A stretch of 61,187 nucleotides of DNA from IMG/VR virus record IMGVR_UViG_3300027339_000002, positions 1 through 61,187 of that record. One strand, 5' to 3'. Shown here one piece after another: positions 1-61,187 of this stretch. Under the pieces are notes generated by a model. It did not search any database. It saw only the letters and a list, made by a program, of their open reading frames with translations, and was not told the origin of the DNA. The stretch's first letter is position 1, and every line of letters starts with the position of its first letter. The DNA comes from a virus. The position numbers and the translations under genes were made by a program.

Positions 1-413
1 CCTGCCCCGATTTCAGAGCTGTGCAAACCGCGGGCCATAGACAGCGTGCAGTAAATCTTGCGCGGCTTGATCTTGTAGCGGTGGCTCAGGATGAAGCCGT
101 CGAACTGCGCATGGTGGGCCAAGAGGTCATGAGTAGACCAGTCGATTTTGGCCAGCTCTTCGGCGATCTTGGGACCGGGGACGACCTTGGTCTTGCCCTT
201 ACCGATCTTGATGCCGCACATGAGCGCTTGAAACCGCGTGTCTCGTATGTACTCGCTGGTGCTGAGCTTACGCAGCGTGTAATCGCTGTCGTAATAGGTC
301 TCGAAGTCGAGCGTCACGAGGTTCGTAAAGTTCACCTCGGCCGGCTTGATTTGTGCGAGCACCACGGGTGGTTGTTCATCAGCCTTACGGCGGGCGGCAG
401 AAGACCAGCTCAT
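1..413 (-). CDS. Family A DNA polymerase, N-terminal 3'-5' exonuclease part (cut by left edge)
   Basis: Replicative phage DNA polymerase; only the first 137 residues lie in the window and the polymerase domain is off the left edge. Exo I is seen as TLDFETYYD (D36, E38) and Exo II as AHHAQFDGF (D105). The run DSDYTLRKLSTSEYIRD is typical of phage PolA-type enzymes. ATG at 413 lies 1 nt after the stop of the upstream gene, with GAAAGAA upstream. The polymerase sub-type cannot be judged from this fragment. Confidence 0.85.
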   Translation of the reverse strand, partial: MSWSSAARRKADEQPPVVLAQIKPAEVNFTNLVTLDFETYYDSDYTLRKLSTSEYIRDTRFQALMCGIKIGKGKTKVVPGPKIAEELAKIDWSTHDLLAHHAQFDGFILSHRYKIKPRKIYCTLSMARGLHSSEIGA

Positions 414-414
414 T

Positions 415-663
415 TCATTCTTTCAGTCTTGCTGTGATCAGCTGTAGTGTGAGAAGGGCGTTCGCTCGCGCGATCTTTAGTTCGCGCAACCAAGCACCGC
501 GGTGGTAGTTTGTGTAGACGAACGGACCGACACTTGACAGAACACGGTTGCCGAAAGGGCCCGCGGAGCACTTTTGAACAAACGCCCACTCGTCGTACTG
601 AATAGCAAGGCGGTCCATAGGATCACCATGTCGATACTTAGCTATCAGCTCGTCGATGTCCAT
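415..663 (-). CDS. Small hypothetical protein (82 aa)
   Basis: Not recognised. A soluble, mixed-charge protein ending in a helical stretch, ALLTLQLITARLKE. It sits between a 130-aa hypothetical and the DNA polymerase in a tightly packed leftward operon. ATG at 663 is chosen; an in-frame GTG at 675, directly after the upstream stop, would add four residues. The terminal codons also supply the purine-rich ribosome-binding region of the polymerase gene. Confidence 0.6.
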   Translation of the reverse strand: MDIDELIAKYRHGDPMDRLAIQYDEWAFVQKCSAGPFGNRVLSSVGPFVYTNYHRGAWLRELKIARANALLTLQLITARLKE

Positions 664-675
664 GCGGCCCCGCAC

Positions 676-1068
676 TCAGAACTTATTCACCTTGTTGATC
701 ATGGCCCGTTCAAACTGCGCCTGTGCATCCCAGCCGACGGCATTGCCGCCGAGTATGGCGCCTGCGTTTTCCGCGACGCGCGCTTTTACTGCTTCTTGCG
801 TTTGCAGCCACTTGAGCAGGTCTGCATCTTTTTTCAAAGACGGGCCGTTGATGACACCGATGCCGCTGATACGGTGAGCGACAGCGTTGATACGGTCCTG
901 CCGCTCTTTTTTCGCGAAAGACAAGACGTTGAGCCACGTGACAAAAGTCATCGGGGGCTTGAGCAGCTCAAGCGGTATGTATTGAGCGACAACAGCAAGT
1001 TCGTCTTCGGTCGGCGAGACGAAGTGGTTGTATTTGGTGATGATGGCGTCGAGGGTTTCTGCGGTCAT
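676..1068 (-). CDS. Hypothetical protein (130 aa) coupled to helicase
   Basis: Not recognised. Its ATG overlaps the helicase stop by 4 nt (ATGA), so it is probably co-translated with the helicase. Predicted mainly helical, with a basic middle (AKKERQDRINAVAHRI) and an Ala/Asn-rich C-terminus. The position between helicase and polymerase suggests a replication-accessory role, which is inference from context only. Confidence 0.7.
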   Translation of the reverse strand: MTAETLDAIITKYNHFVSPTEDELAVVAQYIPLELLKPPMTFVTWLNVLSFAKKERQDRINAVAHRISGIGVINGPSLKKDADLLKWLQTQEAVKARVAENAGAILGGNAVGWDAQAQFERAMINKVNKF

Positions 1069-2471
1069 AACGATCCAAACAGGTCGAGAAGGTTGCGCAT
1101 GCGCTCGTTCTTGCCGAGCAGAATCTCGTAGACCTGTTCTTCGATCGTGTTTTTGGCCACGACGATGATGGTCTCGGTTTTCTTTTTCTGCCCCATGCGG
1201 TACTGGCGGCGGTTGCCCTGGGCAAACAGCTCGGCGTCGTACGTGGGGCAGGGCCAGATGGTCGTGGTACCGCGCGTAAGCGTCAAGCCGTGGGCGATAC
1301 TGCGCGGATGACCAAACAAGACGTCAAGTTGGCCAGCTTGGTAACGAGCGACGATAGCGTCTCGCTCTTTGTCAGGCGTGCTGCCGTCGATCACGGCATA
1401 ACTCAGCTTGGCTTTGGCTGCATGCTTGACCAACAGATCGCGTTGGTGCTTCCAGAAGAAGAACACGAGACTGTGCTGACGCTGAGCCACCATGTCGATG
1501 ATCATCTCGTAGCGCTCTTCGTCCACCACGCTGAACTTGTCATCTGTGGTGTAGAGCGCACCAGAACTGATCTGCAGCAGCTTGTTGGCCACGGCAGCAG
1601 CGTTGATGGCGATGGCGTCAGCCGGCACGCCAGACAGCCGTTGCTTGACTGCGGAGACCACAGACAAATAGATCTGATCGCGGCTCATGCGTTCGTATGC
1701 GTCACGCTGCTTTTTGGTCAGCTCCCAGTCCACCGTGTACTGATGGTTCGGCGGGATGTCCACGCAGTCTTCGAACTTGTGGCGGATCACGATGTCGCTG
1801 AGCAGGCCAAAAACGGCTTCTTCAGCGCCGGGCTTGTCCTGCCAGTTGATCGCGTTAGCGTTGCGCCCTACTTGCTGCGGGATGCACACGCTATTGCGAA
1901 ACGCATAGAAACTGGGGCCCAAGCGCTGCCCGCCGTCGAGCAGATAAACCTGATGCCACACGTCGGTGATGCTGCGGCCGTTGGGCGTACCCGTGAGGCC
2001 GGAGCGGTACTCGAAGTGCTTGGAAACCTTGGCCATGGCGCGACTGCGCTGGCTGGTGTGGTGCTTGTACGCAGTGATCTCGTCGACTACCAGTTCGTCG
2101 AATCGCTCGAAGAAAGCTTTCTTCTGCTTGGCGAGCCATACGGCAGCATCTACGTTGGTCACGTAAATGTCGGCGTCGGCCTTGAACGCCTCATCACGAT
2201 TGTCTGCTCGGGCGACTGATACGCGCATGTCTGGACAGAACTTGCGTGCGTCGTCAGCCCAGGCTGACTTGAGCAAGCTCTTGGGGGCGATGACCAGCAT
2301 ACACTTGGCCTTACCGCCCTTGCGACGCCGCCGAGCTGCGTAATGGACCAGACGCACGAACGTCTTCCCGGTACCAGGGTCGCTGGTGTCGTAGCGGATC
2401 GGCGTGCGGTCGGCGTGCTTCAAGCTGACCGCTTGATGCTTCATCGCTTTGGGGGGAAGTACGCGCGGCAT
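1065..2471 (-). CDS. SNF2-type DNA helicase/ATPase
   Basis: SF2 helicase of the SNF2 class that translocates on DNA using ATP, probably in replication or recombination. Visible motifs: Walker A DPGTGKT (res. 31-37), motif Ia IAPKSLL (61-67), Walker B VVDEIT (128-133, DEIT in place of DEAH), motif III SGLTGTP (157-163), and motif VI QYRMGQKKKTE (from about 423), followed by the SNF2-typical TIEEQVYEIL. At 468 residues it is the compact phage form. ATG at 2471 overlaps the upstream stop by one base (TGATG), with GAGG upstream. Confidence 0.9.
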   Translation of the reverse strand: MPRVLPPKAMKHQAVSLKHADRTPIRYDTSDPGTGKTFVRLVHYAARRRRKGGKAKCMLVIAPKSLLKSAWADDARKFCPDMRVSVARADNRDEAFKADADIYVTNVDAAVWLAKQKKAFFERFDELVVDEITAYKHHTSQRSRAMAKVSKHFEYRSGLTGTPNGRSITDVWHQVYLLDGGQRLGPSFYAFRNSVCIPQQVGRNANAINWQDKPGAEEAVFGLLSDIVIRHKFEDCVDIPPNHQYTVDWELTKKQRDAYERMSRDQIYLSVVSAVKQRLSGVPADAIAINAAAVANKLLQISSGALYTTDDKFSVVDEERYEMIIDMVAQRQHSLVFFFWKHQRDLLVKHAAKAKLSYAVIDGSTPDKERDAIVARYQAGQLDVLFGHPRSIAHGLTLTRGTTTIWPCPTYDAELFAQGNRRQYRMGQKKKTETIIVVAKNTIEEQVYEILLGKNERMRNLLDLFGSL

Positions 2472-2734
2472 CAGTGCACCTCTTTCAAGCGAGTTCGACG
2501 TTCATCGGCGATCTCGGCGCACCGCTGCCGCAGACTCTCTCCCGACGGGTCGGTGTAAACATCGGCATGGCAGAAAAAAGAGAGCTGCAGCCCGAGCAAT
2601 CGGATAGCCGGGCACAGCAAAGGTGGTGACCCTTCTGCTTGCGCTTCGGCGATGAACTTGCTGAGCATGTCCACGACGTCGTTCAGCGCGTACGCTCCAG
2701 GCTGCATGTTGGCGACAATTTCAAAGCGGTTCAT
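2471..2734 (-). CDS. Hypothetical protein (87 aa)
   Basis: Not recognised. Predicted helical with one Cys-containing hydrophobic stretch (LLCPAIRLLGLQLSFFCH) and a charged C-terminus ending RTRLKEVH, whose codons hold the GAGG upstream of the helicase ATG. Start taken at 2734 because this ATG forms an ATGA overlap with the previous stop; an upstream in-frame ATG at 2788 would give a 57-nt overlap. Confidence 0.6.
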   Translation of the reverse strand: MNRFEIVANMQPGAYALNDVVDMLSKFIAEAQAEGSPPLLCPAIRLLGLQLSFFCHADVYTDPSGESLRQRCAEIADERRTRLKEVH

Positions 2735-3021
2735 GAGGTCAGCCGAGATGAGATGATGGCGGGCAAAAAACGAATGCAGCGTGCGCACGTGACTTGACTT
2801 GCGTCGAGAAAGGGTGCATCGCTCTTCAGGTCAGGTATGCGTCCGCACAAGTTGCGGTACAGCGGGCGTCCCGAGACCGTGCGCTCGGCGATGCGGTCTG
2901 GTACATAGTGCTGCACGGTACCGCTGGGTACGATGTACGGCCTGCGATCTTGGATCACTGCCTGCACGTACGCTTGATAATCTTCGAGCCGAGTAAAACC
3001 TTTCGGGACGCGCTCGTTCAT
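2731..3021 (-). CDS. Hypothetical protein (96 aa)
   Basis: Not recognised. Starts MNERVPKGFTRLEDYQAY. ATG at 3021 overlaps the stop of the RecB-like nuclease gene (ATGA), with AAAGGG about 9 nt upstream. The protein is basic and carries a CARC pair near the C-terminus. It lies between the nuclease and a small gene leading into the helicase, so expression is probably coupled to both. Confidence 0.65.
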   Translation of the reverse strand: MNERVPKGFTRLEDYQAYVQAVIQDRRPYIVPSGTVQHYVPDRIAERTVSGRPLYRNLCGRIPDLKSDAPFLDASQVTCARCIRFLPAIISSRLTS

Positions 3022-3848
3022 CGGTTGTACCCTTTCTTGACTCCGTCCTGGCAATGGCCGGTCCCCCAAGGGCCGTACGCGCACCATTGACAGCTGAAGA
3101 TGTTCGCGTTAGCCGGGAACTCAGTGGCCGTGGTCATCTCGTTGCCCCGTCGATCGAAGTTCGACTTGAAGCGCAAGCCTTGCGCTCGGGTAAAGGTCTG
3201 AACCGTCACTTCGTTTTGATCGAGGTACCACAGCTCCGTGGTGACAGACTGCAGCTTCGGGTAACGCAAGAACGTCACGAGTTGGTACAGCTGCAGCTGC
3301 TCAGCGTGCTTGACTTCATTGCCGAACTTACGACCGGTCTTGTAGTCGATCACCGTGGCGTGCTCATCGCCGTGAAAAACACATGCATCAAGCTTCAAGC
3401 GAAGCCACACAGGTACCCATTGATAAAATTTCTTGCCGACCTGATAGAACAGGCTGGCGTCGCCGCGCTCGGGCAACTTCTTGACCTTGGTGACGGGTTC
3501 GGCAAACGCCAACTCTCGCCACTCGCCGTTGTAGTCCATGGGTTCCCAGTTACGGCCCATGCCCCATTCGCCTTCAAGCGAAACGCAACCCTCTTTGTAG
3601 AGGATGCGCAAAAGATCGAGGTGAACACCGAAGTGCTTTTCCGCTTCAGGGGCCAGGGTATTGATGTCACCGCGAACGTAGCGTTCGCAGGAATCGTGCA
3701 CGCGCGTGCCGCGGTCGTTGGCGTGCTCTGTTTTGCCTGGGGGCAACGGGCGTTCAGGCTCGGGGATACGCTGGTCGTACTTGAGCCATGCCATGCGCTT
3801 GCAAGTCTGAAACGACTGCAGCCGGGTCGGAGACCAGGATTTGATCAT
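3018..3848 (-). CDS. RecB/Cas4-like PD-(D/E)XK nuclease with Fe-S cysteines
   Basis: Phage exonuclease of the Cas4/AddB/RecB nuclease class (PF12705/PF01930-like), expected to process DNA ends in recombination or replication. Motifs: GTRVHD (H51), metal-binding D154 in LKLDACV, core IDYKTG (D168, K170), and the AEQLQLY helix (Q184, Y188). One N-terminal Cys (C16) plus C253, C256 and C266 fit a 4Fe-4S cluster. It is coupled by ATGA overlaps to its neighbours on both sides and lies four genes upstream of the polymerase gene, with the helicase between. Confidence 0.88.
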   Translation of the reverse strand: MIKSWSPTRLQSFQTCKRMAWLKYDQRIPEPERPLPPGKTEHANDRGTRVHDSCERYVRGDINTLAPEAEKHFGVHLDLLRILYKEGCVSLEGEWGMGRNWEPMDYNGEWRELAFAEPVTKVKKLPERGDASLFYQVGKKFYQWVPVWLRLKLDACVFHGDEHATVIDYKTGRKFGNEVKHAEQLQLYQLVTFLRYPKLQSVTTELWYLDQNEVTVQTFTRAQGLRFKSNFDRRGNEMTTATEFPANANIFSCQWCAYGPWGTGHCQDGVKKGYNR

Positions 3849-4486
3849 GATGAAGTGTGGTTGATTTTTGAGACCAGATATCGTAACTGATCTTCGACCC
3901 AGGCTTCAGCCTCGCCATCTTCTCCCCAAGTGAACGTCGGTGAGTTCTCCCAGAAGTCGAGGGCGCTGCATTCAACCCGCCATTCTTTGTCGAAACACTG
4001 CCCGTTAACGACATCTCTGGCCCACGTCCTTGTGCGCTTGATGTACTCATCGGCGGCGCGTTGAGCATAGGCGACACCTGACTTCTTGCGGGCGTCGCAG
4101 AAGTACTGCGCCCAGGTGTACTCAAGAACTAGGACAGTTCTATTTCCATGGCCCCGTGCAGTTCCAAGATCGATCTCTTCTCCGCCGCGTTGGACACCGT
4201 ACGGTCTATGCACTGTGTCTATTTTACCGACACCTTCAAAAGCGTACTCTTGATCAACGTAGTCCCAACGTGCGGTGATGCAGACGTCGTTGTACTCGAC
4301 CTCGAAAGTTTGCTCACCCCGTTTCATGCTCGGTGTATCAAACGGCAAAGGACACATGCGCCGCGCTGCGCGCTGAGTAATCTCTTTCTTGGCGAGGTCG
4401 TATGCGTAAGGGGGAGCGATGCCGCGCTCACGCCGGGCCCGATACGCCTCGATCAGTGTCTCTGAGAGGTTTGAAGTCCGGAACAT
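3845..4486 (-). CDS. Hypothetical protein (213 aa)
   Basis: Not recognised. Mixed alpha/beta composition with several Trp and Cys residues (WDYVDQEYAFEGV, WAQYFCDARKK). It overlaps the nuclease start by 4 nt, so it is probably co-expressed with it. ATG at 4486 has an AGGGATCG ribosome-binding site; the first 59 nt overlap the end of the preceding gene out of frame. Confidence 0.7.
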   Translation of the reverse strand: MFRTSNLSETLIEAYRARRERGIAPPYAYDLAKKEITQRAARRMCPLPFDTPSMKRGEQTFEVEYNDVCITARWDYVDQEYAFEGVGKIDTVHRPYGVQRGGEEIDLGTARGHGNRTVLVLEYTWAQYFCDARKKSGVAYAQRAADEYIKRTRTWARDVVNGQCFDKEWRVECSALDFWENSPTFTWGEDGEAEAWVEDQLRYLVSKINHTSS

Positions 4487-4832
4487 TGGTTTCGATCCCT
4501 CGTGTCACGCGCATCAGCGGCTCGCCGTCGCCGAAGTTGCGGCATTCGGTGTCATCGTCGTTCTCACCCAGGCGGATGAACGTGCCAGAGAACTCGCTGT
4601 CTTGCGCGAGCTCTCCCCAGAGCCGTTCGTGGATCGCGACATCCTCGTACTGCAGGTACCACTTGACGTCGTCGGCGTCGAAAGTGATGTACCCGTCGCC
4701 TTCATGCACACCGATCGAGCACTCTGCGAGGGCCTGTGCGTGTTCGCCAGTGAGGCGCCACGCTGCAAGCTTGGCCAACATGACCTTTTCAGGGGCGTAG
4801 ATGGCGTACGACACGGTTGAACGGTAGCCCAT
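4428..4832 (-). CDS. Conserved phage hypothetical protein, MGYRS-type (134 aa)
   Basis: The N-terminus MGYRSTVSYAIYAP is a signature I know from many uncharacterised phage proteins; no function is established. The body looks alpha/beta (YITFDADDVKWYLQYEDVAIHERLW) with an acidic loop (GENDDDTEC). It overlaps the next gene by 59 nt. Like its MGCDIH neighbour it sits in the early region and is probably a host-interaction or accessory factor (inference). Confidence 0.75.
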   Translation of the reverse strand: MGYRSTVSYAIYAPEKVMLAKLAAWRLTGEHAQALAECSIGVHEGDGYITFDADDVKWYLQYEDVAIHERLWGELAQDSEFSGTFIRLGENDDDTECRNFGDGEPLMRVTRGIETNVPDFKPLRDTDRGVSGPA

Positions 4833-4843
4833 GCGTAACTCCG

Positions 4844-5353
4844 TCAGTTGTCGAAGCAGAAGACGACACGGTACACCTCGTTGACTTTGTTCGGGTCGTC
4901 GAAGTGAAACGCGTCAGGTTCGAAAAGTTCGGCAAAGCAGCGGTACGGATGACCGTCTTTGAAGGACGCACGCTGCTGTGTCAAGCGGTCAGCCACAAAC
5001 TCATGACCGAAGTGTTTGTGAAGGATAGGCTCAATCTCGCTGGGCGTGAGCCACGAGTGGCTGTGGAGGTCGGAGTCGTCTTGACTATACCGAGCGCGCG
5101 CCATCACGGACGCATCAGGCGGGAGGCCTTTCGGCGTGAAGCCGAAGTTGCCGTCGCCACGGACATCCGCGAGGTCGGCAAAGAGATCGTAGTTGCGACT
5201 GCACACTTTGAAGTACATGTTGCCGCTGGGGAACGACTGGCCTTCTCGAAAAGAATCGAACATTTTGTTAGATAGGCCCGTGAAATCACGGACGCCGTAC
5301 CACTCGCCGGTGCTGGCTTTTTGTTCGAGGATGATGTGGATGTCGCAGCCCAT
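4844..5353 (-). CDS. Conserved phage hypothetical protein, MGCDIH-type (169 aa)
   Basis: Begins MGCDIHIILEQK, a widespread N-terminal signature of phage and bacterial proteins of unknown function. GEWYGVRDFTG and SHSWLTPSEI are also typical of that group. Soluble, acidic, no membrane segment. It lies 11 nt upstream of the MGYRS-type gene, and the two families often travel together in phage genomes. The biochemical role is unknown. Confidence 0.8.
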   Translation of the reverse strand: MGCDIHIILEQKASTGEWYGVRDFTGLSNKMFDSFREGQSFPSGNMYFKVCSRNYDLFADLADVRGDGNFGFTPKGLPPDASVMARARYSQDDSDLHSHSWLTPSEIEPILHKHFGHEFVADRLTQQRASFKDGHPYRCFAELFEPDAFHFDDPNKVNEVYRVVFCFDN

Positions 5354-5362
5354 GCTGTTCTT

Positions 5363-5536
5363 TCAGTCGTTGATCTTGAGGCCTTCGCTGGTGTGCTCCA
5401 CGTTGATGAGCACATCGGCTGGCACCGTCACGTCGATGTACCAGAGCACATCGTCGTCTTTGGCGCCGCGTGATTCGACCAGGGCTTTGAACTGGCCCCA
5501 GGTCATGCCGTCGGAAGGGACGAGAGCCGTGTTCAT
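5363..5536 (-). CDS. Small acidic hypothetical protein (57 aa)
   Basis: MNTALVPSDGMTWGQFKALV followed by an acidic ESRGAKDDDV segment and a beta-like tail. The ATG at 5536 overlaps the previous stop by 4 nt (ATGA). Motifs of the form MTWGQFK-(x)n-DDDxVxYID occur in short phage proteins, but I assign no function. Confidence 0.6.
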   Translation of the reverse strand: MNTALVPSDGMTWGQFKALVESRGAKDDDVLWYIDVTVPADVLINVEHTSEGLKIND

Positions 5537-5883
5537 TGCTTGCCCTTCTGCGCGCCGAGCAGGAACCACTTCCAGTCGCGTGCGATCGCCGGGTTCACAT
5601 ACGTGCCCTTGCGCGAGCGGCGGAAGTTGAACGAGTCCCTGTTGAGAGACTCGAAGATGGTGCGGAGGCGGTCTTCGTCGAGCGGTTTGACGGGCTCGTG
5701 TCGTGCATCCCGGAAACCAGGGTGCGTGCACTTGCCCCGCTCGCACTCGCAGTACGGGCTGCGGCAAGGCTTGAGTTCGCGGTCTTGGGCTGTGCAATTG
5801 GTGGCCATGCACAAGCCCATTTCATCGAAACGGTGCCGGCCGTCGCTGTGACCGGGGCAAGGGTCAGATTTCGATGCGGACAT
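5533..5883 (-). CDS. Cysteine-rich, probably zinc-binding protein (116 aa)
   Basis: The N-terminal half carries clustered Cys/His: CPGHSDGRHRF, CMATNC and CRSPYCECERGKC, enough for two zinc sites. The C-terminal half is basic and aromatic (RDWKWFLLGAQKGKQ). It overlaps the end of the VWA-metallopeptidase gene by 20 nt out of frame. A nucleic-acid or protein-binding Zn finger is a reasonable guess; no family recognised. Confidence 0.7.
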   Translation of the reverse strand: MSASKSDPCPGHSDGRHRFDEMGLCMATNCTAQDRELKPCRSPYCECERGKCTHPGFRDARHEPVKPLDEDRLRTIFESLNRDSFNFRRSRKGTYVNPAIARDWKWFLLGAQKGKQ

Positions 5884-6964
5884 GCTGCCCCCACGGCGGA
5901 ACGACGTCGGTGGTCATGACCCACAGCACCGGGTAATCCGGCGCCGTTTGAGGGAACGGGCCGTAGCCGTCAGTCAGGTAGATCAAGCATTTGGGGGTTT
6001 CGCCGAGCTCATCGAAGTGCGTGAACGGAGGGCGGAAGTCGGTACCGCCGCCGCCTTTGCTGACGAGCTTGAACTCGTCTTCCATGGAGAACTCATCCAT
6101 GTGGTTGATGCGCGCGTCACACGAGATGTGGATGGTTTTGACGGGGCGCACAGCATCGCGGATGGCCGAGATTTCGGCTGTGAACGCAGAGAGCACAGGC
6201 CCGTCGATGGAGCCAGAATCGTCAGTCACGACGCACACGCTCTCCATGACTTCGCTGTGCAGGCCGGGCAAATAAAAGCCGCTGGCCAGCATGCGCCGGT
6301 TGGGGCGCGTCCACTGATAGTCGTTTTTCGCGAAGGACGTGATGAACTGGCGCAGCATGGCCTTCCAGTCCACCTTGCTGTTCAGCATGTCGTCGACAAA
6401 GCGCTCGAGCGGTCCGCTCAGTTTGCCTTGCGCTTTGGCAGCCTGCGCAGCCTGAGCAGTGGCGATCTTCCACTCGGTCTCGACCATTTCGGCGTCAGCC
6501 GGATTGCCTTGTGCCGCGTCACGGATATCACACAAGCCGCCGTGCTCATCGTCAGGTTGGTCGGGCAGCAGCGAGTAGATGTGGTCCGCTGTCATGCCCT
6601 TGAAGGCGGGGTTGTGCAGCCACGTTTTGCCCAGCTCGAACCCGGCATCTTTGATGACGTCATTGATGACGTAGTCACCAGCGGCGTTCCACTTGCCAGG
6701 GCTTCGACCGTTACGACGCGTCAGATGATCGAACACGCAGTGGCCGACTTCGTGGGCCATAGCGGACTTGCGCAGCGCAGGCGTGAGATCACGCACGAAC
6801 TTCGCGTTGTAGAAGACGTGCTTGCCGTCAACGGCCAACGTCGGGATGGTGTTGTCTTCCACCAGCTTCAGACGGAGCGCCAGCGTACCGAAAAACGGCT
6901 GGTCGATGATCATGGCTGCGCGAGCGCGCGTGAGTTCAAGGAGAGCTTGTTGATCGACGGTCAT
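5864..6964 (-). CDS. VWA-like putative metallopeptidase (DUF2201 type), MoxR partner
   Basis: 366 residues. The N-terminal half is a zincin-like domain with HEVGH (res. 71-75) and H80 as candidate zinc ligands. The C-terminal half is a von Willebrand A-like fold with a MIDAS-type DDSGS (res. 248-252) and GGGGTDF later. This matches the metallopeptidase plus VWA-like (PF13203/PF09967) layout that usually pairs with a MoxR AAA+ ATPase, here encoded 2.3 kb upstream. ATG at 6964 makes an ATGA overlap with the upstream gene. Substrate unknown; a role in complex remodelling is inference. Confidence 0.85.
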   Translation of the reverse strand: MTVDQQALLELTRARAAMIIDQPFFGTLALRLKLVEDNTIPTLAVDGKHVFYNAKFVRDLTPALRKSAMAHEVGHCVFDHLTRRNGRSPGKWNAAGDYVINDVIKDAGFELGKTWLHNPAFKGMTADHIYSLLPDQPDDEHGGLCDIRDAAQGNPADAEMVETEWKIATAQAAQAAKAQGKLSGPLERFVDDMLNSKVDWKAMLRQFITSFAKNDYQWTRPNRRMLASGFYLPGLHSEVMESVCVVTDDSGSIDGPVLSAFTAEISAIRDAVRPVKTIHISCDARINHMDEFSMEDEFKLVSKGGGGTDFRPPFTHFDELGETPKCLIYLTDGYGPFPQTAPDYPVLWVMTTDVVPPWGQHVRIEI

Positions 6965-7248
6965 GATGTAAGGCGTTGGATTGAGATAAGAAGAACGGTT
7001 TGTTCGACAACTGCGAGGGCGCATGGGTTACCGCCCAGTGCTTGTATGTGCACTGTTCGCATCACGGTTCGCTCTTTTTCGCTGCCTACTACTGCTCGTC
7101 CCCACGCAGATAGCCATTGTTCTACTGTGGGGGAGCGTTGATGTAGGGTATACAGCGCATTAGCGAAAGCGCTTGTCTCGTGTCGGTTGTCTACGCTTAA
7201 CCGACTAAACGCATTGCAAGCACTTTGCTGACTATCCGTGAGTGCCAT
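6961..7248 (-). CDS. Small paralogue with QAxGGNP C-terminus, copy 3 (95 aa)
   Basis: Shares with the next two upstream genes a C-terminal block of the form QA-x-G-N-P followed by a helix ending RLxx (here IQALGGNPCALAVVEQ ... IQRLTS). The N-terminal part is longer and diverged. Start ATG 7248 has AAGG six bases upstream; the first 52 nt overlap the preceding gene. Its stop overlaps the metallopeptidase ATG. Confidence 0.6.
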   Translation of the reverse strand: MALTDSQQSACNAFSRLSVDNRHETSAFANALYTLHQRSPTVEQWLSAWGRAVVGSEKERTVMRTVHIQALGGNPCALAVVEQTVLLISIQRLTS

Positions 7249-7439
7249 GGGTTACCTTGCGCTGCTTGTTGTTTCCAGTGTTGTATCGAGCGATGCCTAG
7301 ACGCCAGAGACAACGTATTGAAATAAGCGTTGATGGAGTTGAGGCCGAGTTCTGCGAGCGCCCGTTGAAAGTGCGTTATTTCTTGCCGCTCTTCAGCGCT
7401 CAGGGATACTTTGCGGATAGTGCTCAAAGGTAGCCCCAT
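7197..7439 (-). CDS. Small paralogue with QAxGGNP C-terminus, copy 2 (80 aa)
   Basis: C-terminal block QQAAQGNPWHSRIVSKVLAM then RLVG. Predicted fully helical. Related to its two neighbours by eye only (short conserved block and equal spacing to the stop). Lies 9 nt downstream of copy 1. Function unknown. Confidence 0.6.
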   Translation of the reverse strand: MGLPLSTIRKVSLSAEERQEITHFQRALAELGLNSINAYFNTLSLASRHRSIQHWKQQAAQGNPWHSRIVSKVLAMRLVG

Positions 7440-7448
7440 GATGTTCGC

Positions 7449-7697
7449 TTAGCCTTTCAGGCGTTCGACGGTAACTGCCGTCATGAGCGTTTTGGCCAGC
7501 TCTGTCGGGTTCGGTCCCTGCGCTTGCTGTTCGATCCAGTAAATCCACCGCAGCTGTTGGGCGTCGCTCCATCTGGCGAACTTCACGCAAAGCACTCTCC
7601 ATCCAGGCGATCCTTCTGCTCGCTTGTTCTGCATCACGCGTCGGAACAGAGCGATCAGTTGGAGTTCGTCGGGGGAAGGAGTGAAAGAACTTTGCAT
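7449..7697 (-). CDS. Small paralogue with QAxGPNP C-terminus, copy 1 (82 aa)
   Basis: Starts MQSSFTPSPDELQLIALF; ends with EQQAQGPNPTELAKTLMTAV then ERLKG. Helical, with a Trp-rich middle (RWSDAQQLRWIYW). It overlaps the end of the DUF3150-like gene by 43 nt; an internal ATG at 7634 is an alternative start. First of three related small genes lying between the DUF3150-like and VWA genes. Confidence 0.6.
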   Translation of the reverse strand: MQSSFTPSPDELQLIALFRRVMQNKRAEGSPGWRVLCVKFARWSDAQQLRWIYWIEQQAQGPNPTELAKTLMTAVTVERLKG

Positions 7698-8494
7698 GCC
7701 ACTTCGTCGATTTCCCGACGCCGGAAAGTACTGATGCGCAGAGTGCGCGGGCTCACTGATGCCAACGGCTCCATTTCTTTGTGGAGCTGAATGAGCAAAG
7801 GGTCGTCCGTGAGGTTCAGCGCAAGGATGACCCCATGAAGGTTCTTGACGTTGTCCACGAGGGAATCGCGGAACACTGCTTTGGGGTCGCTGAGACGCTC
7901 GTGCATGGTACCGACCACTTCGCGGATGCGCGCGAAGATGTCGTTCACCGCTTTCTCTTGACGGGCTCGAACTGCTTGTTCGAGCTCATGCCGCACGCGC
8001 GCCATCTCGGTTTCACCGACATCGACACGAAAATCACTGGCGCTTGGCACAGGTTCGGGGTCGATACTGACGTAAAACTTCAAAGCGATCTTGGCGGCAT
8101 CCGGGTAGTCGCGAGGGTCGTACAACGTACCCAATCGCTGTCGTGCGGTCTGCACCAGCGCAGGATAGCCGTCAACGAACTCCCGCACACGGGTGTTGAA
8201 GGTGTCCTTGAGCTTGCGCATGTCCTGTGTGTACTGCATGAACAGCTTCGATGGGAGCAAGCGGCGACCGTCATCGGTCCACGGCAAAGTGTTCTTGTTG
8301 TGGTAGTCACGCAGGGCGTTTGCCGCCGACGCGATTGGCTTGAGGGCGTCAGCGTCAACCAGCAGCTTGTTGAAGCGGCCGGCATTCTTGGCGCCGTGAT
8401 TTTTTTCGATCTCGGAAGACGCGTGCTTGTCGTGCTTGCGCGCCGTCCATTGGCTGATGCTCAAGGTCATCAGCATCGCTTTGTGATTCAGCAT
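7655..8494 (-). CDS. DUF3150-like protein of a MoxR/VWA module (279 aa)
   Basis: Helical protein with long charged segments (RVRHELEQAVRARQEKAVND). Its layout resembles DUF3150 (PF11348) proteins, which occur with MoxR-type AAA ATPases and VWA proteins; that pattern is repeated here, with MoxR upstream and the VWA-metallopeptidase downstream. The family call is from memory of the pattern, so moderate. ATG at 8494 is preferred because AAGGA lies six bases upstream; an ATG at 8500 is too close to it. Confidence 0.6.
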   Translation of the reverse strand: MLNHKAMLMTLSISQWTARKHDKHASSEIEKNHGAKNAGRFNKLLVDADALKPIASAANALRDYHNKNTLPWTDDGRRLLPSKLFMQYTQDMRKLKDTFNTRVREFVDGYPALVQTARQRLGTLYDPRDYPDAAKIALKFYVSIDPEPVPSASDFRVDVGETEMARVRHELEQAVRARQEKAVNDIFARIREVVGTMHERLSDPKAVFRDSLVDNVKNLHGVILALNLTDDPLLIQLHKEMEPLASVSPRTLRISTFRRREIDEVACKVLSLLPPTNSN

Positions 8495-8538
8495 GTTCAT
8501 TCCTTCAGGCGAGCAGACGTCTCAAAGATGACGAAACG

Positions 8539-8607
8539 TCAATCAGCTCGGTTGTGTGCCCACGCCAATGTCCTTCGCATGAATCTTTCCAACTCATCGT
8601 GGGTCAT
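8539..8607 (-). CDS. Possible 22-aa microprotein in ATGA coupling
   Basis: Reads MTHDELERFMRRTLAWAHNR plus two residues. Its ATG overlaps the upstream stop (ATGA), with TAAGG about 9 nt before it, exactly as in the larger neighbours, and it fills an otherwise unexplained 100-nt gap. It could simply be chance; only conservation in relatives could decide. Confidence 0.35.
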   Translation of the reverse strand: MTHDELERFMRRTLAWAHNRAD

Positions 8608-8795
8608 GCTTTGAGCCTTAACGCGATCAGCTCTATTTCGTACCAAAGCTTAAGCGTTTGCGCCAGCAACTCGCCATTCTCCGCTCGCCGGAGCATGTCG
8701 TGCCGGTCTTGAAACAGACGTGTGTAGCCCTTGTGCACAAGGATGACCCACGCTTCTTCTTCAGGGGTGAAAAAGTCGTCGATGGTCATAGTCAT
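8604..8795 (-). CDS. Small acidic/helical hypothetical protein (63 aa)
   Basis: MTMTIDDFFTPEEEAWVILV, then a basic stretch and a helical end LKLWYEIELIALRLKA. No clear ribosome-binding site precedes ATG 8795; ATG 8789 and ATG 8819 are alternatives. The FTP-E start and RLK end recall the 7449-7697 gene weakly. Function unknown. Confidence 0.5.
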   Translation of the reverse strand: MTMTIDDFFTPEEEAWVILVHKGYTRLFQDRHDMLRRAENGELLAQTLKLWYEIELIALRLKA

Positions 8796-8824
8796 CGGTG
8801 AAGATAGGCCCCTGGGCATAGTGG

Positions 8825-8998
8825 TCAACGCAGGCGTCGTCGAACTGATTCGGCCAGTAGTTGTTCCGCTATTTGCATAGCTGCAGAATCGTTGTAGAAA
8901 GCTCTCTCGAGGCATCGGACCATCCCTCCTTTGGAGTCGAAGAAGGGATGACACAAACCTCGTCGGTGCATGTCCGCCCATACGTGCAGCATGTTCAT
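8825..8998 (-). CDS. Small hypothetical protein (57 aa)
   Basis: MNMLHVWADMHRRGLCHPFF..., with a helical C-terminus ending ESVRRRLR. ATG 8998 overlaps the upstream stop by 4 nt, which fixes the start. Not recognised. Confidence 0.6.
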   Translation of the reverse strand: MNMLHVWADMHRRGLCHPFFDSKGGMVRCLERAFYNDSAAMQIAEQLLAESVRRRLR

Positions 8999-9255
8999 GA
9001 CCGCGTCCGCGTCGAAACGGCAAGGATCAAAGCGCGATTGAACAGCTCCCGGATCTGGTACTTCGCTCCGGTTGTTTTTGCTCGTAGCCATGCTAAGTAC
9101 AGCTCGCGGTATGTGTGTTCGTAAACGACGCGGCAATATTTCTTGGGTAGCGTGCCCTGAAGCTGCATGAGGCCAAAGGCACGCCCTAGTTCCTCCGAGT
9201 AACTCGGAGGAACCCACCGCTTTAGATCAGCACGGAGCTGTTGTCGATCGCCCAT
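8995..9255 (-). CDS. Hypothetical protein (86 aa) downstream of MoxR
   Basis: Basic, helical (YRELYLAWLRAKTTGAKYQI). Start at ATG 9255 has AAGG ten bases upstream and lies inside the end of the MoxR gene in another frame; a shorter start at 9168 lacks a ribosome-binding site. The coding sequence contains an 11-bp perfect hairpin (9189-9213). Not recognised. Confidence 0.5.
   Translation of the reverse strand: MGDRQQLRADLKRWVPPSYSEELGRAFGLMQLQGTLPKKYCRVVYEHTYRELYLAWLRAKTTGAKYQIRELFNRALILAVSTRTRS
9189..9213 (-). other. Perfect 11-bp hairpin just after MoxR stop
   Basis: Arms GTTCCTCCGAG and CTCGGAGGAAC with a 3-nt loop, 9 nt after the MoxR stop codon. No T-tract follows, so it is not a standard terminator; it may set mRNA processing or stability, or mask the GGAGG in its 3' arm. 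Confidence 0.6.
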
Positions 9256-10301
9256 TTGTGGAACGCCTTGCACTGCTGCAGGTCGGAGTCGCGCTGCAGT
9301 GCCGTGCGCATGAACACGACTTGGAACTCGACCTGCATGCGGTTGCTGTACTCGACCAGACGATCGAAGTTGTTCGGCGACGCTTTCATCGCCATGGCGA
9401 TGCTCAGCGCGTACAGCACCGACGGCGATTCAGGCACCGGCACCTTTTCGGGCGCCAGCAGGATCTTGTCGATGCTCGGCATTTCCGCCGCGTCCTTGCG
9501 GAAGGCCATGAACTCACCGGCCGGGCCCTCGCCAACCGTGCCCTTGATGAGCTCGTGTTCTTCCTGCATGCTCAAACGCGGAGCCTTGGGATCGACGTGC
9601 GAGATGATTTGGCTGGCGAACGCCCACGAGCGCGGCGACGGGAAGGCACGCTCGTTCTTGGCCGGGTCGAAGCTGTGCAGCAGGCTGGGCTTGAACTTCA
9701 TGAAGGCGATCACGTCTTGGTGCACGCCGTTCTTCAGCGCCCAGGACGCCCAATCGTCCACGTCCACGTCGAAGTCGATGTGGACGAGGCGGTTGGCCAG
9801 CGGGGCAGGCATGCGGCTGGTGACGCCGCGGTCACCGTCGCGGTTGCCGGCGGCGATGATGGCCCAACCTTCAGGCAGCACGTAGTTGCCGATGGAGCGG
9901 TTCAGGATCAGCTGATAACCGGCAGCCTGCGTGGCGGGCAATGCACTGTTCATTTCGTCGAGGAACAGGATACCGCGCGTGGGATTCGGGATCATGGTGT
10001 CGGCTTTTTCGCCTTTCTTGAGCTTGTAGCCTGCGACGTCACCGGCACGCACAAACGTGGGCGGCAAGAAGTCGGGCGGCAGCCACTTCATCACGCCGCC
10101 GTCTGCGTCCGGCACGGGAAAGCCCTTGAGGTCCACCGGGTCCAGCAAGTTCAAGCGAACGTCGCGCAGCTCCATGTCGTTGTCATGGGCAGACGTGGTG
10201 ATGACGTCAGACTTGCCGATGCCGGGCGGGCCCCAGAGGAACACGGGCCGCTTGATGCTGATGCAGTGGTTGATGACGCGGGAGACGGAAGAAGGCTTCA
10301 T
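9222..10301 (-). CDS. MoxR-family AAA+ ATPase
   Basis: 359 residues. Walker A GPPGIGKS (res. 24-31), Walker B ILFLDEMNSA (D115, E116), sensor-1 region IIAAGNRDGD, then ANRLVHIDF. These are the features of MoxR/RavA-type ATPases, which remodel partner complexes together with VWA proteins; a VWA-metallopeptidase and a DUF3150-like protein lie just downstream. ATG 10301 has GAAAGAG upstream. Its target in the infected cell is unknown. Confidence 0.9.
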   Translation of the reverse strand: MKPSSVSRVINHCISIKRPVFLWGPPGIGKSDVITTSAHDNDMELRDVRLNLLDPVDLKGFPVPDADGGVMKWLPPDFLPPTFVRAGDVAGYKLKKGEKADTMIPNPTRGILFLDEMNSALPATQAAGYQLILNRSIGNYVLPEGWAIIAAGNRDGDRGVTSRMPAPLANRLVHIDFDVDVDDWASWALKNGVHQDVIAFMKFKPSLLHSFDPAKNERAFPSPRSWAFASQIISHVDPKAPRLSMQEEHELIKGTVGEGPAGEFMAFRKDAAEMPSIDKILLAPEKVPVPESPSVLYALSIAMAMKASPNNFDRLVEYSNRMQVEFQVVFMRTALQRDSDLQQCKAFHKWAIDNSSVLI

Positions 10302-10310
10302 GATGCTCTT

Positions 10311-10601
10311 TCATGAGTTGGTGGATTGATCATCGCCACGCAAACGGCGACTCACTTGTTCGGCCTGAATGACAGACCAGATGGTTGCGACTTCTCGCAT
10401 ACCTGAGACAAACACGTTGAGGCCGCGGCGCTCAACGATGTGTCGATATTGGGGGTGCAGCTTACTGAATGCGTTGTAAGACCGCGTAGTCATCTTGACA
10501 TGGTGGACGTCAGGAGAAATAGCGCGCACCCAGTTGTACAGCTCTTGCGCGCTCAGCGTTTCAAGCTTTTCGCTACAGCTGTCGATATGATCTCTCTCCA
10601 T
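10311..10601 (-). CDS. Hypothetical protein (96 aa)
   Basis: MERDHIDSCSEKLETLSAQE..., predicted helical, with a C-terminal VSRRLRGDDQSTNS tail. The start overlaps the previous gene by 49 nt; no better start was found. It lies 9 nt before the MoxR ATG and is likely co-transcribed with it. Not recognised. Confidence 0.55.
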   Translation of the reverse strand: MERDHIDSCSEKLETLSAQELYNWVRAISPDVHHVKMTTRSYNAFSKLHPQYRHIVERRGLNVFVSGMREVATIWSVIQAEQVSRRLRGDDQSTNS

Positions 10602-10807
10602 AACGGGATCTCTTGACGGATGTCGACGAGGTACACGACGAACGTGTGCGCATACGAGTGGAGAAGTGTTTCACCGCGCAGAGCGCAGATCATTCCGTAC
10701 GTCTTGCGTGATACTTCAACGCAGTTATGCGGGCACTTCTCGATGGCCTCGATCAGCTCTGAAGGCGATGCGCAATCTTCAAGGCGGCCACTTGCTCTCG
10801 GGTCCAT
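10553..10807 (-). CDS. Hypothetical protein (84 aa)
   Basis: Helix-rich, with Cys residues (CASPSELIEAIEKCPHNC) and an aromatic core (YAHTFVVYLVDI). ATG 10807 is chosen because GGAGAG lies 8 nt upstream; an in-frame start at 10846 is possible. It overlaps both neighbours by about 50 nt in other frames. Not recognised. Confidence 0.55.
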   Translation of the reverse strand: MDPRASGRLEDCASPSELIEAIEKCPHNCVEVSRKTYGMICALRGETLLHSYAHTFVVYLVDIRQEIPLWREIISTAVAKSLKR

Positions 10808-11058
10808 GCTTTGCTCTCCAGCCACGGCTCTAACAACGGTCGGCACGCTAAAGCATCGAGGTACTTACAAACCCCTGCGTACATGCTGAACTCGTTAGAG
10901 TCGTCAAACTCACACCATCCTCCTACCTGTATGCATTGAAACAGGTACGTAAGCCCGACCAACTGCCCATGACTTAAGTCGCCGATGTCGCATGGTCCGT
11001 CGTTCATGGATTTCGCCAATTCACGAGAGATATCGGCGTCACCAAAATCGGTGCTCAC
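10753..11058 (-). CDS. Hypothetical protein (101 aa), GTG start
   Basis: MSTDFGDADISRELAKSMND..., mostly acidic, with a hydrophobic stretch LVGLTYLFQCIQVGGW. The GTG at 11058 overlaps the upstream stop by 4 nt (GTGA). No family recognised. Confidence 0.6.
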   Translation of the reverse strand: MSTDFGDADISRELAKSMNDGPCDIGDLSHGQLVGLTYLFQCIQVGGWCEFDDSNEFSMYAGVCKYLDALACRPLLEPWLESKAWTREQVAALKIAHRLQS

Positions 11059-11276
11059 TTCTGATCCCCGAGCGCTTGCTCGATCGACATGATGCGCGGG
11101 TCACGAGACTTGAAGCCCGGAGGACGTTGAAACGTATGCACCAGCGTGTTGTGCTTGGGGAACTTCATGGTCGGTCGCCAATCGACAATGTAGTTCGCCA
11201 AGTCACGTTTTGCTTGGATCAGTGCAACTTGGCTGGGCGTCGGAGCCTTGCCGACGATAATGATGGACTGGCTCAT
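11055..11276 (-). CDS. Hypothetical protein (73 aa)
   Basis: Starts MSQSIIIVGKAPTPSQVALI; basic middle, acidic end. ATG 11276 overlaps the stop of the HTH gene (ATGA), so it may be co-expressed with that regulator. Not recognised. Confidence 0.6.
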   Translation of the reverse strand: MSQSIIIVGKAPTPSQVALIQAKRDLANYIVDWRPTMKFPKHNTLVHTFQRPPGFKSRDPRIMSIEQALGDQK

Positions 11277-11704
11277 GGATGGTGATGAACTGGTTGTTGT
11301 GTGCCTCGCCCATCTTCTTGGGTAAGGCCAGCGGGCAGCTGACCACCCATAAAAATGGAAAGGGCCTGGGCGAGCGGAACATGAGTGACTTTCTGCGCGG
11401 CGGCAGCTTCGCGCTTGCGCTGGTGATAGCGCTGATAGCGCTCTTTACGAACTCGATCGACCAGACGTTTAGGCGGCGCAGCCTTGTGTTCACCTGGACT
11501 TGTCGTGTATCGAGCGCGTATTTTCTGATTACCGACATGTGACCACGAACAGATACGAACGGCGCTCTCGTCGATTAGTTTCGTAAGCCAACGACTGAGT
11601 GTGGATTCAGGAATGCCGAGCTCAGCGATGAGGTCTTCCTGAGTGCAGCTACGCTTTTGCGCCACCGTGGCCAGGATTAAGTCTCTCCATGGACGTCGTT
11701 TCAT
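11273..11704 (-). CDS. Helix-turn-helix DNA-binding protein (143 aa)
   Basis: The N-terminal winged-helix-type motif is QEDLIAELGIPESTLSRWLT (about res. 22-41), followed by a second helix LIDESAVRICSW. The rest is strongly basic (RVRKERYQRYHQRKREA) and suits nucleic-acid binding. It is coupled by ATGA at both ends. A regulator of early or middle transcription is plausible; its operator is unknown. Confidence 0.7.
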   Translation of the reverse strand: MKRRPWRDLILATVAQKRSCTQEDLIAELGIPESTLSRWLTKLIDESAVRICSWSHVGNQKIRARYTTSPGEHKAAPPKRLVDRVRKERYQRYHQRKREAAAAQKVTHVPLAQALSIFMGGQLPAGLTQEDGRGTQQPVHHHP

Positions 11705-12204
11705 TTCGGCCAGCCGAGCTTCATGAGGTCAGTGATCAGGTTCGTCCCGGCGGGCAAGTTTTCGTCGTTGCTGCCTTTGCCGAACTCCATGTCAATGTAC
11801 TTCTTGAACTCCGGGTAGCGCTTGCGCAGCGTGTTGACGGTAGAGCACCCTTTGAGCGCAGCTCGGACGCGGCGCTCTGTTGCCCCGTACTCGACTTTGA
11901 TGTCTTCGAGCTCGCGTACCTTGTTCATGAGCGCCGGCGCAGCGGGCCCGAAGTCGTCGAAAGTGATGCTGTCGCCGCTCCAAGGCACGCCCTGGACGTA
12001 GCCGATGCCGTCGCAATAGATCGACGCCGTGTTGACGAACGAGCGCAGCTCGGGGTCGTACCAGAGCTTCTTCACTTCATCGGGTAGCAAATCGACGGCT
12101 GCGTCTACGAGGGCTCTGAGCATCACCTCGTAGTACTCGGGCTGCGGCACGTCATTCATGATCGAACGGCAGATCGAGTTGCGGTTGTGTTCGGTGAGTT
12201 TCAT
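11701..12204 (-). CDS. Nmad5-like putative nucleotide-modification-associated protein (167 aa)
   Basis: The MKLTEHNRNSICRSIMNDVP opening and overall length resemble the 'nucleotide modification associated domain 5' family (PF18757), defined by association with DNA-modification genes. The match is by eye and from memory, so weak to moderate. It is coupled to the HTH gene (ATGA) and overlaps the LuxR-type HTH gene upstream by 53 nt. Confidence 0.5.
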   Translation of the reverse strand: MKLTEHNRNSICRSIMNDVPQPEYYEVMLRALVDAAVDLLPDEVKKLWYDPELRSFVNTASIYCDGIGYVQGVPWSGDSITFDDFGPAAPALMNKVRELEDIKVEYGATERRVRAALKGCSTVNTLRKRYPEFKKYIDMEFGKGSNDENLPAGTNLITDLMKLGWPK

Positions 12205-12409
12205 GGTGTCGGCTCTTGAGTTGCATCGGCTCTACGTACGCCCTTACGCAAAGCTCTACGGTTGTTCTGCAGTTGTTGCGCTTGCGTGCTTGCCGCAGCT
12301 GCTGCTCGATGGTTTTTTCTGAACGCTTCGTGAAGTGAGCCACCTCACGGAGCGTCCAGCCTTTGGCGAGCATCCGCACAGTGCGGAGCTCGATTCGGGT
12401 GAGGATCAA
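12152..12409 (-). CDS. LuxR-type HTH protein, TTG start (85 aa)
   Basis: Contains a GerE/LuxR-like helix-turn-helix: LTRIELRTVRMLAKGWTLRE followed by VAHFTKRSEKTIEQQLRQA. The TTG at 12409 overlaps the upstream stop as TTGA, matching the coupling style of the region; ATG 12373 is the alternative. No sensor domain, so probably a stand-alone DNA-binding protein. Confidence 0.6.
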   Translation of the reverse strand: MILTRIELRTVRMLAKGWTLREVAHFTKRSEKTIEQQLRQARKRNNCRTTVELCVRAYVEPMQLKSRHHETHRTQPQLDLPFDHE

Positions 12410-12930
12410 GCCTCGAGACCCAGGACTTCGCGACCGAGCGTGTGGTACGGGCGCACCTTCTCGATCGCTTCCGGGGAAGTGAGCTTGGCGAATGCGCGTT
12501 CGTGCCACTCTTCATCGTGCAGAATGCGCTCGAAAGTGAAGCGGACATCAGGCGGTGCTGCTTCGTCGGCCACGATGACGCGGATGCGCTCAAGGCGCAT
12601 GCCCTCAGCCAAGGTGGCGATGGCCGCCTTGTCTTCGAAGGTGATCGCGGCCGCACTGACCTCACCCCAGTAGCGGGCTGACTCGTCATGCTGCCCGGGG
12701 TCGACGTTGCGGTTGTCGAGCAGCTCCTTGACCCAGGCGGCGTGCTGTTCTTCTTGGCGGGCGATTTGCTCGAGCACGCGCTTGTTGTCGGCGTTGATCG
12801 TGTCGGCTGCCATGGCAAGGATGCGAACGGCTGCCGTGACTTCACCGTGGTACTGCTTACGCAGCCATTCGTTGAACTTGGCGGGGTCTTGCTTGACTTC
12901 GGCCCACCACTGTTGTGAGGTGACCGGCAT
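12406..12930 (-). CDS. Ferritin-like (four-helix, possible di-iron) protein (174 aa)
   Basis: The helices carry a spaced Glu/His pattern: GEVTAAVRIL, then RQEEQHAAWVKEL, then LHDEEWHERAF, i.e. E...ExxH...ExxH as in ferritin-like or rubrerythrin-like bundles. ATG 12930 has AAGGAG at ideal spacing; GTG 12936 overlaps that Shine-Dalgarno and is less likely. Role unknown; iron handling, oxidative protection or a non-catalytic scaffold are options. Confidence 0.6.
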   Translation of the reverse strand: MPVTSQQWWAEVKQDPAKFNEWLRKQYHGEVTAAVRILAMAADTINADNKRVLEQIARQEEQHAAWVKELLDNRNVDPGQHDESARYWGEVSAAAITFEDKAAIATLAEGMRLERIRVIVADEAAPPDVRFTFERILHDEEWHERAFAKLTSPEAIEKVRPYHTLGREVLGLEA

Positions 12931-12932
12931 GA

Positions 12933-13955
12933 TCACTCCTTGGAGTCGAGGTGCGCCACCAGGGCGGCGATGCCTTCTTGGCGCTTGGCGATCTCGGCCA
13001 CCAGCTTCTTGGGCTTGGCCTTGATGGCTTCCAGGCGAGCGATCTCGGCTTCCTGGGCAGCGATCAGGTCGTAGACCTCGCTGTCCTTGAAGTCCTTGAT
13101 GTCGACACCGTTGATCAGGGTCTTGTTGGTGATTTCGATGACGGCGGTCTTGTTGGTCATGATGCGGGCTTTCAAAAGTTCGGCCTCGACTTTGTCGATA
13201 TGGCCTTGGGCTACGGAAATGTGAGCGTTGATTCGAGCGCTCACGGCTTTGAGGTTGAGGGCAGACTCGGCTTCGTGGTTGATCGGGCTGTCACCGGCAA
13301 TCGCAGCATCGGCTTTTGCGAGTTGCTTGACGTACTCGTCGCATGCTCTCCAGCCATTTTGAGTGACGTAGTACTTCAGCGAGACCGTGTTGACGCAGAT
13401 CAGATGGAGCGGACTGCACAGCTTGTTGATCACGCCGTCGGCCGGGCGCTGCAGCTCGATGCAAATCTGTTCAAGGCCGCAGCCACGAACAAACAGCAAC
13501 TTGAGCTTGAGCAGTTCGGCTTCCGACCAGATCATGCCGTGTCGAGCGCGACGCTCATTGTCACGCTGTTTGAACAATGTGTTCCAGACATCGCCGTTCT
13601 GGTACGCCGGCTTGACCGTCGGCGCCTTGGGTTTTTCTGAATCAGCGTTTTTGACGCGATCCTCCCAAAACGCAAACGGCGGCAGATCCGAGAAGCCAGA
13701 CGAACCGACGCGATCTTCGATGTCGTAAATGTCATCAAAGTAGCGACGCAAGTGCTCTCGGTTTGCTGGTCCGTCGATGCTGGAAGAAGAAAGCACTCCG
13801 GCTGGAGCCACGGCGAATCGGGTCGCGAACTGCATGATCACTGTTCGCGCACGCGCGTGGCTTTCGCCGGCGCACGCCTTGTACATCTCGTGGAATGTAG
13901 CTTCGTTCTCGAGCACGATTGCGATCTCGTGCAGCTTATGTGCTAGGGCATTCAT
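12933..13955 (-). CDS. HTH plus coiled-coil protein (340 aa)
   Basis: A central segment MIWSEAELLKLKLLFVRGCG followed by LEQICIELQRPADGVINKL reads as a Myb/SANT-like helix-turn-helix seen in phage 'sub-unit count' proteins. The C-terminal third is a coiled coil (EVYDLIAAQEAEIARLEAIK). ATG 13955 overlaps the stop of the last array gene (ATGA) with AGGAG upstream. Possibly a DNA-binding or assembly factor; not assigned. Confidence 0.65.
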   Translation of the reverse strand: MNALAHKLHEIAIVLENEATFHEMYKACAGESHARARTVIMQFATRFAVAPAGVLSSSSIDGPANREHLRRYFDDIYDIEDRVGSSGFSDLPPFAFWEDRVKNADSEKPKAPTVKPAYQNGDVWNTLFKQRDNERRARHGMIWSEAELLKLKLLFVRGCGLEQICIELQRPADGVINKLCSPLHLICVNTVSLKYYVTQNGWRACDEYVKQLAKADAAIAGDSPINHEAESALNLKAVSARINAHISVAQGHIDKVEAELLKARIMTNKTAVIEITNKTLINGVDIKDFKDSEVYDLIAAQEAEIARLEAIKAKPKKLVAEIAKRQEGIAALVAHLDSKE

Positions 13956-14200
13956 GATTCTCCTTCTGTGAGTCTGAGGAATACGTGAGCAGCTTCCAAA
14001 GATTCAAACTCACGCGGCGGGTATCTGGCGTCGTCCTCAGTACGTACAGCAATGAGGTACGCTTTGCCTGATGATGCGTCGACCCTGAGTGACACGTACG
14101 TTTGATTGCGCCATATCCCTTCGAATTTTTCGACGGGGTATGTGTTTAGGAAGATGCTGGTGCCGTTCGTCGGGTCTATCACCCAAGAAGTCTCAGCCAC
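13952..14200 (-). CDS. Array paralogue 1 (most downstream, 82 aa, GTG start)
   Basis: Most diverged member: the helix reads FESLEAAHVFLRLTEGES and the conserved Trp before it is absent. GTG 14200 has a perfect AAGGAGG (from the LKEA codons of paralogue 2) 7 nt upstream; GTG 14182 would instead give the GTGA overlap seen elsewhere. Its last codons, ACA GAA GGA GAA TCA, provide the Shine-Dalgarno for the 340-aa gene. Confidence 0.65.
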   Translation of the reverse strand: MAETSWVIDPTNGTSIFLNTYPVEKFEGIWRNQTYVSLRVDASSGKAYLIAVRTEDDARYPPREFESLEAAHVFLRLTEGES

Positions 14201-14400
14201 GTTACAGCCTCCTTAAGTGAGCCAGCGCGTCGCGACTCACCGAACAGCGTTTTTCGTACACGCCAATGATCGTGGCCGAGAAGCTTGTAAATCAGCACAT
14301 CGCCCTTGATGCTTATAGAGCAGCGCGATGATCCAAGAGTGGCGTGCTCTTGCACAGGTGGAAACCTGATAACTTTCATGTCTTCCCGGCTGAACTGCAT
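14179..14400 (-). CDS. Array paralogue 2 (73 aa)
   Basis: Body ...KGDVLIYKLLGHDHWRVRK..., helix AGSLKEAVTWLRLLG. ATG 14400 has AGGG 7 nt upstream (from the codons of paralogue 3's YRVM). ATG 14379 would give an exact ATGA overlap but has its purine tract too close. Both starts keep the conserved part. Confidence 0.65.
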   Translation of the reverse strand: MQFSREDMKVIRFPPVQEHATLGSSRCSISIKGDVLIYKLLGHDHWRVRKTLFGESRRAGSLKEAVTWLRLLG

Positions 14401-14627
14401 GGCATAACCCTGTATGCGGCGTACGCGTGCGATAGTTTTTTGAACGGGCCGATCGTCGACAAAGTCCATTCGTCAGACGAATAGTTTGGTACGAGGTACC
14501 AGCTTTTGCGGTCCATGAATTTGGCGATTACGTAGTCACGGGTTACGCCGCCTTCAAAAATTACACAGCGCAGCTTCCTGTTTCTGTGCGTTGATGCGCC
14601 ACGGATATCTTTGTGGACGGTCAACAT
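14376..14627 (-). CDS. Array paralogue 3 (83 aa)
   Basis: Body with KFMDRKSWYLVPNYSSDEWT; the helix FKKLSHAYAAYRVM is followed by an extra eight-residue tail, suggesting loss of the ancestral stop after YRVM. ATG 14627 overlaps the previous gene by 7 nt, with TGAGG about 9 nt upstream. Confidence 0.65.
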   Translation of the reverse strand: MLTVHKDIRGASTHRNRKLRCVIFEGGVTRDYVIAKFMDRKSWYLVPNYSSDEWTLSTIGPFKKLSHAYAAYRVMPCSSAGKT

Positions 14628-14884
14628 GACACAAGCCTCAGATAAAGAAGCGCGTCCTTGAGCTTTGGGAAGAAGTCATACACAGCCACAGATTCGTACG
14701 ACGCGAGGTGCCATCCTGGGTGGCCCACAAACTTCGCGACGTAGACCTCGTCTTGGAGAGATGGCACGTACCAACATTCTGTTCTGGTCGCAACATTGAA
14801 GATTCCGCTGCGAATAAGCAAGCCGTCGCTCTGGTAGCAAGGGTGCTGTTTGTAGTACGAACGGACGCATCGGTAAGCGCTCAT
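14621..14884 (-). CDS. Array paralogue 4 (87 aa)
   Basis: MSAYRCVRSYYKQHPCYQSD..., later VGHPGWHLASYE and helix FPKLKDALLYLRLVSC. The longest member; the body may hold an extra strand pair (TECWYVPSLQDEVYV). ATG 14884 forms ATGA with paralogue 5's stop; GGAAG of the upstream WK codons lies 9 nt before it. Confidence 0.7.
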   Translation of the reverse strand: MSAYRCVRSYYKQHPCYQSDGLLIRSGIFNVATRTECWYVPSLQDEVYVAKFVGHPGWHLASYESVAVYDFFPKLKDALLYLRLVSC

Positions 14885-15081
14885 CGGTTCAGCTTCCACG
14901 AAACGATCGTCGCCTTCAATGTAGGGGCGCTTATGTATATACGCGCAGGGAAATTAAGCCATACGCGCCAGTGCGTTTCGTCCCTTCGTCTCGATATGAC
15001 GATCCAGCCGTGTTGGTCGCGTACCGCACAACGCAGACTCGCTGGATACAAGCGTCGATGAACGGTGAACTCTTTTTTCAT
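14881..15081 (-). CDS. Array paralogue 5 (66 aa)
   Basis: MKKEFTVHRRLYPASLRCAV..., Trp pair HWRVWLNF and helix APTLKATIVSWKLNR. Strongly basic. ATG 15081 is in ATGA overlap, with GGAG (from the CGG AGA codons of paralogue 6) 9 nt upstream. Confidence 0.75.
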   Translation of the reverse strand: MKKEFTVHRRLYPASLRCAVRDQHGWIVISRRRDETHWRVWLNFPARIYISAPTLKATIVSWKLNR

Positions 15082-15281
15082 GCTAGCAGTCTCCGCTGTG
15101 CAATAGCTGCTCTCAACGTTGGTGCTGTATACGGCACGCCGTCTACCCAAAACGTCCAGCCTGAACCAGGCGTGCGTTTCAGGAAAATCGCAGTGATTTC
15201 GCCGTTGTGATCCAAGGCCTGTGCGGTTGCTCGTGGCATCTCGCCGTCCTTGAAGCGTTGTACTTTGATTTTCTGGTTCAT
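15078..15281 (-). CDS. Array paralogue 6 (67 aa)
   Basis: MNQKIKVQRFKDGEMPRATA..., GSGWTFWVDGVPY and helix APTLRAAIAQRRLLA. The first Trp-to-helix spacing matches paralogues 9 and 10. ATGA overlap at 15281; GAGG from the LRM codons of paralogue 7 serves as ribosome-binding site. Confidence 0.75.
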   Translation of the reverse strand: MNQKIKVQRFKDGEMPRATAQALDHNGEITAIFLKRTPGSGWTFWVDGVPYTAPTLRAAIAQRRLLA

Positions 15282-15478
15282 CGCTTCATCCTCAGGATGA
15301 CCAATGACGCCTTGATGGTTGCGGCAAGTGGTGCAAAGGTCTCGTTGCAGTACCAGAGATTGTCTCTGCGCCTGCGGTACATGACCACGGTGCCCCACAT
15401 AACGTCGCGGTCTGTGAGTACACAACGTGCCCGCGTATATGACTCTTTCTCTTGGTAGCGGATGATTTTGTACTTCAT
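15278..15478 (-). CDS. Array paralogue 7 (66 aa)
   Basis: MKYKIIRYQEKESYTRARCV..., DNLWYCNETF and helix AATIKASLVILRMKR. The N-terminus MKYKIIR is very close to MKYSIVR of paralogue 11, supporting common descent. ATGA overlap at 15478. Confidence 0.75.
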   Translation of the reverse strand: MKYKIIRYQEKESYTRARCVLTDRDVMWGTVVMYRRRRDNLWYCNETFAPLAATIKASLVILRMKR

Positions 15479-15684
15479 CGCAACAGCCTCATAGCGATTC
15501 GGTTAGCTTGGCGCTTTACGAGAGCTTCGCGAAGTCTTGGATATTCTTGGCCTAGTACTCTCCACGTACCGCGGTCTGTTCGATACGCGTAACGGAAAAG
15601 TTTTCCTCGCCATACCATGTAGACAGAGCGATCTTCGAAGATCAGCGGAAGTTCACAGTAGGGTAAAGGTGCGACGGCTCTCAT
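15475..15684 (-). CDS. Array paralogue 8 (69 aa)
   Basis: MRAVAPLPYCELPLIFEDRS..., GTWRVLGQEY and helix YPRLREALVKRQANRIAMRL. The helix is extended by about seven residues beyond the usual end, but an AGG codon still sits just before the ATGA junction. ATGA overlap at 15684. Confidence 0.75.
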   Translation of the reverse strand: MRAVAPLPYCELPLIFEDRSVYMVWRGKLFRYAYRTDRGTWRVLGQEYPRLREALVKRQANRIAMRLLR

Positions 15685-15899
15685 CTGGTGAGTCTCCACA
15701 CGGCCAACAGCTCCTTCAGCGTGCGTGCATACAGGGTTTCGTCATCTACGTACGCACACCAACGGTTTCCGTTGAGCTTGGTTTCCTTGCAGAAGTACAT
15801 CTTTTCGTTACGGATCACCAGACTCGCCCAGGCACGAAGAGCATCTGGTCGTTGGGGCCGAATCCGTTTAATGGTCAGCCCTGGATATTTCGTGCTCAT
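15681..15899 (-). CDS. Array paralogue 9 (72 aa)
   Basis: MSTKYPGLTIKRIRPQRPDA..., GNRWCAYVDDETLY and helix ARTLKELLAVWRLTR. Closest by eye to paralogue 10 (both have NxxMYFC in the body and LKELL in the helix). ATGA overlap at 15899 with GGAAG upstream. Confidence 0.8.
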   Translation of the reverse strand: MSTKYPGLTIKRIRPQRPDALRAWASLVIRNEKMYFCKETKLNGNRWCAYVDDETLYARTLKELLAVWRLTR

Positions 15900-16114
15900 C
15901 GTTTGAGCTTCCACAGAACTAAGAGCTCCTTGAGCGTGTTGGCTTCAATGCGCTCAGTGTCTATATGCAACGTCCACAGCTTCGTGGCCCTCGACCTGAA
16001 GCAAAAGTACATCCCGTTGTCGATGTTCAGGACAGCTGTAGCTCGGAGTGATGGAGAGGCGGCGAGTGAGCTGCGCGTAACGTGGATAGGGCGACGTTCA
16101 CATAGCCAGTTCAT
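15896..16114 (-). CDS. Array paralogue 10 (72 aa)
   Basis: MNWLCERRPIHVTRSSLAAS..., DNGMYFCFRSRATKLWTLHI and helix ANTLKELLVLWKLKR. ATGA overlap at 16114; the TGG AGG codons of paralogue 11 give a strong GGAGG 8 nt before the start. Confidence 0.8.
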   Translation of the reverse strand: MNWLCERRPIHVTRSSLAASPSLRATAVLNIDNGMYFCFRSRATKLWTLHIDTERIEANTLKELLVLWKLKR

Positions 16115-16314
16115 CTCATAATCCTCCAGCGCACGATCGCTTCTTTGAGCGTGCGCGCTTCGCCATATCCCCCGTACTTCATGAGATACCGCCACTCTCC
16201 TCCCCACCTCCGCCATATGGGGCTGTGCGTCACATCTCCGACCTGTACAAACAGCTCGGCTCTCATGTCGTAAGTCCCGGTGCCGCGGGGTGTGCGGACG
16301 ATTGAGTACTTCAT
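16111..16314 (-). CDS. Array paralogue 11 (67 aa)
   Basis: MKYSIVRTPRGTGTYDMRAE..., GGEWRYLMKYGGYGE and helix ARTLKEAIVRWRIMR, the best example of the consensus. ATGA overlap at 16314 with TGGAAG of paralogue 12 upstream. Confidence 0.8.
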   Translation of the reverse strand: MKYSIVRTPRGTGTYDMRAELFVQVGDVTHSPIWRRWGGEWRYLMKYGGYGEARTLKEAIVRWRIMR

Positions 16315-16508
16315 GGTTTGAGCTTCCACGCTACCAAGGCCACGCGGAGCTTTCTATGGCCGGTGAGCTTTGCCTTAGACGGAAATTGAGTCCACCCCCG
16401 ACCACGTTCGTAATAGGCGATGCGAGACCACCTACCAGATTCAAGTTCACGAGCGGCGTATGCGAAATCGCATACGGGACCGAACCTGTGGATACCAAAA
16501 AGCCTCAC
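16311..16508 (-). CDS. Array paralogue 12, start uncertain (about 65 aa)
   Basis: Conserved end HRKLRVALVAWKLKP and Trp motif GRGWTQFPS place it in the family, but no ATG precedes the body. The only usual start codon is a GTG at 16508, inside the stem of the primase terminator. Alignment with MKYSIVR members would put the start at ATC AAG (16517), with GGAGG 7 nt upstream, a non-canonical initiator. It may be a decapitated first unit. Confidence 0.45.
   Translation of the reverse strand: MRLFGIHRFGPVCDFAYAARELESGRWSRIAYYERGRGWTQFPSKAKLTGHRKLRVALVAWKLKP
16458..16475. promoter_or_regulatory. 18-bp palindrome at head of the array
   Basis: GTATGCGA-AA-TCGCATAC: two perfect 8-bp arms around a 2-bp centre, 22 nt downstream (minus sense) of the primase terminator and inside paralogue 12. 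It looks like an operator for a dimeric regulator; no clear -35/-10 pair could be assigned beside it. Confidence 0.45.
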
Positions 16509-16525
16509 GATCTTGATCGTGAGGC
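16497..16525 (-). terminator. Rho-independent terminator after primase gene
   Basis: Minus-strand stem GCCTCACGATC / GATCGTGAGGC (11 bp, 2-nt loop) followed by TTTTT, 28 nt after the primase stop. It separates the primase transcript from the paralogue array, so the array needs read-through or its own promoter. Confidence 0.85.
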
Positions 16526-16552
16526 CTCCGATCTCGACTGTAGGGACGCGCT

Positions 16553-18907
16553 TTATTTCACCTTCTTGAGCGCCGGCTTCGACGTCGGCTTTGGGTACAG
16601 CGCTGATTGATGGGTCGCCCACTTCTTTGTGTCCTTCCACATGATCTTGATGCCGTTCACAGTCTTCGGCGCAATCCACACTTTTGTGACGTGGATGCGG
16701 TGGTGTTTGAGCATCGTGGTGAACTTGTTGGGCGAGTTCGGGATGTTGCCCACGGTGTACTCGAAGACCGTGCGGAGCTCTTCGCGGCTGATGTTGCACT
16801 CGCCGCTTTTGGTGTCGGTGCGTTCATAGATCCCTTTCAGGACAGCCTTGTAGTCCTCAACGCGGTTGATCTCCGCGGCATTGCCCATGTACGTCTCTGT
16901 GGTGGGCAGCTGGTCGATGAAGAACTCGAAGTCGCCGGCCTCCAGCGCGGCGCCGACGGTGTCGAAGCTGGTGACGGACAGCGAGATCATGTTCTGGCGA
17001 TCCTCGGTGTCCAACACCGTGGATGCTGCTTGCGTATTGCACGGGTAGTGCAGCAGGTAGTCATACATCGACTGCAGCTCGCTGTCGATCTGGTCGACTT
17101 CGCTCATGGTCATGACCTGCTTGAGCGGTACGGGCTGATACTTGCCCACGTTGAAGCGGCGGTCTTCAGGGTCGATGCGCACCACAGCGGACTTGTTCGA
17201 CGCCAAGATCCAGTTGGTGTAGTTGGGGAACTCCTTGGCCTGTGCGTGCATTTCGCGGATGGGCACCATGGGCTCGGTGATGAAGTTCTTGAACTTGGCA
17301 ATGACGCCGGACTCGTTCTTGAGCGCACCTGTTTCGACCTCGTCCACGAACACCACGAAGCATTGCTTCATGAAGTGGTTGTAGCGCTCTTCGAACTCTT
17401 CCATGCGGCGCGTAGCTGTCTGCTTATCGCCAAGCAGAGGGCGGATGATCTTGTTCATCATCACGCCCTTGCCTGTGCCCTGCGTGCCATGCAGCACCCA
17501 GGCCGTCTTGGTGCGATCGCGGAACTGCACGATGAACGCGAGCCAGTTGATGAAGTGCTCGTAAATCTCCTGGTCCTCGCCGAGCGCGTGCCAGATGACC
17601 TTGTGGCAGTTCTTCGGGATCGTTGTGACCTTCTTCGTGCTGGCCTTCATGAACGTGGTCAGCTGAAACAGATTGGCCACGCGTGTCGTCAAGTCAACGC
17701 GGACGTTGTCATGCGGGTCGAAGACCAGATCCCACTCAGGGATGTAGTCGCCCAGCGGGACGCCATGCTGTTTGGCGAAGTGACGGACTTGAGTCTCGTT
17801 CTTCGCGGGATTGAGATCGAGTTCATCGAGCGTGGCGTCGTACGTACCGCGGTAGTACGTGCTGGTCTTGCGGTCCAGGAAGGCCAAGTAGATCAGGCCC
17901 GACGAGGAAACGCGTGCTGCTGTTCCGGTGATCTGCTGCCAGTACTCCGGCAGCAGCTCTTTGGTCAAGTAGACCGGCTCGCCCTTGAAGTTGAAGATGT
18001 AGTCGGGGTTGTCTTCTGGGTGGTAGTACGCCCAGCTGTCCCCGCCGTTGAGGTTGAAGTAGACAAAGCCGCGCTCTTGCTTCATCTCGGTGATCGTGCA
18101 CACGTCGGGTTTGACGAGCACCTCCATCGCGCCGTGCATCTTGTACGTCGTCTTGCGCTTGGGCAAGCCGTCCTTCTCGCGGAGTTCGTCGATGCGCTTG
18201 CTGGTGCGCTCACGGTTCTTAGCGGTGGAAGGGATCGTGTCTGCGATCGACAGCTTGTCCTTTTTGCGCTTGACGAGCGTGATGCGTTGCTTGCCGTGCG
18301 GGTCTTTGATGCCCTTGAGTGTCGGCGGAGCGATGTAGATCAGCTTGTCGTTCTGGCATGCGCTGATGTCCAGAGGCCAGAGCAAGGCGTTGCCTGTCTT
18401 GGTCAAGGCCATCGACTGACTGAGCATGGGCGTGTCGTGGTTGATGCCGACCAGCCACTGCTTGAGCAGAGGTGCAGGGTACGCCTTGTCGAGCATCATG
18501 AAGACGTGGGCACGGAGCTTCTTGTCCGTGACCAAATGCGACGCGCTGTACTGCACGATGTAGGACACGTCCTTGAGTCCGATGAGCGCAAGGAACGAAT
18601 CCACTGTCTCGGAGTCAGGCAGTCCGTCGAGGTCGAACACGACCCACTCGGTCGAGTCGTTCGTGTTGGTGGTCCCTGCACGAGACTCCTTCACGAGTTG
18701 CCGGGAGATGTTGCCCTTGACGAGGCAATGACCGAGAGCCGCGTGTTTGATGAGGGCACGTTCGAAGTCCTGGAGGTTGCGAACGTCGATGTGGTGGGAC
18801 GAGACGTCGTACACGTGGGGATAGGACGTCTTGGTGATGGTGCCATCGGACTTCTTTTCGAAGCGCTTCGTCAACGGCACAGAAGCTTCCAACATGACAA
18901 GCTGCAT
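16553..18907 (-). CDS. Primase-helicase (AEP-like primase plus SF3 helicase, DUF5906 type)
   Basis: 784 residues. The N-terminal part has an archaeo-eukaryotic primase-like pattern, VVFDLDG (DxD) and YSASH, then WPLDIS. The C-terminal helicase has Walker A HGTQGTGKG (about res. 472-480), Walker B FVVFVDEVETG (about 516-526) and the SF3 sensor ILASNKSAVVRIDPEDRRF (about 565-583). It should prime and unwind DNA at the replication fork. ATG 18907 has no obvious Shine-Dalgarno; ATG 18895 is an alternative. A repeat-rich, AT-rich region lies directly upstream. Confidence 0.88.
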   Translation of the reverse strand: MQLVMLEASVPLTKRFEKKSDGTITKTSYPHVYDVSSHHIDVRNLQDFERALIKHAALGHCLVKGNISRQLVKESRAGTTNTNDSTEWVVFDLDGLPDSETVDSFLALIGLKDVSYIVQYSASHLVTDKKLRAHVFMMLDKAYPAPLLKQWLVGINHDTPMLSQSMALTKTGNALLWPLDISACQNDKLIYIAPPTLKGIKDPHGKQRITLVKRKKDKLSIADTIPSTAKNRERTSKRIDELREKDGLPKRKTTYKMHGAMEVLVKPDVCTITEMKQERGFVYFNLNGGDSWAYYHPEDNPDYIFNFKGEPVYLTKELLPEYWQQITGTAARVSSSGLIYLAFLDRKTSTYYRGTYDATLDELDLNPAKNETQVRHFAKQHGVPLGDYIPEWDLVFDPHDNVRVDLTTRVANLFQLTTFMKASTKKVTTIPKNCHKVIWHALGEDQEIYEHFINWLAFIVQFRDRTKTAWVLHGTQGTGKGVMMNKIIRPLLGDKQTATRRMEEFEERYNHFMKQCFVVFVDEVETGALKNESGVIAKFKNFITEPMVPIREMHAQAKEFPNYTNWILASNKSAVVRIDPEDRRFNVGKYQPVPLKQVMTMSEVDQIDSELQSMYDYLLHYPCNTQAASTVLDTEDRQNMISLSVTSFDTVGAALEAGDFEFFIDQLPTTETYMGNAAEINRVEDYKAVLKGIYERTDTKSGECNISREELRTVFEYTVGNIPNSPNKFTTMLKHHRIHVTKVWIAPKTVNGIKIMWKDTKKWATHQSALYPKPTSKPALKKVK

Positions 18908-19248
18908 GATGTGTCAGGGTAGAGGTAACGGTGGATGGAGAGGGCCAGTGTATGGCTTTTTCCCTTCCAATCCCTGCCCGCAAGGATTGGAAGGAAGCCC
19001 GTCAGAGGGCAGTGCTGTTTGTAACATTTCGTACATCGGTCCGTTTCTTCCAATCTTCAGCCTTCAGATTGGAAAATTGGAAGGTCTCAAATCGCCTTTT
19101 TCTTCAGCTATATCTACATCCTTCCAAACTTCCATTCCAATCTTGAAAAAAACTACAATGGAAGACTACATACTAAGGACAAGAGCCTTTCTATATAGAT
19201 GAACAAGATCGCAGGATTGGAAGGAAGATTGGAAGGCGCGCCAGCTGC
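18908..19248. repeat. AT-rich intergenic region with GATTGGAAGG repeats, candidate origin/regulatory element
   Basis: No gene is apparent in these 341 nt. They hold many copies of TTCCAATC/GATTGGAA: an inverted pair CCTTCCAATCC / GGATTGGAAGG (18963-18973, 18984-18994), a second pair TTCCAATCT / AGATTGGAA (19048-19056, 19066-19074), and single copies at 19076, 19120, 19135, 19214 and 19226, with AT-rich DNA between. Next to the primase gene this suggests a replication origin or a cluster of regulator sites. A similar element lies at 54441-54557. Confidence 0.6.
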
Positions 19249-19389
19249 TTAAAAATGATGCAGTCTGTCGATGCGCGTGAGGGTCTCTGCGGCGTCGCAT
19301 TCGGGCGTGTTGATGAGCGCAGCGTGTGGGTGAGGTTGAGGTGAGAGCCATGATCTGATCTTGCTCAAGATGAGGTGGATGAAGCGCAT
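19249..19389 (-). CDS. Small hypothetical protein (46 aa)
   Basis: Starts MRFIHLILSKIRSWLS, an amphipathic or weak membrane-seeking N-terminus, then Pro/His-rich. AAGGAG lies 8 nt before ATG 19389. It sits between the terminator at 19411-19440 and the repeat region, so a promoter of its own is expected. Not recognised. Confidence 0.5.
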   Translation of the reverse strand: MRFIHLILSKIRSWLSPQPHPHAALINTPECDAAETLTRIDRLHHF

Positions 19390-19410
19390 GTCCGTCACTC
19401 CTTACGTGGC

Positions 19411-19440
19411 ATAAAAAAGGTGAGAGCCGAAGCTCTCACC
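19411..19440 (-). terminator. Rho-independent terminator
   Basis: Minus-strand GGTGAGAGC-TTCG-GCTCTCACC (9-bp stem, stable tetraloop) followed by TTTTTTA. It ends the transcript of the 283-aa gene. Confidence 0.9.
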
Positions 19441-19454
19441 TTACCCGTTGATCG

Positions 19455-20306
19455 TCAGATCATCAAGCTGATTTCAGCCAGCTGGCCGCCACGCTCTTGG
19501 TAGGCCGTCAGCTCTTCGACGTGCTCTTCAGCGAACGTCTTCATCGCCAGGGCCAGCTCGTTGTGCGCACCCTTGATGAGAGCGATGTCGCCTGCGGATT
19601 CCAGACGGTTGTAGCGCAGCAGCGATGCGAGCGCTTTGTCGCCACCCTTCTTGAGGCCGCGGAGCACAGACGCACCCAGCTTGTACTGGATGTGACGAGG
19701 CAGTGCCGAGACAGCGTCGTCGGCTTCTGCTGCGTCGACTTCCTCTTCGTCGAACGAGTTGAGCGAATGGACGGTGTCGATGATTTGACCTGCCATCTTG
19801 ATGAGCTCGTCGCGTTCGTCTTCGATGAGCTTGAGCTTGGCAGCTTTGAGCACTTCGAAGTCTTGGTTCAAGGCGAGAGCGAGAGCCTTCAGTGCAGGCT
19901 CGTTGATGTCCGGGGAGGACTTGATCTGGAAGGTGATGGTGTCACGCACAGTGAGAGCGACGTCACTGGGGTGATTGGCCAATGCTGCCAGTTCACCGAT
20001 TGCCCACAGCCGGACAACGTCCAGCTTGCGAGCGATCTCGATGTTGGGCATCGCCGTGTTCAGCCCCATGTCTTCCAGGGCCTTGCGATCGGCGCTTTCT
20101 TCGTGGATGTCGGCCATCGCTTCGTTGAAGGCGTCGATGGTCGGTGCTTCCGCCTGGTTCGAGATGTTCTCGTAGCGCGATTGACGGATGTGACCGCGCG
20201 TGTAGCTGATGATGGAGCTGTTCAGCGAACCGATGAGCGTCTTGAGCAAGCCCTTACGGGGCATGACAGGCAGAGACAGGATGGTGGAGGTGACGTTGAT
20301 GTGCAT
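19455..20306 (-). CDS. Hypothetical helical protein (283 aa)
   Basis: Mostly helical, acidic (SFDEEEVDAAEADDAV), no membrane segments. The middle section KLDVVRLWAIGELAAL and C-terminal KTFAEEHVEELTAYQERGGQ look like helical repeats. ATG 20306 has GAAAG six bases upstream. It is followed by a strong terminator, so it ends the first leftward transcription unit. No family recognised. Confidence 0.75.
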   Translation of the reverse strand: MHINVTSTILSLPVMPRKGLLKTLIGSLNSSIISYTRGHIRQSRYENISNQAEAPTIDAFNEAMADIHEESADRKALEDMGLNTAMPNIEIARKLDVVRLWAIGELAALANHPSDVALTVRDTITFQIKSSPDINEPALKALALALNQDFEVLKAAKLKLIEDERDELIKMAGQIIDTVHSLNSFDEEEVDAAEADDAVSALPRHIQYKLGASVLRGLKKGGDKALASLLRYNRLESAGDIALIKGAHNELALAMKTFAEEHVEELTAYQERGGQLAEISLMI

Positions 20307-20508
20307 GATGTACTTTCAGGTTGAGTTGAGTTGAATGATGGCTGGTGAGCTTTCGCTCTAAGGACTCAGCCGGCGCCCCGTACGCAGAATGTGTGGCACG
20401 TGTTGCGCGCACGGTCAGGCACGCCACGTTTGAACGCCAAGTTGAAACCGTTGCTCAAGGTACGATCGGTGACAAGCGTGAGCTTTCAACGCAGGCCATC
20501 GCGTGGTG
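20307..20508. other. Intergenic gap without a clear gene
   Basis: About 200 nt upstream of the 283-aa gene. One minus-strand frame is open for about 40 codons (…TLSNGFNLAFKRGVPDRAR…) but has no ATG or GTG start with a ribosome-binding site. A promoter may lie here, but I could not place it. Confidence 0.3.
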
Positions 20509-20694
20509 TTAGTTTCTACATAGGGGTTCTCCAAGTTCTTCCTCGAGTTCAGCGAGGATGTCAAAAGGGTCACGACAGAGCATCGAGTCGTCGGAGTACT
20601 GCTCTACGAAGTAGCGCAATGCCTCGGACGCATCCCACGACAACTCACGAGGGTCGTGATCAAGACCGAGTGAGCGAGCTACTACCCGCGCCAT
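20509..20694 (-). CDS. Small acidic hypothetical protein (61 aa)
   Basis: MARVVARSLGLDHDPRELSW..., with an acidic C-terminus LAELEEELGEPLCRN. ATG 20694 has GGAG 10 nt upstream and lies 11 nt inside the preceding membrane ORF. Not recognised. Confidence 0.55.
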   Translation of the reverse strand: MARVVARSLGLDHDPRELSWDASEALRYFVEQYSDDSMLCRDPFDILAELEEELGEPLCRN

Positions 20695-20813
20695 GCCAGG
20701 ATGACTCCGGTTGCAGCCATGCAAACGATGCCGCCCACAGCGTAGGCAGCATCGGCGAAAGTGCAGTGCCAGCGATAGACACGCCACTTGGTTGTGATGG
20801 TGAGTTGGATCAT
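20682..20813 (-). CDS. Small membrane protein (43 aa)
   Basis: MIQLTITTKWRVYRWHCTFA followed by one transmembrane segment, AAYAVGGIVCMAATGVILAW. ATG 20813 is in exact ATGA overlap with the upstream 53-aa gene, the main evidence that it is real. One predicted span; possible roles include membrane-targeted host takeover. Confidence 0.5.
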   Translation of the reverse strand: MIQLTITTKWRVYRWHCTFADAAYAVGGIVCMAATGVILAWRG

Positions 20814-20971
20814 TTGGGGTGGATGCACGAATGCAGCACAGCGATGCGACACGCGCATTGCCGCGCTGCGGATTGGGCGCCCATGCGTTTGTACATGGGG
20901 ATCATGAGAAGCAAAGCTGTCAGCTCAGCTTCGATGAGCGCAAGCGCAAGCTTTCGGTCAATCTTTTCCAT
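20810..20971 (-). CDS. Small hypothetical protein (53 aa)
   Basis: MEKIDRKLALALIEAELTAL..., helical, Cys-rich C-terminus (CACRIAVLHSC). ATG 20971 has a strong AGGAGG about 5 nt upstream, and its stop forms ATGA with the membrane ORF. It overlaps the preceding gene's end by 52 nt in another frame. The start lies next to a Met-poor hydrophobic helix; one weak membrane segment is possible. Confidence 0.55.
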   Translation of the reverse strand: MEKIDRKLALALIEAELTALLLMIPMYKRMGAQSAARQCACRIAVLHSCIHPK

Positions 20972-21144
20972 TCCACCTCCTCAGGTGAATGTGGGTTGTG
21001 ATGGATGGGCTCGACGTACTCGATGATGCGCACGTTTGTGAGAGTCAACTCACGCTGAACTGCACGTGCCCACACGCCGTGAAGTTGAGACTTGGCCAGC
21101 ACATCAAGTGCTCGCAAGTACCAGAGAACGAGATCGTGATCCAT
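20920..21144 (-). CDS. Small hypothetical protein (74 aa)
   Basis: MDHDLVLWYLRALDVLAKSQ..., basic C-terminus. ATG 21144 has GGAG 6 nt upstream, 3 nt after the previous stop. Its last 52 nt also encode the start of the 53-aa ORF in another frame. Not recognised. Confidence 0.6.
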   Translation of the reverse strand: MDHDLVLWYLRALDVLAKSQLHGVWARAVQRELTLTNVRIIEYVEPIHHNPHSPEEVEWKRLTESLRLRSSKLS

Positions 21145-21147
21145 GTG

Positions 21148-21357
21148 CTACTCCGGACGGTATTCACCGTTGAACAGGTCGATGGTGTAGACCATGTCGC
21201 CGTTGCGAATTTCGATCTTGCTTTTGCTGCGGTAGCCCGGCATGGTTTGAGAGTGATCGAACGCCTCGTCGAGTGTGTTGTGCGACTCGACGACGGTGTT
21301 GATCACTTCACATGCAGCGTTGACCATGACGTTGATGGAAGTGATCTTGAGGGTCAT
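21148..21357 (-). CDS. Hypothetical protein (69 aa)
   Basis: MTLKITSINVMVNAACEVIN..., then a beta-like segment EIRNGDMVYTIDLFNGEYRP. ATG 21357 is in ATGA overlap with the membrane-protein gene, with AAAGG 10 nt upstream. Not recognised. Confidence 0.65.
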   Translation of the reverse strand: MTLKITSINVMVNAACEVINTVVESHNTLDEAFDHSQTMPGYRSKSKIEIRNGDMVYTIDLFNGEYRPE

Positions 21358-21644
21358 GCGATGAGACCTTTCTCTTGCAGGTTGTAGAAGCCGGGCACGT
21401 ACTTGCCCTTTTCCTTGTAGCCGATGAGCGTGCGAGCGGTGGACAACACGAGCGAGCACATCAGTGCACCGCCCGTTGCCACCATCACGCCAGAAAAAGT
21501 CCCCCAATGCAAAAGGCAGAGGACGGCGAACACGATGCAGTCCACCAAGAACGGTGAACTGAGTATGCGCATTCGCCAGGACCACGGAAGCTTGGCGAGC
21601 GAGACGAGCAAGCCAAGCCCGACGATGAGTGACATCTCGAGCAT
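21354..21644 (-). CDS. Inner-membrane protein with about three spans (96 aa)
   Basis: Hydrophobic segments at LIVGLGLLVSLAKL, LVDCIVFAVLCLLHWGTF and VMVATGGALMCSLVLSTA, then a basic cytoplasmic-type tail. GAGG lies 7 nt before ATG 21644. It is in the early region, away from the lysis genes, so a holin role is unlikely; superinfection exclusion or membrane modulation is a guess. Confidence 0.65.
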   Translation of the reverse strand: MLEMSLIVGLGLLVSLAKLPWSWRMRILSSPFLVDCIVFAVLCLLHWGTFSGVMVATGGALMCSLVLSTARTLIGYKEKGKYVPGFYNLQEKGLIA

Positions 21645-21653
21645 GGCGTCACC

Positions 21654-22247
21654 TCACGCAGCTGCGGCAGCTGCGGCAGGAGCGGCAACAGCCTTGGGCT
21701 CAGACTTGAACCAGCCGAACACGCGATCCTTGGCCGAGCCGAGCGTGTTGCGCACAGCCGAGAGGTCGGAGTCGACGTTGCTGGTCAGGATGTACTGAGC
21801 GACCTTGCGACCAGCGACGAACGCGGCGTACGCAAGGAGGCACAAACCCAGGATGTAGACCAGCATGCTCAAGAAGGCAGAGCCCGTGAGCACGAGGGCA
21901 CCAGCGACCAGCATGCCGAGCAGCTGGCCACCGAAGTAGCCGATGCAGCCGCCGACGATGATCGAGGCGACAGTGGCCACGAGGATGCGGCGCTTGGAAG
22001 GGATGGCGACGCCCAGCGACTCACAGAACGAGCGGAAGTCGAAGTTCAAGTTGCTGAACATCGAAGCGTGATCAGCGGCATGCTCAGCCGTGCTGTCTTC
22101 AGCAGACAGGATGGCATCAGCCTGGGCCTTCAGGTCGGCTTCAGCGCCGCGCAGCTTGCGCTGAGCAGCGACGTCCTTCTTGGCCTGAGCGATTTGCTCG
22201 GCGGTGGGCTTGGTGGAAGCGGCGGTCTTGGTGGTACGTGCGGTCAT
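21654..22247 (-). CDS. Membrane protein with Ala-rich tail (197 aa)
   Basis: The N-terminal 85 residues are hydrophilic (TAEQIAQAKKDVAAQRKLRG). A hydrophobic block with two to three spans follows (VATVASIIVGGCIGYFGG; MLVAGALVLTGSAFLSMLVY; LGLCLLAYAAFVAG), then a charged region and a poly-Ala end. ATG 22247 has GGAG 6 nt upstream. Function unknown; probably acts in the inner membrane with the downstream membrane protein. Confidence 0.7.
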   Translation of the reverse strand: MTARTTKTAASTKPTAEQIAQAKKDVAAQRKLRGAEADLKAQADAILSAEDSTAEHAADHASMFSNLNFDFRSFCESLGVAIPSKRRILVATVASIIVGGCIGYFGGQLLGMLVAGALVLTGSAFLSMLVYILGLCLLAYAAFVAGRKVAQYILTSNVDSDLSAVRNTLGSAKDRVFGWFKSEPKAVAAPAAAAAAA

Positions 22248-22300
22248 GATGATCTCCAGTGAAACAAGTTGATGAAGGAAAGAACACAAAGCGTGTTGGA

Positions 22301-22319
22301 GCGAGGACGTAGTCCTCGC
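22301..22319. other. Perfect 8-bp hairpin in leader
   Basis: GCGAGGAC-GTA-GTCCTCGC, in the 79-nt gap upstream of the 197-aa membrane-protein gene. No T-tract. It shares GAGGAC/GTCCTC with the larger structure at 22900-22959. Confidence 0.5.
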
Positions 22320-22326
22320 ATCGGCG

Positions 22327-22392
22327 TCACGCCAAAACGCCGAACAGGATGAAGAGCTGCTCAGGAGTCAGCTCGATGTACGCGGTGTGCAT
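22327..22392 (-). CDS. Possible 21-aa microprotein
   Basis: MHTAYIELTPEQLFILFGVL plus one Ala. AAGG lies 9 nt before ATG 22392 and the upstream stop is 1 nt away. The codons look normal for the region, but the length leaves the call open. Confidence 0.4.
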   Translation of the reverse strand: MHTAYIELTPEQLFILFGVLA

Positions 22393-22393
22393 C

Positions 22394-22804
22394 TCAGCGC
22401 CCTTGCGCGCGAACGATCGCGCCGTTGTTGGCAATGGCCAAAGCCTTGGCGCGCTGGAAGTCGCCGGGCACATTGGGGTCGAACTCGAAGACCGGGCGAG
22501 GGAAAGGCAGCTGGCGCGGCATGACGCGTGCAATGCGCGCATCGGCCAGGGCGTTCAGCGCGTCGTGCTTCGCATCCAGCTGCGCGTTGCGCTGCTCGAC
22601 GGCCTTGGCCAGCTGGGCTTCCAGCACGCGGACGCGCAGCGCGTCGGCGTTGGCCTGACTGAGCGCCGCTTCGTACTCACGCTGCTTCGCAGTAGCTGCG
22701 TCCAGCAGGATGTTGAGCGAGGCGATCTTCGATTCAAGCGCGTCGCAGTTGTGACGCAGCGCTTCGACTTCGTTCTGGAGCTGAGCTTTGGTGATGGTAG
22801 GCAT
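22394..22804 (-). CDS. Coiled-coil protein, first gene of the leftward block (136 aa)
   Basis: MPTITKAQLQNEVEALRHNC..., long heptad-rich helix to about residue 95 (LESKIASLNILLDAATAKQR), then a Pro/Phe-rich segment FPRPVFEFDPNVPGDF. A weak GAG precedes ATG 22804. It lies directly after the divergent promoter region, so it is probably expressed first among the early genes. Confidence 0.65.
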   Translation of the reverse strand: MPTITKAQLQNEVEALRHNCDALESKIASLNILLDAATAKQREYEAALSQANADALRVRVLEAQLAKAVEQRNAQLDAKHDALNALADARIARVMPRQLPFPRPVFEFDPNVPGDFQRAKALAIANNGAIVRAQGR

Positions 22805-23071
22805 GATGAACTCGTGAGGTAGTGGATGAAGACACCACGCGTGAGGGAGCGAAGGGCGCGGAACGCGAACTTCGCACAGCGGTGGGTAGAAGAGACTCCT
22901 TATCCCAGTCCTCGAATCCGAATCCGAACCCGGGACGGTCTTTGAGGACAGGGGGATAAGAGACTCACGCGGCGACCTACACACGAAAAACCGACCCACC
23001 CGGCCCTTCCGTACAAACCACTTTCAATTTTTTTCTATAAAATTTCCGTACGTCCAACTTTGATGCACACC
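22805..23071. promoter_or_regulatory. Divergent intergenic region between early and late blocks
   Basis: No gene seen. It holds the leader of the leftward operon, a structured element at 22900-22959, two direct repeats TTCCGTAC (23007 and 23045) and an AT-rich stretch with TATAAA at 23036-23041 that could be the -10 of the rightward promoter; a convincing -35 (best guess TACAAA, 23012-23017) is lacking, so a dedicated activator or phage RNA polymerase may be used. Confidence 0.45.
22900..22959. other. Long imperfect hairpin with repeat-rich loop
   Basis: TTATCCC + GTCCTC (22900-22913) pair with GAGGAC + GGGATAA (22944-22959), leaving a small bulge and a loop of about 30 nt with the direct repeat GAATCCGAATCCGAAC. 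Flanked by GAGACTC on both sides. Could be a cis-acting RNA, a regulator site or a packaging signal near the terminase genes. Confidence 0.5.
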
Positions 23072-23671
23072 ATGGCTACATCCAAAAAGCGCGGGGCCGA
23101 CGCGACGCCAGAAGGCCGCGCCAAGCACGCAGCGCAAGCGCGGCGAGGCATCAACACGTCCAGCGCGAAGAACGCCGAGCTGATCAGCCCAGACAAACCG
23201 CTCACCGACATGCAGCGCGCGTTCGTCAAGTTCTGGGCGCAGGGCGAGTCGATCCTCAGTGCATCGGCCAAGGCGGGCTACAACGATGGGGGCGCATACG
23301 CGTATCGCCTCGTGCGGATGCCCAACGTGCTGCGCATGTACGAGGACGAGAAGCGCCTCTACGAAGAGGCCAGCCAAATGACCCGCAAGCGCGTGATGGA
23401 CGGCCTTTTGGAGTCCATCGAACTGGCCAAGCTCATGGCGGAGCCCGGAACGATGGTGTCAGGCTGGCGCGAGATCGGAAAAATGTGCGGCTACTACGAG
23501 CCGGTGCAGAAGAAGCTCGACATCACGATCAACGGCAAAGTGATGCTGGACCGCCTGGACCGCATGAGCGACGCAGAGCTGTTCAAGGTCATCGCAGAGA
23601 CAGGTCAGCAGGTACTTGAGGCCGAAGCGGCCTTGATGGAGCAAGAAGATGGCGACGGAGAACCTGAATGA
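23072..23671 (+). CDS. Terminase small subunit
   Basis: DNA-recognition subunit of the packaging motor. LTDMQRAFVKFWAQGESILS followed by ASAKAGYNDGGAYAYRL is the Terminase_2 (PF03592)-type N-terminal HTH; the C-terminus is acidic. ATG 23072 gives MATSKKRGADATPEG; ATG 23063 is possible. No Shine-Dalgarno is visible, which suits a short leader after the TATAAA at 23036. Overlaps the large subunit by 4 nt. Confidence 0.85.
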   Translation: MATSKKRGADATPEGRAKHAAQARRGINTSSAKNAELISPDKPLTDMQRAFVKFWAQGESILSASAKAGYNDGGAYAYRLVRMPNVLRMYEDEKRLYEEASQMTRKRVMDGLLESIELAKLMAEPGTMVSGWREIGKMCGYYEPVQKKLDITINGKVMLDRLDRMSDAELFKVIAETGQQVLEAEAALMEQEDGDGEPE

Positions 23672-24065
23672 CCAAGATTTCGACCCGCAAGCCGAGTTCT
23701 ACGACGAAGAAGGCTACCGCTACCGCAGCTTCGCGGCGTGGCTCGTCCAAGACAAAGACCACTGCGGCCTCAACACGCGCCTCGACGAGCTCAAAACCAT
23801 CCGCGAGTGGCCAAAAGGCGCCCGTGCGTGGTTCAGCGTCCACTGGCAAGAGCGCGAAAAAGCCCACCCTAGCGAGTACCTCGAAACTCGCAGCGCTCAC
23901 GCCTTCGCCTCAGCCCACCGGGACTTTGCCAATTCCGGCTGCAAGCACCCCCGCAGCTGCGGCCGTACAACGCGAACTGGCGTCGCGCGTGCTGTCGCGG
24001 CGCCGTCTCATGCCGTTCATCCAGCGGATGAACCCGAAGTACCTCGCAGGGTGGGTCCACGATGA
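23649..24065 (+). CDS. Out-of-frame ORF overlapping terminase large N-terminus (138 aa)
   Basis: Begins MATENLNDQDFDPQAEFYDE with GGAG 7 nt upstream. For about 85 residues its composition is protein-like (aromatics, acidic/basic balance: SFAAWLVQDKDHCGLNTRLD) and its third codon positions look more GC-rich than those of the terminase frame. The last 50 residues look like a shadow of the terminase. Either a real overlapping gene or the relic of an earlier N-terminus. No family recognised. Confidence 0.4.
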   Translation: MATENLNDQDFDPQAEFYDEEGYRYRSFAAWLVQDKDHCGLNTRLDELKTIREWPKGARAWFSVHWQEREKAHPSEYLETRSAHAFASAHRDFANSGCKHPRSCGRTTRTGVARAVAAPSHAVHPADEPEVPRRVGPR

Positions 24066-25617
24066 CATCTGCCGCCGGCTGGAGCGCTTCAGTGAGGCCG
24101 TGGCGGAGGGCAAATCGCCCCGACTCATGCTGCTCATGCCGCCCCGGCACGGCAAGAGCGAGATCGCGTCCAAGAACTTCCCTGCGTGGCACCTGGGGCG
24201 CTACCCGGACCACGAGTTCATCGCCTGCTCGTACAACTTGAGCCTCGCGATGGGTTTCAGCCGCAAGGTCAAGCAGCTGATCGACGACCCCGCCTACCAG
24301 AGCGTGTTCACGGACACCCGCCTGGACCCCAACAACAGCTCGACCGAAGAGTGGGGCGTACACAACCACCGCGGCGGCTACGTGGCAGCTGGTATCGGCG
24401 GCCCGATCACGGGTAAGGGCGCTCACGTCCTCGTGATCGACGACCCCGTGAAGAACGCGGAAGAGGCGGACAGCGCCGACGGCCGCGAAAAGACCTGGGA
24501 GTGGTACCTGTCCACCGCCTACAGCCGCTTGGCCCCCGGTGGCGGCGTGCTGGTGATCCAGACGTGGTGGCACGACGACGACTTGGCGGGCCGCCTGCAG
24601 AACATGATGAAGCTGGGCGGCGACGAGGACCACATCGACCAGTTCGAGGTGGTCAAGTACCCCGCCCTGGCCGAGCAGGACGAGTGGCTGGACACGGCCA
24701 CGGACGAGATCGTCCGCATCGACACCGGCAAGATGGCGCAAGACGTGCTCCGCAAGGCCATGGTCAGCGCCAAAGTCATGGCGTTCCCGGAAGAAGCCCG
24801 GGAAGCCGCCGCGCGGGCGATGCTGAGCGGGACCGACCCGACCAATCTGCGCTGGCTCCGCAACGCGGGCGACGCGCTGCACCCGGCACGCTACGACGTG
24901 GCCAAGCTGTTGCGGATCAAGGCCCAGAACAACGGCGGGCGCTGGTGGGCAGCCCTGTACCAGCAGAACCCGGTCCCTGACGATGGGGCGTATTTCACCC
25001 GCGAGCAGTTCCGCCGGGCCCAGCCGCCGAGGGTCAAGGACGCCAACGTCTACATCGCGTTCGACTTCGCCATCAGCGAGAAAAAGCAGAACGACTACAC
25101 GGTCGGCAGCGTCGGGCTGCAGGATACGAACGACATGCTGCACATCGCTGAGGTCTTGCGCTTCAAAAGCGGGGACGCGTTCTTCATCGTGGAGAGCATC
25201 CTGAATCTTGTCGTACGCTGGTATAGTCCGAGTCTGATTCTGGGCTTTGAGGACGGGCAGATCTATCGAGCGATCGAAGCGCTGCTGAAAAAGCGCATGA
25301 AAGAGCGGCAGCTCTACCCGTCCATCGAAGTGCTGAAGCCAATCACCGACAAAATGGCGCGTGCCCGCCCACTTCAAGGCCGAATGCAACAGGGCATGGT
25401 CAGTTTCAACGACTCGGGTGACTGGTACGACGTCGTGCGGCAGGAAATGCTGCGCTTCCCGGCCGGCGTGCACGACGACTGCGTTGACTCACTGGCCTGG
25501 ATGACGCAGCTTGCCATCGGGCGGGCTGCACCTCTCAAACCGCGTGCTCAGAGGATTCCGTCATGGAAGGACAAACTCAAGGTCGGTGGCGCAGCAGCGT
25601 CGCACATGGCAGCTTGA
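23668..25617 (+). CDS. Terminase large subunit
   Basis: ATPase-nuclease that cuts and packages DNA. Walker A MPPRHGKSE (about res. 157-165), Walker B HVLVIDDP (about 253-260), coupling-type TWWHDDD, and nuclease-domain acid FDFAISEK (about 463). 649 residues, about 80 more than typical: the first 80-90 residues are a Ser/Thr/Lys/Ala low-complexity stretch. ATG 23668 (ATGA overlap, GGAG upstream) is the only start with a ribosome-binding site. Confidence 0.93.
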   Translation: MTKISTRKPSSTTKKATATAASRRGSSKTKTTAASTRASTSSKPSASGQKAPVRGSASTGKSAKKPTLASTSKLAALTPSPQPTGTLPIPAASTPAAAAVQRELASRVLSRRRLMPFIQRMNPKYLAGWVHDDICRRLERFSEAVAEGKSPRLMLLMPPRHGKSEIASKNFPAWHLGRYPDHEFIACSYNLSLAMGFSRKVKQLIDDPAYQSVFTDTRLDPNNSSTEEWGVHNHRGGYVAAGIGGPITGKGAHVLVIDDPVKNAEEADSADGREKTWEWYLSTAYSRLAPGGGVLVIQTWWHDDDLAGRLQNMMKLGGDEDHIDQFEVVKYPALAEQDEWLDTATDEIVRIDTGKMAQDVLRKAMVSAKVMAFPEEAREAAARAMLSGTDPTNLRWLRNAGDALHPARYDVAKLLRIKAQNNGGRWWAALYQQNPVPDDGAYFTREQFRRAQPPRVKDANVYIAFDFAISEKKQNDYTVGSVGLQDTNDMLHIAEVLRFKSGDAFFIVESILNLVVRWYSPSLILGFEDGQIYRAIEALLKKRMKERQLYPSIEVLKPITDKMARARPLQGRMQQGMVSFNDSGDWYDVVRQEMLRFPAGVHDDCVDSLAWMTQLAIGRAAPLKPRAQRIPSWKDKLKVGGAAASHMAA

Positions 25618-25635
25618 TGCGCACAGGAGAACCGC

Positions 25636-25998
25636 ATGGCCGATAAATGCGCCGAACTGATCGCCCGCTGCTTCGCAGCGCGCACCGCCGCCCACTTTGC
25701 CCACTTCACGACCCGCTCGTACTCCGCGCACATGGCGCTGAACGAGTTCTATGACGCCATCGTCGAGGCTGCAGATACGTTCGCCGAGTGCCGCATGGGC
25801 GTGGAGGGGCCGTTCAAGAGCTTCCCCAACGTGCCTGTGCCCACCGGGGAGCCGGTGGATTGGCTGCCGGATCTGCACCAGTGGATCAAGGCGCACCGCA
25901 CCGAGTGTGCAGACGGCAGCACGGAGTTGGCCAACCTGATCGACGAAATCTTGTCGGTGATCGACAAGTCGTTCTACAAGCTCAAATTCTTGAAGTGA
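25636..25998 (+). CDS. Dps/ferritin-like small protein, DUF5856-like (120 aa)
   Basis: AARTAAHFAHFTTRSYSAHM then ALNEFYDAIVEAADTFAECR has the helix pattern of Dps-like/DUF5856 proteins found between terminase and portal in many podoviruses. A C-terminal helix LIDEILSVIDKSFYKLKF completes a bundle. A role in the virion or in packaging is inferred only from position. ATG 25636 follows AGGAG. Confidence 0.65.
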   Translation: MADKCAELIARCFAARTAAHFAHFTTRSYSAHMALNEFYDAIVEAADTFAECRMGVEGPFKSFPNVPVPTGEPVDWLPDLHQWIKAHRTECADGSTELANLIDEILSVIDKSFYKLKFLK

Positions 25999-26005
25999 GT
26001 CGCCT

Positions 26006-28141
26006 ATGCCGATCGACGCCGCCCTGTGCACAAAAATCTGGTACCGCTACGCCTGGGCCCGTGACAACGGGCACGCGCAGTTCGTCGAGAAGGCGGACAA
26101 GTGCGAGGCGTTCTTTCGCGGCGACCAGTGGGACAAGGCCGACAAGACCAAGTTGCGCCTGCAGCGCCGCCCGGCACTGACGATCAACAAGATCATCTCG
26201 ACCATGGCCAACGTCATGGGCGAGCAGATCTACAACCGCAACGAGATCGCGTTCCGCCCGCGCTCAGGGTCGCCCGCCGAGACGGCCGACGTGCTGACGA
26301 AGGTCTTCAAACAGATCAGCGACAACAACCAGCTGGACTGGAAGCGCTCGGACATGTTCGCCGACGGGATCATCACGTCCCGCGGGTTCCTCGACGTCCG
26401 CATCGGGTTCAACGACAGCCTGCAGGGCGAGGTCGTCATCGAGAACCTGAACCCCAAGAACGTCATCGTGGACCCGGACGGCGAGCAGTATGACCCGGAC
26501 ACGTGGAACGAGGTCTTCACGACCAAGTGGGTGACCGCTGACGACATCGCGGTGCTGTACAACAAGGAAGATGCCGATCTTCTGCGCAACCGCGAGCAGA
26601 GTTTCTTCCCGTACGGCTACGACAGCATCCAGTCCACGCGCGATCGCTTCGGTGACCGCTTCAACCCGATGTACAACGGCACGTACGATGAGTCCAGCGT
26701 GATGCGCAACATCCGCTTGATCGAACGTCAGTACCGCACGCTGGATAAGCAGAAGCACTTCGTTGACCCAACCACGGGCGACATGCGCGCCATCCCGGCC
26801 GACTTCGACCGCAACCGCATCGCGTGGTTCGTGGAAAAGTTCGGCTTCAAGGTCGTCCCGAAGATGGTCCACCGCATCAAGTGGGTCGTGATCGCCGACA
26901 ACGTGGTGCTGCACGACGACTGGAGCCCGTACAAGCACTTCACGGTCGTGCCCTTCTTTCCGTTCTTCCGTCACGGCACCACGATCGGCCTCGTGGAGAA
27001 CCTCATCGGGCCGCAGGAGCTGCTCAACAAGGTCTCGAGCCAGGAGCTGCACGTGGTCAACACCACGGCCAACAGCGGCTGGAAGGCCAAGGCCGGCGCC
27101 CTGGTGAACATGAGCGCCGAAGAGCTGGAGCAGCGCGGTGCCGAGACCGGCCTCGTGGTCGAGGTCAATGGCGACCCGGACAAAGACTTGGTCAAGATTC
27201 AGCCCAATCAGGTGCCGCAGGGTCTGGACCGGATCAGCTACAAGGCCGAGGAACACCTCAAGGGGATCTCTGGCGTCTCGGACAGCATGCAGGGCCAAGA
27301 CCGCGCCGACGTCGCCGCCAAGGCGATCCAGGCCAAGCGTCAGGCCGGCAGCACGAACTTCGTCAAGCCTCTGGACAGCTTGACGCGCTCCGACTTCATC
27401 CTGGCTCGCAACATCCTGGACTTGATCCAGACGTTCTACACCGAGGAACGCGTCCTGACCATTACCAAGGACAAGCTCACCGGCGAGGAAGAGACGTTCA
27501 CCATCAACGGCATGAGCCCCGATGGTACTGTCGTCAACGACCTGATGCTCGGTGAGTACGACACCGTCACTTCCAGCGTACCGCAGCGCGAGACCCTGGA
27601 GGACAGCCAATTCGACCAAGCCGTCGCTCTGAAGGAACTGGGTGTCGCCATCCCGGACGAAACGCTGATCGAGAACAGCCGCCTGATCGGCAAGCGCGAG
27701 ATCATCAAGAAGATGAACGCGGCGGCGAACAGCCCCGAGGCGCAGGCACAGCGAGCGCTCGCCATGCGTGGCCAGCAGGCCGAAGTCGCCAAGACGGAAG
27801 CAGAGGCCGCTGGCAAGCAGGCCGACGCCGGCCTCAAGCACGCCAAGGCCCGCAAGGAAGGCGTGCTGGCTGAGAAGGAAGCGGCTACGCCGCCAGAGGA
27901 CAACGGCGCCCAGGCCCAGGCGATGAAGGTGCAGGCCGACATCGCACTCGATGAGAAGAAATTCCAACACGAGATGAGCATGGAAGAGCGCAAAATGCAG
28001 TTCGAGTTCGGGCTGCGCCAGATGGAGGCGCAGCAGAACGCCCGCCTTCGCGAACAGGACGCCGCCGTTCAGCGGGCCGTGGCCGTGAAGCAAGCCAACC
28101 AACCCAACCCCCAACCCTCCAACCCGAAGGAAACAGCATGA
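26006..28141 (+). CDS. Portal protein, P22-like
   Basis: 711-residue dodecamer-forming portal through which DNA is packaged and ejected. The N-terminus KCEAFFRGDQWDKADKTKLR, then RRPALTINKI and NVMGEQIYNRNEI, is characteristic of P22-type portals (PF16510). The C-terminal 150 residues are a long charged helix (barrel region) rich in Gln/Ala/Lys. Follows the Dps-like gene by 7 nt and overlaps the scaffold gene by 4 nt. Confidence 0.92.
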   Translation: MPIDAALCTKIWYRYAWARDNGHAQFVEKADKCEAFFRGDQWDKADKTKLRLQRRPALTINKIISTMANVMGEQIYNRNEIAFRPRSGSPAETADVLTKVFKQISDNNQLDWKRSDMFADGIITSRGFLDVRIGFNDSLQGEVVIENLNPKNVIVDPDGEQYDPDTWNEVFTTKWVTADDIAVLYNKEDADLLRNREQSFFPYGYDSIQSTRDRFGDRFNPMYNGTYDESSVMRNIRLIERQYRTLDKQKHFVDPTTGDMRAIPADFDRNRIAWFVEKFGFKVVPKMVHRIKWVVIADNVVLHDDWSPYKHFTVVPFFPFFRHGTTIGLVENLIGPQELLNKVSSQELHVVNTTANSGWKAKAGALVNMSAEELEQRGAETGLVVEVNGDPDKDLVKIQPNQVPQGLDRISYKAEEHLKGISGVSDSMQGQDRADVAAKAIQAKRQAGSTNFVKPLDSLTRSDFILARNILDLIQTFYTEERVLTITKDKLTGEEETFTINGMSPDGTVVNDLMLGEYDTVTSSVPQRETLEDSQFDQAVALKELGVAIPDETLIENSRLIGKREIIKKMNAAANSPEAQAQRALAMRGQQAEVAKTEAEAAGKQADAGLKHAKARKEGVLAEKEAATPPEDNGAQAQAMKVQADIALDEKKFQHEMSMEERKMQFEFGLRQMEAQQNARLREQDAAVQRAVAVKQANQPNPQPSNPKETA

Positions 28142-29190
28142 TCAAGCTGCACTGGATGTTCAAGCGCTACATGGAACCTGCAGGCGACGCCGACCAGGGC
28201 GGCGCGGGCGGCGGCACAGTCGACCGCGGCGACAACTGGACGCCCACGGACGATGAAGTCAAAAAGCCCGACGTCAAGCCCGACGTCAAGCCGGACGCCG
28301 ACACGATCGGCGCCGCCGACACCTCGCTGCGCGACGGCGGTGGCGGTGACGAGAGCGACGTGGACCCGGACAACCCGGACAAGGGCAGCGACGGCAAGGC
28401 CGACAAGGACGACAAGGCCAAGGCCGACGCGCGCATCCCGCTCAGCCGCCACAAAGAGATCCTCGAGGCCGAGCGCGGCCGACGTGAAGCTCTCGAGCAG
28501 CAGCTGTCGAAGTTCCAGCAAGGCCAGCAAGTCGCTGCCACGAACGACGAGATCACTCAGCTCGAGGACAAGCTGATCGCGAAAGAGACCGAGTACAACA
28601 AGGCCGTGGCAGACGGTGAGCTGGACAAAGCCAACAAGTTGATGCGCGAGATCCGCACGATGGACCGCGACATCAACGACAAGCGCACCAACATGAACAT
28701 CCAGGCCGCGGAAGCTCGCGCCGTCGAGCGCGTGCGCTACGACACCCTGGTCGACCGCATGGAAGAGGCCTACCCGCAGCTGGACCCCAAGCACCAGGAC
28801 TTCGACAAGGACAAGACCGCTGAAGTGCTCGAGCTCAAGGCCGCCTACCAAACCACGGGCTACACGCCCTCGCAGGCGCTGCAGAAGGCTATCAAGCTCA
28901 TCATGCCGCCCAAGACCCGCGCCCAGGAGACCGCCGCCGAGGCCACCCCGCGCGTCAGTGCTGAGGACGCGGCCAAGGCCAAGGCAGAAGCGCGTGCGGC
29001 AGAGCAGCGCAAGAAGAACGCGGACGTTGCCGGCCGGCAGCCTCCTGCGACGACGAAGGTCGGCCAAGACCACGACAAGCTCGGTGGCCAGATCAGCGCG
29101 AAGGACGTGCTCAAGATGTCGCAGGACGACTTCATGAAGCTCGACGAAAAGACCCTGGCTGCCATGCGCGGCGACGAACTGGAGGCATGA
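28138..29190 (+). CDS. Capsid scaffolding protein
   Basis: 350 residues. Highly acidic, disordered N-terminus (Asp/Gly-rich, with a tandem KPDVKPDVKPDAD), a central coiled coil (ERGRREALEQQLSKFQQGQQ), and a C-terminal helix-turn-helix-like end (KDVLKMSQDDFMKLDEKTLA) that binds coat protein in P22-type scaffolds. Position between portal and capsid supports the call. Confidence 0.8.
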   Translation: MIKLHWMFKRYMEPAGDADQGGAGGGTVDRGDNWTPTDDEVKKPDVKPDVKPDADTIGAADTSLRDGGGGDESDVDPDNPDKGSDGKADKDDKAKADARIPLSRHKEILEAERGRREALEQQLSKFQQGQQVAATNDEITQLEDKLIAKETEYNKAVADGELDKANKLMREIRTMDRDINDKRTNMNIQAAEARAVERVRYDTLVDRMEEAYPQLDPKHQDFDKDKTAEVLELKAAYQTTGYTPSQALQKAIKLIMPPKTRAQETAAEATPRVSAEDAAKAKAEARAAEQRKKNADVAGRQPPATTKVGQDHDKLGGQISAKDVLKMSQDDFMKLDEKTLAAMRGDELEA

Positions 29191-29192
29191 TC

Positions 29193-29534
29193 ATGGCTCG
29201 CATCCACACTGACCACAACGGCGTCTATGTGAACGCCATCAGCGGCATGGCAGACGGTACCAGCGTCGAAGGGCATGTGTACGACGTTCACGCCGGGCGT
29301 TACTCTCTCCGCCTGTCGTTCCAGCTCGGGCCGATCAAAGAGGCCGGCGTCAACGGCCTGACCAACGAGGCCCTCATCGCGGTGCTGACGCATCGCATGA
29401 AGGTGCTCAACAGCAAGTTCCCGTGCGCTGAAAACCAGCGCGCCATCAACCACCTCGAGCTGGCCGCGCAGGCGCTTGAGTCGCGCACCAAGGACCGTAT
29501 CGCACGTGGGGTCGAAGGAACCCACGCCTCTTAA
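29193..29534 (+). CDS. Acb2/Tad1-like cyclic-nucleotide sponge candidate (113 aa)
   Basis: The C-terminal half GPIKEAGVNGLTNEALIAVL, then FPCAENQRAINHLELAAQAL and ESRTKDRIARGVEGTH, is a helical hairpin that I recognise as the phage family carrying the Acb2/Tad1 hairpin domain. Members sequester CBASS or Thoeris signal nucleotides. The N-terminal 45 residues form an extra beta-rich part. The call rests on remembered motif similarity, not a search. ATG 29193 has GGAGG 7 nt upstream; ATG 29187 is less likely. It sits in the late head module. Confidence 0.6.
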   Translation: MARIHTDHNGVYVNAISGMADGTSVEGHVYDVHAGRYSLRLSFQLGPIKEAGVNGLTNEALIAVLTHRMKVLNSKFPCAENQRAINHLELAAQALESRTKDRIARGVEGTHAS

Positions 29535-29549
29535 CTTTCGGAGACCGCC

Positions 29550-32249
29550 GTGCACTACACCTCGAACCTCGTTTCATCCCCGTCCAATCTCCCTGGCTAC
29601 CGAACAGGCGACACCATCAGCATGGGCGACGGCTCGGCGTGGGTCTACTACGAAGGGGCGGGGTGGGTGCCCGACGTGTCCTCGGGCGCGGCATTTGCCG
29701 CGCCCAAACCGAGCGGCAACGACGACACCGCCATCCTGCAGGACTTCCTCGATACCATGGGGGCGGAAGCCGCCGCCTCGAAGCGCCGCCGCACCGTCGA
29801 GCTGTACGGGCAGGCCCCGTACCTCGTGAGCGGGTTGTGGCACCCTGAGTTCATCCACATCAAGGGCAACGGCACCACGTTGATCAAGACGACCAACGCC
29901 GTCTACACCAACGGGGCCCTGTTCACCAGCCCTCTGTCGTCGGTCATCCGCGCCAAATGGAACAAGAAGAACGGCAGCTGGTACGGTTCGGCGCGCTTCA
30001 TGGGTCTCGAAGACATCACGCTTGATGCTGCGAACAAAGACTACCTGTCCGTGATGGAGTACTTCAACGTCGAGAACCTGCTCATCAAGGACGTGACGCT
30101 CATCGCAGGGCTGTGGTCGCAGAACTGGTCCACGCGCATCGGCGGAAAGAACATCACGATCATGAACCCCCGGGTCCTGGGCGCCACGCGGGTGTTCCAA
30201 GACGGGCTGCACATCCTGTTCGGCGAAAACATCCACGTGATCGGCGGGTACATCGAGGCGGGCGACGACTGCTTGGCCTTCGGCGACGATCAGATCACCA
30301 ACAGCGAGTATTACGACGATCAAGGGCTCAAGAACTTTTCGGCTGTGGGTGTGTCTACGCTCGGCACACGCGGCGCGGGCTGCAAGGTGTACGTCCCGGC
30401 AACCAAACCGTTCGCCTCTGCACTGGGGTACACCAAAACAGGTCGCGTCTCCGGCGGTCGCATCTCGTTCACGGGTCGTGTAGGCCAGCTGCGCAACGGC
30501 GGCGTGTCGCTCATGAACCACGCTACCCCTGACACCAGCGTCATCTCCGATCTGCGCGACGTGCACGTGGAGGCCGACTTGGATGTCGGTACCGACGGCA
30601 CGGGGGTGTATTCGGCGATCCCGGGCACATTGATCGGCTCGCCATCGGCCGTGTCGCTCGCCAGCGAGGCCATCGTCACGCTCAACGGTCACGGGTTGAC
30701 CACGGGCAAAGTCGTCTCGTTCATCAACATCCCGTCCAACGGCATGCAGAACCTGTCGGGCTTTTACCAAGTCCGTATCCCGACCGCCAACACGTTCGGT
30801 CTGAGCGACATCGCGTATCGTAACAACGTGGGTCTGGACAGCACGGCGTTCGCCGCCTGGACATCCGGCCAGCTGGTGCATGTGTCGTCGGGCACTGGCT
30901 ACACCGTCGGCGACGACCTGACGTTGTCGGGCGGCTCAGTGCAAGAACACGCTGTGTTCCGCGTCACGCAAGTCGGCCCCAACGGTGAGGTCGAGGCGGT
31001 GCGCCCCATTTCGCGCGGCAAGTACACCACTCTTCCGCCCACCCCCAATTCGCCGACAGGCGGCACCGGCACCGGCTGTCAGCTGTTCCTCGAGCTGACC
31101 CACTCCGGAGTGAACGCGTTCGGCGTGATGAACGTGGGCACGATGGACACCTCCGTCGAAGCGAGTCTCGTCATCAACGACACGACCGGTTCGTCCACAC
31201 GCTTCGGCGTCGGGTCCTTGCAGGACGTCCAGGGCACGCAGACGAAAATCAACTGTCAGAACATGCCCGGAAACGGCGGGATTCAGATCGCGAACGCTTC
31301 GACCGTGCACAAAACCCGCGATAACCGCATCTCGGGGCACCTCGTCAGCAACGCGGACGTGTCAGTGGTGAACGGTCATGTGATCTCGTTCAACGCACGC
31401 GACACGGTCCTGCACGACTGCTTGTTCGAGGGCGTGCAGCCCAACGTGGCAGCGATCAACTTCGGGTTCAACGGCAACTTCTGGCAAGAGCACGTCTTTG
31501 TTTCAGCGACTGATTCCGTCGACGGGTTCGGCGCCTATGAATGCCCGATCGGCACGCCTGCGGTCGGTTGGCGTGCCGGTGACTACGTCGGCATCTTTGA
31601 CAACGTGCTGTCAGGCGGCGGGTCTCTGAACGGCTACTACTGGATCTACAAGATGTTCGGCGAGACGACCATCTACCTCAAGGACTTCAACAACGAGGTA
31701 GTGGGCTTGCGCGGGGCCACCGTTGTCACTCCCGGCCGCACCGCGCTTACGCAAAACACGATGACGTTGGAACGCGTCACGATCCGCGGCGGCGCGTCGT
31801 CGTACGGCATCGGCGCGGCGTCGAACAACCCCCTCCGCGTCAACGGACTGGTCATCAAGGACAGCGACTTCAGCGGCGTAATCACGCCGCTTGCGCCGAA
31901 CGTGATGAACTTGCCCATCATGTCGGTAGCGAACACCCTGGGCATCACATGTGACACCCGTGTGTACAAAGCTGCCTCCGTTACGCACAGCATGCTGACC
32001 AGCCGCAAGATTGTTCTGCAGCCCAGCGCAAACCTGACCATCAACGCGCCGACATCGGCGCGCAAAGGCGACGAGCTGGATGTCACGATCGTGCACCCGG
32101 CGGGCGGAGCGGTGACGGTGACCTGGGCCTCGGTGTTCAAGAAAGCCGATGACGGCACGGCCGCTGCGGGCTCCACGGGCAGCACGCGCTTCGCGTACGA
32201 CGGCACGAAGTGGGTACAGAAAGGCGGCGCGCTCGCGTACTTCGCGTGA
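29550..32249 (+). CDS. Tailspike/fibre with pectate-lyase-like beta-helix, GTG start
   Basis: 899 residues. DDTAILQDFLDTMG near residue 57 is the usual entry into a pectate-lyase-3/right-handed beta-helix fold, and the central 500 residues are Gly/Asn/Val-rich with repeated turns (IRGGASSYGIGAASNNPLRV). An inserted domain (about res. 370-430) and a beta-sandwich-like end (ANLTINAPTSARKGDELDVT) follow. Expected to bind or cleave surface polysaccharide. GTG 29550 has CGGAG 6 nt upstream. Unusually placed between scaffold and capsid genes, with its own terminator. Confidence 0.8.
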   Translation: MHYTSNLVSSPSNLPGYRTGDTISMGDGSAWVYYEGAGWVPDVSSGAAFAAPKPSGNDDTAILQDFLDTMGAEAAASKRRRTVELYGQAPYLVSGLWHPEFIHIKGNGTTLIKTTNAVYTNGALFTSPLSSVIRAKWNKKNGSWYGSARFMGLEDITLDAANKDYLSVMEYFNVENLLIKDVTLIAGLWSQNWSTRIGGKNITIMNPRVLGATRVFQDGLHILFGENIHVIGGYIEAGDDCLAFGDDQITNSEYYDDQGLKNFSAVGVSTLGTRGAGCKVYVPATKPFASALGYTKTGRVSGGRISFTGRVGQLRNGGVSLMNHATPDTSVISDLRDVHVEADLDVGTDGTGVYSAIPGTLIGSPSAVSLASEAIVTLNGHGLTTGKVVSFINIPSNGMQNLSGFYQVRIPTANTFGLSDIAYRNNVGLDSTAFAAWTSGQLVHVSSGTGYTVGDDLTLSGGSVQEHAVFRVTQVGPNGEVEAVRPISRGKYTTLPPTPNSPTGGTGTGCQLFLELTHSGVNAFGVMNVGTMDTSVEASLVINDTTGSSTRFGVGSLQDVQGTQTKINCQNMPGNGGIQIANASTVHKTRDNRISGHLVSNADVSVVNGHVISFNARDTVLHDCLFEGVQPNVAAINFGFNGNFWQEHVFVSATDSVDGFGAYECPIGTPAVGWRAGDYVGIFDNVLSGGGSLNGYYWIYKMFGETTIYLKDFNNEVVGLRGATVVTPGRTALTQNTMTLERVTIRGGASSYGIGAASNNPLRVNGLVIKDSDFSGVITPLAPNVMNLPIMSVANTLGITCDTRVYKAASVTHSMLTSRKIVLQPSANLTINAPTSARKGDELDVTIVHPAGGAVTVTWASVFKKADDGTAAAGSTGSTRFAYDGTKWVQKGGALAYFA

Positions 32250-32263
32250 CCCGTTGCCAATCA

Positions 32264-32295
32264 AGAACAGCCCGCATCGCGGGCTGTTCTCTTTT
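32264..32295 (+). terminator. Rho-independent terminator after spike gene
   Basis: AGAACAGCCCGC-ATC-GCGGGCTGTTCT (12-bp stem) followed by CTTTT, 15 nt after the spike stop. It should reduce read-through into the capsid gene. Confidence 0.9.
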
Positions 32296-32315
32296 GTGTA
32301 AAAAGTAGATTACAC
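32296..32315. promoter_or_regulatory. Dyad GTGTAA-N8-TTACAC upstream of capsid gene
   Basis: Perfect 6-bp arms around an AT-rich 8-bp spacer, immediately after the spike terminator and 100 nt before the capsid start. Likely part of the capsid promoter or operator; no canonical sigma-70 boxes could be fixed. Confidence 0.4.
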
Positions 32316-32415
32316 TCGCTCCCATCGTGCGAGATGACGACACATTCTCAGTTCGCTGGTCGTGGCGAGACACGACAAATGCCAGTACTTCAACCCACAG
32401 TCAAAGGAGAGCCCC

Positions 32416-33528
32416 ATGGCACTCACGAACTTTGGCCTGCTGACCAGTGAACAGAAGACCGTTTGGTCGATGGACCTCTGGCGTCAGGCCCGCAACATGT
32501 CCTTCGTCAACCGCTTCCTGGGCAAAGGCCCCAACTCGCTGATCCAGCACATCACCGAGCTGAAGAAGACCGAGAAGGGCGCTCGCGCAGTCATCACCCT
32601 GCTGGCCGACCTGCAAGGCGACGGCGTGGCCGGTGACCGCACCCTGGAAGGCAACGAAGAGGCGATGCAGACCTTCGATCAGGTGATCCGCGTCGACCAG
32701 CTGCGTCACGCCAACCGCCACGAAGGCCGCATGGCCGACCAGAAGTCGATCGTCGAGTTCCGCGGCAACAGCCGTGACGTGCTGGCCTACTGGCTGGCCG
32801 ACCGCATCGACCAGCTGGCCTTCCTGACCATGTCCGGCGTGGCCTACACCAAGAAGAACAACGGTACCAACCGCACCGGTTCGGACCTGCCGTTCCTCGA
32901 GTTCGGCGCCGACGTGGCAGCCCCGTCCGCCAACCGCCGCCTGCGCTGGGACGGCACCAACAAGACGCTGGTCGCCTCGGCTGCCACGTCTGCGTTGGCC
33001 GCCGCCGACACCCCGACGTGGAACATGTTCGTGCAGCTCAAGGCTTACGCCAAGGAGCGCTACGTTCGCGGCATCAAGGAAGACGGCGGCGAGGAAACCT
33101 ACCACGCCTTCCTGACCCCCTCGGCGTTCGCGAAGCTGAAGCAGGACCCCGACTACATGCTGAACCTGCGTCACTCGCAGCAGGCCGACAAGAACAACGC
33201 CCTGTTCACCGGCTCCAGCGTGAAGATCGACGGCATCTACCTGCACGAGTTCCGCCACGTCTACAACACCCGCGGTGCCGCTTCCGGCTCCAAGTGGGGC
33301 TCCGGCGGTACCGTCGACGGTTGCCAAGTCCTGTTCTGCGGCGCGCAGGCCCTGGGCATGGCAGACATCGGCGCCCCCGAGTGGGTCGAGAAGGGTTTCG
33401 ACTACGAGAACCAACAAGGCATCTCGGTGGGCAAGATCCTGGGCTTCCTGAAGCCCAAGTTCGGCAACATCTACGAGGCCGGTTCCGTCGAAGACTTCGG
33501 CGTGATCTCCTGCTACGTCGCCCAGTAA
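32416..33528 (+). CDS. Major capsid protein, N4gp56/DUF4043-like
   Basis: 370-residue coat protein. TSEQKTVWSMDLWRQARNMS at the N-terminus, GDRTLEGNEEAMQTFDQVIR and the FRGNSRDVLAYWLADRIDQL run are typical of the N4gp56 (PF13252) capsid family. A conserved surface-loop/axial region ends YVAQ. ATG 32416 has AAAGGAG 6 nt upstream; an in-frame ATG/GTG further up is not used. Codon use is strongly GC-biased, as expected for a highly expressed gene. Confidence 0.92.
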   Translation: MALTNFGLLTSEQKTVWSMDLWRQARNMSFVNRFLGKGPNSLIQHITELKKTEKGARAVITLLADLQGDGVAGDRTLEGNEEAMQTFDQVIRVDQLRHANRHEGRMADQKSIVEFRGNSRDVLAYWLADRIDQLAFLTMSGVAYTKKNNGTNRTGSDLPFLEFGADVAAPSANRRLRWDGTNKTLVASAATSALAAADTPTWNMFVQLKAYAKERYVRGIKEDGGEETYHAFLTPSAFAKLKQDPDYMLNLRHSQQADKNNALFTGSSVKIDGIYLHEFRHVYNTRGAASGSKWGSGGTVDGCQVLFCGAQALGMADIGAPEWVEKGFDYENQQGISVGKILGFLKPKFGNIYEAGSVEDFGVISCYVAQ

Positions 33529-33535
33529 CGGGCCA

Positions 33536-33555
33536 GGGCCGGCTGACGCCGGCCC
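33536..33555 (+). other. Hairpin after capsid gene
   Basis: GGGCCGGC-TGAC-GCCGGCCC, 8-bp GC stem without T-tract, 8 nt after the capsid stop. Likely lowers or protects the downstream transcript relative to capsid mRNA. Confidence 0.6.
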
Positions 33556-33588
33556 GTAGCACAACCAGCTCATGAAAGGAGGCCAGTC

Positions 33589-34023
33589 ATGGCCAAGCTC
33601 CTGAAGAACCGAGGCCTGCAGTACGCGCTGTCGGCTGAGTTCACCCTCAACGTGACCGACACCATGGTCATGACCGACGGCGTCGAGAAGTTGTTCTCGG
33701 TCGCCGCCCCCGTGGCCGACATCATCGGTCTGCCGCCCAACGCTGTTGTCGTCGGCGGTGACGTGACCGTCGAGACCGTGTCGAACGACACCGGTACCGC
33801 GACCATCGCCGTGGGCGACTCGGCGTCGGCCAGCCGCTACTTGGCCGCCACCAGCATCAAGACGGCCGGTCGCACGGCTCTGGTGCCCACCGGCTACCGC
33901 GGTTCTGGTGAAGACATCCGCATCACCCTGGCCAACCAGAACGGCAACGCCACGGCAGGCACGGTGACCGTCCGCGTCCAGTACGTCGTGACCGGCCGCA
34001 CCAACGAAGTCCAGGTCGCTTGA
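33589..34023 (+). CDS. Head decoration-type protein (144 aa)
   Basis: Beta-rich (VVVGGDVTVETVSNDTGTAT; TVRVQYVVTGRTNEVQVA) with no helices or membrane spans; directly follows the capsid gene after a hairpin. Position and composition suggest a decoration/cement protein, but a tail-related beta-sandwich is possible. ATG 33589 follows AAAGGAGG. Confidence 0.6.
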   Translation: MAKLLKNRGLQYALSAEFTLNVTDTMVMTDGVEKLFSVAAPVADIIGLPPNAVVVGGDVTVETVSNDTGTATIAVGDSASASRYLAATSIKTAGRTALVPTGYRGSGEDIRITLANQNGNATAGTVTVRVQYVVTGRTNEVQVA

Positions 34024-34037
34024 TCTGAACAACCCAC

Positions 34038-34057
34038 GTCAGGGCTTCGGCCCTGAC
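34038..34057 (+). other. Hairpin between decoration and next gene
   Basis: GTCAGGGC-TTCG-GCCCTGAC (8-bp stem, UUCG loop) followed by TTCT only; weak terminator or mRNA stabiliser. Confidence 0.6.
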
Positions 34058-34073
34058 TTCTAAGGAGCCGAAC

Positions 34074-34439
34074 ATGAAATTCATCTCGAGTCGCGATCGC
34101 ACCATCGCGTCGCTGACCGGCCACTCGATCGAGTTCAAGAAGGGTGTGCCGACGTTTGTCCCCAAGGAGATGCACGCCGAAGTGCTCAACCTGGGGTGCG
34201 TGCCCGAGGAAGAGCTGCAAGACAGCACCGACGACAAGCCTGCGGTCGAACCGACTGACCCGACCGAACGCCAGGACGCGCTGCTGGCTGCCATCGCGGT
34301 CATGGTGGAGCGCAACTCCCGCGACGACTTCGGCGCCAACGGTGCTCCGAGCATCAAGGCCCTGAACGACGCCCTCGGCTGGAAGCCCAGCGCTGAAGAG
34401 CGCGACACTGCGTGGCTCGAGTACCAGACCAAGGACTGA
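34074..34439 (+). CDS. Hypothetical head-region protein (121 aa)
   Basis: The N-terminal beta segment (MKFISSRDRTIASLTGHSIE) resembles short phage head proteins lying upstream of connector genes; the C-terminal half is acidic-helical with an Asn/Gly loop (RDDFGANGAPSIKALNDALG). AAGGAG precedes ATG 34074. The stop lies 1 nt before the connector ATG. Confidence 0.65.
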   Translation: MKFISSRDRTIASLTGHSIEFKKGVPTFVPKEMHAEVLNLGCVPEEELQDSTDDKPAVEPTDPTERQDALLAAIAVMVERNSRDDFGANGAPSIKALNDALGWKPSAEERDTAWLEYQTKD

Positions 34440-34440
34440 C

Positions 34441-35100
34441 ATGACCGGCCAAGAGCTGCTTCAGCTGTTCCGCCAGGAGATGAACGATCTGGCTGCGCCG
34501 TACCTTTGGTCCGACGCAGAGATCCTGTCGTACATCGACGACGCGCAGATGATGTTCTGCCGAAAAACGGACGGGATCGCTGACGCCTCGACGGCCAGCA
34601 TCGTCAACATCGAGGTCATCGCAGGCCAGGACTGGTACACCACCAGTCCCCTCATTCTGAAATGGCGCACCGCTTTCCGTCGGGACAACGGACGCCCGGT
34701 CGATCTCGTCAACATCGAAGACACCGCGACCCAGGGCATGCGCTTCGATGGGCGCAGCGGCCCGGTGGGCGCGGTCGTCATCGGGCTGGAGCGCACCAAA
34801 GTCCGCGTCTGGCCCCTGCCCTCTGAAGACGTCGTCATCGAGACCACTGTGTTCCGCCTGCCGCTGCAGCCGGTCAACAACGCGACGAAAAACGAACAGC
34901 TCGAGGTCGACGTGCAGCACCACCAGCACCTTCTACGCTGGGTCAAGTCGCGGGCCTACGGCAAACAGGACTCCGAGGCTTTCGACAAGACGAAGGCGCG
35001 CGAGTTCGAGCTATCCTTCTTGCAGTACTGCGAGGATTCCAAGATCGAAGACCGCCGACTGCGCCACAAAACGCGCGTCGTAGCGTACGGCGGCTACTAA
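34441..35100 (+). CDS. Head-to-tail adaptor/connector
   Basis: 219 residues. MTGQELLQLFRQEMNDLAAP followed by YLWSDAEILSYIDDAQMMFC is the typical start of podoviral adaptor proteins (P22 gp4 / T7 gp11-like in role), and the C-terminal helices (AYGKQDSEAFDKTKAREFEL) pack around the portal. It joins the portal to the tail tube. Gene order (after capsid/decoration) fits. Confidence 0.78.
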   Translation: MTGQELLQLFRQEMNDLAAPYLWSDAEILSYIDDAQMMFCRKTDGIADASTASIVNIEVIAGQDWYTTSPLILKWRTAFRRDNGRPVDLVNIEDTATQGMRFDGRSGPVGAVVIGLERTKVRVWPLPSEDVVIETTVFRLPLQPVNNATKNEQLEVDVQHHQHLLRWVKSRAYGKQDSEAFDKTKAREFELSFLQYCEDSKIEDRRLRHKTRVVAYGGY

Positions 35101-35110
35101 GGAGCAGACG

Positions 35111-36601
35111 ATGCCAGTGATCACGATGACCACGAGTCGCACGTACGCGGGCTTGTGGCTACAAGCCGGCGTGTCGTACGACCTCGACACCTCCCCGGCC
35201 TCGGCCCTGGTTACCGCCGGCTCGGCGACATACGGGGCGCCGACGAACTCCGCCATTCAGCAGCTCGTTTACGTCGGCGCGACGGGGCAGCTGCAACGAG
35301 CAGGATCAAGCGCGCTGCTGGTGAGCGGCGCACCATTCGCCCGCCGGACCCTGGTGGTGGACGGCGACTCCCAGAGCAAGAACGGCGACGTCGTGTCAGC
35401 GGGTGCCTACCGCCTGCTGTCGTCGCGCGGCTACTGGGTGCACTGCTTGGCCGAAATCGGCTGGCCGTACGACGTGGTGGCCGTGTCGGCAGTCCCTGGC
35501 GAAACCATGCAGCAGATTCTGGCGCGCTTTGATTCGTCTGTCGCCGCATACCGCCCGAACGAAGTGCTGTTGATGCCGGGGCAGAACAACTTGCTCGACA
35601 CCGACAACTGCGTCGCCTTCGGCATCGCTTTGCGTGAGTACGCGATGAAGTGCCGAGCGATCGGTGCCGCCCTCCGCATCGTGTACACGACTCCGCGGTA
35701 CGGCGCTTTCAGCACGACCACTGTTCGCCAAAACATCGTGCTGATCCGACAGTACATCGCGGATCTGGTACGAGACAATCTGGCCGTCGCGTCGGACGCT
35801 CACCGTGCGCTCATCGACCGCACCAGCTCAGTCGGGTCGGCCCTGTCCGGCATGCTGTACGACCAAGCATCGGCGGGCGTGCACATCGGGGCAAAGGGCG
35901 GCGTGCGGATCGGACGCCAGTTCGCCAAAGACTTCGCCCGCGAAAACTTCTCGAACCCGTTCGTACCTCCTGCGTCGAACGTGGACTGCCGGCAGACGTA
36001 CGCACAGTCCAAACAACTGATGCTGAACCCTCTGCTCTCGGGCTCGGCGGGCACGGTCACCGCCCCCGCCGCAGGTGTGGCACCGGACTCGTGGCAGATC
36101 CAGTACGTCCGCTCCGGCACGTCGGCTGCACTCGTGACGATGGCCACCAACGTCGCCGACGCCAGCGATCCTGGCGGCACAGCATGCACGCTGACGTTCA
36201 GCGGCACCAAGACGGACGGCGCCGACGACCTCGCCATCCTGAACGCGTCTGCGCAGTTCGTAAACATGGCGTCGGGCGCCGCTCTCACGCCGGGCGTCGA
36301 CTACATCGACTACGCACGCATGGCCATCAAGGCGACGAACGTCTCGTCGAATTTCTCGTACGCCAAGCTGCAGATCGAGGCACTCAACGGCAGCACCCCT
36401 TTGTACGAATCGACGTGCATGGCGGAAAGCGCGTCTGACCCACAAGGCGAGTTCAGCCCGAACGAGCTCGTGTTCCACGCCCCCGGGTTTGTCATCCCGG
36501 TGGGTGCCACACGCATTCGCGCCAACCTGAAAATCGGGTACGGCGCGGGCGCCTGCACGGGTGTGTTCACCGTGCCGTACCTCTACTGCCGCATCAAATA
36601 A
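35111..36601 (+). CDS. SGNH/GDSL-type esterase, probable tail fibre component (496 aa)
   Basis: Block I VVDGDSQS (S87), block II glycine in AVPGETM (G130), block III PGQNN (N159/N160) and a late DQASAGVHI (D251, H258) fit an SGNH hydrolase, likely deacetylating surface polysaccharide. The first 75 residues look like a virion-attachment part and the last 200 a beta-sandwich. Encoded between the connector and the lysis genes. AAGGAG precedes ATG 35111. A second surface-polysaccharide enzyme besides the beta-helix spike. Confidence 0.75.
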   Translation: MPVITMTTSRTYAGLWLQAGVSYDLDTSPASALVTAGSATYGAPTNSAIQQLVYVGATGQLQRAGSSALLVSGAPFARRTLVVDGDSQSKNGDVVSAGAYRLLSSRGYWVHCLAEIGWPYDVVAVSAVPGETMQQILARFDSSVAAYRPNEVLLMPGQNNLLDTDNCVAFGIALREYAMKCRAIGAALRIVYTTPRYGAFSTTTVRQNIVLIRQYIADLVRDNLAVASDAHRALIDRTSSVGSALSGMLYDQASAGVHIGAKGGVRIGRQFAKDFARENFSNPFVPPASNVDCRQTYAQSKQLMLNPLLSGSAGTVTAPAAGVAPDSWQIQYVRSGTSAALVTMATNVADASDPGGTACTLTFSGTKTDGADDLAILNASAQFVNMASGAALTPGVDYIDYARMAIKATNVSSNFSYAKLQIEALNGSTPLYESTCMAESASDPQGEFSPNELVFHAPGFVIPVGATRIRANLKIGYGAGACTGVFTVPYLYCRIK

Positions 36602-36617
36602 CTACCTGCCGTACACC

Positions 36618-36863
36618 ATGAACGACATCCACGAACACACTGCTGATGCCGTCGTCGCCTCCGTGGCATCCAAGGCCACGTACGTCGGCGCAGGAACGAG
36701 CTTCATCGGGTGGCTTACAACGAGCGAGGCCGGCGTCGCTGTAGGTATCATCCTCGGTATCGTCGGCTTCATCGTGAACCTCTATTTCAAGCGCCGCGAA
36801 GACCGTCGCCAGCAAGAGCAGCACGATGCCCAGATGCGCGCGATTCGAGGGGATTACCTGTGA
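36618..36863 (+). CDS. Holin (about two spans, 81 aa)
   Basis: MNDIHEHTADAVVASVASKA, then two hydrophobic segments (YVGAGTSFIGWL; EAGVAVGIILGIVGFIVNLY) and a charged tail RREDRRQQEQHDAQ: the layout of a small class II holin. It is directly upstream of a SAR-type lysozyme, so it may act as a pinholin that depolarises the membrane. No Shine-Dalgarno evident at ATG 36618. Confidence 0.78.
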   Translation: MNDIHEHTADAVVASVASKATYVGAGTSFIGWLTTSEAGVAVGIILGIVGFIVNLYFKRREDRRQQEQHDAQMRAIRGDYL

Positions 36864-37384
36864 CCCCGCCCGTGTCGACTCAGTTCAAGGCGCGCGTCGC
36901 CGTGACGCTGCTGACCATGTCGGCAGCGGCGTTTGTGGCGCGTATGCAGACTGAAGGCTACAGCGATCGCGCGATCATCCCCACGAAAGGTGACGTCCCG
37001 ACGATCGGCTTTGGCACGACCGAGGGGGTGAAGATGGGCGACAGCATCACGCCGGTGCTGGCCCTCGAGCGCGCTCTGCGCGACGTGAACAAGTTCGAAG
37101 GCGCTCTCAAGCGCTGCGTCAAAGTTCCGCTGTTTCAGGAAGAGTACGACCTGTACCTCGACCTGTCGTACAACATCGGCTCGGGCGCATTCTGCTCGTC
37201 GACGATCGTCAGCCGCCTCAACGCTCGCGACTACCAGGGCGCGTGCGAGGGCATCCTCATGTGGAAGATGTACACCGTCGACCCCAAAACCAAGATCGAC
37301 TGCTCCAAGCCGAACAAGGTTTGCGCCGGCCTGTGGACGAACCGACTGGCGCTGCACGAGCGCTGCATGAAGGCGCAGCTGTGA
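36860..37384 (+). CDS. SAR endolysin, GH24 lysozyme (GTG start)
   Basis: 174 residues. The N-terminal RVAVTLLTMSAAAFVARM is a weak signal-anchor-release segment; the catalytic pattern MQTEGYSDRA-IIPTKGDVPT-IGFGTT gives E32, D45 and T48. Hydrolyses peptidoglycan after release from the inner membrane. GTG 36860 overlaps the holin stop (GTGA); the stop overlaps the Rz start (GTGA). Confidence 0.88.
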   Translation: MTPPVSTQFKARVAVTLLTMSAAAFVARMQTEGYSDRAIIPTKGDVPTIGFGTTEGVKMGDSITPVLALERALRDVNKFEGALKRCVKVPLFQEEYDLYLDLSYNIGSGAFCSSTIVSRLNARDYQGACEGILMWKMYTVDPKTKIDCSKPNKVCAGLWTNRLALHERCMKAQL

Positions 37385-37857
37385 ACGCCTACGTCGTCCT
37401 TGCCCTCATCGCGATAGCGTCCGCGCTTTCGTTTTTTGCAGGTCAGGGCGCAAAGGAGAGAGAGCAGCTGAAAGCCGAAAAGCAAGCGAGCGAGCAACGG
37501 GAACGTAAAGAGCGGGAGTACCGCAAAAGAGGCCAAGAACATGAGGCAATCGTCGGTACCCTCACAGCGCAACGCGACGACGCAAGGCAAAAGCTCGCAA
37601 CCGCGACGACTGGTCGGCGTTGTCTTGAGTCTCGCGCTGTGCGCGTGCTCAACACCGCCGACCGAGTGCCCGGCACTGCCGAGCAACCTACTGGTGCGCC
37701 CGAAGCCGCTGAACGATCTGAAAGCCAGCGGGACCAAGAAGCCTTCGCCACAGACCGAGATGTGAGCGAGGCGATCTTAGAATGTCGCGTCGAGTACAAG
37801 AAAATCTCTGACCAGCTCAACGCCATAATCGACATCGAGCTGAGTCGTACCAAATAG
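37381..37857 (+). CDS. Rz: i-spanin (Rz-like), GTG start
   Basis: 158 residues. N-terminal transmembrane anchor AYVVLALIAIASALSFFAG, then a long periplasmic coiled coil (KEREQLKAEKQASEQRERKE). Fuses inner and outer membranes with Rz1 after peptidoglycan is degraded. The downstream part also encodes Rz1 in another frame. Confidence 0.85.
   Translation: MNAYVVLALIAIASALSFFAGQGAKEREQLKAEKQASEQRERKEREYRKRGQEHEAIVGTLTAQRDDARQKLATATTGRRCLESRAVRVLNTADRVPGTAEQPTGAPEAAERSESQRDQEAFATDRDVSEAILECRVEYKKISDQLNAIIDIELSRTK
37541..37765 (+). CDS. Rz1: o-spanin (Rz1-like lipoprotein), nested in Rz
   Basis: 74 residues in a different frame wholly inside Rz. Signal VGVVLSLALCAC with lipobox LCAC (modified Cys is the second one), then a Pro-rich mature part (PPTECPALPSNLLVRPKP). 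Outer-membrane partner of the i-spanin. Confidence 0.82.
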   Translation: MRQSSVPSQRNATTQGKSSQPRRLVGVVLSLALCACSTPPTECPALPSNLLVRPKPLNDLKASGTKKPSPQTEM

Positions 37858-37982
37858 CACCACCAGCACCAGCGGGTATGCGCGCAAGCGCGGTGTGCGG
37901 CGCTATCCGAGACCTTCGGCTCGGTTCCCAACCCCCGCCAGGGGCCGTGGTGTGAGTCCTTGGCATATCACGGCCCCTACCT
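37858..37982. other. Structured intergenic region after lysis genes
   Basis: No gene. Contains GGGGCCGTG / CACGGCCCC (37941-37949 with 37969-37977, 19-nt loop) and smaller GC stems. A tRNA-like look was examined and rejected. Possibly an attenuator before the tail genes. Confidence 0.5.
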
Positions 37983-39245
37983 ATGACCGCCTCAAACCCA
38001 ATCCGCGTCGGCCCTTTCCCCTTCGGTGAAAACAACCGCCGGTCTCCGCGCGACTTGGTCGAGAAGACGGTCGGGCAGCAGGGGCGTTTTGCGCGCGCCA
38101 TCGTGAACGCAGACGTTCACAGCGAGGGCCGTGTAACGCGCCGTCGCGGATTCACGCAGGCCCTTTCCCTGACGGATGCCACCGGTGCCGTAGAGCACGC
38201 GGCCGGGGCGCTCGTCGTCGATAACGGGCAGATCCTGTTCGTGCGGCAGCAGAACGGCGGGCTGCAGTCAGAGGTACTCGGTGCGTGCGTGCCGGGGCGC
38301 CGACCTGCTTTTTGCGATGTGCCGGCCGGCACGCTGCTGTCCGATGAGGATACGATCCAGCTGATCACGCCCGAGAACGAGGTGCGCGCGTGGACGCTAC
38401 CGCAGCCCACGTTTGCCTGCACCCAGACGACGGGTGCCCTGCCCCCAGGCCTGTACCGAGTGTCGGTAGCGTACCGCGCCGACGACGGCGCGCTGCATGC
38501 CGCCCCCGAAGTGCAAGCCGTCGACGTAACGACCGGCGGCATCCTCGTGAGCAACCTCCCAGCGACACTCCCGTCCGGGGTCACCGTCGTCATCGGCATG
38601 TCTCGCGCGAACGGCAGCGAACTGATGGAGGTCATGGAGTTCGGACAGGGGTCTACCCCCACGCCGCCGGTCACACTGGCCGTCGCTCCTTCAGACGGGG
38701 CAGAGTTCTGGGTAGCCGGACTTCAGCCGATGCCGGCCGGGCGCTTCATGGACACACTCGGTGGTCGCGTGCTTAGCGCGGTCGGCAACGCGGTGTTTTT
38801 CAGCGAGCCTTTCTCGGGTCACGTGTGCGCCCGAGATCGAAGCTACGTGCTGTTCGAGCACCCTGTGACGCTGTTGGCGTCGCTCGAGACCGGCACGTTC
38901 ATCGCCGCGGGCGAAACCTACTGGCTCCCCGGCGACATCGACGGGGCCGAAATGCTTCCGCAGCTGCCCTACGATGCGGTGCCGTACTCGCTTCGCGCCA
39001 TCCCGAACCAGAACAAAGTGTGGTGGATGTCCGAGAAGGGCATAATCGTGGGTGACCAATCGGGCGAGGTGAAGAACATCCAAGAGGCGAACAACGTTGC
39101 GCCACACGCCCAGGCGGGGGCCAGCATGTTCGTCGAGCAGAACGGTCTCCGCCAGATGCTCACGACTTTGTTCGGAGCTGAGCAGTCCCGCGCTGCTGCT
39201 TCGAGTTTCATGGACGCGGAAATTGTGCGAAGGAACACCGCATGA
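37983..39245 (+). CDS. Tail protein (420 aa)
   Basis: The N-terminus PIRVGPFPFGENNRRSPRDL and the RRRGFTQALSLTDATGAVEH region match podoviral tail proteins that begin with a 'number of gp positions' beta-propeller-like fold. Thereafter repeated beta segments (VVIGMSRANGSELMEVMEFG). Likely part of the tail tube/nozzle; exact counterpart not established. Overlaps the next gene by 4 nt. Confidence 0.65.
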   Translation: MTASNPIRVGPFPFGENNRRSPRDLVEKTVGQQGRFARAIVNADVHSEGRVTRRRGFTQALSLTDATGAVEHAAGALVVDNGQILFVRQQNGGLQSEVLGACVPGRRPAFCDVPAGTLLSDEDTIQLITPENEVRAWTLPQPTFACTQTTGALPPGLYRVSVAYRADDGALHAAPEVQAVDVTTGGILVSNLPATLPSGVTVVIGMSRANGSELMEVMEFGQGSTPTPPVTLAVAPSDGAEFWVAGLQPMPAGRFMDTLGGRVLSAVGNAVFFSEPFSGHVCARDRSYVLFEHPVTLLASLETGTFIAAGETYWLPGDIDGAEMLPQLPYDAVPYSLRAIPNQNKVWWMSEKGIIVGDQSGEVKNIQEANNVAPHAQAGASMFVEQNGLRQMLTTLFGAEQSRAAASSFMDAEIVRRNTA

Positions 39246-39748
39246 ACGCCATCACCACCCTCCCTGTCGGCTTCAAATACCTGATCGAGGTCGTCAACAA
39301 AGACGGCGAGGTCACGGACAGCGAAATCGTCGACAACCTGATGCCGCTCCAGGGCCTCAACCACATGCTCGGCGTTGTCCTGAAAGGCAGTTCGCAGTTC
39401 GCCTCGTGGTACATCGGGCTGTACAAAGGCGCCTACACGCCGAACACGAACGACACGGCCGCGAACATCAGCGCGAACGCGGTTGAGTCGTCTGCTTACG
39501 GCTCCAACCGTTTGGCTTTTGTCGGCTCGACGGTGACGGGCGGCGTCTGCGACAACCACGACAACAAGGCCGAGTTCACGATGGCCTCAGCCGAGACCAT
39601 CTACGGCGGTTTCCTCGTCTCGGCACAATCGGTCGGTAGCACGGCCGGCGTGCTGCTGTCAGTGGTCCGCTTTTCCTCGCCCAAAGTCCTCGACGTCGGT
39701 TCGATCCTGCGCGTGACGGCCGGCATCTCTCTCGTCTCCACCAGCTAA
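39242..39748 (+). CDS. Tail-associated protein (168 aa)
   Basis: Beta-rich, Gly/Ser/Thr-rich, with GLNHMLGVVLKGSSQFASWY at the centre; a common type of small tail protein next to fibre/nozzle genes. ATGA overlap with the previous gene. Function not assigned. Confidence 0.65.
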   Translation: MNAITTLPVGFKYLIEVVNKDGEVTDSEIVDNLMPLQGLNHMLGVVLKGSSQFASWYIGLYKGAYTPNTNDTAANISANAVESSAYGSNRLAFVGSTVTGGVCDNHDNKAEFTMASAETIYGGFLVSAQSVGSTAGVLLSVVRFSSPKVLDVGSILRVTAGISLVSTS

Positions 39749-39758
39749 GGAGTCCTCC

Positions 39759-40199
39759 ATGACCTTGAAAGTTTCGACCGGCCTGCGCAACAAGCTGCTG
39801 GACACCGGCTCCCTCGCCACGTTGATGGCGGGCGGTCTCATCAAAATCTACTCGGGCACCCCGCCGGCCAGCGCCGATGACGCGGCGTCCGGCAGTCTGC
39901 TGTGCACGATCAGCCTGAACAGCACCGGCACCGGTGTGAACATGGCCAGCACCGCGACGGGCGGCGTGCTGGCCAAAAGCACGTCGGAGACGTGGTCAGG
40001 CGTCGTCGCCTTGTCGGGCGCTGCAACCTACTACCGCCACGTCGCCGCCAGCGACACGGGCGCGTCTTCGACCACCCAGGCCCGCCTGCAAGGTGAAATC
40101 GCCACGGCCGGTGCTGAGCTGAACCTGAGCAGCACCACGCTGACGTCGGGCGCGACTCAGACGGTCGACTACTACAGCGTGGCTCTGCCGACGCTGTAA
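39759..40199 (+). CDS. Tail-associated protein (146 aa)
   Basis: MTLKVSTGLRNKLLDTGSLA... begins like several short phage tail proteins; the rest is Ser/Thr/Gly-rich beta structure with no membrane part. Its neighbour upstream has a similar size and composition, and the two may be distant relatives or co-assembled subunits. Confidence 0.65.
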   Translation: MTLKVSTGLRNKLLDTGSLATLMAGGLIKIYSGTPPASADDAASGSLLCTISLNSTGTGVNMASTATGGVLAKSTSETWSGVVALSGAATYYRHVAASDTGASSTTQARLQGEIATAGAELNLSSTTLTSGATQTVDYYSVALPTL

Positions 40200-40209
40200 G
40201 GGGGCAAAG

Positions 40210-41226
40210 ATGCTGTCTGTGTTCGATGACTTTGCGTCAAACACCTCCGTGCTCAGCACGAATTCATCGACGCTAGGGGGCCTGATCGGCTTCCAGGCAG
40301 CATCCGGTGCCAAATGGCGGCGACCCACAGGGTCGCCCGCGTCCACTGCGCAGGTCCTCTCGGGCGGCACCATGTACCCCGGTGCGCGCTTCACGTCCCC
40401 TGGCTCGGGCGTGGTGGATCCGCGTGAGTGGTACACCACGCCTTATACCGAATCGGTGCTCACTGACTTTCCGGGCGACCCCAACGCACGCGATGCCGAC
40501 ATCGGCCTGGAGTTGCAGTACCAGATGCAAGCACCGTCCACAACCGGGACGCCGTTTCCGCTGGAACTCACGCATCATTACGGCGGCACGTCGGCGCAAT
40601 CCTATGCACGGGACTGCTCAGCGGCCTCTGCAACGGTCACGTCGGTGCAGATCAAGGTCACCCCCTCTGGCTCGACGCACGCGATTCAGGTCATCGTTTG
40701 CAATGGAGGCACCCGGTACGTCATCGACGCTACGTCGAGCGGACTGGTTGCAAACTCGCTGCGGTCTACCGTGTACGTGCGGCTGAAAGACACGATGGCC
40801 AGGGTGTACGTCAACGGCACCATGACGAACGAAGTTGACGTCGGTGCCCGTCGAGCACGCATGCCCTTTTTGATGACGGTGCGAGAGTTCGGTGCATACC
40901 GAACGACTGACATTTACTCGGTGCGCATGTTCACCATCCGCGGTGAGTACTTCCCGATGGACTTGAGCACACTGCTACGCGACGAGATGGAAGGTGCCGC
41001 AGGCGCAGTACCGACAGGACGAGCCCCCGAGGTCACGGCGTTTGGCAACTGGGTCAACGACACTGACGCCAACACGACCGCCGTGCTCAACGGGGCCGGC
41101 AAGCTGTACATGGAGAACCGCCTGAGCTATTCCGGCAGCGATCCGGTACTCGACGGCACAGGCACCAACACGCGATACCTGCCGTACGGCGGCCGTAACG
41201 ACAAAGCACTGAAGGTCGGCGAATGA
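40210..41226 (+). CDS. Tail/fibre protein with LamG-like domain (338 aa)
   Basis: The stretch STVYVRLKDTMARVYVNGTM then TNEVDVGARR resembles a concanavalin/LamG-type jelly roll (strand-VYVNG-strand). N-terminal part Ser/Gly-rich; the C-terminus repeats a shorter beta motif (LDGTGTNTRYLPYGG). ATGA overlap with the next gene, which has a similar VYVNG motif. Confidence 0.6.
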   Translation: MLSVFDDFASNTSVLSTNSSTLGGLIGFQAASGAKWRRPTGSPASTAQVLSGGTMYPGARFTSPGSGVVDPREWYTTPYTESVLTDFPGDPNARDADIGLELQYQMQAPSTTGTPFPLELTHHYGGTSAQSYARDCSAASATVTSVQIKVTPSGSTHAIQVIVCNGGTRYVIDATSSGLVANSLRSTVYVRLKDTMARVYVNGTMTNEVDVGARRARMPFLMTVREFGAYRTTDIYSVRMFTIRGEYFPMDLSTLLRDEMEGAAGAVPTGRAPEVTAFGNWVNDTDANTTAVLNGAGKLYMENRLSYSGSDPVLDGTGTNTRYLPYGGRNDKALKVGE

Positions 41227-41819
41227 GTACCTACCCATCCGAGTTCACGCTCGACCTGATCGTATCGGGCATGTCGAGCACCACGAACCCCATCGTGAAC
41301 GGAGTTGAGCAGCGCGTGCACGGGGTAGACATCGTGTTGACGATGGGCGAGGACTCCGTGGACCCTGCGCACCAGAGCTACCTGCAGCTGTGCTGCTTCC
41401 GCAACCCAGATGCCCCTCACTACGACACGTTTTCCGACATCGTCGTTTCCTCGCGGTACATGCGCTACACATCGGGATCATTCACCGAGATGTGGGCGTC
41501 TGCGTTGTCCTATACGCGCAACTACACATCGAACTACCCCGACTCGGGCTCAAACCTCGTAGACGACATTGCCGTCACCTTGTCGTTCTCGCCGACGCTG
41601 CAGCGGCTGTATGTCAACGGAGCGACGCAGTCGACCACGACCAGCCTGATCGCGGTGCCGGAAGACGAGCGACGTGCACACCGCGTCGCCGTGCGGGCGT
41701 TCGGCTCAGGGTATGTGGAGCGACTGCAGATCGACGGCAACACGACCCGTACCCCCGCCGTCGCACGAGAGTTCTGGACCTTCTTCAACTTGACGAATGA
41801 AAAAGTTTCCGTTCCCTAA
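41223..41819 (+). CDS. Tail/fibre protein related to upstream LamG-like protein (198 aa)
   Basis: VTLSFSPTLQRLYVNGATQS and VAVRAFGSGYVERLQIDGNT echo RVYVNGTM and REFGAYRTTDIYSVRMFTIR of the upstream gene, suggesting tandem duplication of a jelly-roll module. The start overlaps the upstream gene (ATGA), the end overlaps the next gene by 23 nt. Confidence 0.6.
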   Translation: MSTYPSEFTLDLIVSGMSSTTNPIVNGVEQRVHGVDIVLTMGEDSVDPAHQSYLQLCCFRNPDAPHYDTFSDIVVSSRYMRYTSGSFTEMWASALSYTRNYTSNYPDSGSNLVDDIAVTLSFSPTLQRLYVNGATQSTTTSLIAVPEDERRAHRVAVRAFGSGYVERLQIDGNTTRTPAVAREFWTFFNLTNEKVSVP

Positions 41820-43698
41820 AGTGCTCGGCTCGCCGTCCCCGGTGGGCCAAGCCGCTTCGCGGGCGCTCGACATGGTTGACGCCCCTTTCCTCACCCGCCG
41901 CGTCGGCAACACCATCGCCGACAAAGCGGGTGAGTTCTCTTACGTGCGCACGATCGAGACGCCCGACGACCTGGGACTCGTCACGGTGTTCAGTACGCCG
42001 ACTGAGCAAGACTTCGCGGAACCGTCAAACAAAAAGCCCCTCGTGAGCCGAGCCCTTACCGGCGGCTCTGCATCAAAGGGGACAAACGTCACGAGCGCTA
42101 TGGGAGCCGTGCCGGCGGTACCGACGATCCCCGGAGCGACCAAGTCGTTCATCAACGGACGGACGGGCGCAGTGCATGTGGGTGGGGGGTACGTCCTATG
42201 GTGCCGGCAGTCCTACCAACGCGACGTGCCGTTTACCAACTGGTCGTTCATCAGTACGTGGCCCGTACTGACGTACGTGAAACGCCCAGGCACCGAAGAC
42301 GAGCCAGCAGAAGATTCCAAGTCCGTGTCATACGCGTTGACGGGGGCAACCTCATTCCAAGAATTGCGCTCAACGACAACACACTCCACGGCCAAGCATC
42401 TTGCCGACATGTCCATGAGCGCCGCGCCATACGGGGTCTTTGCGCTCGGGCAAAACGATGACGGAGACTACGTGTTCGGTGTTAGCTCGCTCACGTACAC
42501 GCTGGGTGTAGGGGTGTACCGTCACCAGATCGCCATCGGAAACACGAAGACGAAAGCACTCAGCACCAAGTTCACGCGAAACTGCTCGACGTTGCCTGTG
42601 GGGTCCGGACGAAGCAGCATGTCGCGTGTGTTCTGTACCGGGCGCGGTAAAGCGCGAGCGCTGTACGTCACCTGTACAGACGCCGACGTATCGGCGAACA
42701 ACGTGAACAACCTGTCCGTGTACACGGTACGTACGGACGACTTCGGAGAGACGTGGTCCATCGTCCATGAGCCGGTACTGGAGGAAGTCATCAGCCCGTG
42801 GGTGACGGCAGACCTACTGCCATACAACTCGAGCGCACTACAGGGCATCGAGCCCCACGTGCTGATCGGGTACATGGGCGCGGGCAAGCATTTTCTGTAC
42901 TTCAGCGCGGGGGACACGACCGGCTATGTCACGCAGGCGGCGCCGGGGCCGAACACGACGACACGCCCTGTCCTGTTCATCGGGGATGACGACGGGTACA
43001 CCCAAGCATCCTGGCCTGCCGACGCATGGCGCTCGCGAGTCACCGGCCCACTCGATGCGCGAGGCCAACGCGGGTGGATGGGGCGCAGCGGCACGACGTG
43101 GCGCTTGCCGTACACGGCTCTGGACTTGTCCTCGTGGGGGCTGCCGTCGGTGGTGATGCCTGCGGACTTCGTCCGCAATGATCTGTACAGCCTGACGTAC
43201 TACGGAGACATCGCTGCCGGGTGCGCGGGCCCGACTGTGTCTTGGGCGGCCGACAACGCAGCCAAGAGCCAGCACTGGTCGTTCGGCGAGGGGTGCATCA
43301 TGGTTCCGATCCGCCACTGGAACCCGAAGGCCTGGAAGATCATGCTGACGACCGACTTTGGTGCTACGTGGGTGACAAAAGACCTACCAGAAGACCTATG
43401 GCCCGCGGTGTACCGCAGCCCGCCGCTGGTCGTGCAGAGCCCGTGGAAAGACGGAGTCTCTGACGGCTCGATCTTGATCGGGCAGCAGGTATCAGGGAAG
43501 ACCGAGATCGTCTGGTGGAAGACGACCGACCTGTTCGACACGTTCACGAAGGCGCTCACGGTGTCGGCCGGCGTAGACTTACCGTACGGAGAATTTGACC
43601 CGGACGGATGCGGCGGAGACACGGGCTTGCTGATCATGTCAAACAAAAAACTGGCCCCTCCGTTCCCGGCCTTCCCCAACGATTTCAAGGGTGAGTAA
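41797..43698 (+). CDS. Tail protein with Asp-box (BNR-like) repeats (633 aa)
   Basis: Contains at least two Asp-box motifs, RTDDFGETW and TTDFGATW, each in a strand-turn-strand context as in sialidase-type beta-propellers. Other blades are less clear. Virion surface binding or glycan recognition is likely; no sialidase Arg triad could be identified, so enzymatic activity is not claimed. ATG 41797 lies inside the previous gene. Confidence 0.6.
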   Translation: MKKFPFPKVLGSPSPVGQAASRALDMVDAPFLTRRVGNTIADKAGEFSYVRTIETPDDLGLVTVFSTPTEQDFAEPSNKKPLVSRALTGGSASKGTNVTSAMGAVPAVPTIPGATKSFINGRTGAVHVGGGYVLWCRQSYQRDVPFTNWSFISTWPVLTYVKRPGTEDEPAEDSKSVSYALTGATSFQELRSTTTHSTAKHLADMSMSAAPYGVFALGQNDDGDYVFGVSSLTYTLGVGVYRHQIAIGNTKTKALSTKFTRNCSTLPVGSGRSSMSRVFCTGRGKARALYVTCTDADVSANNVNNLSVYTVRTDDFGETWSIVHEPVLEEVISPWVTADLLPYNSSALQGIEPHVLIGYMGAGKHFLYFSAGDTTGYVTQAAPGPNTTTRPVLFIGDDDGYTQASWPADAWRSRVTGPLDARGQRGWMGRSGTTWRLPYTALDLSSWGLPSVVMPADFVRNDLYSLTYYGDIAAGCAGPTVSWAADNAAKSQHWSFGEGCIMVPIRHWNPKAWKIMLTTDFGATWVTKDLPEDLWPAVYRSPPLVVQSPWKDGVSDGSILIGQQVSGKTEIVWWKTTDLFDTFTKALTVSAGVDLPYGEFDPDGCGGDTGLLIMSNKKLAPPFPAFPNDFKGE

Positions 43699-45567
43699 AT
43701 GCGCAACGTTCTGACCAAGGTCTCGTACACCTACACCCTCCCCGGCTCATCTGCTGTGCCGGCCAGTCCTGGCCGCCCGTACATCCCTGCGCACTGGGTG
43801 ACGGAACAGCAGCGGGTGTGCAGCGTCGTCAACTACGACCTGTACGACACCGGGCAGTCCATCGAAGAGCTGGCCCAACAGCTGCTCACCATGGGCGGCG
43901 CAGGGTCTGACCTCTCGTACAACGTCAACTACGCGATCCTCTGCACACTGCAGAACGTTTCGCGGTTTGTGCCGGAGCAGTCGTACATCGCCCCCACGCC
44001 GTACCGTGCGTCGGTCCCGCCCACAGTGGTGACGGAGTACAACCTCGGCTGGACCGGCACGGCCCGGTCCGTAGACGTGCTGCTTTCTGACGGGCGCGTG
44101 TCGTTCAAGGCGGACACCAACAACGTCGGGGCCATGGTCGGTCTGCTGGAAGCCGCGTTCGTGGGGCGCTGGACAGCACTCTACGACTACACCGTGATGT
44201 CTCACAACTTCTACATCCAGGGTCGCACTTACGCGATCTACGAGAAGGGTGTGCGCCGCACGGAAGACACCGTGTTTGCATCCGGGGACGTATTCGGCAT
44301 TCGTCGAAAAAACGGCACGGTGACATACACGGTCAACGACACGACTGTGTTCACGTCGTCCGCACCCAGCACGACACCTGTGTTCCTGCTCGCAAGCTTG
44401 TACTCCGGCGGCGACTATGTGTACGACCCGATCCTCACGGCTGAAGCGTCCGGCGCCTCATCTATGCAGCCGTTGCGCAGCGCGGGCGGTGAGGGCGCGT
44501 ACGCCGCTGCCGCCGCGTACATGGCCTCGTTGCGAACTGCCGGCGGCGGGCACTTGATCGCCACGGTCTCGTGCACCATGCAGCCGGTCATCGCCCTTGC
44601 GTCCGCGTACGGGCGCCCGTACGGCCAAGCGACGACTCGCCTGCCCGCGCTGACGTCCGACGCGTACACCAGCAAAGTCGTGCCGCCTTACGGGCTGTCG
44701 AAAGGGTCCATGGCCTACCTGACATCGGCCGCGGTCGGTACGACCGGAGGCGTGATCAGCGGCAACCTCACCATGCCGACGTTTGTGTCGCGCGGTAGCG
44801 ATCGCGTGTACGGCGAAGCAGTCGTGACCCTGCCGCGTCTGTCCTCGTACGCCAACGCCTACGAAGGCAACGAGAACGCGTCGATCATTTCGCGCACCAT
44901 CACGGCCCACGAGATCGCCGGCACACAGATTGCCTTTGCGGCCATCAACATGACGGCATCAGGCACAGCCACACTGGCCGTTGCGACCGTCATCGACAGC
45001 GACGCTTTTACGCGAGCGACAGCGAGCGGAGACTTCGACGTCGTCGAGCTGATCGAAGCGATTGCCACCAGCCGAGCCGAGACGTATGCAGGGGTGCCGC
45101 TGTGGGACAACGCAGGCGAGACGATCGTCGTGAACGCAGACACGTCGGCTTTCAGCCGCTACGAGGGGTACGGGTTCTTGTCGTACTTCCACATCGGCGA
45201 CGACGTGTACGGGCTCTCGCGGGACGGCGTGTTCTTGCTGGGCGGTGACACAGACGCCGGCCTGCCGATCCAGGCGTCCGTGAACGCAGGCGCGGTGGAC
45301 GCAGGCACCTCGCTGCTCAAATGGGCGTCGGAGTGCTACCTCGCGGCGGCTTCGGACGGGCCACTTCGCCTGCGGGTGACGGTGGGGGATAATGCGTACC
45401 TCTACACCGCGCGAAGCAGTAGCCCTGAGATGCAGATGCAGCGCGTCGACATCGGCAAAGGGCTGCGGGCCACCTACTTCGAGCTCGAGGTCATCAACGA
45501 CAATGGTGACGACTTTGAACTCGACCGCATTGAGTTCCGCTCGGCTCCTACCTCTCGGAGAATCTGA
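43699..45567 (+). CDS. Large tail protein (622 aa)
   Basis: Beta-rich, Ala/Thr/Ser-rich with repeated short strands (SAAVGTTGGVISGNLTMPTF; AVVTLPRLSSYANAYEGNEN) and an internal 'FTRATASGDFDVVELIEAIA' helix. The N-terminus reads YTYTLPGSSAVPASPGRPYI. Position between the Asp-box protein and the ejection proteins suggests a tail hub or fibre-base component. Not recognised. Confidence 0.6.
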   Translation: MRNVLTKVSYTYTLPGSSAVPASPGRPYIPAHWVTEQQRVCSVVNYDLYDTGQSIEELAQQLLTMGGAGSDLSYNVNYAILCTLQNVSRFVPEQSYIAPTPYRASVPPTVVTEYNLGWTGTARSVDVLLSDGRVSFKADTNNVGAMVGLLEAAFVGRWTALYDYTVMSHNFYIQGRTYAIYEKGVRRTEDTVFASGDVFGIRRKNGTVTYTVNDTTVFTSSAPSTTPVFLLASLYSGGDYVYDPILTAEASGASSMQPLRSAGGEGAYAAAAAYMASLRTAGGGHLIATVSCTMQPVIALASAYGRPYGQATTRLPALTSDAYTSKVVPPYGLSKGSMAYLTSAAVGTTGGVISGNLTMPTFVSRGSDRVYGEAVVTLPRLSSYANAYEGNENASIISRTITAHEIAGTQIAFAAINMTASGTATLAVATVIDSDAFTRATASGDFDVVELIEAIATSRAETYAGVPLWDNAGETIVVNADTSAFSRYEGYGFLSYFHIGDDVYGLSRDGVFLLGGDTDAGLPIQASVNAGAVDAGTSLLKWASECYLAAASDGPLRLRVTVGDNAYLYTARSSSPEMQMQRVDIGKGLRATYFELEVINDNGDDFELDRIEFRSAPTSRRI

Positions 45568-46562
45568 TGGCATTCACCTACACCGGCCCTTCCGTCGCAG
45601 CCGCGTTCGTCACGGGCGTCTACAACGAAGCGTGGGACTTGGCGTTTCAGAAATCCGCCGACGCCCTGAGCATGTCTCAAGACGCGGTGGACCGCGCGTC
45701 CACGCCCTCGCTGATCGTGTCGACGCCGCAAGCCGCGCTGCCTGAGATCCCGTCCACGCCGAGCCTGACGGAGCCGATGTCGATCGCAGAGGCGACAGGT
45801 CTCTACACGTCCACGGTCAATGAGATCAAAGCGCTGCTGACCGACAACTTCACGTCGTTCATCAGCGAATACTTCGGCAACACCGATGCGTTCACCGCTG
45901 CCGGCGACTGGCTCAACAAAGCCATCTCTGAAGGCGGAACCGGCCTGACGCCTGCGGCGGAACAGCGCATCTATGACCGCGATCGCGACCGCGTGCTGGC
46001 AGAAGCTCGACGGACTGAACGACAGGCGCTCACGGGGTTCTCTGCCAAGCGCTACCGCCTCCCGCCCGGGAGCATGATGGCCAGCATCGCCAACATCCGC
46101 CGCGAAGCGGGTGACCGACTGGGCGACAACTCCCGCCAGCTCGCCATCCAGGCGATGACGCTGGAGATCGAGAATGTACGTTTCGCCGTCGAGCGCGCCA
46201 TCACCTTGCGCACGCAGGCGCTGCAGTCGGCCGGCGAGTACATCCGCGTGCTGGCCCTGGGGCCGCAGACGGGCGCTGCGATCACCACTGCCATGCTGGA
46301 CGTCCAGGCCAAGGCCGCTCAGACGCTGTCGAGCTTCTACACGGCTCAAGTGGCCGCAGCAGAACTTCCGCTGCGCGCTCGCCTGTCGAACGCAGAACTG
46401 GTCCAACGCACGAGCGAGGCGAACCAGCGGGCCAGCGTCGACGCCATGAACCAGCGAGTTCAGGCGACAATGGCAGCAGCGCAGTCCCTGGGGACTCAGG
46501 CCGCTGCCGCTCTCAACGGACTGACTGCTCAGACTCAGTTCTCTGGAAACGAATCTCTGTAA
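45567..46562 (+). CDS. Helical internal/tail-hub protein (331 aa)
   Basis: All-helical after about residue 60: AEQRIYDRDRDRVLAEARRT; RLGDNSRQLAIQAMTLEIEN; LDVQAKAAQTLSSFYTAQVA. Rich in Ala/Gln/Arg, like podoviral ejection or internal virion proteins. One-base stop/start overlap at 45567. Confidence 0.65.
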   Translation: MAFTYTGPSVAAAFVTGVYNEAWDLAFQKSADALSMSQDAVDRASTPSLIVSTPQAALPEIPSTPSLTEPMSIAEATGLYTSTVNEIKALLTDNFTSFISEYFGNTDAFTAAGDWLNKAISEGGTGLTPAAEQRIYDRDRDRVLAEARRTERQALTGFSAKRYRLPPGSMMASIANIRREAGDRLGDNSRQLAIQAMTLEIENVRFAVERAITLRTQALQSAGEYIRVLALGPQTGAAITTAMLDVQAKAAQTLSSFYTAQVAAAELPLRARLSNAELVQRTSEANQRASVDAMNQRVQATMAAAQSLGTQAAAALNGLTAQTQFSGNESL

Positions 46563-46571
46563 GGAGCCGAC

Positions 46572-48422
46572 ATGGCAACTCCACGAATCCCCGGCCTTGA
46601 GGTCGACGAGCTCAGTCCGACGATGCGCAGCGCTCGCCCTATCCCGGGCGTGGAAGTCACCGAGTTTCACGCACAGCCGAACTCGGCGGGCCTCCGCAAC
46701 CCGAACGTTGCAGCCGGTGCACCGAGCGCTGAAGCGCAGGCATTCCGCGCGTCGCAGCAAGCAGGCGCGATGCGCGCGCCTCCGTCCGTGCCTGGGCAAC
46801 CGACCACCTCGCTCAGCGGCTTGCGCTCGATGACCGGCGCCGCCGGCAACACGGTGCGCGGGGTGCTCAACAGCAGCAAGGTGTCCGGGATGCTCAAGGC
46901 CGGCGGCGCTGTGGCTGCAGCACAGGCCATCGGCGACTCCATGCAAGACGACAGCACTGCCCGCTACGCGAAGCGCTTCGGCGTCAGCGAGCCCACGGGT
47001 GACGGCAGCATCGGCGACATTGCCAAGTTCGCCGCACTGCGCGCTGGCGGGTTCGCGTCCGACCTGGGAAACAACCTGACCGGCGGACTCGCAGGCAAGC
47101 TGTTCCGAGACAACCCCAGCGAACCCAACGTCGCGCCGATGTCGTTCGCAGCGCCCGCTGCCGGTACCGCTGACTTGCGCGCGCCCGTGTACCCGAGCAA
47201 CACCCCGCCGGGCAGCGGCCCGCAGGTCACGAACGACTTGCCCGCGGGCTGGCAGGCTCGCGCCTTGGACACCGCCAGCGACAACAGCGTGCGCCGCGTC
47301 ACCACGCCGGATGGCCGCACGCTGTACACCAATGTCGCAGGGCCGGACAACGCCGCCTTGATGGGCATGCGCGGCGGCGCCGTGTCGATCGCCCCGGGCG
47401 TCCCCACCGCATCGTCCGTGGCCCCCACTCCTGCAACCGAACCGATGGTGGCAGGCGGCGGGGCGGCCAGCTTGGGCGGCAGCGTGCCGTCCCAGGTGCG
47501 CTCGGCTCAGACCTTCCGCGATCAAGTCGCTCAGGGCAACGCCCAGCGCGCTGTGACTGATGGCCTGCGCAGCGGCAGCGCGCGTGAGCGAGCTGCAGCC
47601 ATGCAGTTGGCCGGGCAGCTGTCCGGCGACATCGAAAACACGGCGCGTGCATCCGCTCGAAACGAGGTCGAGCAGGGCATGAACGAGATCAACAATGCGA
47701 CCGCTCAGCGAGGCCAAGACACGCAGCGCGCGATCGCTGAGGGGAACAACGCTGTCTCGCTGCGCGGCCAGGACGTGCAGGCCGGCATCGCCCGCATGCA
47801 GGGGCGCATGGCGCAGATGAAGGACGATCGCCAGTACCAGCTCGACGTCGCCAAGTTCGGCGAAGAGCGAGCCAAGACCATGTTTGGCCAGCGGCAAGAC
47901 GCGCGCAACAATTTCAACGAGTGGGCGAAGTCCGCGTTCGTGACGCGCGACAAGGACGGCAAAGCGATTCCGGACGAGGCCAAGGTCGCGGATTTCAACA
48001 CCGCTGTGAACGCCACGCTGGGCAACATGATCACGCGCCTGCAGCAAGCGGGCGACGCCGCCAGCGTGCAGAAGGCTGAGCGCCTGCAGCAGCTCGGCAT
48101 CGCCGCTCTGGACGAGCAAGACAAGCAGACCCTCAAGCAGCTGTTCGATCGTCGCAACCGCGTGACCGAGGCCCGTGGTCTCATCCCTGGTACGGCTACT
48201 GCCAATCGCTCGGACGACCTGTTCGATTACGCCATCACTGGCACCGACGCCGGCCTTGTGCAGAAGCGCTTCAAGATGGCAGGAGGCGGCAGCATCGGCG
48301 TCAACGACCTCCGATACGCAGACGGTCCGGCGAACTATGTCCTGCCTGACCTCTTCAAGGCCCCGACCTCAACACTCGGCCCGACTCTGGAAGAGCAGGC
48401 CGCCCTCAAAGGACTCCGATAA
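46572..48422 (+). CDS. Putative internal virion (ejection) protein (616 aa)
   Basis: The N-terminus repeats a short motif, PRIPGLEVDEL then RPIPGVEVTEF, followed by an Ala/Gly-rich flexible region and a C-terminal coiled coil (RARASARNEVEQGMNEI-type, QKAERLQQLGIAALDEQDKQ). Typical of proteins ejected with DNA in podoviruses. AAGGAG precedes ATG 46572; the stop overlaps the next start by one base. Confidence 0.65.
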   Translation: MATPRIPGLEVDELSPTMRSARPIPGVEVTEFHAQPNSAGLRNPNVAAGAPSAEAQAFRASQQAGAMRAPPSVPGQPTTSLSGLRSMTGAAGNTVRGVLNSSKVSGMLKAGGAVAAAQAIGDSMQDDSTARYAKRFGVSEPTGDGSIGDIAKFAALRAGGFASDLGNNLTGGLAGKLFRDNPSEPNVAPMSFAAPAAGTADLRAPVYPSNTPPGSGPQVTNDLPAGWQARALDTASDNSVRRVTTPDGRTLYTNVAGPDNAALMGMRGGAVSIAPGVPTASSVAPTPATEPMVAGGGAASLGGSVPSQVRSAQTFRDQVAQGNAQRAVTDGLRSGSARERAAAMQLAGQLSGDIENTARASARNEVEQGMNEINNATAQRGQDTQRAIAEGNNAVSLRGQDVQAGIARMQGRMAQMKDDRQYQLDVAKFGEERAKTMFGQRQDARNNFNEWAKSAFVTRDKDGKAIPDEAKVADFNTAVNATLGNMITRLQQAGDAASVQKAERLQQLGIAALDEQDKQTLKQLFDRRNRVTEARGLIPGTATANRSDDLFDYAITGTDAGLVQKRFKMAGGGSIGVNDLRYADGPANYVLPDLFKAPTSTLGPTLEEQAALKGLR

Positions 48423-51400
48423 TGGGCATCCTCACCGACACCATCAAGCAGCTGACTCCTTCCGAGGGCGTCGATCAAGGGCAGACTCTCGGCGAGGCGG
48501 CGGGCGCGGGCTTGCGTTCCGGTACGCTGGGCATGGGTTCGCAGCTCGCTAGCCTGGGCGGCGCAGTCGCGAACGAGCTGGGCGCTGACGGTCTCGGGCG
48601 CGGACTGCACGACAAAGCGACGGAGCTGCGCCAGCGAGCGGCCGAAGCCGCACCGCGCGTGCAGTCGGTCGACCAGATCGGATCGCTGCGCGACGCGCTG
48701 GAGTTTGGCGCAGGTACGGTCGGGCAGGCCCTGCCGTCTGTCGTGCCAGCCGTCGCGGCCGGCGTCCTGACGCGCAATGCAGGCCTGACGACGCGCATGC
48801 TTGCCCCCGCCGCCACGTTCGCCCCGATGGAGATGGGCGACGTCGTGCAGCGCCAGCAAGACGCAGGGCAGGCTGTGAACCTGCGTGACGCCGCGTTGAT
48901 CGGCGGCGGTTCCGCGGCCCTGCAAAGCGTCGTGCCCGGTGTCGTCGGGGCCAAGCTGGCAGGCCGCGCTGCCGCACCGCTGGTGGCGGGCGGCGGCCTG
49001 CGGGCCACCACCGCGAAGAACATCGCAGGCGCAGCCCTGGGCGAGAGCGCCACCGAGGCGGGCGGAGAGGCGTTCAAGCAAGTGGCCATGGGCCAAGACC
49101 TCGACGCGACGGCCATCCGGGACAACGCCATCGCTGGTGCCCTGGGCGGCGCGGCCCTGGGCGTGCCCGGTGCTGCAGGCGACGTGGCGGCGCGCGGCGG
49201 CGCTGCGGCGCGGGCTGCCGTGCAGGGAATGTCCGAAAAAGTGAAGGCTGCGCCCGGAGCGCTTAAAACCGCCGCTGCGGGCCTGAGCGATCAGGCAGTG
49301 TCGAGTGCCCGCCGGGGCGCTGAAAACGCCGCCACGGGCGTATCCGAGGCCCTGACGGCCGGTAAGACGGCGCTGGATGAGACCGATCTGGCAGGCGTGG
49401 CACAAAATGTCAAAAACGTAGGCGCGGATGCCGGCCAAACCGTGCTCGACGCCCTGGCAGGCCTCAAGGGCAAGGCCGCGTCCGCCGCCGAGCGGATGAC
49501 TCAGGGTAAACCCTTGGAAGACGACCCGGTGCTGACCGAGGGCGACCCCGCCAGCCCTGAGTTCCAAGCGCGCGTGCAGGAGATGGACAAGGGCCACGCG
49601 GCCAAAGCCAAGGAGTTCGCCGACGGCCTCTTGGCCAAGGCCGACGCATGGTTGACCCCCGAGCGCCGGGCTCAGCTCACCGAGGCGGCCGGCAACCTGG
49701 GCGACGCAGCCAACCGCGCGACCGTGGCAGGCATGCAGAAGGCCCGTGAGGGCTACGACCGCGCCAGCACGATGCTGCGCAGCGCGACCGACGACATGCG
49801 CGCCTGGGCCGAAGCGCGTCTGCCCGCTACCGACAAAAACGCCAAGCAGTCGAAAGTGATGTCCGGCCTGGGTGCGCAGATCGACGAGAGCGTGGTTTCG
49901 CGCGCCCTGAACAATCACGGCGTTGAGGTGGACCCTGAAGTGCGCACCGCGTTCAGCAGCGCTCTGGCTAACACCGTGCGTGCCATGACGATCGGCGAAC
50001 GCGTCCCTGCCCGCACCGTGAGCATGCTCGACGACGCATTGGGCGAGCACTCGTCTGCCGTGATGGAGCAAGTGTTCCGCGCGACGTTCCCCGGAGCGAC
50101 CCTGCAACAGCGTGATGCGTTCTACAAGGGCCTGAACAAGGTCCTCGACACGCGCGACAGCTACACTCGCGTGATCGACCGCATGACCAACGCGCTGCAG
50201 CCGGAGCAGGCCAAGTCTGTGACCACCTCCGACATGCGCGCGCTGTACCGCGCCGTGCGTGAGTGGGATGCTCGCCCCGACCGAGGCACGGCCGAAGACC
50301 GCTATCGCTCGCGCCAGATCGTCGAAGGCATGCGCGAGTACTTCGGCGAAAAGACCGATAGCGTGCTCGAGGACATCCGCAAGAGCCGCCTGAAGGAAGA
50401 GCAGCGCGTCGACACGGCCAGTGACGAAGACGGCGCCGACTTCGACGACGGCCTGACCGAGACCGAGGTGGAAGACCCGGACCCCAAAGACCCGACGCTG
50501 GCCTTCGAGCAGCAGAGCCCCGAACAGAGCAAAGCAGACCCGAGCGCACCCCTGAGTGCCGTCGGTGTCAGCCGCATGCGCTTCAAAGGCGGCAAGGGCG
50601 CTGACGACCGCCGCACCAGCCCGCGGGCGCTGCGCACGAACCCCGACAAGCCTGACAGCGACGTGTTCGACACCGTGGCCATGACCAAGGTCATGCGCAC
50701 TTCGCAGCCGTATCAGGACGGCGAGGTGAGTGGCCAGCGCCGCGATGCACGCATGTTCAACGAAGCCGTGAGCCGCCTGAGTGAGAAGCTCGGACGCAGC
50801 GTGGACGTGCCGGACACGGCGGTGGTCAACGAGAAGGGCATGACCTGGGGCGATGCCAAGAAGCTGCTGAACAACGATCCGGGCCCGAGCGTCACGGACC
50901 GCAAGCTGCAGCGCCTGCGGGATCAATACCGAGACGCCAAGGCCAGCAAAAACTCCGACCGCATGAGCGCTCTCGAAGCGCGTGCACAAGAGCTGCTCGA
51001 CCAGCGTGACGCTGAGATTGCATTCGACGGATCTGACCTCGAGCCCTCGCTCGCGCAGGACTACCTCACTGCGCTCGGTAAGGACGCGGCCGACCCGCGC
51101 CAGGACAACATCACGTTGGCCGCGACCCTCAAGCCTGATGAGCTCGCGCTGAAGACCGACGAAGCCGGCCAACCGCTGACCAAGAGCGTGGCCCGTAGCC
51201 GCGACGGCATGCTGGGGCGCCTGAGCAGCAAGATCAGCCAGATGGAGAACGCCACCTACACGCGAGAAGACAAGACGTACGTCAACAAGCCCGCGCAAGC
51301 CCTGGGTGCAAAAGCACGCGAGCTGTTCGGTAAGTTTGACCAGCTCAAGCCGCTGGACCAAGCCGCGCTGCTGTCGATCGTGCAGGCCGACAAGCCCAGT

Positions 51401-54400
51401 GATGCAGCGGGCACGATCAACGCGCTGACTGCAAAGTACGCCGACAAGCCCGCCAAAGACCTGGGTGCTCGCGTCGACGCGATCGCCGCCAAAGAATCCT
51501 GGGACGTGCTCGACACGCCGGAGAAGGCCGTCAAGTTCATCGAAGCTGCAGTGCCACGCATGCGCGAGCTGAACAACATGGACGACATGTCTGATGTGCA
51601 GCGCAAGGCGTATGCAGGACTGCTCGGCGTGTTGGGGCGGGACGCAGACCCGCACATGCTGGTGACGGAGGCCGATGGGTTCTACGAACTGAGCAAGAAA
51701 GAGCAAGAGTCTCTGCTGGCCCGTGTCGACGCTGCCACCGCCGCCTCGGAGGTGGCGGCCAAAAGCCCAAAAGCGCAAGCCGCCCGGCTGGAGGCTCGGG
51801 CACGTTCTGGTGACGCGTCGCTGATCAAGGAAATCAACTCGATGCAGGACGCAAAGAGCCTGCAGCGTGCCCTCGACCACCTCAACTCGGCGGATGTCCG
51901 CAGCGAAGCAACGGATGCGCTGAACGCGCGCATCGGTGAGCTGGCGCAAGACCCAGACGTGGCCTACAACCTGCAGACCCCTGCAGGCAGTGCGGTGCCG
52001 CACACCACGCGCATGGATGTGCAGCGCCACATCGAGAAGGTGCTCGGCCCCAAGATCAACGTGGCCTGGAAAGTCATGGGTCACGAGGGCGAGTACACGG
52101 CGCACGACGACACGATCCGTGTGGCGGTCCACTCCATGAACCCCATGGGCACAGCCTTCCACGAGAGCTTCCACGCGTGGGTCAAGCGCCTGGGCGACCA
52201 CGGCGCGCAGGACATCGCCAACACGATCATGCGCGCCGCCAGCTCGGACCACGTGATCGCTCAGCTGCGCGATCGCCTCAAGGGCGAGCCCGCTGCCCTG
52301 GCGCAGCTCAAAGATGCTGAAGAGCGCGCAGCCTACATGTACCAGTTCTGGGCGAGCGATTCGACGTTCCGCGTGGCTGCTGGCGCACGGACAGCGTTCG
52401 ACAAACTCGGGCAGTTCTTCCGCAAGGTGCTTGGCATCGTGAGCAACGACGAACGCGCTCTGCACATCATCGACGCGTTCAACGCCGGTGAGTACGCGAA
52501 AGACAACTACGCGTTTGTCGACACGATGAACGCGTACGGCCGCAACGCAGCGCTCGAGAAGATCAAGGCGTTCGTCAAGCCGTTGACAGACCTCGGTGAG
52601 CGACTGGTGGGCGCAGGCAGCGAGAACCTGCGAGACACGGGCATCCCTGCTCTGCGCGATCTGGCCAACGCCATGAAGCTCAAGCAGACGATCAGCGGGG
52701 ATGCTGCCGATGCTGGATTCATCCCGGAATCGCGCCGCATGCGCACTGAGTTCCTGAACCAGCTCAGTGCTGGACTCAAGGGCATGAGCCCCGAGAACAT
52801 GGACGCTGCGCTGCAAGAGCTGCAAGGTGGAGCGAAGGCGACGGACGTGAAGGCCCGCACGGCGGTAAAGGTCACGCGCAAGATACTGGACGGCATGCTG
52901 CAGTACATGCAAGACGCCGGGGTGCGCATCGAATCCATCGGTGCTGGTGTCGACTACTTCCCGCGCGTCTACGACGTCAACTACATCGGCAGCAACCGCG
53001 ATGCGTTCCGTGCCGTCCTGACCAAGCACGGCGTGTCCAACCCTGACCGCATCGTCTCGAACTTGATCACTGCGCAGGGCAACGAGTTCACGATCGAGTC
53101 CATGAAGCCGGGCATGCAGTTCGCAAAGGAACGCGCCCTCAAGAACATCCCAGACAGCGAGCTTGCTCCCTTCATGGTGAAGGACTACTCGCGCATCATG
53201 GCGAGCTACATCAATCAAGCTACGCGCCGAGCTGAATGGGCCCGCCGCTTCGGTGATGATGGCGCTCGAGTCACCGAGCTGTTGGCGAAGGCCAAGGAAC
53301 AAGGCGCTGACGCCGGACAGCTACGACACGCGGCTGAGTTCGTACAAGGAGTCGACGGCACCCTGGGCGACGGCCTGGACCCCCGCGCCCGCAAGCTCAT
53401 GGGCAACCTGATCGTGTATCAGAACATCCGCTTGCTGCCGCTGGCGATCTTCTCGTCCGTCGTCGATCCACTGGGTATTGCCGTCCGTGGCGGCACGGTG
53501 GGCGACGCTTTCGCTGCGTTCAAGCGCGGTGTCAAGGAGATCCCCAACAGCTTCCGCGACGACGCGAAGCTCACGAACGACTTGGCTGCTGATCTGGCCG
53601 AAACACTCGGTACCGTCGAGAGCGCCACGCTCAATCACGTTGTCGGCGAGATGTACACCGAGTCGATGACGAGCGACTGGGCGCGCAAGGTGAACGACAA
53701 GTTCTTCAAGTACAACATGATGGAAGGCTGGAACCGCAGCATGCGTGTGGCAGCGACGCAAGCTGCCGTCAAGTTCATCGCTCGTCATGCAGACGGTACT
53801 GCCGACGCGCACAGCAAACGATGGATCGCTGAGCTGGGCCTTGAGCCCGGCAGCGTGCCCATGCGCAACGGAGAGCTCGACGTTACAGACCCTCGCGTGA
53901 AAAGCGCCGTGCACCGCTGGGTGGACGGCGCAGTGTTGCGCCCTGACGCAGCAGACAAGCCGGTGTGGATGAACGACCCGCACTTCGCCCTCATCTCGCA
54001 CCTCAAGCAGTTCGTGTACGCGTTCAACGAGACGATCCTCAAGCGCGTCGTGCATGAAGCCAAGTTCGGCAACTACGACGCGGCGCTTGCTCTCGCGAGC
54101 TACGTGCCTGTGATGATCGCAGCCGATGCAGCCAAGGGTTTGATCATGGGCGGCGGCGAAGAGCCTGAATGGAAAAAGGGCTGGACGTTCGGCGACTACT
54201 TGAGCAACGGCGTGCAACGCGCGGGCCTGTTTGGTGTCGGGCAGTTCGGCCTGGACGTGCAGGAGCGAGGGCTTGGTGCGCTGACGGGGCCGACGATCGA
54301 ACAACTGAGCGACGCCGTCGGAGTGATGGGCGGGCGCGAGGCGTTCGGAAAGTTTGCGCTGGACGCGATGCCGGCGCACGCCTTGTTTGGTGCTGCGCTT

Positions 54401-54418
54401 GGTGGGGGGTCGACCTGA
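48422..54418 (+). CDS. Giant internal virion protein with HExxH motif (1998 aa)
   Basis: The largest gene in the window, last of the late block. The N-terminal 300 residues are Gly/Ala-rich with glycine-zipper-like segments (AALGGAALGVPGAAGDVAAR), probably membrane-active during DNA ejection. The middle is helical and charged. At about residue 1245 FHESFHAWVKRLG provides an HExxH zinc-protease motif (H1246, E1247, H1250). C-terminal 500 residues contain further domains of the 'large polyvalent' type. Ejection and possibly protein cleavage in the host are inferred. Confidence 0.7.
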   Translation: MGILTDTIKQLTPSEGVDQGQTLGEAAGAGLRSGTLGMGSQLASLGGAVANELGADGLGRGLHDKATELRQRAAEAAPRVQSVDQIGSLRDALEFGAGTVGQALPSVVPAVAAGVLTRNAGLTTRMLAPAATFAPMEMGDVVQRQQDAGQAVNLRDAALIGGGSAALQSVVPGVVGAKLAGRAAAPLVAGGGLRATTAKNIAGAALGESATEAGGEAFKQVAMGQDLDATAIRDNAIAGALGGAALGVPGAAGDVAARGGAAARAAVQGMSEKVKAAPGALKTAAAGLSDQAVSSARRGAENAATGVSEALTAGKTALDETDLAGVAQNVKNVGADAGQTVLDALAGLKGKAASAAERMTQGKPLEDDPVLTEGDPASPEFQARVQEMDKGHAAKAKEFADGLLAKADAWLTPERRAQLTEAAGNLGDAANRATVAGMQKAREGYDRASTMLRSATDDMRAWAEARLPATDKNAKQSKVMSGLGAQIDESVVSRALNNHGVEVDPEVRTAFSSALANTVRAMTIGERVPARTVSMLDDALGEHSSAVMEQVFRATFPGATLQQRDAFYKGLNKVLDTRDSYTRVIDRMTNALQPEQAKSVTTSDMRALYRAVREWDARPDRGTAEDRYRSRQIVEGMREYFGEKTDSVLEDIRKSRLKEEQRVDTASDEDGADFDDGLTETEVEDPDPKDPTLAFEQQSPEQSKADPSAPLSAVGVSRMRFKGGKGADDRRTSPRALRTNPDKPDSDVFDTVAMTKVMRTSQPYQDGEVSGQRRDARMFNEAVSRLSEKLGRSVDVPDTAVVNEKGMTWGDAKKLLNNDPGPSVTDRKLQRLRDQYRDAKASKNSDRMSALEARAQELLDQRDAEIAFDGSDLEPSLAQDYLTALGKDAADPRQDNITLAATLKPDELALKTDEAGQPLTKSVARSRDGMLGRLSSKISQMENATYTREDKTYVNKPAQALGAKARELFGKFDQLKPLDQAALLSIVQADKPSDAAGTINALTAKYADKPAKDLGARVDAIAAKESWDVLDTPEKAVKFIEAAVPRMRELNNMDDMSDVQRKAYAGLLGVLGRDADPHMLVTEADGFYELSKKEQESLLARVDAATAASEVAAKSPKAQAARLEARARSGDASLIKEINSMQDAKSLQRALDHLNSADVRSEATDALNARIGELAQDPDVAYNLQTPAGSAVPHTTRMDVQRHIEKVLGPKINVAWKVMGHEGEYTAHDDTIRVAVHSMNPMGTAFHESFHAWVKRLGDHGAQDIANTIMRAASSDHVIAQLRDRLKGEPAALAQLKDAEERAAYMYQFWASDSTFRVAAGARTAFDKLGQFFRKVLGIVSNDERALHIIDAFNAGEYAKDNYAFVDTMNAYGRNAALEKIKAFVKPLTDLGERLVGAGSENLRDTGIPALRDLANAMKLKQTISGDAADAGFIPESRRMRTEFLNQLSAGLKGMSPENMDAALQELQGGAKATDVKARTAVKVTRKILDGMLQYMQDAGVRIESIGAGVDYFPRVYDVNYIGSNRDAFRAVLTKHGVSNPDRIVSNLITAQGNEFTIESMKPGMQFAKERALKNIPDSELAPFMVKDYSRIMASYINQATRRAEWARRFGDDGARVTELLAKAKEQGADAGQLRHAAEFVQGVDGTLGDGLDPRARKLMGNLIVYQNIRLLPLAIFSSVVDPLGIAVRGGTVGDAFAAFKRGVKEIPNSFRDDAKLTNDLAADLAETLGTVESATLNHVVGEMYTESMTSDWARKVNDKFFKYNMMEGWNRSMRVAATQAAVKFIARHADGTADAHSKRWIAELGLEPGSVPMRNGELDVTDPRVKSAVHRWVDGAVLRPDAADKPVWMNDPHFALISHLKQFVYAFNETILKRVVHEAKFGNYDAALALASYVPVMIAADAAKGLIMGGGEEPEWKKGWTFGDYLSNGVQRAGLFGVGQFGLDVQERGLGALTGPTIEQLSDAVGVMGGREAFGKFALDAMPAHALFGAALGGGST

Positions 54419-54689
54419 CCCTAAAACGACTGAGTAACTCTACCTTCCATTCTTACATTCCAATCTTCAATTTCTTCTATAGGAAGAGGAAAAGAGAAGA
54501 GCTAAGTTCTAGTAGAAGAACAAAAAGCACGGAATGGAATGGAAGTTGGAAGGCGCGAGGTCGTGCTGGTGGCAGCGGGCCGGCAGTGTGAATGAGGGAC
54601 CGCATAGGGGTGTTGGTACCTGATAGGTTGCACACTGCGGGGCTCTTCGCTCAGCCTTAATAGGCTTCGGGTTTATGCGTCATGACGCA
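54419..54689. repeat. AT-rich convergent intergenic element with TTCCATTC/GGAATGGAAG repeats
   Basis: No gene. It holds CTTCCATTC (54444-54452) and GAATGGAAG (54537-54545) as a 9-bp inverted pair, TTCCAATCTT (54458-54467), and TTGGAAGGCGCG ending at 54557, the same 12-nt end as in the element at 18908-19248. An AT-rich, purine-rich 70-nt stretch lies between. Also a 14-bp palindrome TGCGTCATGACGCA at 54676-54689. Could be a second regulator site cluster or secondary origin. Confidence 0.55.
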
Positions 54690-54718
54690 AAAAGAAAGAG
54701 CACCGTGGGGTGCTCTTT
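54690..54718 (-). terminator. Rho-independent terminator of the leftward right-end genes
   Basis: Minus-strand AAAGAGCACC-CCAC-GGTGCTCTTT followed by CTTTTTG. The inverted read also forms a stem on the plus strand, so it may work in both directions between convergent blocks. Confidence 0.85.
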
Positions 54719-54727
54719 GTTCTTGGG

Positions 54728-54841
54728 TCAGCTCTTCAAGCGAGCCGTAACGGCGCGGAGTTCACTGCTGCACCGCAGGCATCCTCCGTCTTGACCGAGT
54801 ATGCACAAGCAGCGCGGACAAAGCGAGGGGCGATACTTCAT
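54728..54841 (-). CDS. Zinc-ribbon microprotein (37 aa)
   Basis: MKYRPSLCPRCLCILGQDGG then CLRCSSELRAVTARLKS: CxxCxC and CxxC pairs 9 residues apart, a one-site zinc ribbon. AAGGA lies 9 nt before ATG 54841, 2 nt after the previous stop. Last gene of the leftward right-end cluster. Confidence 0.65.
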   Translation of the reverse strand: MKYRPSLCPRCLCILGQDGGCLRCSSELRAVTARLKS

Positions 54842-54843
54842 GC

Positions 54844-55089
54844 TCAGTCCTTGATCGGCTCCAGGCCACCGCGTTTGGTCAGGCCGAACTTGTCGCCAAA
54901 CGTCATGATCGGCTCGTCGTTCAGCATGGCCACGACGCCCTCCTTGTCGGTCTGCACTTCGCAGATCGTGATGATGACTTCGCCCCACAACGCTTTGTTG
55001 ACTGCCTCTTTGCCCAGCTTGTGAGCGGCGGCTTGCGTGGCCTCGTAGCCAACGACACCGCCATCGGTTTCAACGCGGAACACTTTCAT
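54844..55089 (-). CDS. Hypothetical protein (81 aa)
   Basis: MKVFRVETDGGVVGYEATQA..., alpha/beta, ends IMTFGDKFGLTKRGGLEPIK. ATGA overlap at 55089. Not recognised. Confidence 0.65.
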   Translation of the reverse strand: MKVFRVETDGGVVGYEATQAAAHKLGKEAVNKALWGEVIITICEVQTDKEGVVAMLNDEPIMTFGDKFGLTKRGGLEPIKD

Positions 55090-55466
55090 TGCTTGGTTCT
55101 TTCTTCGAACATGTCGTAGAGACAGTGGACGGTGTACCACTTGTCATCTTCCAGCTCTAAGTCGAGGCTTTTGAAATGGACGACGACTTTGCCGCGCCGT
55201 AGAGAAAATTTGAACGGTACGACTGTCTCGAGATGACGCTTCGTTGATGAGGTGGGCCACCCGGCGAACGTGAACGCAATCGTCTCAGGGTTATATCCCT
55301 TGAGGCGATTGGCCACACGCAGCTCTTCAGGTCCGCCCAACGTGTCGACAATTTTGTTGCCGAACAAGTAGTAGCAGCTCCCGTCAGTGCTGGCGTTTCC
55401 GCGAGTAGCCCGCTCGCCTTTGTACATGCAGGCCGAGACTTCAGCTGCTTGCTTGGTGCCGTGCAC
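55086..55466 (-). CDS. Hypothetical protein (126 aa), GTG start
   Basis: Beta-rich basic middle (FSLRRGKVVVHFKSLDLELE) and a GSCYYLFGNKIVDTLGG segment. GTG 55466 has GAGG 9 nt upstream and overlaps the dUTPase end by 26 nt; ATG 55427 is an alternative. Not recognised. Confidence 0.6.
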   Translation of the reverse strand: MHGTKQAAEVSACMYKGERATRGNASTDGSCYYLFGNKIVDTLGGPEELRVANRLKGYNPETIAFTFAGWPTSSTKRHLETVVPFKFSLRRGKVVVHFKSLDLELEDDKWYTVHCLYDMFEERTKQ

Positions 55467-56160
55467 GGGTCTTCACCTCTTCATACTTGGCGGTCAGCGC
55501 TTCGCGCAAACCTTCGACGGACGTACCGGGGAACGTGCGCATGTAGTCGGTCAGATAGACGTTGTCTTCTGCGCCATCCCACATCTTGATGTACGTGCCT
55601 TCCTTGTAGCCGTTGGCCGCGCGGAACAGGTTCAGCACGTTCTTGCCGATGTACATGATTTCGAGTTCAGCCCAGGTGAGACCGACGCGCTGCATGACCA
55701 CGTTGAAGATCGAAGGAGCCACGAAGCCGAGACCAGCCAGCCCACCGAGGATGTCAACAGACTCGTGCAGTGTCAGCCCGTTGAGGGTGAAGCGACGGCC
55801 AGCGATGTCCACGACAGACATGGCGTCGTGTTCTTCGATCGTGCGGCGAATCACTTCGGCCGCAGTGCCGGAGCTGCCTTGGCAGTCGACGAGATGTTGA
55901 CTCAGCATGAAGTGCCAGATGTCAACGACCTCGAGCTTGGCTTGCTCCATGTCGGGCGCTTGAGCCTTCCACCACTTCCAACCGAGGTGTTCGGTCAGTT
56001 CAGCGGCTTCGACGCGGATCGCTCGCGTGAACGGGTTGTTGGCCGTGAGCCACTGCGGATTGATCTTCAGGTTCAGCGCGTCCTGCAGACCCAGCATGCG
56101 GGTCAGCGAGTCGTGAGAAGGCAGAAACGGAGAAGGCGAAGGAGTCGAGGAAGTCGTCAT
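55441..56160 (-). CDS. Dimeric dUTPase-like nucleotide pyrophosphohydrolase (239 aa)
   Basis: All-alpha NTP pyrophosphatase of the MazG/dUTPase_2 superfamily (PF08761-like): EAAELTEHLGWKWW supplies the ExxE helix, KLEVVDIWHF the ExxD helix, and NGYKEGTYIKMWDGAEDN is the C-terminal substrate loop of dimeric dUTPases. Probably lowers dUTP during replication. ATG 56160 has AAAGG 6 nt upstream; its first 160 nt overlap the upstream gene out of frame. Confidence 0.82.
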   Translation of the reverse strand: MTTSSTPSPSPFLPSHDSLTRMLGLQDALNLKINPQWLTANNPFTRAIRVEAAELTEHLGWKWWKAQAPDMEQAKLEVVDIWHFMLSQHLVDCQGSSGTAAEVIRRTIEEHDAMSVVDIAGRRFTLNGLTLHESVDILGGLAGLGFVAPSIFNVVMQRVGLTWAELEIMYIGKNVLNLFRAANGYKEGTYIKMWDGAEDNVYLTDYMRTFPGTSVEGLREALTAKYEEVKTRARHQASS

Positions 56161-56392
56161 GAGTACCTTTCGAAATAGCGCGAAGACGATCGGCGACTTC
56201 GCGCACGACCTGTTCCTTCGCTTTGTTACGCGGGGGCAAAGGCGCCCACGCGAGGTATCTGCCGTCATCAGACCAGCACCCGGTGACACAGATGTGGCCT
56301 TGGGTGAGCAGCAGAACTTTGGAGCCGCCCGGCGGTTTGGCGTCGCCAGCAAGCGGATACTGATATTCAGGGAAGCCATCAATGTGCGGCAT
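56000..56392 (-). CDS. DUF551-like hypothetical protein with long 3' overlap (130 aa)
   Basis: MPHIDGFPEYQYPLAGDAKP, then GSKVLLLTQGHICVTGCW and YLAWAPLPPRNK resemble the DUF551 type (VLV...W.PLP pattern). The C-terminal 50 residues are read through the dUTPase start in another frame and look less natural, so the original stop may have been lost. GAGG lies 5 nt before ATG 56392. Confidence 0.6.
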   Translation of the reverse strand: MPHIDGFPEYQYPLAGDAKPPGGSKVLLLTQGHICVTGCWSDDGRYLAWAPLPPRNKAKEQVVREVADRLRAISKGTHDDFLDSFAFSVSAFSRLADPHAGSAGRAEPEDQSAVAHGQQPVHASDPRRSR

Positions 56393-56606
56393 ACGTACCT
56401 CGTTGGATGCGCTTGGCATCACGTACTACGGCGTTGATCGTCACTTCAGGGATCTTGGGGGTACAGGCTACCGTGAGCCTGTGATCAACATCGCTGATCG
56501 TGACCGTGATGTAAACGATGCCACGATCGAACTCATGATCGACCACCACAAAGCCTGCTCTGGTCAGCGCTTTCCGTATTTCGCGTACCAGTTTGTTGAC
56601 GCTCAT
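56379..56606 (-). CDS. Hypothetical protein (75 aa)
   Basis: MSVNKLVREIRKALTRAGFV..., alpha/beta with alternating strands (DRGIVYITVTISDVDHRLTV). ATGA overlap at 56606; overlaps the next gene by 14 nt. Not recognised. Confidence 0.65.
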   Translation of the reverse strand: MSVNKLVREIRKALTRAGFVVVDHEFDRGIVYITVTISDVDHRLTVACTPKIPEVTINAVVRDAKRIQRGTYAAH

Positions 56607-56794
56607 TCTGGCGCCTCTTCGATGCTGTCGGGCAGAGCCTTGAATTCGACTTCATAGCCTGCCCTGCGCAGTGCTTCTTTCATCTCGTCGATCTGGTTAA
56701 GTACCAAGATCAGCTGCGATGTACGAGCAGACAAACGAGCTTGCAAGCGCTCAATACGCTCTTCAAGCTTTTGGATGCGGCGATTAACTGTCAC
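56603..56794 (-). CDS. Coiled-coil small protein, GTG start (63 aa)
   Basis: Almost entirely one amphipathic helix: RRIQKLEERIERLQARLSAR then TSQLILVLNQIDEMKEALRR. GTG 56794 overlaps the glycosyltransferase stop (GTGA) with GGAG 5 nt upstream. Probably dimeric or an interaction partner. Confidence 0.65.
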   Translation of the reverse strand: MTVNRRIQKLEERIERLQARLSARTSQLILVLNQIDEMKEALRRAGYEVEFKALPDSIEEAPE

Positions 56795-58077
56795 ACGAGC
56801 TCCAACAATCCAAGTTTCAGGCAAGTCACGAACACCCGCTGTTGCGCTGCAGAGAGCTGACAGTACTGGATTGGGCCTTCCATCTGCAGCAGTTGTTCGA
56901 CGTTCGTACTATCGAGTGACCGCGTTGCAGCCCGCAGAACTGCATCTGCATCAAGCGCAGTGCGGGCGGCGACGGCAGAACGTGGCATAGGAGCCGTCCA
57001 TGATTCGTAAAGCGACGGAACGCTGCGAGGCTTGAACCGATCGCGTAGATCACGCAACTCAGTAAACAGCTCGGTGTACTTGCGACACACGACCTCGAGC
57101 GAAAGCTCAGAGGCGTAGCGTGCTTTTGCCGCGCGACCGATCTGATCACGCAGCTGCGCGTTTGTGAGTGAGAACAGGTATGAGCAAAGCTGCGGCACAG
57201 AGAAAAAAGTCTGCTCAGCGGCGGCGCGATGGTACGCAGCAGTAGCTCCAGTGAAATCAGGACCGGCGAAAGAAGCGGCGGTCATGCGCAGCAGATACCC
57301 CGATTCACGATGCACGATCATGTCTGAGTGCCCGGCCCATTCCGTAGCGATGACCGGAAGCCCAAGAGACATGGCTTCAGCTGTGGCCATACCAAATGTC
57401 TCTTGGACATTGTCAGACGGCGCGATGTACACATCCGCGCTACCCCAGGCGGCTTGCCACTCTTCTTCATTGGCCCCGTTGAACAGTACAAACTCGACTC
57501 TCGGGAAGCATGCAGCGACTGCCGCCAGCTCGGCTTCATCGTCTGTCGAGCCAACGCCAGCAACAGAATACTGAACAGTTGTGTTGAGCTGTTCAGCGAG
57601 CATCTGCAGCGCGGCGAACACAGGCGCCAGATTGGCTTTGCTCCAAGCCGAAATACGGCCAGCGGTAAGTGCCGTGAACCAGTACTTCTTGTACGGCCGG
57701 ACAACAGGCGCGCGCGTAGGCAGTGGAATAACAGGCAGCTGAACAAGACTGCTGCCCACCAGGGATTGAACAACCCTCTTAGCGGCCGAGGACGTACACA
57801 CGAGCGCGTCGTACGGTTTCAAGCACCCGTAGCTTTGCAGCTCAGCGACCACATGCGGGGTCGACAAGGTGTGAGTCAAGCCACACATGCTGTACCGCTG
57901 AAGACGATGCTTGGCTTGTTCGGTGATGAACGGGTCAGCCCTGAACACGGTGTCTATTGGTGCATCGCTAGGCAACGCAACAGCACCTAGTTCTTGCTTC
58001 AGCAAGGCGTGAACGTTCTCAGTGGCTTTCGACGCGCCGTTAAGAAAGAACCGCTCTTGCGGATAAAACCCGATCAT
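56791..58077 (-). CDS. GT4-family glycosyltransferase (428 aa)
   Basis: GT-B fold transferase. C-terminal donor site PSDNVQETFGMATAEAMSLG then LPVIATEWAGHSDMI shows the E-x7-E pattern of family 4. The N-terminal half lacks clear family marks. Possible acceptors: modified DNA bases, host surface glycans or a virion protein. AAAGG precedes ATG 58077. A phage-encoded retaining GT4 is unusual next to a ligase and dUTPase. Confidence 0.8.
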   Translation of the reverse strand: MIGFYPQERFFLNGASKATENVHALLKQELGAVALPSDAPIDTVFRADPFITEQAKHRLQRYSMCGLTHTLSTPHVVAELQSYGCLKPYDALVCTSSAAKRVVQSLVGSSLVQLPVIPLPTRAPVVRPYKKYWFTALTAGRISAWSKANLAPVFAALQMLAEQLNTTVQYSVAGVGSTDDEAELAAVAACFPRVEFVLFNGANEEEWQAAWGSADVYIAPSDNVQETFGMATAEAMSLGLPVIATEWAGHSDMIVHRESGYLLRMTAASFAGPDFTGATAAYHRAAAEQTFFSVPQLCSYLFSLTNAQLRDQIGRAAKARYASELSLEVVCRKYTELFTELRDLRDRFKPRSVPSLYESWTAPMPRSAVAARTALDADAVLRAATRSLDSTNVEQLLQMEGPIQYCQLSAAQQRVFVTCLKLGLLELV

Positions 58078-58081
58078 AGGA

Positions 58082-58333
58082 TCAGCCTTTCAGACGCATT
58101 GCGGCGCGTCGTGCGATCTCGTTTTCGATTTCGCGCAGAGTGTCGGTCAGACGACGCGTACCATCGTTTGTTTGATTGAGCATGCGCGCCGCCAGATGGC
58201 AGATGATGTCTTCAGGCAAACTGAAAGTACTAGACCCGGTTGATGTAGATGAATGCTCGAGCAGCGTGAAGCCCGATGTAGCTGGAGCCCTATGAAGGTC
58301 CCAGCACTGCGCTCGTTCAACAACCTCGATCAT
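58082..58333 (-). CDS. Small hypothetical protein (83 aa)
   Basis: Begins MIEVVERAQCWDLHRAPATS; Ser/Thr-rich middle; helical end LREIENEIARRAAMRLKG, whose AAAGG codons are the ribosome-binding site of the glycosyltransferase gene. ATG 58333 forms ATGA with the ligase stop. Not recognised. Confidence 0.6.
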   Translation of the reverse strand: MIEVVERAQCWDLHRAPATSGFTLLEHSSTSTGSSTFSLPEDIICHLAARMLNQTNDGTRRLTDTLREIENEIARRAAMRLKG

Positions 58334-59241
58334 GGCATGTCAGCCGCGTGCCGCTCACCCAGGTACACCGGGTGGCGGGGTTTGTCCTTCACGCCCACGG
58401 GGAAGAACTTGTACTTGACGATCTTGTTCACCCAGTCCATGCGCGCGCGGTCAGCCGCGGTGAAGCCGGTGCCGATTTCAAACGATACGCCGCTGTGGAT
58501 GTCGCGCACGGCCAGCGCGCCCATGGTGCCCTTGCCAGTCAAACCAGCCTTGGCCTTGCTGCGTTTGGTGCGGCCCAGGTTGTCGGTCTCAGCTTCGTTG
58601 CCGTTGTGCATCTCTTCGATGATGCCCAGCACGACAGCTTCGCTGTCTTCGAAGCGCTTGACCTTGAGCATGTACTGCTCGCGGGCAGTGGAACGGCCAT
58701 GCTTGTACAGGCCCATGCCGCTGCGCAGGATCAAGCCCTCGTAACCCAGGGCGATTTGCTTGGCCTCGTATTCGAGCAGCGCGTCTTCATCGTTGATGTG
58801 AACGTGTTCGTGGACGACGATCTTGACGTTGGCTTCACCTTTGAGGCGAGCAGCGACTTGACGCTCGGTGCCCCACTGCTCCACGTAGTTGCGCACATAG
58901 GCCAGCCGATTACTGAATGCCTCAGGGCGGTCATGCACATCAAACACATGGAACGTGGCTTCGGGCTCACCGGCGTGGCTCATCACCGCTGAGTTCGTCA
59001 CGCGGTACACGTCGTCAGCGGTGGGGGAGCCGACAATCAGTTCACCGTCCAGACCGTCGAACTGAGGCTTGCCCGACAGGGCGGCGAAGATGGCCTTGTT
59101 CGGGATGTCCAACAGCTTGCGGCTGACCAGCCGCTTGTTGAGCACAACGGCACGGATGCCGTCGAGCTTCGGCGATGCGAACAGCGGGTACTGCAGAATC
59201 TTGAAATCAGCCGGCGAAGCCAGCATGGGTTTGAATGACAT
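58330..59241 (-). CDS. ATP-dependent DNA ligase (303 aa)
   Basis: Nucleotidyltransferase motif I SPKLDGIRA (K27-x-D-G), motif III-like FHVFDVHD, motif IV YEGLILRS, motif V YMLKVKRF. Small T7-type ligase sealing nicks in replicated DNA. ATG 59241 (MSFKPMLASPAD) has AAGGAG at ideal spacing; an in-frame upstream start at 59256 is not needed. Confidence 0.9.
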   Translation of the reverse strand: MSFKPMLASPADFKILQYPLFASPKLDGIRAVVLNKRLVSRKLLDIPNKAIFAALSGKPQFDGLDGELIVGSPTADDVYRVTNSAVMSHAGEPEATFHVFDVHDRPEAFSNRLAYVRNYVEQWGTERQVAARLKGEANVKIVVHEHVHINDEDALLEYEAKQIALGYEGLILRSGMGLYKHGRSTAREQYMLKVKRFEDSEAVVLGIIEEMHNGNEAETDNLGRTKRSKAKAGLTGKGTMGALAVRDIHSGVSFEIGTGFTAADRARMDWVNKIVKYKFFPVGVKDKPRHPVYLGERHAADMP

Positions 59242-59249
59242 GATGCTCC

Positions 59250-59513
59250 TTAACAATTCCAGTTTTGGATCACTGCCCTGAGTGCATCCAGGTGCAGCGA
59301 CGACCGTGCTTGAGCCGATGCGCGCACATGCGCGATTGCGGCGGGGGCATGCTTGAAGCGGCCTGATGACAGAATGCGTGTGCCTACGCGCTTTGTCCCG
59401 TTCTCGATGACAGAGAATACGCCCCAGCCTTCAGCCAAGGCGGCTGCCTGCATGGCCGGCGTCCACTTCACAGAAGTCGCGCCTTGATCATGAGTGCTAC
59501 GGCTTTTCGGCAC
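59250..59513 (-). CDS. Small protein, paralogue pair A (87 aa, GTG start)
   Basis: AAALAEGWGVFSVIENGTKR ... RILSSGRFKHAPAAIAHVRA ... SSLHLDALRAVI follows the common phage pattern AxxxGWxLF...G...F-x-A-...V...A..GS.lH..Al. GTG 59513 has AGGAG 8 nt upstream. Related to the next gene. Confidence 0.7.
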   Translation of the reverse strand: MPKSRSTHDQGATSVKWTPAMQAAALAEGWGVFSVIENGTKRVGTRILSSGRFKHAPAAIAHVRASAQARSSLHLDALRAVIQNWNC

Positions 59514-59734
59514 GTGCTGTCTCCTTTTTGAGCTTGGTCTGTGACATACCGTTCAGCTTCTTTGCGTGAGCTGAATCGGGTTGTGTGATCAAGCACACGC
59601 GCATGGCGGAATACCATGATGCGGTTGTGCGCCAAGACGTTTAAGCGCCAGCCTTGCTCACGAGCCGCTTCGTGGTTAGAAGGCTCCCAGCCCAAAGCAC
59701 GTAAGCGGAGGTGGATGTCACTGTGTTTGATCAT
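59468..59734 (-). CDS. Small protein, paralogue pair B (88 aa)
   Basis: NHEAAREQGWRLNVLAHNRI ... RFSSRKEAERYVTDQAQKGD aligns with the neighbour (GW..., F-S-x-x-x-A, V...A..G). ATGA overlap at 59734; its end overlaps paralogue A by 46 nt. Family widespread in phages, function unknown. Confidence 0.7.
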   Translation of the reverse strand: MIKHSDIHLRLRALGWEPSNHEAAREQGWRLNVLAHNRIMVFRHARVLDHTTRFSSRKEAERYVTDQAQKGDSTCRKAVALMIKARLL

Positions 59735-59949
59735 CGCGCAAAGAATCTACGGCGGCCCTCCAGTGCTTGCTGGCAGTGCACGCAGTTGTAAAAGCTGAGC
59801 TTGATACGAGCCTCGGGGATTTCACTCCCGCATTCACAGTGCCCGTCAAACCCTGCGGGCTTTGGTTTTTGCGACCGGGCTTTGTTAATCCCAGTTTCGA
59901 TCTCCGCGCGTGATAGCGCGTCGGCGACTTCCATTTGGTATTCGTCCAT
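59731..59949 (-). CDS. TraR/DksA-type C4 zinc finger protein (72 aa)
   Basis: C-terminal CECGSEIPEARI ... NCVHCQQALE is the DksA/TraR four-cysteine zinc finger (CxCG-N-CxxC). Short TraR-like proteins bind the RNA polymerase secondary channel and mimic DksA plus ppGpp. The acidic N-terminal helix (MDEYQMEVADALSRAEIETG) fits. ATG 59949 follows AAGAAAG. Confidence 0.85.
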   Translation of the reverse strand: MDEYQMEVADALSRAEIETGINKARSQKPKPAGFDGHCECGSEIPEARIKLSFYNCVHCQQALEGRRRFFAR

Positions 59950-60055
59950 CGTCTTTCTTGCGATTAAGCAGGTAGCTCAGCAACAGCGCTGTGGTGACGA
60001 TTTTATAGACCGCGGACATGACGCGGGCCGTGGTGAAAAGGGGTTGAAGATTCAT
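59885..60055 (-). CDS. Small membrane protein (56 aa)
   Basis: MNLQPLFTTARVMSAVYKIV then TTALLLSYLL and a basic tail NRKKDDGRIPNGSRRRA. ATG 60055 is in ATGA overlap with the nuclease stop. Its last 65 nt overlap the TraR-like gene out of frame. One predicted span. Not recognised. Confidence 0.55.
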   Translation of the reverse strand: MNLQPLFTTARVMSAVYKIVTTALLLSYLLNRKKDDGRIPNGSRRRAITRGDRNWD

Positions 60056-60477
60056 GGCATTGTGAACTCGGCGATCGCGGCTGCCAGTTGTTGCTTTGTT
60101 CGAACCAGGGAGTAAAAGACCGATGGCGGCAGGGGCTCTTCCCAGGCCATGTCCTGATAGATGACCCCGCCTTCAGGGCAGCCGACGATGACCCAGACGT
60201 TGCGGCCTTCGTCGTATCGCGCTGCGCCCCACTCGAGCTGTAACGTCGACAACTCAGGCAAGATGAGTGTGGTTTCGCGCGCCGGGATCTTGGGGAGCCA
60301 CTTGTACTCGATCCACAAATCCGTCGACTTGCGCTTTCCGCGTCGCTTGCCCGAGTACCACACGTCCCACGTACCTCCACGGTAAGGGTTGTGCATTTTC
60401 TCGAAGTAGGGCTTGGCCCCATCTTCAAACTTGCGATGCACGGCCGCGATGAAGTTGTTCTCGGGCTTGCTGCTCAT
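60052..60477 (-). CDS. VRR-NUC-like PD-(D/E)XK nuclease (141 aa)
   Basis: NNFIAAVHRKFEDGAKPYFE, then GTWDVWYSG and DLWIEYKWLPKIP give the D...ExK core of VRR-NUC/holliday-junction-type nucleases; LPELSTLQLEWGAARYDEGR and VWVIVGCPEGGVIY complete the fold. Likely cuts branched DNA before packaging. ATG 60477 in ATGA overlap. Confidence 0.75.
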   Translation of the reverse strand: MSSKPENNFIAAVHRKFEDGAKPYFEKMHNPYRGGTWDVWYSGKRRGKRKSTDLWIEYKWLPKIPARETTLILPELSTLQLEWGAARYDEGRNVWVIVGCPEGGVIYQDMAWEEPLPPSVFYSLVRTKQQLAAAIAEFTMP

Positions 60478-60944
60478 CGCCGACCCTTCGCCTTGACGGG
60501 CACAGGCGCCGCGATCACATCGCGCCGGTCGTAGTGCTTGGGGTTCTTGCCCGCGTGCAGAGCCTGCAGATGCGCCACTTGGGGCAGCAAGTTGTCCACC
60601 AATCGCTGATAGCCGTCGTTCGGAGAGAACTGCCGGTCGTCGATCAGCGTGCCGTAGGCCTGAGCATCCACGATGATGGCGAGGCACGCCAAGGCGTTGG
60701 CGAGGTGTGGGTTGTTGGAGTCGAACGCCAGCTCCTGGCCTTCGAACCAGAGGTCCATGTGGCGCTTGAGTGCGGCCACGTAGATCGAGGCGTAGACCGG
60801 CGTGGCACGCCAGTTCAAACGTCCGTACTTGCCCATGCCTTCCAGCAAGCCCAAGCACCCCATGGCCGTCGCTGTCGCGGGCCACAGGTGCAGGGGCAGC
60901 TTGGCACGGCCAGCGGCATCCTTGGGGTTGGCGGCGTCGTGCAT
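60474..60944 (-). CDS. dATP/dGTP diphosphohydrolase-like (PF18909/DUF5664) protein (156 aa)
   Basis: NPKDAAGRAKLPLHLWPATA, GKYGRLNWRATPV and ANALACLAIIVDAQAYGTLI DDR are the hallmark blocks of the DUF5664/PF18909 family, named after MazZ, which removes dATP/dGTP in 2-aminoadenine phages. PurZ, which would be needed for a Z genome, is not in this window. ATG 60944 has AAGAAG 8 nt upstream; GTG 60953 would overlap the previous stop. Confidence 0.8.
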   Translation of the reverse strand: MHDAANPKDAAGRAKLPLHLWPATATAMGCLGLLEGMGKYGRLNWRATPVYASIYVAALKRHMDLWFEGQELAFDSNNPHLANALACLAIIVDAQAYGTLIDDRQFSPNDGYQRLVDNLLPQVAHLQALHAGKNPKHYDRRDVIAAPVPVKAKGRR

Positions 60945-60949
60945 GGTGC

Positions 60950-61187
60950 TCACTTCTTGTTCAGTTCGGCCCAGATGAGGTGGGCGTGTTGGGCTTGAGC
61001 GATGGCGTCGCTCAACGCGTTGTGCTTCACAGCTGCTTCAGGTTTGCCCGCGCGTTTAGCTGCTGGCAAGTTCTTCAGCGTGCGGAAGCAGCGGTTGTTC
61101 CAGAACTTCCAGGGCAGCTCCCAGCCGAACGACTTGACGGCATGGTGCAGCATAGGGATGTCGAAATCCGCACCGTTGCTCCACACG
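60950..61187 (-). CDS. 3'-5' exonuclease, C-terminal part (cut by right edge)
   Basis: The visible 79 codons contain WSNGADFDIPML (Exo II acid), RCFRTLKNL and HNALSDAIAQAQH (Exo III, DEDDh-type His and Asp), matching Rv2179c-like or ExoVIII-type exonucleases (PF16473). The N-terminal DxE motif lies outside the window. Confidence 0.8.
   Translation of the reverse strand, partial: VWSNGADFDIPMLHHAVKSFGWELPWKFWNNRCFRTLKNLPAAKRAGKPEAAVKHNALSDAIAQAQHAHLIWAELNKK

Follow-up and report, generated by a model that had tools for sequence, protein, structure and literature searches.

Twelve small ORFs arranged in tandem behind the DNA primase gene of a phage are, as judged from sequence comparison, one family derived from a single small protein fold that has drifted almost past recognition. 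They lie in the window, i.e., the whole 61,187-nucleotide stretch analysed here (IMG/VR virus record IMGVR_UViG_3300027339_000002). We propose, with moderate confidence, that the array evolves by birth and death and encodes diversified accessory proteins of the early phase, which would probably bind differing host or defence targets.

Results

Layout of the array. The array comprised 12 minus-strand ORFs of 66 to 87 aa at positions 13952 to 16517 and tiled the DNA without gaps (Table 1). The twelve adjacent small ORFs reported in a preliminary description of this DNA were confirmed, with p1 probably starting at ATC 16517 rather than at GTG 16508; a GGAGG sequence (16529-16525) is located 7 nt upstream of the former.

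Table 1. Genes of the array and its two flanking genes (positions in the window)
Feature	Position	Strand	Description
p1	16311-16517	minus	First copy; likely start ATC 16517, alternative GTG 16508; leave-one-out E 0.0025
p2	16111-16314	minus	Array protein, 67 aa; C-terminal end ARTLKEAIVRWRIMR
p3	15896-16114	minus	Array protein, 72 aa; C-terminal end ANTLKELLVLWKLKR; pairwise paralogue of p4
p4	15681-15899	minus	Array protein, 72 aa; C-terminal end ARTLKELLAVWRLTR; pairwise paralogue of p3
p5	15475-15684	minus	69 aa; most diverged derived copy, C-terminal extension; leave-one-out E 0.059, above all background ORFs
p6	15278-15478	minus	Array protein, 66 aa; above all background even without C-terminal helix
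p7	15078-15281	minus	Array protein, 67 aa; leave-one-out HMM
p8	14881-15081	minus	Array protein, 66 aa; structure-modelled copy
p9	14621-14884	minus	Array protein, 87 aa
p10	14376-14627	minus	Array protein, 83 aa, GPF motif; nearest to other phages' homologues; E 2.1e-5 with other-phage-only profile
p11	14179-14379	minus	Array protein, 66 aa; LKEA codons (CTTAAGGAGGCT) contain p12 Shine-Dalgarno
p12	13952-14200	minus	Last copy, 82 aa, GTG start, acidic, without conserved Trp; E 0.011 with other-phage-only profile
Primase-like protein	16553-18907	minus	784 aa, phrog_24712; directly upstream of array; anchor for finding syntenic locus
Downstream gene	12933-13955	minus	340 aa, without PHROG match; start overlaps p12 stop by ATGA; array ends here

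Evidence for a single family. Leave-one-out profile HMMs were scored against a background of 2,484 ORFs of related phages. Nine of the 12 full-length copies scored above every background ORF, while p9 and p10 were each outscored by one such ORF and p12 by five. When the last 7 aa were removed, p2, p3, p6, p7, p8, p10, and p11 still ranked above the entire background and p4 was outscored by one ORF; p6, p8, and p11 retained this rank when the last 18 aa, the whole C-terminal helix, were removed. Outside the residues that overlap ribosome-binding sites, p1, p5, p9, and p12 were weakly supported on their own. A profile built from other phages only recovered p10 (E = 2e-5) and p12 (E = 0.011) among 13,903 ORFs and, in the reverse direction, a window-only profile ranked the same-locus copies of two relatives, L021 and L042, first. 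These leave-one-out and cross-phage results bore out the diverged paralogy claimed in the preliminary description. A check set in advance, for an end shared no farther upstream than the last 6 residues, was also run, and conservation was found upstream of these residues.

The divergence between copies was extreme. Pairwise searching linked p3 and p4 only, so that the earlier statement that the copies share no more than plan and end motif is fair. Almost no forks were supported in a tree of 21 copies, with p3 plus p4 alone being firm; p10 and p12 were placed nearer to the copies of other phages, on unsupported forks. The 12-copy alignment was too diverged to be used in searches for related loci.

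Junctions and ribosome-binding signals. Stop/start overlaps of the form ATGA (4 nt) were present at 9 of the 11 internal junctions and also between p12 and the downstream gene. The Shine-Dalgarno sequence and ATGA of the next gene overlap the final W-[KR]-L-x-R residues of the array proteins, and the junction Arg was encoded by AGA or AGG in 9/9 copies, compared to 24/91 Arg codons elsewhere (p = 2e-5). The terminal W-[KR]-L motif reflects in part the Shine-Dalgarno sequence of the next gene and is hence only partly a protein motif. The shared C-terminal end of the preliminary description held in part: all copies except p12 have the Trp (11 of 12), and nearly all have the Leu of T-L-K; the C termini of p5, p9, p10, and p12 deviate. 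From the overlaps and embedded Shine-Dalgarno sequences, we infer that the array genes form a translationally coupled chain. Scans for promoters and terminators detected no excess marking out the array. A general scan of ATGA junctions was contaminated by spurious ORFs and was usable only to show purine-coding residues near gene ends.

Predicted fold. Structure prediction covered two proteins, p8 and one L042 homologue, modelled from two separate alignments, and yielded a compatible beta meander plus C-terminal helix for both. The AlphaFold model of p8 (start residue omitted; pLDDT 85, pTM 0.70) had five strands, at residues 5-10, 15-20, 26-31, 37-42, and 46-51, and a helix at 54-64. The beta-rich body and terminal helix predicted earlier were thus retained, with five predicted strands in p8 instead of three. 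A Foldseek search of solved structures (PDB) gave nothing at an E value below 0.001, and the top matches were unrelated proteins of low probability. PDB matches to SOCS/SH2 or polo-box domains (E 0.4 or worse, with low TM-scores) were set aside. BFVD matches to small phage proteins, such as N4 gp8 (TM 0.59/0.55, E 0.37), were suggestive only and not significant.

Charge, codon use, and selection. Eleven of the 12 copies are basic (pI 8.4 to 11.5), and net charge spans -6 to +11 on the one scaffold. Among the homologues of relatives, acidic or neutral proteins prevail. The strong positive charge is specific to this phage, so nucleic-acid binding would not be a family trait. AGA and AGG made up 33/100 Arg codons in the array versus 0/36 in the primase, and GC3 was lower in the array than in core genes. 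Divergence was saturated, most end branches exceeding 1 change per column, and the chance of twelve open frames at the composition of the array was about 7e-16. As twelve overlapping ORFs have stayed intact despite saturated divergence, the array proteins appear to be under selection.

The same locus in related phages. The copy-number comparison suggested in the preliminary description gave 12 copies here and 7, 2, 1, or 0 at the syntenic locus among relatives of Kochitakasuvirus KPP25: in uncultured relatives, seven in L042 (IMGVR_UViG_3300037423_000726), of which one was frameshifted (L042:9376-9612), two in L021 (IMGVR_UViG_3300044719_000205), and one in L050 (IMGVR_UViG_3300044656_000217), and none in others. 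Relatives were also located in contigs of Variovorax, Herminiimonas, Janthinobacterium, and Polaromonas. The primases of the relatives with 7, 2, or 1 copies are 54 to 66% identical, and other, similarly distant relatives have no copies or an unrelated Cys-rich array. A Cys-rich family occupied the same position in 12 loci and was tandemly amplified in several; profile-profile comparison did not link it to the family of the window (hhalign probability 0.8%). No locus held both array types, a mutual exclusion that is not significant at 4 and 12 loci.

Database and literature searches. Searches of Pfam, PHROGs, NCBIfam, PADLOC, and PDB sequences identified no significant relative of the array proteins. 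The PADLOC anti-phage defence models gave no family at E values up to 1, and Pfam and PHROGs gave nothing significant for an AP2-type or integrase arm-type DNA-binding domain. One homologue had a weak HNH-endonuclease PHROG match (E 0.12). A search of viral contigs with the DNA pattern of the end motif produced no match, and tblastn of the L042 and L021 homologues against phage sequences no credible match. A search with the GPFDTxEAA pattern again retrieved L042 and L021, together with 37 further stretches in which the single-copy resemblance was weak at most. Literature searches yielded no description of such an array.

Discussion

The series of comparisons suggests that one scaffold of about 70 residues, a beta meander with a C-terminal helix, was repeatedly duplicated in tandem and then diverged extremely into twelve paralogues. 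With their observed overlaps, these would form one operon segment, presumably coupled in translation. Given its place behind the primase, within the gene block of the replication strand, the array would probably be expressed early, together with the replication genes. Chained ATGA overlaps, with the Shine-Dalgarno sequence lying in the final helix of the gene before, would allow new in-frame duplicates to be expressed automatically and so ease growth of the array. Copies may be gained, diverge, and decay, with another small-protein family being amplified at this site in relatives; the observed turnover consists of loci with 1, 2, 7, and 12 copies, the frameshifted copy, and the alternative Cys-rich arrays. 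Each copy would most likely be a small protein with an accessory binding role, in which selection holds the core while the surface changes; during takeover or counter-defence, a set of such variants could engage more than one host or defence protein, or targets that change.

Three other functional readings share some of these observations, and each of them appears unlikely. The twelve paralogues could be subunits of one particle or ring, co-translated at similar levels by way of the ATGA overlaps, perhaps as an accessory of the neighbouring replication proteins. This hetero-oligomeric assembly would fit the tight overlap chain with its embedded Shine-Dalgarno sequences and the adjoining primase; according to one report (PMC10666635), the products of coupled pairs of overlapping genes are often subunits of heteromeric complexes, of which translational coupling is typical. 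The variation in copy number, the absence of the family from some relatives, and the lack of charge conservation disfavour it, leaving it a low probability. Similarly improbable is an array of small basic proteins acting on nucleic acids during replication, by coating or regulating DNA or RNA. The 11 basic copies, the genes' location beside the primase, and the HNH match favour such a role, and we take a loose resemblance of the GPFDT-x-EAA turn and helix to AP2-type domains as a lead only. The mostly acidic or neutral homologues of relatives, the acidic p12, and the failure to obtain a DNA-binding Pfam match or a significant PDB fold match argue against it. The equation of basic charge with DNA binding was dropped because of these homologues, and the nucleic-acid binding earlier proposed from Arg/Lys richness is weakened.

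Mostly neutral amplification, in which slippage or recombination creates duplicates that are retained for their small size and automatic expression while individual copies do little, could account for the turnover, the frameshifted copy, the atypical codon use, and the low GC3. It is difficult to reconcile with 12/12 open frames at saturated divergence and with the retained Trp, Leu, and coupling signals, and we give it little weight. By far the least probable is that there is no protein family and that the common end reflects nothing more than what a dense operon requires of its Shine-Dalgarno and stop/start signals. The AGA/AGG bias of the junction Arg fits this, as do non-homologous small proteins of relatives, which likewise end in ARLRG or MRLKG; homology nevertheless outlasts removal of the last 7 residues, and in three copies of the last 18, and the cross-phage profiles agree.

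Arms-race diversification, with a putative target and phenotype, is the best fit because copy number varies from 12 to 7, 2, 1, and 0, one copy carries a frameshift, and other relatives have amplified a different family at this position. These features of the array carry forward the arms-race role of the preliminary description, the role itself being conjectural. The varying copies and alternative family point to a fast-diversifying site for anti-host tools rather than for core machinery. Two observations count against this explanation: weakly selected genes would also fit high turnover, and the searched databases (Pfam, PHROGs, NCBIfam, PADLOC, and PDB) gave neither a homologue of known function nor a significant fold match. 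A broader and more doubtful possibility is that the slot behind the primase is a dedicated diversification locus of this phage clade, in which any small scaffold arriving there would be amplified to a coupled tandem array and then diversify, so that each phage would have up to a dozen effectors of its own; the geometry of the coupling, with an ATGA overlap and the Shine-Dalgarno sequence in the last helix, might then make array growth self-propagating.

Tandem clusters of tiny unknown genes are a suspected store of phage anti-host and anti-defence proteins, and most look like orphans. Here, a dozen orphans are shown by sequence comparison to belong to a single family with a fixed place in the genome, which relatives fill with other amplified families. 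The conserved phrog_24712 primase makes this locus findable and hence a searchable source of candidate host-interaction proteins, as well as a system for studying how a phage gene array grows and diversifies.

The closest counterparts are the L042, L021, and L050 loci, which share the position directly behind a homologous primase, homologous proteins, a compatible predicted fold, and several ATGA-overlapping junctions but differ in charge and in carrying GP[FY]DTxEAA in place of the [AS]xTLKEAxxxW of this phage. The Cys-rich arrays (L004, L032, L039, L141, and others) are also tandem, mostly overlapping genes behind the same primase, encoding small proteins (about 60 to 90 aa) with Arg-Leu-rich ends specified by purine-rich sequence; they differ in their CxxC...C...C bodies. 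In single-copy small phage proteins ending in GP[FY]DTxEAA, a short body leads into the turn and helix start seen in the array homologues. These are putative homologues at most; their profile scores are weak, and they are neither tandem nor behind this primase. In the Pseudomonas phages KPP25 (Kochitakasuvirus) and phiR18, which have a 42% identical primase and a similar replication-gene block, sequence searches, one of them without a positive control, detected no array protein. The array, for which an anti-defence activity is only conjectured, also resembles sets of small anti-defence genes, such as the Acr paralogues of archaeal viruses, in that several paralogues of small viral proteins occur per genome (PMC11065993).

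Results

The plus strand of the 61,187-base window carries the terminase, portal and virion genes, and the minus strand carries the replication genes (helicase, exonuclease, primase and ligase). The primase-like protein was 42% identical to its counterpart in the Pseudomonas phages KPP25 and phiR18 (Kochitakasuvirus). Relatives were found in bacterial genome contigs of Variovorax, Herminiimonas, one Janthinobacterium MAG and one Polaromonas MAG, which makes a host from the Burkholderiales plausible, though unproven.

On profile evidence, the twelve small ORFs behind the primase (p1 to p12, numbered from the primase side) form one family, which arose by tandem duplication. Their paralogy, proposed in the preliminary description, was upheld by leave-one-out profiles, in which 9 of 12 full-length copies scored above every one of 2,484 background ORFs and ten copies had E values from 9e-8 (p8) up to about 0.06. 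Copies p2, p3, p6, p7, p8, p10 and p11 still exceeded all background with the last 7 residues cut, as did p6, p8 and p11 with the last 18 cut. The weakest members were p1, p5 and p9, whose inclusion was based on full-length score, common plan, Trp and position. Two independent cross-phage checks were performed. For a profile of window copies alone, searched against all ORFs of 97 sequences, the top ORFs outside the window were one each from the related loci L021 (IMGVR_UViG_3300044719_000205) and L042 (IMGVR_UViG_3300037423_000726), both within the same syntenic stretch. With a profile of L042, L021 and L050 (IMGVR_UViG_3300044656_000217) copies alone, p10 ranked first (E = 2.1e-5) and p12 third (E = 0.011) among non-members in 13,903 ORFs, and the L048 ORF ranked between them.

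An AlphaFold2 model of p8 from the twelve-copy alignment had five strands plus one helix at the C terminus (pLDDT, 84.8; pTM, 0.70). An L042-led model from an independent alignment free of window sequences, compared by order of elements only, showed a meander of four strands, one short helix and again the C-terminal helix (pLDDT, 77; pTM, 0.67). Neither predicted fold significantly matched the library structures.

The array genes overlap, with a 4-nt ATGA at 9 of 11 internal junctions (exceptions: p9/p10, 7 nt; p11/p12, 22 nt) and also between p12 and the next gene. Ribosome-binding sites are embedded: for most of the following genes, the Shine-Dalgarno falls within codons for the last helix of the preceding protein, where TGGAAG or TGGAGR encodes W-K/R before a Leu/Ile/Met codon. 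The junction Arg codon was AGA/AGG in 9 of 9 cases, compared with 24 of 91 at other positions of the array (Fisher P = 2e-5). The WKLKR-stop ending, previously described as a shared protein motif, is therefore in part a nucleic-acid signal. ARLRG- or MRLKG-type ends also occur on non-homologous small proteins of relatives. Three other small genes of the window have ends like those of the helical small-gene families in L021, L022 and L031 and are possibly a second, helical family with the same end signal. In p1, a strong Shine-Dalgarno (GGAGG) is followed after 7 nt by an ATC codon, to which the starts of the other copies align; no ATG, GTG or TTG was present at a proper distance from the Shine-Dalgarno, and a non-canonical ATC start is possible.

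Coordinates of array, primase and small-protein features in the window and in related phages
Feature	Location	Strand	Remarks
Primase-like protein	window 16553-18907	minus	phrog_24712 match across almost full length
Array p1-p12	window 16517-13952	minus	twelve ORFs, gapless tiling, directly behind primase
p1 start region (Shine-Dalgarno and ATC codon)	window 16506-16529	minus	
Small genes	window 7197-7439, 7449-7697, 10753-11058	minus	ends AMRLVG, VERLKG or AHRLQS
Array homologue	L048:13720-13971		
Cys-rich tandem array	L004:12376-14117		8 members, behind same primase
Cys-rich tandem array	L032:9151-11025		7 members, behind same primase
Cys-rich tandem array	L039:9265-10481		5 members, behind same primase
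Cys-rich tandem array	L141:10836-12148		5 members, behind same primase
Small helical paralogues	L022:12323-13754		about 6, ends RLRMTT
Small paralogue family	L081:2581-9825		8 copies, SPQGxxYW-like motif
GYGDGNGSG-repeat proteins	L050:7199-7543, L007:14524-14787, L012:5988-6260, L022:14136-14778, L045:12869-13195		same neighbourhood

Divergence among the copies has reached saturation (most end branches >1 change per column), and despite this all 12 frames are open, the chance of which is about 7e-16 in unconstrained DNA of the same composition. Codon use departs from that of core genes, with AGA/AGG forming 33% of Arg codons versus 0% in the primase (0 of 36), portal and largest virion gene, and a GC3 of 0.46 to 0.72 versus 0.84 in the primase. 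Net charge was +2 to +11 for p1 to p11, -5 for p12 and -6 to +2 for homologues in relatives.

With the primase serving as anchor, the survey gathered >70 non-redundant loci; in 71 of them the downstream sequence spanned at least 1.5 kb. Copy number has turned over: homologues were detected at four loci, with six intact copies plus one with the conserved end (GPYDTLKEAHVVVQLLKD) in another frame in L042, two in L021, one in L050 and one, farther downstream, in L048. Twelve loci instead have, at the same address, members of a different, Cys-rich family (CxxC..C..C; ends ARLRG/MRLKG), which is amplified in several of them; the loci outside the table have fewer members. No relation between the two families was detected by hhalign, and the Cys-rich proteins tested had no significant match in PHROGs. 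No locus carried both families, an absence without statistical significance at counts this small. The small paralogue families of L022 and L081 are tandem or dispersed, and several relatives encode glycine-rich, highly repetitive proteins nearby. A search with the window profile through the complete records of 19 relatives, KPP25 and phiR18 among them, gave no match; this is weak evidence, as the search had no positive control.

Discussion

A scaffold that is conserved while its surface charge changes freely, together with the birth-and-death turnover of copies and absence in relatives, argues for accessory proteins, whose function would be to meet variable partners in host takeover or counter-defence, rather than for a fixed machine. 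The replication strand and the position next to the primase suggest early expression, and the array genes may be translationally coupled (for coupling itself, see PMC6728339). A rival reading, that the proteins are translationally coupled subunits of a complex, remains in contention because overlapping coupled gene pairs often encode complexes (PMC10666635). Weak selection on the array genes is also conceivable and is to be set beside the open frames of all copies. For the accessory-protein reading, the uncharacterised paralogues of anti-CRISPR proteins in one archaeal viral genome (PMC11065993) provide a precedent for the principle only.
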